A stretch of 32,441 nt of DNA, taken from NCBI GenBank assembly GCA_945889445.1, contig CAMDBX010000048.1:1-32441 (forward strand), read 5' to 3'. The notes beneath the pieces were generated by a model, which was not told where the DNA came from, made no database searches, and was given only the letters and a program-made list of their open reading frames with translations. A program made the position numbers and the translations under genes. Positions 1 to 32,441 of the stretch are shown here, in pieces. Each line of letters starts with the position of its first letter. Position 1 is the stretch's first letter. This stretch comes from Rhizobium sp. Q54 (GTDB taxonomy: Bacteria; Pseudomonadota; Alphaproteobacteria; Rhizobiales; Aestuariivirgaceae).

Positions 1-441
1 GCGAACCATGGAACTCAAGCTTCAGACGGCGGTCGAAATCGAGCCTGAGAACACCATCAATCGATTCACCCGCCGGGTTCTCCATGATGACCTCACATGG
101 TTCAGGTTATAGTCATGATATTTATACCTGAATCATGGAAAGTCCGCCAGAAATCAGTGCGTCATCTGGCGAATGCGGGCTTAGAGGAATGAGGCGGGGC
201 TCGCGGCGATGCCGCCGACCTTCGCCGCTGCGAGGAAGATGGCGTCAGTCCATGATCGCTACCGTCGGCCGTGCCGATCCGTTCGTTTGCCGGGGTGCGA
301 CAGACCCAACAAGATATGCCAAGAAAACGGTGGTTACAGGTGCGGCACATTTTCCTGATAAGTATTTGAAAAATTTGCGATATCGCATGCCCGCAGGGAG
401 CGCCACTTTCGAACAAGTCCAGGAAGTTTTCCAACGGTAGC
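1..441. other. Window edge with no supported gene
   Basis: A short open stretch at 8-112 (plus, ATG to TAG, 34 codons) could be the end of a gene running in from outside or chance. Overlapping ORFs on both strands between 135 and 440 have low-complexity, Arg/Ser-rich translations typical of antisense noise in GC-rich DNA, and none is recognisable. Apart from the dyad at 96-137 I see nothing to annotate. Confidence 0.4.
96..137. repeat. Imperfect inverted repeat, possible operator
   Basis: The arms at 96-111 (catggttcaggttata) and 123-137 (tatacctgaatcatg) are near-perfect reverse complements, separated by 11 bases. The core TTCAGGT...ACCTGAA looks like a dimeric regulator site rather than a terminator, since no T-run follows either arm. 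No adjacent regulator gene is visible, so the cognate protein is unknown. Only the dyad is observed; the operator role is inferred. Confidence 0.45.
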
Positions 442-708
442 CTATTGTGCTGCGATGACGGTCACAGGGTTGGCCTGGTCGCCAATTATCGCGTTGTGCA
501 ACACTTCAAGAATGGCAGTCTGCAAAGGCGGGTCGCCCCGCATCGCCAGCATTGGAGGTGCCTTTCCGGCCTGAATTTCTCCGATCATCTGGTCCGCCAG
601 TCAGAGGACATCGGTGGCGACATTGCAATCGGCATCTTGTGTGGCGGTTGATGCAGGGCGGATGAGGACAATCAGTCCACATAAGCTGAATGCTCCGAGC
701 AGGCTCAC
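442..708 (-). pseudogene. Small exported protein gene with in-frame TGA
   Basis: Read on the minus strand from a GTG at 706-708, the frame gives a hydrophobic signal-like start (VSLLGAFSLCGLIVLIRPAS) and a Cys-containing segment. It meets TGA at 601-603, codon 36, then continues in the same frame for 52 more sensible residues (LADQMIGEIQAGKAPPMLAM onward, ending VTVIAAQ) to a TAG at 442-444. The second part has normal coding character and opens directly after the stop. The simplest reading is a nonsense-disrupted gene for a secreted protein of about 88 residues. The family is not recognised, and the GTG start lacks a clear ribosome site. Stop readthrough or two separate fragments are alternatives. 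Confidence 0.45.
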
Positions 709-836
709 GGAAATGCAAGTCCATCATCATGGGTGTGTGAGCTCAGGCCGTGAACCTGGTGTTGGTTATGCATTTGCTGCAATGAATCCGCACATCCGAT
801 GACAAGATCGCTCGTTCAGAGCGTCCAACCCTCAGA

Positions 837-1241
837 TCATTCGCGTTCACGTTGATCTTGATAGTGACCAAGATGAATGGCGATCTCCGGCAAGGTGGTC
901 GGACCGCAGTCCGTGACACCAGTCCAGCCGTCTCGAAGGACATAACCCAGACCATCCGGGCCAAGGACGAAATCGAACAGGAGTGCGTGGCTGTCTGCGA
1001 TCTTCGCAAGCTTGGCAATCTGCGTGGTGTCTGGAGTTCCCGTCGTCGGGGTTGTCGGTTGGTTGTCCTGCATGTCCTTGCACCTCTCAACCATGACGTT
1101 GCGTACGGACTGTCCCAAGGCTGACTGAATGCCACGTCCAAGGGCGCGTGTCTGATCTCCTTTGCTCAATCCCGTCAGAAGCGATAGCGCACTCTCAGCG
1201 GCCAGGCAGAACACGGCTTCAACGATGCCGTCACCCCCCAT
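837..1241 (-). CDS. Hypothetical protein
   Basis: A 134-residue ORF with no recognised family. The N-terminal third is Ala/Leu-rich (EAVFCLAAESALSLLTGLSK), the middle is a Thr/Pro linker near residues 62-72, and the C-terminal part (LLFDFVLGPDGLGYVLRDGW) reads like a folded domain. The start has only a weak ribosome site, so the true start is uncertain. It lies alone in a gene-poor stretch next to a broken gene and could itself be a remnant. Overlapping ORFs on both strands look like noise, and this frame has the best residue composition of the set. Confidence 0.45.
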   Translation of the reverse strand: MGGDGIVEAVFCLAAESALSLLTGLSKGDQTRALGRGIQSALGQSVRNVMVERCKDMQDNQPTTPTTGTPDTTQIAKLAKIADSHALLFDFVLGPDGLGYVLRDGWTGVTDCGPTTLPEIAIHLGHYQDQRERE

Positions 1242-1357
1242 GGGACAGGTCGACGTGTTTGATGGTTACGCTGCGGAACTGTAGCGGCACCCGCGTAGCA
1301 GGCGAGAGCCGTCGTGCGGGGACAGGTCCGGCGTTGCAGGCAGCGCCGGTTCTGGTG

Positions 1358-3073
1358 TCATTGCAGTGAGATGCCAGCGCGCTTCAGGAACAGGGCGTCA
1401 AGCCGCTTCAGAAATGCCTGCTGGGCATCCTGCGGATAGTCCAGTTCGGGCGGCGCGTTTGACAGCAGCAGCATCGTGGCATTGGACTCGAAGAATATCA
1501 CGCGTCCTTCGTCGTCGACGTCGAAGTCCATCCCGAACACGTCGAGCGGAATGCGGCGACCCACTTCGGCCAGTGTGTTCCATGCTGCTGCTCCGATGCG
1601 CTGTGACTGCTGGACAATGGCATTGGCGTCATCGAACAGCGCCCGGTCACGCCGGTAATGGTCCAGGATACGTTCGAACTTGCGGCCTCGCACCATCCAC
1701 TGGTCATCGTAGTCGCCGCGGATGAGGGTGGGGGTTCCCGCCACGAATGCCGCACGGATCCTCCGGTGGAAGCCATTGTCATGCTTCACCCCGGCATATT
1801 CGATCACGTAGAAATCCCTGCTGCCGAGCGCCAGCAACGCGGTGAGTGCCACGCCAAGTTCGGCGGGGTTGGTGGCTAGATGAACGTTGGCGCCCTCCTG
1901 CTCGCCGACCGACCGCAAGATGACGGGGAAGGCAAAAACCTCGCCGATGCCCTTGCGCAGCGATTCGAGCAGACCGGACTCGAGACGGAACCGCATGACC
2001 TTCGGCACGATCAGGTTCGGAATGCCGCGCAGCATATCCGCCGCCTCGACGCGCGTGCAATGAATCGCCTTCGCGGCATCGTTGACCACGGGCAGCCCGA
2101 GCGCCTTTTCATGTGCCTCGACCTTCGCCAGCTGACCGCGCTTCAACTCCTCGCCATTCACGCAGTTGTTGAGGGTGATCGCTGCTTCGTGCTGGTCCAG
2201 TGCGTCGCTGGCCGCCTTCGGCGGGCTTCCCGCAAAAACCGAGAACATGCGGTAACGGTCGCCGCAATATCTGGATAGCTGGCTTGGAAAATTGCCGGAG
2301 AAATGCTGCGCGCTGCCGGAGGCTGTCAATGATTCCACGGCTGGACTTGGTGAGATCAGCACGATTGACAGGATTTGCGACGGGACGCTTGGCGAGCGAT
2401 GGACCGGCACCGCAGAGAGATAATTGAGGTAGTGCCGGTCGCAGTCTGCGATACGACCGAGCGCGTCGGCTGCGGTGCAGGCGAAGGCCATTGCCTCTGG
2501 CCTGTCGCGCCAGCGATAGGCCTTCTGGTCGAGGCGGGAGAGGATCTTCTCGCTCTCTTGCGCACGCGTGGCTGCCTTCAGCCAAAGATGCTCGAGTTCC
2601 CACGTGGCGGCGGGCCGGTCGAGCACCGGTTCCAGGAACATGGCCACGAAGTCATGCCTATCCACCAACAGAAGCGGCGCACAGATGTTCTCGAGCGCAG
2701 ATGGATCGATTTCAGAGTCTGCGAGAACGTGAAGATCCGGAAGGTCCATTTCCGGCAGTGCGGACAGGTCGTGGCGCCGGTCGCTGCGGGCGAGCAGTCT
2801 TGCGAGGTTGCCGACATGCTTGATGCGCTGGGCAGGCGTTGTCGCGTGGAGGACCGCAAGTCGCGCGCATTCTGCGGCTTCATCCATCTCGCCGCCAACG
2901 GCCAGCGCCAGACCCTTCAACCCGAGCACTTCGGAATTGCCCGGTTCTGCCGCCAGCAGCCGTTCAATGTCCGCGAGGGCTGAGGCGCGATCGCCCCCCC
3001 GCAGGGCGGCAATGATCTTGGCGTGGTCTTGCATCTGTCTTCCCCGTGGCGTTGAGGGCTGTGGTGATGTCAT
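1358..3073 (-). CDS. TPR plus ATP-grasp-like domain protein
   Basis: A 571-residue protein. Residues about 15-75 look like a TPR-type helical repeat (ALADIERLLAAEPGNSEVLG). The middle is less characteristic. The last 250 residues resemble an ATP-grasp fold: VPKVMRFR, then FPVILRSVGEQEGANVHLA (substrate/phosphate loop), FYVIEYAG, and near the C-terminus DVFGMDFDVDDEGRVIFFES followed by NAT, which matches the acidic metal-binding D...E.N pattern of ATP-grasp ligases. The ATG at 3073 is preferred because GGGAGGGG lies just upstream; an in-frame ATG 15 bases earlier sits before that site. A small exported protein gene lies 73 bp upstream on the same strand. The function is probably carboxylate-amine ligase-like with unknown substrate. 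Confidence 0.7.
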   Translation of the reverse strand: MTSPQPSTPRGRQMQDHAKIIAALRGGDRASALADIERLLAAEPGNSEVLGLKGLALAVGGEMDEAAECARLAVLHATTPAQRIKHVGNLARLLARSDRRHDLSALPEMDLPDLHVLADSEIDPSALENICAPLLLVDRHDFVAMFLEPVLDRPAATWELEHLWLKAATRAQESEKILSRLDQKAYRWRDRPEAMAFACTAADALGRIADCDRHYLNYLSAVPVHRSPSVPSQILSIVLISPSPAVESLTASGSAQHFSGNFPSQLSRYCGDRYRMFSVFAGSPPKAASDALDQHEAAITLNNCVNGEELKRGQLAKVEAHEKALGLPVVNDAAKAIHCTRVEAADMLRGIPNLIVPKVMRFRLESGLLESLRKGIGEVFAFPVILRSVGEQEGANVHLATNPAELGVALTALLALGSRDFYVIEYAGVKHDNGFHRRIRAAFVAGTPTLIRGDYDDQWMVRGRKFERILDHYRRDRALFDDANAIVQQSQRIGAAAWNTLAEVGRRIPLDVFGMDFDVDDEGRVIFFESNATMLLLSNAPPELDYPQDAQQAFLKRLDALFLKRAGISLQ

Positions 3074-3146
3074 TGCCCCCTCCCGCACCGCATTTCAACC
3101 TGCTTGCCGGTTGAGTCGGGTGTGGTCGCCATGTGCGGCAGCCAGT

Positions 3147-3485
3147 CTAGTTGCCGCCGTGATAAACCACGCCAGCTCGGCTGTAGCCCGACCATGACAA
3201 GGATCCGCCGCCCGCGGCATCGGTGGCGGGCAGGATGCGAATGGTGGTCGCGGTGGGGCCCATGCGGAGCTTGTCACGAGTCGAGAGGGGAAGGCCCGGC
3301 ACTTCGGGCTGCGGACTCTTGGAGGTGACCATCAGTTGCGTGCCCGGTGGCAGGGCAGGCGCCGCCCTGGCGGCGAGTTCGTCGATGTTCACGGCATCAG
3401 CGATGGTGGTTCCACCAGCCCATGCAGTCACGAGCGTGGCACTGAGTGCCACGCCGCTCAACATGATCATCCTGATGAACCGCAT
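3147..3485 (-). CDS. Small exported hypothetical protein
   Basis: A 112-residue protein with a clear Sec-type signal peptide (MRFIRMIMLSGVALSATLVT, cleavage probably after AWA near residue 23). The mature part is short and rich in Pro, Thr and Gly, with no recognised domain and no Cys. A GGGAG ribosome site precedes the ATG. It is probably co-transcribed with the TPR/ATP-grasp-like gene 73 bp downstream, and may be a periplasmic partner of it; that link rests only on position. Confidence 0.6.
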   Translation of the reverse strand: MRFIRMIMLSGVALSATLVTAWAGGTTIADAVNIDELAARAAPALPPGTQLMVTSKSPQPEVPGLPLSTRDKLRMGPTATTIRILPATDAAGGGSLSWSGYSRAGVVYHGGN

Positions 3486-3557
3486 TCTGAAGCTCCCGCA
3501 TCACGCCTGCAAGGTGCCAAAAGATAGCAGCGCCGCAGGGGCGGGTTCAATGAATTT

Positions 3558-3851
3558 TCAGATAGCCGGCGGCTTGGGAGCGGTCGACAGCGTGGCAGCG
3601 AAGGGGTTGCTGGGCCGCGTCGGGCGGGGCTTGGGCTTCGGCATGGGAATCAGGCCCTCGCGCTGCGCCTTCTTGCGGGCCAGCTTGCGGGCGCGGCGGA
3701 TGGCTTCTGCCTTTTCGCGCACGCGCTTCTCCGAGGGCTTCTCATAGAAGCTGTGGGCCTTCATCTCGCGCAGCAGGCCTTCGCGCTGCATCTTCTTCTT
3801 GAGGAAGCGAAGCGCCTGGTCGACGTTATTGTCCTTGACGAAAATCCTCAC
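3558..3851 (-). CDS. rpsU: 30S ribosomal protein S21
   Basis: A 97-residue S21 protein, a component of the small ribosomal subunit near the mRNA exit and 3' end of 16S rRNA. The N-terminal [21 protein letters not shown] and the [17 protein letters not shown] helix are diagnostic. The start is GTG at 3849-3851 with a GGGAGG ribosome site 4 bases upstream. Residues beyond about 68 form a Pro/Lys-rich tail ([16 protein letters not shown]), longer than the roughly 70-residue enterobacterial protein but common in alphaproteobacteria. It lies downstream of cspA, separated by a terminator hairpin at 3871-3901, so it is either attenuated readthrough from cspA or separately transcribed. Confidence 0.95.
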
Positions 3852-3870
3852 GGAACCTCCCTGGTCTCAC

Positions 3871-3901
3871 AAAAAGAATGCGCCGGTGCGGACACCGGCG
3901 C
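3871..3901 (-). terminator. Rho-independent terminator after cspA
   Basis: On the minus strand a perfect 9-bp GC stem (gcgccggtg / caccggcgc, 3880-3888 with 3893-3901) and 4-base loop are followed by ATTCTTTTTG. It lies between the cspA stop and the rpsU start and should terminate or attenuate cspA transcription. Confidence 0.85.
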
Positions 3902-3967
3902 TCTTCGACTCCTCCGACCCGCCACCAGTACATCCGTGGCTCGCGGGAAGAAGGCTCTGGATAATGA

Positions 3968-4177
3968 TCAGGCCGCCTGGAGGCGGTCTGCGGACGACTT
4001 GCCGTTACGCTTGTCGGTCACGATCTCGTAGGAGACCTTCTGGCCTTCATTGAGACCGGTCCAGCCGGCGCGCTCGACTGCGCTGATGTGAACGAACACG
4101 TCGCTCCCGCCAGCCGTCGGTTCGATGAAGCCGAAGCCCTTCTGGGCATTAAACCACTTAACAGTACCTGTTTGCAC
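3968..4177 (-). CDS. cspA: Cold-shock protein (CspA family)
   Basis: A 69-residue single cold-shock domain that binds single-stranded nucleic acid and melts RNA structure. The RNP1-like motif KGFGFIEP and RNP2-like VFVHISAV are present after the canonical TVKWFNAQ start. The start codon is GTG at 4175-4177 with GAGGA about 6 bases upstream. The minus-strand region upstream to about 4346 contains no gene and could be a long leader as in other csp genes, with a short TCTA repeat near the start codon. Assignment to the family is secure; which csp paralogue it is cannot be decided. Confidence 0.93.
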
Positions 4178-4383
4178 AGTAGATCCTCAGTATAGATAGA
4201 TAGAAACGAACGAACCGCGGTATTGCATGTCCGGTCACCGATGTTCTGGAAGAGAGGGGAAGTATCGCTGCGTCAAACGCGCGAGGCTGAGCCATCAGGC
4301 CAAAATTCGATGAGGCCGATATAGGTAATCCTGCTGAGCAATGCAAGACAAATCGTCAGGAGGCTGGAAATCGCCGTTCCGCT

Positions 4384-6270
4384 TCACTGCTCGCCATGCG
4401 CTACCACGAGGGCGTGGCGCAGCGCCGCGTGCTGAAAGCCCTCATTCGCGTCCGGTGACGATGGTGCAAGCCCAGCCTTCTTGCGCGCCGGTGAAGCGGG
4501 CAGCATTTGCCCCTCCATCACCGTACCCCACACCGCGATGTCCTTTATGGACATGGGGTCGACCGTGAGGGGATTGTCTGCCAGTACCGTGAAGTTGGCG
4601 CGTTTGCCGGGGCTGATCGTTCCCACCTCGGCTTCGAGTTTCAGCGAATAGGCAGCCTCGCTGGTGATGCCGCGCAGCGCTTGCTCCACGCTCACCCGTT
4701 GTTCGGGTGCTGCCACACGGCCTGACGTGGTGCGGCGGTTGACGGCGCACCACATCAGGAACAGCGGATCGGCAGGCGCCATCGCCATGTCGGAGTGCAG
4801 CGACCACGAGATGCCGGCGCGCGAGAGATCGCCGAGGCGCACCATTTCATCGGCACGCTCCGGACCAAGACCAACTCTGCCATATTGGTCGGCCAGTGCG
4901 GTGACATAGTAAGGATTGCCGCTGACGATTGCGCCCAGTGCCTTGATGCGCGCCACCTGGTCAGGGCTGCTTACGGCGAAGTGCACGAGCACGGTGCGAT
5001 GGTCATAGCGCGGATTGCGACGAAGATTGACTTCAAGTGCATCGAGCACGCGGTCGAGGCCGGCATCGCCATTGACATGGATATGTATCTGGTAGCCGGC
5101 GTCCCAATAGACACGGAAAGCGCGCTCGAAGTCGGGCTCATTCATCATCCACTCGCCCTTGTGCCCATCGAGATAAGCCTCGCGCACCTGCATGAGCTGT
5201 GAATAGATTGCGCCATCGGCAAAAAGCTTGGCCTGCATTGGTGCAAGGCTGGTCATGCCGCCATACCACGAGGCCAGCTCCTGTGACTGGGCGATCACCT
5301 GCTGGTCGTCCGGGTAGCTTGCCACCATGCTCTTTGCATCCACCATGAAGGACCAGCGGAATGGCATGGAGGGACTGGAAAACACGGCGTTGACACCATC
5401 CTGCACCGGCTTCGAGAGAATGCCTCCCGGCTCGTTGCCGATGGTGATGCCCTTGGCGTGCATGTAGTCGCGCGTCAGTTCTAGCCCGGCCCTGACGCGC
5501 TGGGGTGACGCGGCGAAACTCGCGATGTGTGGCAGCACCGCGAACAGTCCCTGTTCCCAGAAATGCCCGTCCGCCATGCTCGACTGTTCCCTGGCTGTGG
5601 GCGTGAAGGCCTCGAACACCGCATCGGTGATGCCGGCGCGCTGCATGGTTGCCGTGTTGAAGACCATCTCGTGGCAGGAGCGACCCCACACGATGATGGG
5701 CCTGGTGGTGCTGATGCCATCAAGCTCTGCCTTGGTCAGCGGGCCGAAGAAGGCAGGATGATAACCCCAGGTCACCACAGCCTCGTCCGAAGGTGCTGCG
5801 GCCTTCACCGCGCTGCCGAGGCGCTGCAGAAAGTCCTGCTTGTCCTTCACCGCGGGCACGGTGCCGCCGGGTAGCACCCAATCTTCAATGGAGAGGATCT
5901 CGGAGGACATGGTCAAGGCGGCCAGCACCGGGTGGTCGTGCTGGGCGATGAAGCCCGGAACCAGCACATGGTCGGCAAGGCTCGAGTCGATATTGTAGGG
6001 CTGCTTGCCCGGAATGCCGGTCACTTCGTCGCGGCTTCCCACCCACAGAATGCGCCCGTTCGCCACGGCTACGGCCTGTGCACTGGGCCGCGCCGGATCG
6101 AGCGTCACGATCTCGCGGGCGAGAAAGACAGTTGCCGGTGGTTGCGCCAGCAACGAGGCCCCGAGCTCCGTGAGCGGCTCAGTGAGGGCTAACGCGCTGC
6201 GCGGCGCAGTTGCCCCTGCCAGTCCAAACGCACCTGCGGCCAGGAGCAACCTGCGGGATATGCTGTCCAT
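4384..6270 (-). CDS. Tat-exported amidohydrolase (YtcJ-like, amidohydrolase 3)
   Basis: A 628-residue metal-dependent hydrolase. Residues 1-30 carry a twin-arginine signal (SISRRLLLAAGAFGLAGA ... SALA), so it is probably folded before export to the periplasm. Metal-binding motifs of the amidohydrolase 3/YtcJ group are visible: HDHP at 111-114, IHIHVNGDAGLDR in the middle, VHFAVSSPDQV, and SLHSDM near the end, followed by the usual C-terminal GKRANFTVLADNPL strand. GGGAGCAGG precedes the ATG. Members act on amides, carbamates and N-substituted formamides, and the substrate here is unknown. It stands alone between cspA and an empty 500-bp spacer. Confidence 0.85.
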   Translation of the reverse strand: MDSISRRLLLAAGAFGLAGATAPRSALALTEPLTELGASLLAQPPATVFLAREIVTLDPARPSAQAVAVANGRILWVGSRDEVTGIPGKQPYNIDSSLADHVLVPGFIAQHDHPVLAALTMSSEILSIEDWVLPGGTVPAVKDKQDFLQRLGSAVKAAAPSDEAVVTWGYHPAFFGPLTKAELDGISTTRPIIVWGRSCHEMVFNTATMQRAGITDAVFEAFTPTAREQSSMADGHFWEQGLFAVLPHIASFAASPQRVRAGLELTRDYMHAKGITIGNEPGGILSKPVQDGVNAVFSSPSMPFRWSFMVDAKSMVASYPDDQQVIAQSQELASWYGGMTSLAPMQAKLFADGAIYSQLMQVREAYLDGHKGEWMMNEPDFERAFRVYWDAGYQIHIHVNGDAGLDRVLDALEVNLRRNPRYDHRTVLVHFAVSSPDQVARIKALGAIVSGNPYYVTALADQYGRVGLGPERADEMVRLGDLSRAGISWSLHSDMAMAPADPLFLMWCAVNRRTTSGRVAAPEQRVSVEQALRGITSEAAYSLKLEAEVGTISPGKRANFTVLADNPLTVDPMSIKDIAVWGTVMEGQMLPASPARKKAGLAPSSPDANEGFQHAALRHALVVAHGEQ

Positions 6271-6767
6271 CTGCCTGCTCCCTGTGTTGGAGAATTGCTT
6301 GTGCGACTGGTCAATCTTAATGGGAATGCGGCTCGCTGCAATTGGTTAGGATGAGCAGCAGGACGTCTGAGCCTCGCCTTCGTCAATACCCTCAGCGCGG
6401 CCTCATGGCTCTCTGGCTGTTTCACTCATGACTGAAGTGAACACGGCTCCTTGATCTGCCTCAACCGTTCCCGCACATATTCAAATCTTGCACTGTTTGC
6501 GTCTCTGAAGAAGGTCCGGCCTCGCACGGAGGCCGATGGCAATGCGCATGTGACGGGTGTTGTCCGTGCCACCTCGCGCAGGCGCGGGCATTGGCATGAA
6601 ACGTCATCAGCCTGCCGTGCTTGATCAGGACACGGACCGTATCGGTGTGATCGCCGCTCGATCCGGGATCAAGCGATTAGTGAACTGAATGTCTGGTCAA
6701 GAAGGCAGAACGCCCGGCTGGATGTCTCCAGCCGGGCGTTCAAAGGTCTCGCTACGAAGGTTTACGA
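6271..6767. other. Intergenic region, no gene seen
   Basis: About 500 bases between the amidohydrolase start and the DUF2950 stop. Short ORFs here are out of character and none is recognisable. The only clear structure is the terminator hairpin at 6708-6741. The promoter of the amidohydrolase gene should lie near 6275-6400, but I cannot identify its hexamers with confidence. Confidence 0.5.
6708..6741 (-). terminator. Terminator hairpin after DUF2950 gene
   Basis: A perfect 15-bp stem (gaacgcccggctgga, 6708-6722, with its complement at 6727-6741) and 4-base loop lies just past the DUF2950 stop. On the minus strand it is followed by TGCCTTCTTG, only moderately T-rich, so termination may be partial. 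Confidence 0.75.
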
Positions 6768-7709
6768 TCAGTCGTCGACCAGTTCCCAGTTGTCGCCGGG
6801 GTTGAAGGTCAGGATCTTCGGCGCGATGTTGTCAGTCTCGGTTCCGAAGTCGCGCTCATAGATCACGCCAGCCTGGTTGATGACGAAGGTGGAAACACCG
6901 GTCTCGCCATACTTCGCCGGCCACGCGATCAGGGCGAAGCCGCTGATCATGTTGCCGTTGACCACATAGTCATGGACGCCGCCGGCGACATTGTCGCCCT
7001 GGCGCTTGAGAATGCGGAACTTGTAGCCGAAGTAGCCATCACCGGCCTTTGCCTTTTCGAAGGCCGCTGTATCGATGTTGGCACCGACGGGGCTTTCGCC
7101 GTCGCCCTGCTCGACCGGCCAGTACAGGCCGTCGGTCTGACCATCGCTGCTGATCAGCTTCTGCGCGAATTCGAGCACGCCGTCCTCGTCATGGTCCACG
7201 CCGGCATATTCTTCCTGCGCGAGCACGTAGAGGCGCATCGTTTCGATGGCCTGGAGTTCGTTTTCGCCGATGCGGCGGTTGACGATCTCCTCAAGGCCGG
7301 CGACCGTGTCGAAGGCCCACTTGCCGTCCTCGCCCTTCACGATCGGGAAAGGGAAGGGCCACAGCTGCTTGCCGAGGTCGAGGACGCGCTGGTCCTCCTC
7401 TTCTTCGACGGAGATGCCCTCTGAGGCGGCTTCCTGGATTTCCTTCACGGTGTCGCCGATGGCATCGGCCTTGCCGACCTGTTCGGCGTTGAGGCCGAGC
7501 AGTGTGGAGATCGCGTTGAGGTCACCCTTGGCCATCACGTCCTTGAAGGCGGCGATGGCTGCTTCAGGCGTGTCGAACAGTGTGGGCTCGGGGCCTAGAT
7601 AGCTTTCGACTTCGTCGGTCATTGCCACGGCCGGCGAAGATGCGGCCCACGGTGCGAAGACCAGTGCCGCGCCGAGCAGTAGTGCGGAAACGAGATGCTT
7701 GTTGATCAT
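6768..7709 (-). CDS. DUF2950 family exported protein
   Basis: A 313-residue protein with a Sec signal peptide (LVSALLLGAALVFAPWAASS). It matches DUF2950: FDTPEAAIAAFKDVMAKGD near residue 45, EDGKWAFDTVAGLEEIVNRR in the middle, ETMRLYVLAQEEYA, and a C-terminal block with GYFGYKFRIL, ALIAWPAKYGETGVSTFVIN and VIYERDFG. AAAGGACAGGATC precedes the ATG. The start is 25 bp after the DUF3300 stop on the same strand, so they form an operon; this pairing recurs in many proteobacteria. The biochemical role is unknown, but an envelope location is likely. Confidence 0.9.
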   Translation of the reverse strand: MINKHLVSALLLGAALVFAPWAASSPAVAMTDEVESYLGPEPTLFDTPEAAIAAFKDVMAKGDLNAISTLLGLNAEQVGKADAIGDTVKEIQEAASEGISVEEEEDQRVLDLGKQLWPFPFPIVKGEDGKWAFDTVAGLEEIVNRRIGENELQAIETMRLYVLAQEEYAGVDHDEDGVLEFAQKLISSDGQTDGLYWPVEQGDGESPVGANIDTAAFEKAKAGDGYFGYKFRILKRQGDNVAGGVHDYVVNGNMISGFALIAWPAKYGETGVSTFVINQAGVIYERDFGTETDNIAPKILTFNPGDNWELVDD

Positions 7710-7734
7710 GATCCTGTCCTTTCTGCTCGATTAC

Positions 7735-9204
7735 TCAGCGACGCCCACGGCCACCGCCGCCGCCGCCGCTCTTGCCCTTCGGCACGAACTTCTTCTTGCC
7801 GCCGCCGCCGCCGCCGCCGCCATCGACGTTGGGACGGTTGATGCCGCCGCCGCCCATCGACTTGTTGCCGCGGCTCGACTGCGCCTTGGCATCGCGGCCG
7901 CGTGTCACCTCGCCCATCGGCGAAGGCGTCTTGGGCCGGTTGTCCGCGGTCGCGCCGGGGCGCGGCTTGCCAACCGGGCGATCGAGGTTCGGCTTCGCCA
8001 TCTTGTCGTTGGGGCGCGCCACATTGCCGAGATTGCCGTCACCGTTGCCGGGGCGGGCCATCTTGTCGGTGGGCTTGAAGCCCTGGGTGGGCTTCTTGTT
8101 GAGGCCCTCCAGCGTGCTCTTGCGGATGTCCTTGGTCGCGCCACTGCCGGTCTTGGCGGGCAGCGTCGAGGGGCGCTGGAAATTGCCCTTGTTGTCGCTG
8201 CCGAGCTTGTTGCGGTCGATATTCTTGATGTCGGTATTCTTGAGGTTGTTGCGGATCTTGGTGTTGTCAACCTTGTTGAACTGGTTCTTGTCGTACTTGA
8301 TCTTGCTGCGGTCGACGTTGCGCCAGTCGACATTGTTGACGTTCAGCTTGCCGCTGAAGTCGTTGCCGATGATGCACTTGTTGCAGTCGATGTCGATGTT
8401 GGTGTTGTTGTTGCCGTTCCAGCCGCCACCATGCCAGTGGTTGTTGTCCCAGTCGCCGCCCCAGAAACCGTCATCCCAGTCGACGGCGGCCGCCCAGATG
8501 GCGCCAGTCACCGCGCCGGCGAAGAAGGTGGCGCCGGGGTTCCAGTAATAGGGGTAGGGCTCCGGGTAGTAGCTCACCGGCACATAGGCGTAGCTCGGCT
8601 CGTACAGCATCTCGGGCTGGTACTGCGGAACGTAGATGACCTCTGCGCTTGCCGGCTCGATGATGACGTTCTCGCGGCCGTTCTCGACTTCGGTCGTCAC
8701 CTTCACCTTGTCATCGGTCTTGATGACGCCGTTGGCCACGGCCTGCTCGCGCAGCTGCTGGATGGCGTTGAGGACGTCTTCCTGCTGGTTGACGATCGAC
8801 TCGCCGAAGAGCTGCGTCCACTCGAGGTCGTCGCTCATCATCTTGACGATCTCGGGATAGTTCAGCAGCGAGATCACGCTACCGTCCCAGCTGGCCTTGG
8901 GCTTGAGGTCCTTCTTGGTCTTCAGGTCATCGAGGAAGCGCTCGGCCTCCACGACCTGCAACGGATAGAGCGAGGCGGCCGAGATCAGCGCCACCAGTTC
9001 GTCCGGATAGAGCGCGATGCGCGCCACGAGGATGTCGAGTTCCTCCGGCGAGAGCGGCTGGGGAGCCTCCTCGGTGGCCTGGGTGGCTTCGGCGGGGGCG
9101 GTTTCCGCGCGCAGCGGGGCCGGGGCCGAGCCCAGCGCGATCAGCGCGGCGGCCGAGAGGAGAAGCGGCCCGGTCATCAGGCGCTTCAGGAAGGTTTTGT
9201 CCAT
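7735..9204 (-). CDS. DUF3300 family exported protein, Asn/Gly-rich tail
   Basis: A 489-residue protein. A signal peptide covers about residues 1-33 (LMTGPLLLSAAALIALGSAP). The DUF3300 core follows: LVARIALYPDELVALISAAS, VVEAERFLDDL, WDGSVISLLNYPEIVKMM, and a Tyr/Pro-rich segment VIYVPQYQPEMLYEPSYAY. After a short hydrophobic AGAVTGAIWAAA stretch the protein becomes Trp/Asn-rich, then shows degenerate repeats of the form N-x-D/N-hydrophobic-K/R (NNVDWRNVDRSKIKYDKNQF), and ends in a long basic poly-Gly tail. The ATG at 9204 has GGGAGA 5-6 bases upstream; in-frame ATGs upstream do not. It is probably an envelope protein partnered with DUF2950. Confidence 0.88.
   Translation of the reverse strand: MDKTFLKRLMTGPLLLSAAALIALGSAPAPLRAETAPAEATQATEEAPQPLSPEELDILVARIALYPDELVALISAASLYPLQVVEAERFLDDLKTKKDLKPKASWDGSVISLLNYPEIVKMMSDDLEWTQLFGESIVNQQEDVLNAIQQLREQAVANGVIKTDDKVKVTTEVENGRENVIIEPASAEVIYVPQYQPEMLYEPSYAYVPVSYYPEPYPYYWNPGATFFAGAVTGAIWAAAVDWDDGFWGGDWDNNHWHGGGWNGNNNTNIDIDCNKCIIGNDFSGKLNVNNVDWRNVDRSKIKYDKNQFNKVDNTKIRNNLKNTDIKNIDRNKLGSDNKGNFQRPSTLPAKTGSGATKDIRKSTLEGLNKKPTQGFKPTDKMARPGNGDGNLGNVARPNDKMAKPNLDRPVGKPRPGATADNRPKTPSPMGEVTRGRDAKAQSSRGNKSMGGGGINRPNVDGGGGGGGGKKKFVPKGKSGGGGGGRGRR
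7748..7859. repeat. GCC-triplet low-complexity tract
   Basis: Runs of gcc/gccgcc within 7748-7823 plus a shorter run near 7844-7855 encode the poly-Gly tail of the DUF3300 protein. Such tracts expand and contract by slippage, so tail length may vary between strains. The same tract generates long spurious Ala-rich ORFs on the other strand. Confidence 0.7.
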
Positions 9205-9445
9205 ATCGTCTCCCATTCGTTTCGAGGGCTGTCGGCCCCGGGGCAAAAAAACCTAGGGCAAACGTATTCAAGTGTCCAAGTTGCAATTCACCGCCCGCCG
9301 GACAGAATCCCCTTCCGCAGGTTGGTGCCGCTTGTTACAACCTGCCTGACGGCGATTGACGGCAACATAGTGGCAGCCGGACCGGGCAAATGCCTCAGGC
9401 GATACAATTCGGGTGATTTTCGGGGCGTGGGAGAACGAGGCTCAG

Positions 9446-10714
9446 ATGGCTGACACGGCCCCCGAAGGCTGGCTCAACCGGCGCACGCTCACCTGGTCGG
9501 GCTATGACATTGCCAGTTCCGTCTATATCGGGGTGGCGCCCGCCGTGCTGCTGCCGATTTATTTTCAGCAGCAGTTCGCAGTCTTCGCCAACCCCACCGC
9601 CGCCTGGGGCGCCCTGGCGGCCGGCGCCATACTGGCCAGCAGTGTGGCCGCCCTGATCGCCGCAGCCCTCTCGTCGCGGATATCCCGGTTCACGCTGCTG
9701 AGTTTGGCGACGGCAGGGCTTGTGCTTGCCATCTCGGCGCTGGCCTGGCCGCCGCTGCCCTCGCTGGCCTTTGCCGCCGCCGCCTTCGTGGCCGCGCAGA
9801 GCTTCTATTTCGCCGCGACCAGCATCTATGAATCCTTCCTGCCGGACCTGCTTCCGGCGCACCAGCTGCAGCGCCTCTCGGGCTTCGGCTGGGCGATCGG
9901 CTATCTGGGCGGCGCCTTCGCCATCGTCATCCTGCTGTGGCTGGTGGCGGGCCAGGCGCAATCGCTGGCGCTGCTCGAGGACTGCTTCGGCGTGCTGGCG
10001 ATCATCAGCGCCGCAGCCTTCCTGGTCGTGCTCACGCTGATGCGCGGCGCGGGCTTTGCGGCGCTGGGGCAGGGGCCTGGCGGCCCGCCCCTGGCGGGCC
10101 TTGCCAGCGTGCTGCGGCAATGGCGGCGGCATGGCGAGCTGCACCGGCTGCTGCTCGGCACCATGCTGGTGCATCTCGGCGTCTCGGTGGTCGTCACCTT
10201 CACCGCCCCAATCCTTGCCACGCGCTTCGGGCAAACGCTGCCTGACCTGCTGTGGCTGCTGCTGCTGCTGCATGTGGTGTCGGTGCCCTCGACCATCGGC
10301 TGGAACATGCTGATGACCAGCTGGTCGCGCCTGGTTCCCATGGCGCTGCTGCTCTGCGCCTGGGCTGTGGTGCTCCTGCTCATGGCCTTCGGCTCCGGGC
10401 CGTGGATGCCGGTGATCACCGTGGCGGTGATCGGCTGCTGCGTGGGCGCCACCGCCTCCGCCCTGCGCGCGTTCCTCGCCGAAGCCGTGCCGCCGGGCAG
10501 CGCGCCCGCCTTCTTCGGCCTTGCCACGGTGGCCGGCCGTGTGGCGGCCGCGCTGGGCCCGGCACTCTTCGCGCTGATCACCACGCTGCGCAGCGAGCAG
10601 GCGGCGCTGATGGTGATCCTTGCGCTGCTGCTGGCAGGCGCCGCACTCGTCCTCTCGCATGTGGCACGCGAGAGGCTGCCGCTGCAGCGCGCGTTGGGCA
10701 TCGACGTCAGATAA
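9446..10714 (+). CDS. MFS transporter, UMF1/Atg22-like
   Basis: A 422-residue protein dominated by hydrophobic helices, consistent with about 12 membrane segments. The N-terminal SGYDIASSVYIGVAPAVLLP resembles the YDWANSA...PxFF signature of the UMF1/Atg22 branch of the major facilitator superfamily. A helix with YFAATSIYESFLPDLLP matches the family's AxxxYNAFLPD-type motif. The ATG at 9446 is chosen for GAGG 5 bases upstream; an ATG 33 bases earlier is possible but lacks a site. UMF1-type proteins export small molecules or amino acids; the substrate here is unknown. It is transcribed alone, divergent from the DUF3300 operon. Confidence 0.82.
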   Translation: MADTAPEGWLNRRTLTWSGYDIASSVYIGVAPAVLLPIYFQQQFAVFANPTAAWGALAAGAILASSVAALIAAALSSRISRFTLLSLATAGLVLAISALAWPPLPSLAFAAAAFVAAQSFYFAATSIYESFLPDLLPAHQLQRLSGFGWAIGYLGGAFAIVILLWLVAGQAQSLALLEDCFGVLAIISAAAFLVVLTLMRGAGFAALGQGPGGPPLAGLASVLRQWRRHGELHRLLLGTMLVHLGVSVVVTFTAPILATRFGQTLPDLLWLLLLLHVVSVPSTIGWNMLMTSWSRLVPMALLLCAWAVVLLLMAFGSGPWMPVITVAVIGCCVGATASALRAFLAEAVPPGSAPAFFGLATVAGRVAAALGPALFALITTLRSEQAALMVILALLLAGAALVLSHVARERLPLQRALGIDVR

Positions 10715-10739
10715 GCGACAGCCATCGCGACAGGAGAAC

Positions 10740-10913
10740 CCCACATGCGCCGCCACGCGCATGGCCTGCCCGGGCGAGGTCATGAAAGCCGAACAGGCCG
10801 TCTTCGATATGCTCGCCAAGGTGAAGGGCATGACACTCACCGGCGAGACGCTGGAGTTGCTGGATGGCGACGGCAAGGCGCTGGCCCGCTTCGACAAGCG
10901 GCTGGCGCAATAG
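10740..10913 (+). pseudogene. META-domain (HslJ-like) C-terminal remnant
   Basis: The frame reads TCAATRMACPGEVMKAEQAV and continues FDMLAKVKGMTLTGETLELL then DGDGKALARF, to a TAG at 10911-10913. This matches the second half of the META domain: the TxMACP motif, the following helix, and the closing L.L.D..G..L.F strand. The first half (typically 50-60 residues or more) and any signal peptide are missing, since the frame upstream runs into the 3' end of the MFS gene. AGGAG at 10731-10735 sits before an out-of-frame ATG at 10745. An in-frame ATG at 10761 could still make a 50-residue peptide, but a deletion remnant is more likely. Confidence 0.6.
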
Positions 10914-11086
10914 GACGCAGGCCAGCCTGAAGCCCCGTTCTCACCCACATCGCGCCCGGACCCGACCCGGGCGCCATCTCCGTCGCTTAACCCGTGCCTT
11001 CCGGTTGGAGAAGACGGGTCCCATTGTTGGCCAGGCAACGGTGAGATGATTGGAAGCTCGCTCTGCGGTTGGTTCGGAGACTGCGG

Positions 11087-11146
11087 CCCCTCACCTGCCC
11101 CAACTTCGTTGGGTCCCCTTCCTCTCCCGCGCGGCGGGAGAGGACG
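11087..11146. repeat. Dispersed palindromic repeat, copy 1
   Basis: Contains cccaacttcgttggg and the palindrome cctctcccgc...gcgggagagg. The reverse complement matches 20107-20165 over most of its length (CTCTCCC...GGGAGAGGA, then CCCAACGAAGTTGGGG and AGGTGAGGG). This is a dispersed REP-like intergenic family. Confidence 0.75.
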
Positions 11147-11217
11147 ATGCGCAGGCTGTGCCCGGCCGCAGGCTGGCGAGATGCGGAAATGATTCCGCTA
11201 TCGACCAATCCTAGCTA

Positions 11218-11246
11218 TTGACTTTAATCCTATAACATGCTATATC
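11218..11246 (+). promoter_or_regulatory. Orphan sigma70-like promoter
   Basis: TTGACT at 11218-11223, a 17-base spacer, and TATATC at 11241-11246 make a good -35/-10 pair. A perfect TTGACA follows at 11270-11275. No gene lies downstream on the plus strand before the convergent ilvD stop, so any transcript would be noncoding or antisense to ilvD. Confidence 0.4.
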
Positions 11247-11362
11247 CAGCGGCTCGTGCCTGCTGCTGATTGACATTGTGAAAAAATTCAAAAAGATTCC
11301 AACGCCCGAGGTGCGTCCGAATTCGGCGGAGAGGGCGCAGGCCTTCATCCGGCCTTCGGCCA

Positions 11363-11391
11363 CCTTCTCCCGCCCGGCGGACGGGAGAAGG
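11363..11391. repeat. Hairpin, ccttctcccg palindrome
   Basis: Perfect 10-bp arms ccttctcccg / cgggagaagg with a 9-base loop. Its core (cttctcccg ... cgggagaag) recurs at 20236-20262, so it belongs to an intergenic palindrome family. It may end transcripts from the orphan promoter upstream, although no T-run follows. Confidence 0.6.
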
Positions 11392-11411
11392 GGATGATGC
11401 GCGATGCCCGA

Positions 11412-13136
11412 TCAGACGTCGGCGTAGCTCGTCGTCTCCGCAGCGCCGCCGGGGTGGGTGACGGCGCCGTTGACGGCGGGGCCCACCTGCTGGGCGTATT
11501 TCCAGATGGCGCCGGAGTTGTAGCCGTGGGCCTTTGGCGCCCAGGTCTTGGCTCGCGCGGCGAATTCGGCCTCCGAGACGTTGCAGGAGAGGGTGCCCTC
11601 CACCGCGTCGATGGTGATGATGTCGCCGTCCTTCAGCAAACCAATGGGCCCGCCCAGCTGTGCCTCCGGCCCGACATGGCCGATGCAGAAGCCGCGCGTG
11701 GCGCCGGAGAAGCGGCCGTCGGTGATGAGAGCCACCTTGTCACCCATGCCCTGACCATAGAGCGCCGCCGTGGTCGACAGCATCTCGCGCATGCCGGGGC
11801 CGCCGCGCGGGCCTTCATAGCGGATGACGAGGACCTCGCCCTCCTTGTAGTTCTTCTTCGAGACGGCCTCGAAGCAGGACTCCTCGTTGTCGAAACAGCG
11901 GGCGGGGCCGGAGAAGACCAGGTTCTTCATGCCCGCCACCTTCACGATGGCGCCTTCGGGGGCGAGGTTGCCCTTGAGGCCGACCACGCCGCCCGTCACG
12001 GTAAAGGGGTTGTTGGCGGGGCGGATCACGTCCTGGTCCGGGTTCCATTTCACGCTTTCCATGTTCTCCGCCATGGTGCGGCCCGTCACCGTCAGGCAGT
12101 CGCCATGCAGGAAGCCGTGGTCCAGCAGCGTCTTCATGAGAAGCGGGATGCCGCCCACTTCGAACAGGTCCTTGGCCACGTAACGCCCGCCGGGCTTCAG
12201 GTCGGCGATGTAGGGCGTCTTCCGGAAGATCTCGGCCACGTCGAAGAGGTCAAATTCGATACCGGCCTCATGCGCCATGGCGGGCAGGTGAAGTGCGGCG
12301 TTTGTGGAACCACCCGAGGCCGCCACCACGGTGGCGGCATTCTCCAGCGCCTTGCGAGTGACGATGTCACGCGGGCGGATGTTCCGGGCGATCAGTTCCA
12401 TCACCTTTTCACCCGCCGTGTAGCAGAAGGTGTCACGCACCTCATAGGGGGCAGGTGCTCCGCAGGAGTAGGGAAGTGCCAGGCCGATGGCCTCGGCCAC
12501 GGTCGCCATGGTGTTGGCGGTGAACTGGCCGCCGCAGGAACCAGCCGACGGGCAGGCGACCCGCTCGATCTCGGCCAGGTCTTCGTCCGACATCAGGCCG
12601 GCGGAATGCTTGCCCACGGCCTCGAACATGTCCTGGATGGTGACCTGCTTGCCCCGGAAGATGCCGGGCAGGATCGAGCCGCCATAGATGAACACCGAAG
12701 GCACGTTCAGGCGCAGCATGGCCATCATCATGCCGGGCAGCGACTTGTCGCAGCCGGCAAGCCCCACCAGCCCATCATAGCAGTGGCCGCGCATGGTGAC
12801 CTCGACCGAGTCCGCGATCACCTCACGCGAGACCAGCGAGGCCTTCATGCCCTGGTGGCCCATGGCGAGGCCGTCCGTCACGGTGATGGTGCAGAATTCG
12901 CGCGGGGTGCCGTGGGCGGCGGCGACACCCTTCTTCACCGCCTGGGCCTGGCGCATCAGCGCGATGTTGCAGGGGGCGGCCTCGTTCCAGCACGAGGCGA
13001 CGCCGACGAAGGGCTGGCCGATCTGCTGGGCGGTGAGGCCCATGGCGTAATAGTAGGACCGGTGCGGTGCCCTCTCCGGGCCCACGCTGACGTGGCGGCT
13101 GGGCAGTTTCGACTTGTCGAAGGTGGGCTTGTCCAT
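11412..13136 (-). CDS. ilvD: Dihydroxy-acid dehydratase
   Basis: A 574-residue IlvD/Edd-family dehydratase that converts 2,3-dihydroxyisovalerate and its methylvalerate homologue into 2-oxo acids in valine, isoleucine and leucine synthesis. Iron-sulfur ligand motifs are in the expected places: NEAAPCN (Cys56), [15 protein letters not shown] (Cys129, with Lys131) and [15 protein letters not shown] (Cys201). The C-terminal [20 protein letters not shown] block is also diagnostic. ATG at 13136 follows GGGAGGAACGAGA; a frame open further upstream runs through repeat DNA and is not coding. A sugar-acid dehydratase of the same family is possible, but the length and motifs favour IlvD. No other branched-chain gene is adjacent. 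Confidence 0.9.
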
Positions 13137-13254
13137 TCTCGTTCCTCCCGAATGCGGGGTGATCATAGGGGAGTGGTGGAAGGCGGCAAGGTGGTGGAGA
13201 TCACTTTGATGTTGGGCAAGTTCCTCCAATCGGTGAGAATGTGGAGTGCGCGGG

Positions 13255-13353
13255 CCCCCACCCCCACCCCTCCCCACGAGGGGGAGGGGACCATGAAGGG
13301 ACATAGCCGGACTATTTCCCCTCCCCCTCGTGGGGAGGGGTAGGGGTGGGGGT
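13255..13353. repeat. Inverted pair of GC palindromes (pair 1)
   Basis: Element A (13255-13289) is a C-rich lead plus ccctccccacgagggggaggg. Element B (13318-13353) is its near-exact reverse complement, with a 28-base spacer. The same element recurs as the pair at 13713-13835. Element B encodes the last residues ([14 protein letters not shown]) of the DUF559 protein. Confidence 0.8.
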
Positions 13354-13707
13354 GCTGCCGGAGTAATCAAAGGTTGTCGGCAGACCGAGTTCCTCCCGGA
13401 TGCGACCCACCACGCCCTCCAGCGTTTCGAAGACCTCGTTGTTCCAGAAGCGAATGACTCCATAGCCCTGACGGGCGAGGACTTCAGTGCGCTGTGCGTC
13501 ATAAGTCTGGGCATCACCATGCTGGCCGCCGTCTAGCTCGATGACGAGTTTTGCAGTGTGGCAAGCAAAGTCTGCAATGTATCCGCCGAGTGGCACCTGG
13601 CGGCGAAAATGGCAGCCCTCTGATTTCAGGAGGCGCAGGTGCTGCCAGAGACGTCTTTCAGCGGCTGTGGCGTTCGTGCGGAGTGATCGTGCGAAACGGT
13701 TTGCCAT
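13312..13707 (-). CDS. DUF559 (Vsr-like) endonuclease-domain protein
   Basis: A 131-residue DUF559 protein, related to very-short-patch-repair and PD-(D/E)XK-fold nucleases. It starts with [20 protein letters not shown], then [20 protein letters not shown] and [10 protein letters not shown], which holds the conserved acidic D...E/D core, followed by [25 protein letters not shown]. The catalytic-type residues are present. The last 14 residues are encoded by a palindromic repeat. The start lies 6 bases from another copy of that repeat and has no ordinary ribosome site. Substrate and role are unknown; genes of this type are often scattered singly in alphaproteobacterial genomes. Confidence 0.85.
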
Positions 13708-13712
13708 GGAGG

Positions 13713-13835
13713 CCCCCCACCCCTGCCCCTCCCCACGAGGGGGAGGGGAATTCTTTAGGGGCAGGATTTAGCGGATCGGGAAATGAGTCAAATTGTTTTC
13801 CTTTCCCCCTCGTGGGGAGGGGCAGGGGTGGGGGC
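13713..13835. repeat. Inverted pair of GC palindromes (pair 2)
   Basis: Element C (13713-13748) and element D (13804-13835) are inverted copies of the palindrome found at 13255-13353, with a 55-base spacer. Element D lies directly after the bchJ stop and may form the 3' end of the bchEJ transcript, although no T-run follows. Confidence 0.8.
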
Positions 13836-13845
13836 GTGCCGCGCG

Positions 13846-14442
13846 TCAGCAAGTTATCTCAAACTTGCAGGCGCTCCCGCCCGCTGCGATGCACTGCGTT
13901 TCGCGGACCGAGGCGTCGGTATTTATCAGCGCACGGAACAATCGTTCGAAGGTTGCCGAATAGTAGTTGCAGCAGGGTTCGCTGGCGTGGTCCCCGCGGC
14001 ACAGCGGGCAGTCCTCGAAGGTGAGGATGATGGGGCGGCCCGTTTGCCAGATGAAGCGGCTGGTTCCCGCGAAGGTCCAGGCATGGGCGCCGATGGCCTT
14101 GAGGAGGATGAAGGCGGCAAGCCTTGCGGGCAGCAGCTTGAGGAGGTTCTGCACGGGCTTGGGGATGCGGTGGCTGAGAAGATAGTCGGCGGTGCGCTGG
14201 CCCGCGATCCATGAGACGGAAGCGGCGCGGCGCGGCCCCAAGTTGCTGCGCAAGTGTCGGTGGAGGACAGTGACATCTTCCTCCGGCACCATGGCCTGCG
14301 GGAGTGCGTGGACGTAAGTCTCGAGGTTGGCGGCGATGAAGAGCTTCTTCGTCACCGCCTTGCTCTCGAGTGCATCCAGCGCCTCCGCGAGGCGGATCAC
14401 CGCGTTGGGGCCGATCCGGCCCGTGTGGGCCGTATCGCTCAT
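13846..14442 (-). CDS. bchJ: Bacteriochlorophyll biosynthesis protein BchJ (V4R domain)
   Basis: A 198-residue protein matching BchJ, annotated as 4-vinyl (8-vinyl) protochlorophyllide reductase. Later work assigns the reductase activity to BciA/BciB and suggests BchJ may bind or carry the porphyrin. The V4R domain is visible at the C-terminus: [31 protein letters not shown] and [18 protein letters not shown], with several conserved Cys. The ATG at 14442 overlaps the bchE stop by 4 bases (ATGA), so translation is coupled. The gene ends just before a palindromic repeat. Confidence 0.88.
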
Positions 14443-16034
14443 TGCATCGCGTCTTCCATCTGGTCCTTGCCGCCGCCGCAGGCCATGGCTTCGGCGGCCT
14501 CCTGGCCCACCTGGCGATTGGACTTGCGGTTGTGAGTGGTCTGCCATTCCACCTTGCTCATGTCGGCGCGGGTGCGGCTGCGGTCGAACTGGAAGTCGAC
14601 GGAGTCCTTCTTGCCCCAGTAGTTGACGCGGCCCAAGTCATAGAACTTCCGCTCGAAGCCTGACTTGAGGAAGGCCTTGAGGCAGCCCAGCAGGTAGCGG
14701 CGGCGTTCGCCGGAGCCGGCCCATGGATAGGAGAGCAGCGCCTTTTTCATGTAGAAGCGGCGGTAGTTGTGCATTACGCGATCGAGCAGTTCGGCGCGGT
14801 CCATTGCGTCCGGCTTCATGATCGGCGTCACGAAGTTGTACTTGTCGTAGTCGAACACCTCGACCTTGTCGCCCAGATCGCGGAACAGGTCCGAGAAGGG
14901 CCAGGGCGTGAACATCGACCAGTTGGCGAGGTCTGGCTTCCAGTCCTGCGCCATGCGGTAGGTTTCTTCCAAGGTTTCGCGCGTTTCGTTCTCGAGGCCA
15001 ACGATGAACTGGGCCTCGACCACGATGCCGGCATTGCGCAGAAGCTCGATGGCCTTCTTGTTCTGCGCGACGGTTGTTTCCTTGTTGAAGCGGTCGAGCT
15101 GCAATTGCGCGGCGGCCTCGGTGCCGAGCGAGACATGGATGAGGCCGGCCTTGCGGTAGAGCGGCAGCAGGGCCTCGTCGCGCAGGATGTCGGTGACGCG
15201 GGTGTTGATGCCCCACAGGATCCTGAGGTCGCGCTTGATCAACTCCTCGCAGAAGGCGACGAACTTCTTCTTGTTGATGGTGGGCTCCTCATCCGCAAGG
15301 ATGAAGAAGCCCACGTCATGCTCGCGCATCAGCGTCTCGATCTCGTCCACCACCTTCTTGGGGTCGCGGATGCGATAATCGCGCCAGAACTTCCACTGCG
15401 AGCAGAAGGAGCAGGTGAAGGGACAGCCGCGCGCCATGTTGGGAATGGCCACGCGCTTGCCCATGGGGATGTAGATGTATTTGTCCCACTGCAGCACCGA
15501 CCAGTCCGGGCTGATGCCGTCCAAATCCTTCACCGTTGGTGCGGCGGGGGTGGCGATGACGTCGGTGCCGTCACGATAGGCAATGCCGCGGATATCCTTG
15601 CGGCATTCCGGCCAGCGCTTCTCGTCGATGGCGCGAACGAGGTTGACGATGATCTCCTCGCCTTCGCCGCGCACGATGGCGTCGATCCACGGCGCTTCGC
15701 CCAGCACCTGGTTGTACATGAAGGTGGCATGGATGCCGCCCAGCACGGTGACGGCGTTGGGGTGTTCTTCCTTGGCGATCTCGAGCAGGCGTTCGGCCTT
15801 GTAGATCGAAGGCGTGATGGCGGTGCAGCCGATGACGTCCGGCTTTTCCTCGCGCAGGATGTCGCGGATCTGGTCCTCGGAGAGATCGTTGGTCATGGCA
15901 TCGATGAAGCGGAGGTCGGGGTAGCCCGCCTTCTTCAACGCACCCGCGAGGTAGGCCACCCAGGCAGGCGGCCAGTTGCCCGCGATTTCAGCGCCGCCGG
16001 AGTGATAATTCGGGTGAAGCAGAAGAATGCGCAT
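14439..16034 (-). CDS. bchE: Mg-protoporphyrin IX monomethyl ester anaerobic cyclase
   Basis: A 531-residue radical-SAM, cobalamin-dependent cyclase that forms ring E of bacteriochlorophyll (Mg-protoporphyrin IX monomethyl ester to protochlorophyllide) without oxygen. Residues 1-140 form the B12-binding-type domain ([49 protein letters not shown]). The radical-SAM cluster motif [12 protein letters not shown] has Cys204, Cys208 and Cys211. Length and order fit BchE. GGGAGGG precedes the ATG. It is first in a two-gene operon with bchJ, and its upstream region carries FNR-like and PpsR/CrtJ-like sites, consistent with expression at low oxygen. Confidence 0.95.
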
Positions 16035-16065
16035 GATGGCCCTCCCTGTGACGGACGTCAGTAAG

Positions 16066-16071
16066 GCTATA
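16066..16071 (-). promoter_or_regulatory. Putative bchE -10 element
   Basis: TATAGC on the minus strand. It would place the start of transcription near 16059, about 25 bases before the bchE ATG, and the FNR-like dyad centre near -40, the position of class II FNR activation. No good -35 hexamer is present, as expected for an activator-dependent promoter. This is inference from spacing. Confidence 0.45.
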
Positions 16072-16089
16072 CGTCAGTGCAAACTGACA
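16072..16089 (-). promoter_or_regulatory. Putative PpsR/CrtJ site in bchE promoter
   Basis: On the minus strand TGT-N12-ACG, one base from the TGT-N12-ACA consensus of the photosynthesis repressor PpsR/CrtJ. Inside is a perfect dyad GTCAGT-ttgc-ACTGAC (16073-16088). It lies just upstream of the putative -10, where a bound repressor would block polymerase. Confidence 0.55.
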
Positions 16090-16091
16090 CT

Positions 16092-16105
16092 TTGATCCCG
16101 GTCAA
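16092..16105 (-). promoter_or_regulatory. Putative FnrL/FNR box upstream of bchE
   Basis: TTGAC-CGGG-ATCAA on the minus strand matches the FNR consensus TTGAT-N4-ATCAA in 9 of 10 positions. In known phototrophs FnrL activates bchE under low oxygen, which fits an oxygen-independent cyclase. It is placed to act on the bchE promoter. Confidence 0.7.
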
Positions 16106-16130
16106 ACTTGGGAACAGTTTCAGAAGAGGG

Positions 16131-16937
16131 TCAGGAGGCCTGCCCCAGGCTCTTCTTGAGGTCGCGGATGCGGTTGGACATCGAGATGACGTTGGCGTCA
16201 GCCTCTGATTCCGCGATGTTGGCGGATGCCAGCCGCTCCTGCCATTCGGCATTCAGCTTTTCGAGGTCGCGGGTCAGGTCCTCGGTCTGGCGTTCGGCCT
16301 CGGCCATCTTCTCGGCGATGAGCGGGTCGTCGGGCGGCGGGGCGTGGATGATGACGTCGTCGGCGGGTTGGGCCTTTGCGCGTTCGTTCAGCCGGTCGAT
16401 GCGCTGGCGCAGGCGGGCCTCGGCGTCATCTTCCGGCGGCGCTGCGGCATGGACATGGGGCGCATCTGGCGCCGGGTGGTGCGGCTTGTGGGCGCGGGTG
16501 GCGTGGGCCAGGGCCTCGTCGCGGGCGGCGAGTTCGCGGCGCAGGTCGTGCTCGGTGGCGCGGGCCTGGGCCAGTTCAAACTCAAGCTCAACCACGCGCT
16601 CGGCCAGGCGGCGATTGTCGGCGCCGCGGTTGGCCTCCAGCGCTTCCAGTTCGTGAAGCCGATTGCGATGGCGGCTGACATCAGCCATGTGCTCGGCCAT
16701 CTGCGTCTTTGCGGCTTCCAGCCGGGCGCCCAGGCGCTGCGAGAGCATGGCGTATTCGGCGCGCAGCCGGTCACGCTCGGTCTGCAGGCCGACGAGGGAG
16801 GAGGGCACCTGGCGCTGCATGCGGCGCGCGCCGACCTTGATGGCGGCGGTCCACAGGCCGCGCGCCATGAACAGCGCGATGAGGCTCGCCAGCGAGAACC
16901 CCAGCACGATCAGCAATATCGTCTCTGTCTGAGACAT
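16131..16937 (-). CDS. Membrane-anchored coiled-coil protein
   Basis: A 268-residue protein with one N-terminal transmembrane helix (TILLIVLGFSLASLIALFMA) and little else on the outside. A long charged helical region (residues about 50-155) with coiled-coil heptads follows: LRAEYAMLSQRLGARLEAAK, LAERVVELEFELAQARATEH. A His/Pro-rich break lies near residues 155-175, and a second coiled coil reaches the end (TRDLEKLNAEWQERLASANI). GGAGGGGCCTG precedes the ATG. No enzyme motif is seen. A cytoplasmic scaffold or envelope-linked role is plausible but unproven. It ends about 97 bp upstream of the bchE start and may have its own transcript. Confidence 0.7.
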   Translation of the reverse strand: MSQTETILLIVLGFSLASLIALFMARGLWTAAIKVGARRMQRQVPSSLVGLQTERDRLRAEYAMLSQRLGARLEAAKTQMAEHMADVSRHRNRLHELEALEANRGADNRRLAERVVELEFELAQARATEHDLRRELAARDEALAHATRAHKPHHPAPDAPHVHAAAPPEDDAEARLRQRIDRLNERAKAQPADDVIIHAPPPDDPLIAEKMAEAERQTEDLTRDLEKLNAEWQERLASANIAESEADANVISMSNRIRDLKKSLGQAS

Positions 16938-17040
16938 CAGGCCCCTCCGGCACTCGCACTACAGTAGCCAATCGGCCGGCCGAATGCCAGCCCGCGGCGT
17001 GCCCGGTGCCGTCAAATCGCGCAAAGGTGACGTGACGATG

Positions 17041-17061
17041 GCCGCCCCCCGGGGAGGCGGC
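17041..17061. repeat. GC hairpin downstream of DUF1134 gene
   Basis: gccgcccccc / ggggaggcggc forms a strong near-palindrome shortly after the DUF1134 stop. On the minus strand no T-run follows, so it may stabilise a 3' end rather than terminate transcription. Confidence 0.4.
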
Positions 17062-17073
17062 AAAGGTTTGGCG

Positions 17074-17670
17074 TCAGAAGGGGTTCCAGGTCGGCTTGCT
17101 GGAATATTTCAGGTAGCCGACATTGGCGCCCAGGCGGGCACCGACGCCGGTGCGGATGGGCGCCAGCACGATGTTGCCCTGCTGCTGGAAGTTCACCCCC
17201 ACGCCGCCGATGAAATAGGCCGAGCCCTCGACGCCGCCGAAGCGGGTGTAGAGTTCCGTGGGGCTGTGGGAATTGTAGACCAGCACCAGGCTGCGCGAGC
17301 CGTTGCCGCCGAAGTCGAAGCCGACCGACGGGCCCTGCCAGTAGATGCGCTGCTGTTCGCCCGACTTGTAATAGATGGTGCCTTCGCCATAGCGCAGGCC
17401 GCCGACGAAGGAACCGGCCAATTCCTCGCCCACGATATAGGCGGTGGGCTGGCCCTGCTTCTCGAACACGGTCTCTACGGCGCGCGCGAAATCGCGCGAG
17501 GCCTTGCCGAAGAAGCCGTGGCCGGCGTTGACGATCTCATCCGGCGTGAAGGTGTCACTCGAGGTGGCTTGAGCCTTGGACACGGAACCCGTGGTCTGGG
17601 CCTGGGCGGGAAGCGGTGCGGCGGCGAGCAGGCCGAGCGCCAGCGAAACGATCATCGACTTCTTGAGCAT
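17074..17670 (-). CDS. DUF1134 family exported protein
   Basis: A 198-residue protein with a Sec signal peptide (MIVSLALGLLAAAPLPAQAQ). It matches DUF1134: FTPDEIVNAGHGFFGKASRD, AVETVFEKQGQPTAYIVGEE, FVGGLRYGEGTIYYK, IYWQGPSVGFDFGGNGSRSL and a C-terminal VGVNFQQQGNIVLAPIRTGV stretch. The family resembles YSC84/lipid-binding envelope proteins and is common in Rhizobiales. GAGGAG four bases before the ATG at 17670 fixes the start; the longer frame upstream lacks a site. The role is likely periplasmic and its ligand is unknown. Confidence 0.85.
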   Translation of the reverse strand: MLKKSMIVSLALGLLAAAPLPAQAQTTGSVSKAQATSSDTFTPDEIVNAGHGFFGKASRDFARAVETVFEKQGQPTAYIVGEELAGSFVGGLRYGEGTIYYKSGEQQRIYWQGPSVGFDFGGNGSRSLVLVYNSHSPTELYTRFGGVEGSAYFIGGVGVNFQQQGNIVLAPIRTGVGARLGANVGYLKYSSKPTWNPF

Positions 17671-17803
17671 GGGACTCCTCACGCAATTGACATCGAAGTG
17701 GTGCCAGCCGCTCATGGCGAGCCGATGGCAGCACCCCTCATGGGGCGAAGAGTAACAGCGGGGACTTGCGCGTTGGTTAACGCTTCCTCAAGCCAGGGTA
17801 GCG

Positions 17804-18583
17804 TCAGGCGCTGGCAATGAAGCCCGGATTGTCGTAGCCGCGGGCCCGCTTGCCATAGCTGAGCACCGGGCCCTCCACGGTGACGACCTTGCCGCCCGCC
17901 GCCAGCAGCACGGCGTGGCCCGCCGCCGTGTCCCATTCCATGGTGCGGCCGAAGCGCGGGTAGAGGTCAGCCTCCGCCGCGGCGATGAGGCAGAACTTCA
18001 GGGACGAGCCCGCCGAGCAGAGAGACTTGACCTTGACCGTCTTGAGGAAGTCCTCGGTGGCCTGGTCACGGTGCGAGCGCGAGGCGACCACGGTGGCGCC
18101 GTCGGCGGGGAGGGGGCGGACGGCGAGCCGGTGCCAGGCTGAGACGGTATCGCCATCGACCTTGCCGTGCGCGGCGCCCATACCCTTCTCGCCCCAGAAG
18201 ATGCGCTTCAGTGCGGGGGCATAGACCACGCCCGCCACCGGCACGCCATGTTCGACAAGGGCAATGTTGACGGTGAACTCGCCGTTCTTCGAAATGAATT
18301 CCTTGGTGCCGTCGAGCGGGTCGACGAGGAAGAACTTCGTGGACACGTCCGGGATGCGGCCCGCCGAGGCGGCCTCCTCGGAGATCACCGGCACGGAGCC
18401 GTCGATTTTCGACAGGCCGGTGAGAATGATGCGCTCGGCGGCCTCGTCAGCCTCGGTCACCGGCGTCAGGTCGCCCTTCTCCTTGGCGGAGAAATCGGTG
18501 GCGTAGATCGCCATGATCTCGGTTCCGGCACGGATCGACAGGTCGACGAGGGACTGCAGCAAGGAGGAGGGGACGGGATTCAT
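17804..18583 (-). CDS. cysQ: 3'(2'),5'-bisphosphate nucleotidase CysQ
   Basis: A 259-residue member of the inositol monophosphatase fold that removes the 3'-phosphate from PAP, the by-product of sulfate assimilation and sulfotransfer. Metal-binding motifs are intact: ISEE at residues 67-70, VDPLDGTKEF at 87-96 and EWDTAAGHAVL from 216. The SSLKFCLIAAAEADLYPRFG stretch is typical of CysQ rather than SuhB. It diverges from chpT, with about 125 bp between the starts. A sulfotransferase-like gene lies 4 kb away and would yield PAP if it uses PAPS, but the two are not in one operon. Confidence 0.93.
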   Translation of the reverse strand: MNPVPSSLLQSLVDLSIRAGTEIMAIYATDFSAKEKGDLTPVTEADEAAERIILTGLSKIDGSVPVISEEAASAGRIPDVSTKFFLVDPLDGTKEFISKNGEFTVNIALVEHGVPVAGVVYAPALKRIFWGEKGMGAAHGKVDGDTVSAWHRLAVRPLPADGATVVASRSHRDQATEDFLKTVKVKSLCSAGSSLKFCLIAAAEADLYPRFGRTMEWDTAAGHAVLLAAGGKVVTVEGPVLSYGKRARGYDNPGFIASA

Positions 18584-18708
18584 CGGGATGGTCTCTCCGG
18601 GGTATCGCGGGCCGTTTCTTGGTCGCGAAATGCCGGGCCGTCAATGCGGAAATATTTAAGTCTCGGTGCTACAACAGTCACACGAATCACTCGTCCCAAG
18701 GAACACCC

Positions 18709-19350
18709 ATGTCCGACCTCGCCCCCGTGGATGCGAAGCTCTCCGATCTCGACCTTGCCGCACTGTTGTGCAGCCGCGTCTGCCATGACGTGATCTCGCC
18801 GGTGGGCGCCATCGCCAACGGGCTGGAGCTGATCGACGACCCCGAGATGGACGCCGAGACCAAGGCGACGGCCCTCGACATGGTGCGCTCCTCCGCCAAG
18901 ACGGCGGCGGCGAAGCTGAAGTTCTGCCGCATCGCCTTTGGCGCTGCGGGCTCGGCGGGTGCGCTGGTCGACATGGGCGAGGCGGGCGAGATCGCCAAGG
19001 CCTTCGTGGGTGACGAGAAGGTGAAGCTCGAGTGGAACGCGCCCCGCGAGAACCGCCCGAAGCAGCAGGTGAAGCTGGTCCTCAACATGATGCTGATGGC
19101 GATGGCGGGAATTCCGCGCGGCGGCCTCGTCACCGTTACCGTCGAAGGCGACACCTTCACGGCGCGCGCCGCCGGCGACCGTGCCAAGGTGCCGGAACAG
19201 ATTTCAGGCGTGCTGGCGGGAACGACCGAATTGACCGCACTCGATGCCCGACTCGTTCAGCCCTATTACGCCAAGCAGCTGGCGCGCTCCGCCGGACTGT
19301 CGCTCAGCATGGACATGGACGAGGCGGACGTCGTCGTGAAGGCGGCCTGA
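18709..19350 (+). CDS. chpT: Histidine phosphotransferase ChpT
   Basis: A 213-residue phosphotransferase that carries phosphate from the hybrid kinase CckA to CtrA and CpdR in the alphaproteobacterial cell-cycle pathway. The N-terminal helix LAALLCSRVCHDVISPVGAI contains the phosphorylated His26. The second helix (LDMVRSSAKTAAAKLKFCRI) completes the dimerisation bundle, and the remainder is the degenerate ATPase-like domain of ChpT, lacking ATP-binding motifs. ATG at 18709 follows AAGGA at 18697-18701. One GANTC site (18684-18688) sits just upstream. The substrate ctrA lies 1 kb away. Confidence 0.93.
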   Translation: MSDLAPVDAKLSDLDLAALLCSRVCHDVISPVGAIANGLELIDDPEMDAETKATALDMVRSSAKTAAAKLKFCRIAFGAAGSAGALVDMGEAGEIAKAFVGDEKVKLEWNAPRENRPKQQVKLVLNMMLMAMAGIPRGGLVTVTVEGDTFTARAAGDRAKVPEQISGVLAGTTELTALDARLVQPYYAKQLARSAGLSLSMDMDEADVVVKAA

Positions 19351-19613
19351 GGCCAGACTACCAGCGCAGCACCCAGCCCGCCTGCCAGCAGACCTGCGAG
19401 GAAGCCGGTGAGTGCTGGCCTGGTGGAAGCGCCCTGCCGGATGCCCCAGAGCGCAAGGGCGAGCGGCAACAGGCCGAAGGCCGGAACCAGCACGAGGCAG
19501 TGCAGCCAGCTGGTGCCCATCTGTGCCGACCGCCAGGCGGACGCTGGCAGCACCGCGCGTTCATAACCCACGGCGGCAACAAGCAGGGCGGGGGCGGCGA
19601 GGATGATCCACAA
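19351..19613 (-). pseudogene. NrsF/DUF1109 anti-sigma factor fragment
   Basis: The minus-strand frame encodes hydrophobic helices WIILAAPALLVAAVGYERAV, then MGTSWLHCLVLVPAFGLLPL and GASTRPALTGFLAGLLAGGL. The SWxxC and G.xTRPxLxGxxAGLxAGGxGA patterns are those of NrsF (DUF1109), the membrane anti-sigma factor of ECF SigF. The N-terminal helices are missing, the conserved HC and final helix are missing (the frame runs into antisense of chpT), and a 10-bp tandem duplication at 19605-19624 shifts the frame. No sigF is visible nearby. I read this as a decayed fragment. Confidence 0.6.
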
Positions 19614-19624
19614 CGATCCACAAC
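19605..19624. repeat. 10-bp tandem duplication gatccacaac x2
   Basis: Two exact adjacent copies at 19605-19614 and 19615-19624. Removing one copy would join the NrsF-like frame to an upstream in-frame ATG (MVKRPRASLWIIL), so the duplication is a frameshift in that remnant. Confidence 0.75.
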
Positions 19625-19645
19625 GATGCGCGCGGGCGCTTCACC

Positions 19646-20095
19646 ATGCGCCGCCTTGGCCCCGGCGCATTCACCTTCCGCGCGCGGCTTGGTGCCGGCG
19701 ACAGCCTTGGGTCTGCGGCAGATGCCGGCCTTGCCGGGGAACCTTCCTTCGACGTGGCGGCAGCCCTTGCCGCGCTGTTCGCCGATGAATATCGCCTGCC
19801 GCTGCTGCCGCCGGAACTTGCCGCGCGCCTGGCGATGATGGTTGAAATCGGTGTGCCGCTGTTGCTCTTCGCCTGGCTTGCCACCCGGCTGGCAACGCTG
19901 CCGCTGATCGCCATGACGCTGGTGATCGTCACCTTCGTCTATCCGGCGTCATGGGTGGAAAGCCTGCTGTGGGGCAGGGTGCTGGTGATGATCCTCACGC
20001 GGGGTCCGGGCGTCATCTCGCTCGACCACCTGATCGAGCGCTGGTTCACGGCGCGTGAGCAGGGGGTTCCCAGCTTTCATCCGGCGCGGGCCTGA
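19646..20095 (+). CDS. DoxX family membrane protein, N-terminus altered
   Basis: A 149-residue ORF whose residues from about 36 match DoxX: FDVAAALAALFADEYRLPLL, then helices MMVEIGVPLLLFAWLATRLA and LPLIAMTLVIVTFVYPASW, and the closing LTRGPGVISLDHLIERWF. The usual first helix with the FWxSGxTK motif is absent. Residues 1-35 (MRRLGPGAFTFRARLGAGDS) look unrelated, so the gene is probably truncated or rearranged at its 5' end. DoxX genes accompany nrsF and bufABC in SigF-type loci, and the neighbouring nrsF fragment supports a shared origin. It may be nonfunctional. Confidence 0.65.
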   Translation: MRRLGPGAFTFRARLGAGDSLGSAADAGLAGEPSFDVAAALAALFADEYRLPLLPPELAARLAMMVEIGVPLLLFAWLATRLATLPLIAMTLVIVTFVYPASWVESLLWGRVLVMILTRGPGVISLDHLIERWFTAREQGVPSFHPARA

Positions 20096-20106
20096 TCCGC
20101 GCAACT

Positions 20107-20165
20107 CGTCCTCTCCCGTGAAACGGGAGAGGACGGGGGCCCAACGAAGTTGGGGAAGGTGAGGG
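20107..20165. repeat. Dispersed palindromic repeat, copy 2
   Basis: Inverted copy of 11087-11146. It includes the hairpin cgtcctctcccgt...acgggagaggacg and CCCAACGAAGTTGGGG. It fills the gap between the doxX-like gene and the ctrA terminator. Confidence 0.75.
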
Positions 20166-20199
20166 AACGCGGTCTCCGGCGACTGCAGCGTGCGCCCTC

Positions 20200-20262
20200 C
20201 CTCATCTCCCCGTTGCGTTCCGCAACGGGTCCCTTCTTCTCCCGCTGAAGGAGCGGGAGAAG
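20200..20262. repeat. Two adjacent hairpins in intergenic repeat
   Basis: cccgttgcg-ttc-cgcaacggg at 20209-20229 and cttctcccgct-gaagg-agcgggagaag at 20236-20262. The second resembles the hairpin at 11363-11391. They are part of the same mosaic of intergenic palindromes as 20107-20165. Confidence 0.65.
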
Positions 20263-20277
20263 ACATCTGGCCCAAAC

Positions 20278-20307
20278 AAAGAGGCCGCCCGGTGGGCGGC
20301 CTCTTTT
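20278..20307 (-). terminator. Terminator downstream of ctrA
   Basis: A 13-bp perfect stem (aaagaggccgccc with gggcggcctcttt, loop ggt). On the minus strand it is followed by GTTTGG; on the plus strand TTTTGT overlaps the arm, so it can act in both directions. It lies 17 bases past the ctrA stop. Confidence 0.85.
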
Positions 20308-20323
20308 GTCGGTCACGGCGAGA

Positions 20324-21034
<711 letters not shown>

Positions 21035-21429
21035 CTCGAATCCCCTATGGTCCCTAGCCCCGTTCTGGAGCCTTCCGGTTTGCGCGGCCGACCAGGCCTT
21101 GGCGCACAACTAACCGTTAACGATGACGCTTAAGATATGTCGGGAAAGGTTAACAAACCCTAATCTCACAGCAGAATCCTGTTGACTCGTTAACCGAGAT
21201 GTAGGGTCCGATTCCCCTGAACCGCTACATCTAGATGCCAACAGCGGCGCAACGGCGCCAAAACCCCTGTGTACCGGCACGACTGGCCGGTAACCGCCCC
21301 TTAAGCTTACCGGGCCATCATGTGAACTGCACGACTGCCGGAATCTCTTGCGTAGGTGATTCGGCGAATCGTGGGAAGGGGGCGTTTGGGACGCCTTCCA
21401 GACTTTGTGAGTAGAGTAAGGGGTCCAAT
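21035..21429. promoter_or_regulatory. ctrA/fliJ divergent regulatory region
   Basis: A long spacer of about 395 bases. It holds six GANTC sites (21174, 21184, 21210, 21341, 21358 and 21366) and three GTTAAC palindromes (21116, 21149, 21189). One of these forms TTAA-N9-TTAA at 21117-21133, close to but 2 bases wider than the CtrA box TTAA-N7-TTAAC. This fits autoregulation by CtrA and methylation-linked (CcrM/GcrA) control of ctrA as in Caulobacter. Individual promoters cannot be assigned by eye. Confidence 0.65.
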
Positions 21430-21807
21430 ATGCGTTCACGCGAAACGCTCCTCCGGCTGCACCGTTTCCGCACCGAGGAAAAGCGGCGCCAGGTTGCCGA
21501 CATCGACTTCATGATCCAGGATTTCACCCGGAAGTTCGATGATCTCGATGCGCAGGTGAAGTTCGAGGAAGGCCGCACCGGCGTCAGCGACCCCAGCCAT
21601 TTCAACTATTCCCTGTCGGCCAAATCGGCCCGTGCGCGGCGCGACAATCTGCTGCGCTCGATCGGCGAATTGCGCGACCAGCTCAACGAGGCCCAGCTTG
21701 CGCTGGCCAATGAAGAGCAGGAACTGCGCCGCGCCGAGATGCTGGCCGAGAAGGACGCAATGGGCTTCGGTGCCGCGATGCCGCTGCAGGTTGCCGCGAT
21801 GCGGTGA
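21430..21807 (+). CDS. fliJ: Flagellar export chaperone FliJ
   Basis: A 125-residue helical protein matching the alphaproteobacterial FliJ family, a coiled-coil subunit that links the flagellar export ATPase FliI to the export gate and recycles chaperones. It opens with RETLLRLHRFRTEEKRRQVA, then GRTGVSDPSHFNYSLSAKSA and RRDNLLRSIGELRDQLNEAQ, ending with an acidic LANEEQELRRAEMLAEKD helix. The AAGGGGTCCAAT ribosome site fixes the ATG. It is separate from any fliI in this window and divergent from ctrA, whose product controls flagellar genes. Confidence 0.85.
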   Translation: MRSRETLLRLHRFRTEEKRRQVADIDFMIQDFTRKFDDLDAQVKFEEGRTGVSDPSHFNYSLSAKSARARRDNLLRSIGELRDQLNEAQLALANEEQELRRAEMLAEKDAMGFGAAMPLQVAAMR

Positions 21808-21836
21808 CGGCCGATCGCCATCATCAAGTTTCGAGG

Positions 21837-21866
21837 TCGCCGGGCATGCCCCGGCGATTTTCGTTT
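21837..21866 (+). terminator. Terminator after fliJ
   Basis: Stem tcgccggg / cccggcga (21837-21844 with 21850-21857), loop catgc, followed by TTTTCGTTT on the plus strand, 30 bases past the fliJ stop. Confidence 0.8.
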
Positions 21867-21885
21867 GAGGGCGCATATTTGTTCC

Positions 21886-21967
21886 GTCACCCTGGCGAAG
21901 GCCGGGGTCCCGCTTTGGTTCGGCACATGCGGTGAGAAAGCGGGATCCCGGCCTTCGCCGGGGTGGC
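21886..21967. repeat. Long inverted repeat (31-bp arms)
   Basis: Arms at 21886-21916 and 21937-21967 match at 28 of 31 positions (core GGCGAAGGCCGGG). It separates the fliJ terminator from the sulfotransferase-like stop, and differs in sequence from the palindromes at 11087 and 13255. It is a typical large intergenic REP of alphaproteobacteria. Confidence 0.8.
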
Positions 21968-21991
21968 GGCACGAAAGGGCGGTGCTCAGCT

Positions 21992-22708
21992 TCAGAGCTT
22001 GAACGCCTTCAGCCGCTCATAAGAGGGCCGCGCCTCATCGGCGATGTTCTGGAGGTGGGCGGGAAGCGGGGCGGGTTCCGGCGGGGGTGCGCCGAAGCCT
22101 GTGGAGGCCCATACGGCATTGTACCAGTGCGGCGCCCAGACGCCATCGAAGGGCTTGGGCCCCGAGGGCCATGACAGCATGTGATCATCGAAGGCAATGC
22201 CGCAGGCTTCGCAGAGGCGGTTGAGGGTGCCGCGCGGGTCGTTCAGGATGTCGTCGGTGTCGACCACAGGGGGCGCGTGGCCCAGCTGCTGGGCCACCAT
22301 GTCGAAGATCTCCGCCTGCTCGACGAAGCCGATGTCGCGCAATGTCACGTCCGACCACTTCTTGGTATAGCTCGTCAGCACGCGCTCCGGCGCGCGGATG
22401 AGGAAGGCGTTGGTGAGGCCATTGATCCAGCTTCTGTCCCAGCCCTTCAGCATGTGGTGCGTCATGTGCTTCTGGTAGAAGACGGGCTTTGGCGCGGCGC
22501 CGAGGCACTTCGCCACGAGGCTGTCCCAGTCCTTGTCGTCCGCTGCGATGATCTCGTCGCGCATCGGGTGGTCGTTGCCGTGGTGGACGAGCGAGAAGGC
22601 GTAGAAGGGTTCGTCCCAGGCCACGCAATCCGGCCGGTTGCCGAAGCAATACATCATGGCGGTCGAGATGTTGCGCGGGCCCGACCACATGGCGATGTTG
22701 GTGCTCAT
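21992..22708 (-). CDS. Sulfotransferase-like P-loop protein
   Basis: A 238-residue protein of the sulfotransferase fold. The 5'-phosphosulfate loop appears as WSGPRNISTAMMYCFGNRPD at residues 8-27, and the 3'-phosphate region as AFLIRAPERVLTSYTKKWSD. It lacks an obvious signal, so it is cytoplasmic. The start codon follows the aminotransferase stop with one base between (TAGCATG), so translation is coupled. This pair recurs in alphaproteobacteria. The acceptor is unknown; some relatives may not transfer sulfate at all. Confidence 0.75.
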   Translation of the reverse strand: MSTNIAMWSGPRNISTAMMYCFGNRPDCVAWDEPFYAFSLVHHGNDHPMRDEIIAADDKDWDSLVAKCLGAAPKPVFYQKHMTHHMLKGWDRSWINGLTNAFLIRAPERVLTSYTKKWSDVTLRDIGFVEQAEIFDMVAQQLGHAPPVVDTDDILNDPRGTLNRLCEACGIAFDDHMLSWPSGPKPFDGVWAPHWYNAVWASTGFGAPPPEPAPLPAHLQNIADEARPSYERLKAFKL

Positions 22709-22709
22709 G

Positions 22710-23651
22710 CTAGAGGCTCCTCCGCGCGTCCTTGACGCAGAGTTCCTTGTAGGCAGCCGACAGCCGGCGCGAGATTGGGCCAGCGCCCGACCACTCCTCA
22801 TTCGACAAGGGGTTGCGCACCGGCCGGCCGTCGATGATCCGTACCGGGATCAATCCCGCGAAGGTGCCGGTGACGAAGGCTTCATCCGCGCCATAGACAT
22901 CGTAAAGCGAGAAGGGCTTCTCGAACACCGGGATGCCGAGGTCTTTCGCCAGCCTAATCATGTTGCCGCGCGTGATGCCGGGGATGCAGTACTGCCCGGT
23001 TGAGGTCCACAGCTCGCCGCGCCTGACGATGAAGAAATGCGTCGAGTTGCAGGTGGCGACGAAGCCGTGTGGATCGAGCATCAGGGCTTCATCGGCGCCT
23101 GCATTGGCCGCCTGGATGCAGGCGGTGATGCAGTTGAGCTTCGAGTGCGAGTTGAGCTTCTGGTCCTGCACGTCCGGATAGCCGCGTCGCACATTGACGG
23201 TGTGGAGCGACAGGCCCTTCTCCATCTTCTCAGGGTTGGGCGTCTTGTATTCCGGAATGATGACGATGGTGGGCTTGCCGATCGTCACGCGCGGGTCCTG
23301 GTAGGGCGTTGCCTTCACGCCGCGGGTGACCATGAGGCGGATGTGGACGCCGTCTTCCATCTTGTTGGCATCAAGGCAGTCGAACAGGCGCTTCACCAGC
23401 TCGTCAGGCGCAAGTCCGATGTCCATGAAGATGGCCTTGGCGCCTTCATAGAGCCGCTCGATGTGCTCACGCAGGAAGGGAACGCCACCCTTCACCATGC
23501 GCAGGCCCTCCCACACGCCGTCGCCGAGGATGAAGCCTGAGTCGAAGACGGACACCATCGCCTCCGCGCGCGGCGTGAGCTTGCCGTTGACCGAGATCAG
23601 GATGTTCAGGTTGCGGGGGTCGATCTGGACGTCGTGGATGTTGTCGGCCAT
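22710..23651 (-). CDS. Class IV (branched-chain-like) aminotransferase
   Basis: A 313-residue PLP enzyme of fold type IV (branched-chain, D-alanine and aminodeoxychorismate lyase group). It has SVFDSGFILGDGVWEGLRM near residue 34, REHIERLYEGAKAI, Lys171 in SHSKLNCI as the likely PLP lysine, and the phosphate-binding CIPGITRGNMIRLAKDLGIP followed by DEAFVTGTFAGLIPV. The N-terminus is short and there is no signal. It is first in a tight two-gene operon with the sulfotransferase-like gene. Because ilvD is unlinked, it need not be the housekeeping branched-chain enzyme, and a D-amino acid or specialised 2-oxo acid substrate is possible. Confidence 0.85.
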   Translation of the reverse strand: MADNIHDVQIDPRNLNILISVNGKLTPRAEAMVSVFDSGFILGDGVWEGLRMVKGGVPFLREHIERLYEGAKAIFMDIGLAPDELVKRLFDCLDANKMEDGVHIRLMVTRGVKATPYQDPRVTIGKPTIVIIPEYKTPNPEKMEKGLSLHTVNVRRGYPDVQDQKLNSHSKLNCITACIQAANAGADEALMLDPHGFVATCNSTHFFIVRRGELWTSTGQYCIPGITRGNMIRLAKDLGIPVFEKPFSLYDVYGADEAFVTGTFAGLIPVRIIDGRPVRNPLSNEEWSGAGPISRRLSAAYKELCVKDARRSL

Positions 23652-23906
23652 TGCTTTCTCACAGGAACTGGTCAGGCTGTTTAGCGCGCGGAGGGCCCGA
23701 ATGCATCCCCCCAGCTACCGGGCGCTACCGGAACGCGCGAATTACCTTGCCGTTCGGTCTGGGCCTCCCCATATCAAGCATTTACTTCCGACATGTTTCA
23801 GATGTTTACGGCCGGCGAGAGCAATCTTGCCGAAGCGCGCGCGGCAACGCGGGTGTCGATCTGCGGGCCAATCGGCTGGCAGTGGTTTCAGACAAGGATG
23901 ATTTCA

Positions 23907-24032
23907 ATGACCAATACAAATAGCACGCCCGACGTGACCAAGCCCGTCGTCGCCCAGCCGAAGCCCGAGACGATGGTTCCCAAGGTCGACCCGGCAAAGC
24001 CCGAGAGCCCCGCCTCCGCGCCCAAGGCCTAA
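23907..24032 (+). CDS. Small Pro/Lys-rich hypothetical protein
   Basis: 41 residues, MTNTNSTPDVTKPVVAQPKP onward, with no hydrophobic segment, probably disordered. AAGGA at 23894-23898, eight bases before the ATG, supports the start. No family is recognised. It is followed by a hairpin at 24041-24073. Confidence 0.5.
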   Translation: MTNTNSTPDVTKPVVAQPKPETMVPKVDPAKPESPASAPKA

Positions 24033-24040
24033 GCAAACTT

Positions 24041-24073
24041 GCGGAGCCGGAGCGATCATTTCTCCGGCTCTGC
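24041..24073. terminator. Hairpin after small ORF, possible terminator
   Basis: gcggagccggag / ctccggctctgc (one G-T pair), 9-base loop, trailed on the plus strand by AAACTTTCGG. It is 8 bases past the stop at 24032. The weak T content makes it a doubtful terminator. Confidence 0.45.
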
Positions 24074-24159
24074 AAACTTTCGGCCTCGGGTATCGCGACA
24101 CGTGTTCCACCCGGACAATGTTTTGACTGAACCGCACGACCTGGCGCAGGCGGGCGATA

Positions 24160-24255
24160 ATGGGACGCAACGCCATGATTGCACTTCTGGGTTTTTCGCT
24201 TCTGTGCCTGGCAGGCATCGGGTATCTCTTCTGGTTCCTGACGTCCACCGACTAG
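24160..24255 (+). CDS. Tiny single-pass membrane protein
   Basis: 31 residues from the ATG at 24160, or 26 from the ATG at 24175. Nearly all is one transmembrane helix (MIALLGFSLLCLAGIGYLFW) with a short hydrophilic end FLTSTD. The ribosome site is weak; a GGGACG lies before the second ATG. The lone helix with an intact stop is unlikely noise in GC-rich DNA, but there is no homology to support it. Confidence 0.4.
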   Translation: MGRNAMIALLGFSLLCLAGIGYLFWFLTSTD

Positions 24256-24287
24256 GACCCGTGTTGCCCGCGATAAGGATGCTTCCA

Positions 24288-24479
24288 TTGAGCCAGCAGC
24301 TGAACTGCAAGTCGACCATCGAACGCGCCTTCGAGATTGCCGACTCGGGCGAGGCGGACTCGCTCCAGAAGCTGCGGCTCCTGCTCGGCAATGAAGGCTA
24401 CTCGACGTCCCTGCTGACGGGCCCCGCGCTGCTGAAGCAACTGAGGGGCCGGATGGCCGCACCGCGACAGCCTGACTGA
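24288..24479 (+). CDS. Small conserved-type hypothetical protein, TTG start
   Basis: 63 residues from a TTG at 24288, which has AAGGA at the right distance; an in-frame ATG at 24279 abuts that site and would be poorly placed. The sequence SQQLNCKSTIERAFEIADSG, then LQKLRLLLGNEGYSTSLLTG, ends KQLRGRMAAPRQPD. It resembles a small rhizobial protein type with a STIERAFE(L/I)A helix and QLR end. Unknown function, probably helical. The DNA after the stop reads LHISLNNLIDKS in the +1 frame to 24537, which may be coincidence or a frameshifted tail. Confidence 0.55.
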   Translation: MSQQLNCKSTIERAFEIADSGEADSLQKLRLLLGNEGYSTSLLTGPALLKQLRGRMAAPRQPD

Positions 24480-24544
24480 CGCCGCCGCGGGCGAACCGCT
24501 GCACATCTCCCTGAACAACCTGATCGACAAGTCCTGAAGACTGA

Positions 24545-26407
24545 CTAGGACTCGCGCGGCTTCGCATCCGGCGCTTCCCAGCCGTGGTCGGGCGACTGCG
24601 GGGTGTCGCCCATGTCGGTGGCGAGAACGCGTTCGATTTCCTCGCTGCCCTGGCGCGCGAGGTCGATGAGGCGCTGGGTGTCGTCCACGTGCTTGGCGGC
24701 GCGGCGGATAAGCTTCTCGTCATGGGACTTGAAGCGGCTTGCGGCGCGGCGGGCCTCGAAGGGGTGAAACCCAAGCCTGACCAGCAATTGCTCGCCCATG
24801 TCCACCGAGGAGGCGAAGACCTCGCGGTGGACGTCTTCCACCCCGGCGTTGAACAGCCTGTAGGCATGCACGCGGTCGAAGGCGCGGGCGAGGATGCGGA
24901 GGTTGGGGAAGTGGCGACGCGCTGTCTCGACGATTTCCAGCGCCTTCTCACGGTCGTCGATGGCGATGACCAGGACCTGCGCCTCGGCAGCGCCCGCCGC
25001 CTCGAGCAGATCGGGGCGCGAGGCATCGCCGTAATAGACCTTGTAGCCGAATTTCCTGAGCGCATCGATCTGCTCGCCGTCATGGTCGAGCACCACTGCG
25101 CGAATGCCGCTGGCCTGCAGGATGCGGCCCACCGTCATGCCATAGCGGCCGTGACCGGCGATGATGACGCGGGTGCCGCTTTCATCGATATGATCGTTCT
25201 CGCGCGTTTCGCCGGCGCTGGCGAAGCGCGGCTGCAGCACGCGCGCGTCGAAGATCATCAGCAGCGGTGCCGCGGCCATTGACAGCGCCACGACCGCCAC
25301 GAGCAAGCCCGCCTGCGCGGGATCGAGAAGGGCAAGCCCCGCAGCGAAGGAAATCAGCACGAAGGCGAATTCGCTGCCCTGGGCGAGCGCGAAGGAAAAG
25401 CGCGAAGCATCCGGCGTGGACATGCCGAAAAGCCGCGCCAGCACGAAGAGCACGACGAGCTTCACCGCGATGAAACCCGCGACGAGGCCGAGGATGAACA
25501 GCGGCTGACCGAACAGCAGCGAAAAGTCGATGCCTGCACCCACCGCGATGAAGAACACCGCGAGCAGCAGGCCCTTGAAAGGCTCGAGATCCATCTCGAG
25601 CTCGTGGCGGTATTCGCTTTCGGCCAGCACCACGCCGGCGAGGAAGGTGCCGAGTGCCGCGGACAGCCCCACGAGTTGCATCAGCAACGCGATGCCCACC
25701 ACCATCACCAGTGCGAGACCGACGAACACCTCGCGCATGCCTGTTTCGGCCACGAGACGGAACAACGGTCGCGTGAGGAAGCGCCCGGCCAGCACCACCA
25801 CGCCGACGGCGGCAAGCACGGCGATGGTCTGGGCCCAGCCCGGCAGGTCGCCGATGAGCGAGGTGTCATGCGTGTCATGCGCCTGCGCGGCGGCGAGCAG
25901 TGGCAGCAAGGCGAGGATGGGGATGACCGCGATGTCCTGGAACAGCAGCACGGAGAAGCACGATTGCCCGGCGGTGGTCTTGAGGATGCCGCGCTCATTG
26001 AGGCTTTGCAGCACGATTGCCGTCGACGACATCGCAAGGATCAGGCCGGTGGCAAGTGCGGCCTTCCAGCCGAAGCCAATGGCCAGCGCGCCGCCGCCCA
26101 GCGCGAGCGCGGTGACCAGAACCTGCAGACCGCCCAGCCCGATGATGGGGCGGCGCAGCTCCCACAGTTTCGACGGCTGCAGTTCGAGGCCGACGAGGAA
26201 CAACATGACGACAACGCCGAATTCGGCGAAGTGCATCACATGCGCGCCCTCCTGGCCGACGAGGCCGAGCAGCGACGGGCCGATGACCATGCCCGCCACC
26301 AGATAGCCCAGCACCGAACCGAGCCCGAGCCGGGTTGCCACCGGTGCCGCAATGACGGCGGCGGCAAGATAGATGAAGGCGCCGAGGAGAAGATCCTGCG
26401 GGTTCAT
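24545..26407 (-). CDS. Kef-type K+/H+ antiporter (CPA2)
   Basis: A 620-residue CPA2 transporter that exports K+ in exchange for protons. Residues about 5-385 contain 12-13 membrane helices with the signature GLGSVLGYLVAGMVIGP and FGVVVMLFLVGLEL, and SSTAIVLQSLNERG. A C-terminal TrkA-N/RCK domain binds nucleotide (VIIAGHGRYGMTVGRILQAS), followed by a TrkA-like YYGDASRPDLLEAAG segment. In Kef systems glutathione adducts open the channel. The start overlaps the stop of the upstream flavoprotein gene (ATGA), which is the expected KefF/KefG-type partner. KefB and KefC cannot be told apart. Confidence 0.92.
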   Translation of the reverse strand: MNPQDLLLGAFIYLAAAVIAAPVATRLGLGSVLGYLVAGMVIGPSLLGLVGQEGAHVMHFAEFGVVVMLFLVGLELQPSKLWELRRPIIGLGGLQVLVTALALGGGALAIGFGWKAALATGLILAMSSTAIVLQSLNERGILKTTAGQSCFSVLLFQDIAVIPILALLPLLAAAQAHDTHDTSLIGDLPGWAQTIAVLAAVGVVVLAGRFLTRPLFRLVAETGMREVFVGLALVMVVGIALLMQLVGLSAALGTFLAGVVLAESEYRHELEMDLEPFKGLLLAVFFIAVGAGIDFSLLFGQPLFILGLVAGFIAVKLVVLFVLARLFGMSTPDASRFSFALAQGSEFAFVLISFAAGLALLDPAQAGLLVAVVALSMAAAPLLMIFDARVLQPRFASAGETRENDHIDESGTRVIIAGHGRYGMTVGRILQASGIRAVVLDHDGEQIDALRKFGYKVYYGDASRPDLLEAAGAAEAQVLVIAIDDREKALEIVETARRHFPNLRILARAFDRVHAYRLFNAGVEDVHREVFASSVDMGEQLLVRLGFHPFEARRAASRFKSHDEKLIRRAAKHVDDTQRLIDLARQGSEEIERVLATDMGDTPQSPDHGWEAPDAKPRES

Positions 26408-27006
26408 CGGCTGATCCCTTCTACAAAGGCGGGCGGCAGCGTGAAACCGGGGGCGAGCCGCGTCAGCGGGTCGATGGTGCCGTCACGCAGGCCGACGATC
26501 AGGTCACGGTAGCTTTCGGCAGCGCTCGACAGCTCGGTATTGGACATGCGGCGACCGGCGTGGATGACGAAGGGCGCAAGCCAGGCCATGGAGCAGAGCC
26601 AGGCCGTCTGGTTGAAGGGGCTCAGCAACTCGGTGATCTCGAAGCGGTTGCGGCCGGCGTGGTGGTAGGCCTGTTCCGGGCCCCCCGTGGAAATCGCCGA
26701 CATCAGGAAGCGGCCTGCGAGCTTCGTGCCGCCCGGGCCATAGGCCCAACCGTTTTCGAGCACCAGGTCCTGCCACTCCTTGATGATGGCGGGGGAAGAG
26801 TACCAGTAGAGGGGGTGCTGCAGCACGATCACGTCATGATCGAGGAGGCGCCGCTGCTCGCGCGGCACGTCGATGTCCATGCCTGGGTATTCCGCATAGA
26901 GGTCGACGCGGGTGACGTCGTCCAGGCCTTCGATGGCGCGCAGCATGGCGCGCTGCACGACGGAGGCCGACAGGCGCGGGTGGGCGTGGAGGACCAGGAT
27001 CTTCAT
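26404..27006 (-). CDS. Kef ancillary NAD(P)H oxidoreductase (KefF/KefG-like)
   Basis: A 200-residue flavodoxin-fold protein. It starts MKILVLHAHPRLSASVVQRA, has the FMN/active-site segment DVIVLQHPLYWYSSPAIIKE WQD, and GWAYGPGGTKLAGRFLMSAI, matching the KefF/MdaB quinone reductase group that binds the cytosolic face of Kef antiporters and increases their activity. The ATG at 27006 is preferred to one 18 bases upstream. The 3' end overlaps the antiporter start by 4 bases, so the two are translated together. Confidence 0.9.
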   Translation of the reverse strand: MKILVLHAHPRLSASVVQRAMLRAIEGLDDVTRVDLYAEYPGMDIDVPREQRRLLDHDVIVLQHPLYWYSSPAIIKEWQDLVLENGWAYGPGGTKLAGRFLMSAISTGGPEQAYHHAGRNRFEITELLSPFNQTAWLCSMAWLAPFVIHAGRRMSNTELSSAAESYRDLIVGLRDGTIDPLTRLAPGFTLPPAFVEGISR

Positions 27007-27036
27007 TGCCGCAATCTGCCACACTGGCGCGCAATG

Positions 27037-27065
27037 GAAAGGGGCCGGAGATCAACTCCGGCCCC
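27037..27065 (-). terminator. Terminator after sciP
   Basis: A perfect 10-bp stem (ggggccggag / ctccggcccc) with loop ttgat, followed on the minus strand by TTTCC. It ends the sciP transcript 22 bases past its stop and before the kef operon. Confidence 0.85.
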
Positions 27066-27087
27066 GACACTCAACTTTGCAGAGACT

Positions 27088-27366
27088 CTAGTTCGCGCGA
27101 TAGTCCTGGATGCGGGTTGTCCGCAGGCCAGCGAGCCCGTGGCGGTCGATGGACCGCTGCCAGCTCAGATATTCTTCGACGGTGAGGACGTAGCGTTCGC
27201 ACGCCTCCTCCAAACTCAACAAACCACCCCGGACAGCCGCAACCACCTCCGCCTTGCGGCGGATCACCCAGCGCTGATTGCCAGGGGGTGGCAGATCGGC
27301 AACCGTCAGCGGGCTGCCATCGGGACCGATGACGTAGTTCACGCGGGAACGCAACTGACCGTTCAT
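27088..27366 (-). CDS. sciP: CtrA inhibitor SciP (DUF1153)
   Basis: A 92-residue DUF1153 protein. SciP binds CtrA and blocks transcription activation by it in swarmer-type cells, and may also bind DNA. The family core is complete: RVNYVIGPDGSPLTVADLPP, then RWVIRRKAEVVAAVRGGLLS and LTVEEYLSWQRSIDRHGLAG. The ATG at 27366 gives the usual length of about 90 residues; upstream GTG and TTG codons are in frame but less likely. A CtrA-like box lies 60 bases upstream. It is divergent from mnmA, and with chpT and ctrA completes a local cluster of control genes. Confidence 0.9.
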   Translation of the reverse strand: MNGQLRSRVNYVIGPDGSPLTVADLPPPGNQRWVIRRKAEVVAAVRGGLLSLEEACERYVLTVEEYLSWQRSIDRHGLAGLRTTRIQDYRAN

Positions 27367-27426
27367 GAAAGACTCAACCAACTCGATACGCACCTTACTC
27401 ACTGGAACCAAGCCTATGCGCGGCCT

Positions 27427-27442
27427 CTTAAAAATCGCCTAA
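27427..27442 (-). promoter_or_regulatory. Putative CtrA box upstream of sciP
   Basis: On the minus strand TTAG-N7-TTAAG, matching TTAA-N7-TTAAC at 7 of 9 fixed positions with exact spacing. sciP is directly activated by CtrA in Caulobacter. GANTC sites occur at 27371-27375 and 27471-27475. Confidence 0.55.
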
Positions 27443-27553
27443 GTAGTTCTGAAGATTTCCCAAACGACGAGACTCGGCGGGTCCCATTTCGCTACAACCG
27501 GACGCGGGAGGCGGTTTACATTCGGGCCGCGATCCCCCATCTAGCGGGCAACC

Positions 27554-28702
27554 ATGATCGGACAGTCCCTTATTGACGGCGTTCGCGAGACGGTCGGCCT
27601 TGCCGGAGACCCGTCCGCCATCCGCGTGGTCTGCGCCATGTCGGGCGGGGTGGATTCGACCGTGACAGCGGCGCTCCTGAAGCAGGCGGGCTTCGACGTG
27701 GTCGGCATCACCCTGCAGCTCTATGACCATGGCGAGGCCGTCAGGCGCAAGGGCGCCTGCTGCGCTGGCCAGGACATCCATGATGCCAGGCGGGCGGCCT
27801 CCGAGATCGGCATTCCGCACTATGTGCTCGACTTCGAATCGCGCTTCAAGGAAGCGGTGATCGACTCCTTCGTGGAGAGCTATCTCGGCGGCGAGACGCC
27901 GATCCCCTGCGTGACCTGCAACCAGACGGTCAAGTTCGCCGACCTGCTGACGCGCTCGCAGGACCTCGATGCTGCCGTGCTGGCGACCGGGCATTATGTG
28001 GAGAGCCGGGCACGCGGCGACGGCTCGGCCCGGCGTGACATGTTCACGCCCGCTGACCTGTCCCGCGACCAGAGCTATTTCCTGTTCGCCACCACCCAGC
28101 CCCAGCTTGACTACCTGCGCTTTCCGCTGGGCACGCTGACCAAGGCGGAGACGCGGGCCATTGCGGCGGAGCTTGACCTTGCGGTGGCCGACAAGCCGGA
28201 CAGCCAGGACATTTGCTTCGTGCCGGACGGCGACTATGCAGCTCTCATCCGCAAGCTGCGCCCCGAGGGGGTGGAGCCGGGCGAGATCGTGGATCTCGAG
28301 GGCCGGGTGCTGGGGCGGCACGAGGGCATCGTTCATTATACCATCGGGCAGCGCCGCGGCCTGGGGATTGCCGGAGCCGAGCCCCTCTATGTGGCGAAGA
28401 TCGATGCCAAGGCGCGCCGCGTGATCGTTGGCCCGCGCGAGGCGCTGCGGCAGGAGGACATTCGCGTCACCGACCTCAACTGGCTGGGCGCGCCGCTCAC
28501 GGCGGAGCCTGCGCCGGTGTTTGCCAAGATCCGTTCGGCACGGCCGCCGGTGCCGGCCGACATCCGGCAGGACGCGCAAGGGCCCGTCGTTACCATCCGT
28601 GGCGGGGAATATGGCGTCTCGCCCGGCCAGGCCTGCGTGCTTTATGCGGGCGAGGGGCCGGGCCAGCTGGTGCTGGGCGGCGGATTCATCGCCAGAACCT
28701 GA
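27554..28702 (+). CDS. mnmA: tRNA-specific 2-thiouridylase MnmA
   Basis: A 382-residue enzyme that thiolates U34 of tRNA-Lys, -Glu and -Gln, using ATP to adenylate the uridine and a persulfide sulfur donor. The PP-loop SGGVDST is at residues 30-36. Catalytic Cys122 lies in CVTCN, and its partner Cys221 in [13 protein letters not shown]. The C-terminal [12 protein letters not shown] and the beta-barrel VYAxx-like [20 protein letters not shown] domain follow. It is longer than E. coli MnmA by an N-terminal extension of about 15 residues, which is usual in this class. Confidence 0.95.
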
Positions 28703-28822
28703 AACCCTGTTCGCGACCCGGAGTCCTCCCCCTGGTTCAGGAGGCTCTACACGCGGGCCTAGACATTTGCCACCGGCACCCGGCTTTCCTATAGTCGGGC
28801 TTCACATGGGAGAATCCGCGCC

Positions 28823-29620
28823 TTGGCCAAGATCAACCTGCACCCCAACCTCGACCGCGAGGTAAAGAAGGGTGTCGCGTGGGCGGTCCATGCCTTCACC
28901 ACCTGCGGCATCGTCCTGGGCTTCCTGGCGCTGGTCTCGGTGCTGAAGAACGACGCGGTGGCGGCCTTCATGTGGCTGGGCCTCGCCCTGTTCGTCGACG
29001 GGGTGGACGGCACGCTGGCGCGCAAGGCGCGCGTGCTGGAATACACGCCCAATGTGGACGGCCGCACGCTGGACAATGTCATCGACTTCTTCACCTATGT
29101 GGCCGTGCCGGCGCTCATGGTCTACTGGTTTGACATGACGCCGGTGGACTTCATCTTCTCCGGCCAGACCTGGAGCCTGATCTCGGCGGCGGCCATCATG
29201 GCGGTGTCGTGCTACACCTTCGCCAATGTCGGCATGAAGTCGGACGACTATTACTTCGTCGGCTTCCCGGCGCTGTGGAACGTGGTGGTTCTGTATTTCT
29301 TCGTGCTGCAGACGGGGCCGCTCACCAACCTCCTCACCATCGCCTTCCTCTGCGTGCTGACCTTCATTCCGATCAAGTTCGTGCACCCGCTGCGGGTGGC
29401 GCATTGGCGCGAGGTCACCATACCGATGACGGTGCTGTGGGCGGCGATGTCGCTGTCGCTCATCATTCAGGCCAAGGACCGCGCCGGTTGGGGCCCGGTG
29501 GAGGATGTGCAGCTGTGGGTGTGGGTGGCGGCGAGCCTGTATTTCCTGTTCATCTCGCTCTATCGCACCTTCGTCCAGAAGGACCCCGAGAGCGACCATG
29601 ACAGTGAACACGCGGCTTGA
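28823..29620 (+). CDS. pcs: Phosphatidylcholine synthase
   Basis: A 265-residue membrane CDP-alcohol phosphatidyltransferase that condenses choline with CDP-diacylglycerol to make phosphatidylcholine, as in Rhizobium and Brucella. The signature DGVDGTLARKARVLEYTPNV DGRTLDN with D-G-x-x-D-G-x-x-A-R near residue 59 is present, followed by D...D at the end of the motif. Several hydrophobic helices cover the rest. The start is TTG at 28823 with GGGAGA at 28808-28813; no in-frame ATG is available. It is probably co-transcribed with mnmA and ends 38 bp before the tRNA. Confidence 0.88.
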   Translation: MAKINLHPNLDREVKKGVAWAVHAFTTCGIVLGFLALVSVLKNDAVAAFMWLGLALFVDGVDGTLARKARVLEYTPNVDGRTLDNVIDFFTYVAVPALMVYWFDMTPVDFIFSGQTWSLISAAAIMAVSCYTFANVGMKSDDYYFVGFPALWNVVVLYFFVLQTGPLTNLLTIAFLCVLTFIPIKFVHPLRVAHWREVTIPMTVLWAAMSLSLIIQAKDRAGWGPVEDVQLWVWVAASLYFLFISLYRTFVQKDPESDHDSEHAA

Positions 29621-29658
29621 CTTCAAGGCGGACGCCGCCCTATATCCCCGGCCACTCT

Positions 29659-29735
29659 GGCGGGGTAGCTCAGTTGGTTAGAGCACGGGAATCATAATCC
29701 TGGGGTCGGGGGTTCGAGTCCCTCTCCCGCTACCA
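29659..29735 (+). tRNA. tRNA-Met (CAT)
   Basis: 77 nt including an encoded CCA. The acceptor stem GGCGGGG pairs with TCCCGCT (two G-U), the D arm reads gctcagttggttagagc, the anticodon loop is atCATaa, and the T loop is ttcgagt. The sequence fits the elongator tRNA-Met of alphaproteobacteria rather than initiator or tRNA-Ile(CAT). Its 3' end is the boundary of a compositionally different region. Confidence 0.92.
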
Positions 29736-30085
29736 AATTTATCAATAAAAACAGTGACTTGCGGACGATAAACCTTGGCGGATTATCGTCCGAAAGAGTT
29801 CTACACACATATACACTCTGGCTTTGCCTGCTCTGCATCGTGGCTTCGTCTGCCGAACGCCCATCACGGGGAATGAGAAGGGTTCCAACTGGTGCGGATG
29901 AACTATGGAAGAGGACCAAACCCCCTACCTAAACCGCCCAGCCACAACGCTCTGTGGCAAAACGACACACCTCCAAGAACATCCCTCCTAAACATCACCT
30001 GCCCTAGCGTGAGGTAGAAATACCGATCAACTTTCCCGTGGGAACGTTACAGAATGCAGCAGAGGATTTTAGTGGATGGGGGACC
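29736..30085. other. Spacer at start of putative element
   Basis: About 350 bases of lower GC than the DNA to the left. A minus-strand ORF across the tRNA end gives GEGLEPPTPGL, a known artefact of tRNA 3' ends. The only structure seen is the inverted repeat at 29762-29792; no integrase gene is in the window, and I see no clear promoter. Confidence 0.6.
29762..29792. repeat. Perfect inverted repeat past tRNA-Met
   Basis: cggacgataa (29762-29771) and ttatcgtccg (29783-29792) are exact complements with an 11-base loop. No T-run follows, so a protein-binding or recombination site is more likely than a terminator. Confidence 0.6.
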
Positions 30086-30964
30086 ATGCCTGCCGACGCT
30101 TCTCTGCGCTACAGCATCCCTGGGGATAACACCCTGGCGCTAACCGATGCTCTTGCCCGCGACATTCGCAGACACTTCGCAGCCGACCGCGAGAACCGAT
30201 TTCAGCTCTTCCTTCTCGCGGCGGGTATTCGCAAACGCTACATGCGTCGGAAAGGTAGTCAAAAGGACGAATACGAGGAAGAGTTCCGCAACTGGTATGC
30301 CAGCAAGGAAATGGACAAGCTCTTCGGGCAACTTCCCAACCTCGCAAAATACGGTGCTGCTGGTGAAGTGATCGCTCACACAGCGACCCTGAAGGACAGC
30401 GAAAAGTACCTACAGCGACTGCCGACCAGTATGCGGGCTCTGTATTCCACCCATTTGCTTCTGCAAAGAGACAAGAAGCTGTTTGAGGTGTGCCTGACGA
30501 TTCATCCCACGCGAAAGTCGGTTGATGAGCCTCAGTCCGAGTGGGGAATGAAGGGGGACACACCGCTCATTCATCCTGACGCTACGTCGCAGGAGATTGA
30601 TGTTTTCGTAGAGCGGTGGTTCGCCACTCATCAGCCATCGCAGTCGCCTGTGAATAAGGAAAAGATGGTGCTGCTGGCGAAGTTCTACGTGAGCAAGGAT
30701 CTTTTCGCATTTGACAAGAAAACAGGTCAGCACCTCTGTAAAGTGGATATCAAAGAGGTGGAAGAGCTACTTGGTGAATTGCAGCGCAAACTTCCGAAAG
30801 GGAAGGTGTTCGCTGTTGAAGACGACATTACAAAGATAAGAGATAAATACTACAAAGCCAAACGTCGCAGTGGTTCTGCTGCAAAGATTCTTGCGAAGCC
30901 AAGCCAGCGCATAGTGAAGAGTAAGACGAAACCCTCTGCGAAAAAGGCTCCAAAGAAGTCTTAG
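30086..30964 (+). CDS. Hypothetical protein next to TAGT-like gene
   Basis: 292 residues from the ATG at 30086, which has GGGGGACC just upstream; the frame is open from a GTG at 30038 but that has no site. Not confidently recognised. Helical N-terminal half (DALARDIRRHFAADRENRFQ, then QKDEYEEEFRNWYASKEMDK), a segment KYGAAGEVI, and LPTSMRALYSTHLLLQRDKK, a layout reminiscent of phage or plasmid proteins of the DUF3102 kind. The tail is basic and repetitive (KPSAKKAPKKS), suggesting nucleic acid binding. Lys-rich and lower GC than the genome. The stop is 9 bases before the next start, so it forms an operon. Confidence 0.6.
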   Translation: MPADASLRYSIPGDNTLALTDALARDIRRHFAADRENRFQLFLLAAGIRKRYMRRKGSQKDEYEEEFRNWYASKEMDKLFGQLPNLAKYGAAGEVIAHTATLKDSEKYLQRLPTSMRALYSTHLLLQRDKKLFEVCLTIHPTRKSVDEPQSEWGMKGDTPLIHPDATSQEIDVFVERWFATHQPSQSPVNKEKMVLLAKFYVSKDLFAFDKKTGQHLCKVDIKEVEELLGELQRKLPKGKVFAVEDDITKIRDKYYKAKRRSGSAAKILAKPSQRIVKSKTKPSAKKAPKKS

Positions 30965-30973
30965 GAGGAAGCG

Positions 30974-32380
30974 ATGGCTGCGAAGAAGGGTGTTGCTGGG
31001 TACAATAATCTTGTTCCAGAGACTGAGGCTTATCTCCGAAAGCATCCGCGAAAGAAATCGGAGCAAGCCAAAACGCAGAAGAAGCAGAAAAAGCAAAAAC
31101 TGTTCGCTTATGAACTCAACGTTCACCTAAAAACCAAGAAGGACTGTGACGCATTTGCGAGATGCATCAAGCGACCGCTCTATCGGTCCGAACAAGCATT
31201 TACGTTCAGCCACAGAGATACATTTCCTGCAGCAACGTGGAAGTTCAACGAGAACAAACACTCAAAGCCACAAACACTTTCCCAAAAGAAAAAAGACAGA
31301 CTGCGCTTCAAGAACTGGTTCTATAATCGTCACTGGGTCAACATGCCCAGCTTCACGAATGAAGAAGTTCCGTCCTTTATCTCTTTCTCTGTTCGCTTTG
31401 ATACCAAGAAGGCGTTCATGGAATTTGCAAACAGGACATGTCAGTCAATCAGCGTTGCGACCAAGAGCATATGGTATCCCGAACGACCAGATGACGATTT
31501 GACGTCCACGTTTTGGGTTTCAACTACCAAGAACAAGAACCCGAGATACCCTGTCTATATCGTCAGTAAGGGGAGAGCGGGAACAAGACAGACCGCTCGG
31601 ACGTTGGAACGGATGAAAGTGCCTTACTACATCGCGGTAGAGCCACAGGACTATGACGCCTACGCAGTCTTTATCTCTCCAAAAAAGATTCTAACGCTGC
31701 CCTTCTCAAATCACGGTGATGGACCAGGACCAGCGCGAAACTGGTGTATGGATCACGCAAAGAACAATGGCTTCAATAGATCATGGGTTCTTGATGACAA
31801 CATCTCGGACTTCTACCGACTTCATGAGAACAAACGCATTCGCGTAGCCGATGGAGCGATTTTCCGCGCGGCAGAAGACTACGTGGACCGCTACGAGAAT
31901 GTACCTGTTGCAGGATTTCAATATCGGTTCTTTATCGCGCCAGATCAGGCTTATCCACCGTTCGTGAAGAATACCCGTATCTACTCCTGTCTTCTTCTTG
32001 ATAACGATTACAAGCATCGTTTTCGGGGGCGCTACAACGAAGATACGATTCTGTCCCTTGACGTTCTATCGGACGGTGATTGCACGATTCAATTCAACTC
32101 GTTCCTCCAAGGCAAAGCAGCTACCCAGACAGTGAAGGGAGGGAATACTGACGAATTCTACGCGCCAGAGGGACAGGAAGAACGAGCAGAAGGGACGCGC
32201 AAGAAATCCGAGATGCTAAAAGCAATCTATCCAGATGTGACAGAGATCGTTGAACGATACGGTCGGATTCACCACGATGTTGACTATTCCCCATTCCAGA
32301 AGAACCGATTGAAGCCTAAAGTGGATCTCACCAAATTGAAGAGCGTGAATGAATACGGAATGAAGCTGGAGAAAAAATAG
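30974..32380 (+). CDS. TET-associated glycosyltransferase-like (TAGT) protein
   Basis: 468 residues behind a strong TAGGAGGAAGCG site. Residues 191-395 match the TAGT glycosyltransferase seen in phages and linked to base hypermodification: YPVYIVSKGRAGTRQTARTL, VEPQDYDAY, LPFSNHGDGPGPARNWCMDH, WVLDDNISDFYRLHENKRIR with Asp274-Asp275 as the DxD-like metal site, IFRAAEDYVDRYENVPVAGF, and RGRYNEDTILSLDVL. The N-terminal 45 residues are basic. Two related segments (47-80 and 135-170: LKTKKDCDAFARCI and FDTKKAFMEFANRT) look like a duplicated small domain. Expected role: glycosylation of a modified nucleobase or another substrate. No TET/JBP oxygenase is in the window. Confidence 0.75.
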   Translation: MAAKKGVAGYNNLVPETEAYLRKHPRKKSEQAKTQKKQKKQKLFAYELNVHLKTKKDCDAFARCIKRPLYRSEQAFTFSHRDTFPAATWKFNENKHSKPQTLSQKKKDRLRFKNWFYNRHWVNMPSFTNEEVPSFISFSVRFDTKKAFMEFANRTCQSISVATKSIWYPERPDDDLTSTFWVSTTKNKNPRYPVYIVSKGRAGTRQTARTLERMKVPYYIAVEPQDYDAYAVFISPKKILTLPFSNHGDGPGPARNWCMDHAKNNGFNRSWVLDDNISDFYRLHENKRIRVADGAIFRAAEDYVDRYENVPVAGFQYRFFIAPDQAYPPFVKNTRIYSCLLLDNDYKHRFRGRYNEDTILSLDVLSDGDCTIQFNSFLQGKAATQTVKGGNTDEFYAPEGQEERAEGTRKKSEMLKAIYPDVTEIVERYGRIHHDVDYSPFQKNRLKPKVDLTKLKSVNEYGMKLEKK

Positions 32381-32441
32381 AACAGATTACAAAGCGACCC
32401 AGAAATCGCTAACATACCATACGTTTCGGCACTCTATATTC

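Follow-up and report, generated by a model that had tools for sequence, protein, structure and literature searches.

An integrative element sits in a tRNA-Met gene at the right end of the DNA analysed here. The sequence reaches its left end, which carries two adjacent genes, a TAGT glycosyltransferase and, directly before it, a partner gene of a family that is as yet undescribed. The recurrence of this pair in a handful of unrelated bacteria suggests that a phage enzyme for DNA modification has been taken up by small mobile elements into a two-gene system. The window, by which we mean the whole stretch under study, is the entire contig C48 (32441 bp) of a draft genome (G000; 4.94 Mb in 262 contigs), and the element takes up its last 2.7 kb.

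The genes to the left of tRNA-Met are chromosomal, namely a mnmA-type gene (PF03054, E=9.3e-70) and a second gene whose match to CDP-alcohol phosphatidyltransferase lies below Pfam's cut-off. To the right of the tRNA the GC content is 0.49 against 0.64: it is 0.491 over 29736-32441, and this value is exceeded by all 540 overlapping stretches of the same length taken from the left of the tRNA (lowest 0.591, mean 0.641), so that the GC drop described directly after the tRNA in an earlier reading of the letters alone (the sequence-only reading) is real. That reading also called the region rich in Lys and Asn. This holds for lysine in both proteins (12.3% in the partner and 10.3% in TAGT, versus 2.6% and 3.4% in the two neighbours on the left); asparagine is raised in TAGT (5.8%) and not in the partner (1.7%), the left neighbours having 0.5% and 3.0%. 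The features are listed in the table.

Features at the right end of the window (positions of contig C48)
Feature	Position	Strand	Evidence or remark
tRNA-Met(CAU), integration target	29659..29735	+	ARAGORN; same 77 bases at the empty site of G404
attL core, 46 bp	29690..29735	+	exact second copy (attR) at C91:16162-16207, minus strand
Partner gene, 292 aa, basic C-terminal tail	30086..30964	+	homologues in L068, L073, L074, L091
TAGT glycosyltransferase, 468 aa	30974..32380	+	PF20691 match; D1, D2, TAGT domain
Element continuing to contig end	32381..32441	.	C48 stops here

When the genome was searched with the tRNA plus the 305 bp that follow it, contig C91 proved to hold an exact direct repeat of the 3' half of tRNA-Met; in random sequence of equal base usage the chance of an exact 46-bp repeat is about 2e-21. 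The second copy of the tRNA 3' end, which the sequence-only reading had proposed to look for as an att site, thus exists. More is involved than a second tRNA gene, because the remaining 11 matches of the same search are shorter or less similar and ARAGORN detects no complete tRNA on this contig. Read in the direction of the tRNA, C91 passes from foreign DNA (GC 0.524) with a piece of a serine resolvase, through the 46-bp repeat, into chromosome with an amidohydrolase gene (PF07969, E=1.2e-75). The resolvase piece beside attR is N-terminal (PF00239, E=1.7e-12), and judged by eye the gene is truncated by other DNA. A 74-aa fragment at the end of C91, for which Pfam gives no hit, looks to the eye like what we take to be the end of an IS3 transposase.

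The empty site is present in another genome of the same genus (G404), in which, by gene order, the left side, the same tRNA and the amidohydrolase are contiguous without the insert. Compared with the flanks in our own genome, its left side is 87-91% identical and its amidohydrolase 81%, and no alignment is obtained for a short spacer behind the tRNA. Four other genus members, G404 included, match the right flank over a long stretch; tRNA-Met is absent from the stretches fetched of G135, G068 and G420, and the empty site is shown in G404 alone. The att duplication, the resolvase piece beside attR and the empty site of G404 together establish the foreign element at tRNA-Met that had been supposed. 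The opposite expectation, that most relatives carry the same two genes at the same locus, does not hold: none of the 36 other genus members searched has the partner gene, and none of the 12 members of the genus in the sample of the order has TAGT.

The window stops at 32441 because contig C48 ends there, and the proposed extension to the right failed, the last 112 bp of C48 having no match on any other contig of the genome. Two contigs were considered as the missing middle of the element and rejected, one (C119) holding a 49-residue recombinase piece and the other (C78) the end of a different element, located at tRNA-Arg(CCG). The integrases examined in this genome sit at other sites; the assembled ends of the element contain the serine resolvase piece, no integrase, no Rep and no phage structural gene.

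The assignment of the second gene as a phage-type TAGT is borne out by profile searches. Its protein matches PF20691 over residues 192-390 (E=2.2e-43; 149.1 bits, above Pfam's cut-off of 27.5) and phrog_842 (E=5.6e-46). The gene starts 9 bp after the stop of the partner, preceded by AGGAGG, in agreement with the tight spacing already remarked on. Two further domains stand before the TAGT domain in the same chain, D1 (residues ~1-115) and D2 (~118-190). The motifs DDN (274-276) and NED (355-357), each kept in 92 of the 93 catalytic domains compared, the one of the window among the carriers, presumably make up the catalytic site.

By tblastn, TAGT was found in 24 of 50,697 phage records and in 0 of 72,556 plasmid records. 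Twenty-two of the phage matches (phiAS5, Aeh1, POP12, Kuja and others, T4-like phages included) have 39-48% identity over 58-75% of the window's protein, and two have 27.5%. The TAGT of phages T2 and T6 (beta-glucosyl-HMC-alpha-glucosyltransferase) belongs to the same Pfam family and the same PHROG, and the family's DDN and NED are kept here; in contrast, the enzyme of the window is encoded in a chromosomal element next to an undescribed partner gene, and it is too distant for tblastn at E 1e-5, T2 and T6 not being among the 24 records. Since the closest protein in a phage record is at most 48% identical and T2 and T6 were not matched, the activity can be transferred at the level of the family only. 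Among bacteria, TAGT was found in 2 of 397 genomes of the order, the second match being weak and with stops, and PF20691 in 2 of 385 genomes of the class, namely our own, where it matches once and there is no second TAGT, and G813. An alignment-based scan of 84,980 species genomes gave 40 TAGT loci and a single-protein scan of the same set none, both working with two to six short patterns and hence not exhaustive. In IMG/VR the single-protein scan gave 18 loci and the alignment scan at least 579 TAGT relatives among the 600 candidate stretches listed, of which the best 80 were kept. Judged from these searches, TAGT is mainly a viral family that is rare in bacteria.

The partner had been described as a 292-residue protein with a basic tail and no assigned family, and in all three respects the description stands. 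Its reading frame runs from an ATG at 30086 to the stop at 30964, with an alternative GTG start at 30038, and the homologues begin near the ATG. The protein has no family in NCBIfam or PADLOC, and PADLOC has no model match for either window protein at E<=1. The five partner members together give nothing better than E=0.024 against Pfam and PHROGs, and the homologues have single weak PADLOC matches to different models (L074, 0.0032; L091, 0.0014). The best likeness to a solved structure, 0.0099 over 62 residues, is not one that we believe, and no likeness to a DNA-binding domain rises above background. Across the five sequences 26 columns are invariant; because none of them is His or Cys, the partner is unlikely to be a metal-dependent hydroxylase. 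Its C-terminal part may be D2-like: the partner profile has weak partial matches (0.0014-0.0036, ~50 residues) to the D2-type protein in L190 and L192, neither of which was counted as a partner. Kinship with the proteins upstream of TAGT in L090 and L080 was considered and rejected in a comparison of 255 ORFs, 105 upstream and 150 background (the long fused ORF of L068 falls outside its length limit), in which the best non-partner upstream protein scored E 0.02 against 0.032 for the best background ORF.

Run on the ORFs of 192 loci, the partner profile finds the gene before TAGT in L073, L074 and L091, that is, in 3 of 40 genome loci (32 of 39 with a TAGT frame have at least 1.5 kb upstream), in addition to the window and L068. 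The last of these lies in G813, of the same class, where a fused gene includes the partner (36% identity, E=3e-50) and is followed directly by a TAGT that is 40% identical. In the five bacterial loci, the only setting seen, the partner is directly upstream of TAGT at spacings of 9, -1, 21, -4 and -4 bp. None of 98 viral loci showed it alongside TAGT (81 of 97 with a TAGT frame have at least 1.5 kb upstream), nor was it found in IMG/VR itself, in phage records searched with two queries or in plasmid records, and among 398 genomes of the phylum only our own has it (none in the 397 others). By these comparisons the partner is an undescribed family seen solely before TAGT. Because the family is seen only there, in five bacterial loci, comparison shows the two genes to be a conserved pair and strengthens the case, raised by the sequence-only reading, for one module.

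In all five loci, which we refer to as islands, TAGT is a single chain of D1, D2 (a 'W-x-N-M/T' domain) and the TAGT domain. D2 alone is fused to TAGT in 7 other frames of 143, or it forms a small separate upstream gene; the three phage loci fetched (L005-L007) share D2 with the window and all lack D1. As its profile also picks up small viral D2 proteins (best 4.3e-9) and, in four of the five island proteins, the D2 part of their own chain, D1 is probably a second D2-like domain. It was rejected as a mark of the islands, given these viral matches and five viral frames (L113, L118, L119, L185 and L187) with the same D1-D2-TAGT layout as the window but without the partner gene. On these alignments the hallmark of the islands is the partner, not the domain layout.

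A link of TAGT with DNA is indicated by ParB_N-like domains upstream of it in some prophage-like loci and by one locus (L078) that has a ParB_N-like domain, D2 and TAGT in a single frame. ParB_N matches occur in 5 of the 17 separate upstream proteins scanned (L082, at 1.1e-4, one of a set of 8; L081, L083, L085 and L089 in a set of 9), only those of L085 and L089 being above Pfam's cut-off, and are absent from the other 12. TAGT is thus coupled in these loci to D2 and a protein of DNA-binding type, with a ParB-like domain in place of the partner family of the window.

Of the four other partner loci, L091 and L068 belong to elements that are bounded by tRNA sequence and encode a tyrosine integrase and a Rep-like protein, and another has an integrase as its neighbour on a short contig. 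The L091 element, from a Beijerinckiaceae MAG, is 10.3 kb long and the sole related element with two exact att copies, a 48-bp repeat of the 3' part of tRNA-Arg(CCG) at 6133 and 16415. It contains a G2P-type Rep (PF23343, E=4.8e-5, below cut-off), the partner, TAGT, a PMT_2 protein, a small tyrosine recombinase, a TPR protein and the integrase. No phage structural gene is found among the seven of its nine listed genes that were examined, the other two being small ORFs, and this makes an integrative element somewhat likelier than a prophage. L068 holds tRNA-Arg(CCT), the partner fused to GT1, TAGT, a NERD protein, a small tyrosine recombinase, a G2P/ORF2-type Rep (PF23343, above Pfam's cut-off) and an integrase; it ends at an imperfect tRNA 3' end and has no exact tRNA repeat of at least 14 bp. 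Both elements resemble that of the window in their tRNA 3'-end repeats and their partner-TAGT pair; they differ in having a tyrosine integrase and a Rep, where the assembled parts of the window's element show the serine resolvase piece only. L074, from a MAG labelled Flavobacteriia (a label that rests on the MAG bin and may be wrong), has an integrase, GT1 as a second TAGT-family enzyme (PF20691, E=1.6e-9), a small recombinase, the partner, TAGT and then two further genes, the second of which encodes a C5-cytosine methyltransferase (PF00145, E=1.9e-71). The protein after its TAGT has by eye the look of a restriction endonuclease, with no family above cut-off. L073 is a short contig of a gammaproteobacterial MAG with a Mutator-family transposase.

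The TAGT family was reportedly named by Iyer and colleagues in 2013. In the parts of the literature available to us, the enzyme of T2 and T6 converts glucosylated hydroxymethylcytosine into gentiobiosyl-methylcytosine by attaching a second glucose (PMC13216743), and TAGT is treated as a phage enzyme that protects DNA (PMC13216743, PMC13390438). TAGT stands without an alpha- or beta-GT in 288 of 753 phage genomes (PMC13216743) and alone in many phages (PMC13216743; also PMC13390438), and one of the three papers found under its name or accession (PMC13216743, PMC13390438, PMC6163654) stresses stand-alone TAGTs whose role is not known. The available portions of these three papers make no mention of bacterial mobile elements.

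We infer for the pair a role in DNA modification or defence. The reading that we favour, tentatively, is that it is a DNA-glycosylation module, in which a phage TAGT has been kept by small integrative elements, is targeted by the partner and is used in conflicts between elements and phages. From what its family does, TAGT would transfer a sugar to a hydroxylated DNA base, and D1, D2 and the basic partner would dock it on DNA, as the company of D2 and ParB-like domains in some prophage-like loci suggests. The hydroxylated base would most likely be delivered by an infecting phage, because the genome yielded no TET/JBP enzyme: Tet_JBP was found in 0 of 1 own genome, where the controls reached matches below cut-off only, and in 0 of 34 records, where no control was matched. 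The module would then act when the element meets phages with modified DNA. We regard as rather unlikely the more specific proposal of a two-subunit mobile-element system, whose DNA-binding partner directs TAGT to sugar-tag hydroxylated bases in phage DNA or its own; if true, bacteria would have their own equivalent of the phage enzyme, serving immunity or counter-defence. A bacterial pair with a fixed, undescribed partner would in any case be a small and tractable system for asking whether bacterial mobile elements glycosylate DNA at all, whose DNA that would be and where the acceptor hydroxyl comes from.

The module could instead modify the DNA of the element itself and so shield it from nucleases, for instance while the element is replicated by Rep in a cell that is infected by a phage and produces hydroxymethyl-dCTP. 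We think this improbable. The G2P/ORF2-type Rep and the integrase of the related elements speak for it, as does the protection that sugar modifications give phage DNA (PMC13216743); against it, Rep is not seen in the assembled ends of the window's element, there is no sign of elements riding on phages, and the Tet_JBP searches, without a control above cut-off, found no hydroxylase.

A non-DNA target, be it a surface glycan, a protein or RNA, seems to us about equally improbable. GREB1, a human protein, reportedly acts on a protein. A TAGT domain alone is no proof of a phage-type DNA role, because human GREB1 carries one (PMC6163654). A predicted GT-A fold that clusters beside the cellular GT2 family (PMC13216743) and the PMT_2 protein within the L091 element point the same way. 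On the other side stand the ParB-like domains that accompany D2 in some prophage-like loci, the abundance of close TAGT kin in viral contigs and the high lysine content of both window proteins. A decaying prophage remnant that has kept the two genes by chance would fit the mostly viral kin of TAGT, its layout common to the five viral frames and the cut-short resolvase of C91, but this reading, already weakened by two open ORFs with DDN and NED kept, by a partner found in no viral or phage search and by the same pair in distant bacteria, is the least probable of all.

As to ancestry, a quick tree was made of 93 of the 138 available catalytic domains, the later viral loci being thinned to every second. 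In it the TAGTs of L068, L073 and L074 group with a support of 99, the window is unresolved near them, L091 is a long branch elsewhere with L090, and by the starred branches the island label must have arisen at least twice. The viral proteins with the D1-D2-TAGT layout probably stand near the origin of the island enzyme. For the clade test six long or divergent rows were removed. A single origin of the island TAGTs is possible on these alignments: the tree with all five together surpasses the free quick tree by 13 log units (p-AU 0.741, not rejected), and a clade of the four without L091 is likewise not rejected (p-AU 0.475).

The layout of the island proteins, in which domains D1 and D2 precede the TAGT domain, is also found in five viral frames (L113, L118, L119, L185 and L187), and these are a possible source of the island enzymes. 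In three other viral loci (L010, L128 and L179) the gene for GT1, a second TAGT-family enzyme, is directly followed by the TAGT gene, and a D2 gene precedes this pair in L010 and L128. GT1 is the enzyme type that is fused to the homologue of the window's 292-aa partner in the island locus L068.

Two TAGT-like frames also lie close together on the same contig in L013, L020, L022, L089 and L110. The cytosine methyltransferase of the island locus L074 may provide a base for further modification. The gene that follows the one-frame protein of L078 resembles, by eye, a terminase.

Features of the compared loci, with their coordinates
Locus	Position	Source	Feature
L074	2785-9074	MAG labelled Flavobacteriia	Partner, C5-cytosine methyltransferase and two TAGT-family enzymes on a single contig
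L078	2270-4288	beta-proteobacterial MAG	Single 673-aa frame of ParB_N-like, D2 and TAGT
L202	1-2569	Source genome, contig C78	Further low-GC element end
L204	4964-6916	Source genome, contig C13	Complete serine resolvase adjoining an integrase

Within the source genome, the element end on contig C78 lies at tRNA-Arg(CCG), the same tRNA type as that of the Beijerinckiaceae element L091, and the integrases of the two are 59% identical. The resolvase on contig C13 belongs to the same Pfam family as the resolvase piece next to attR, the second att copy, on contig C91; the gene ahead of the C13 integrase and resolvase looks by eye like rpsI.
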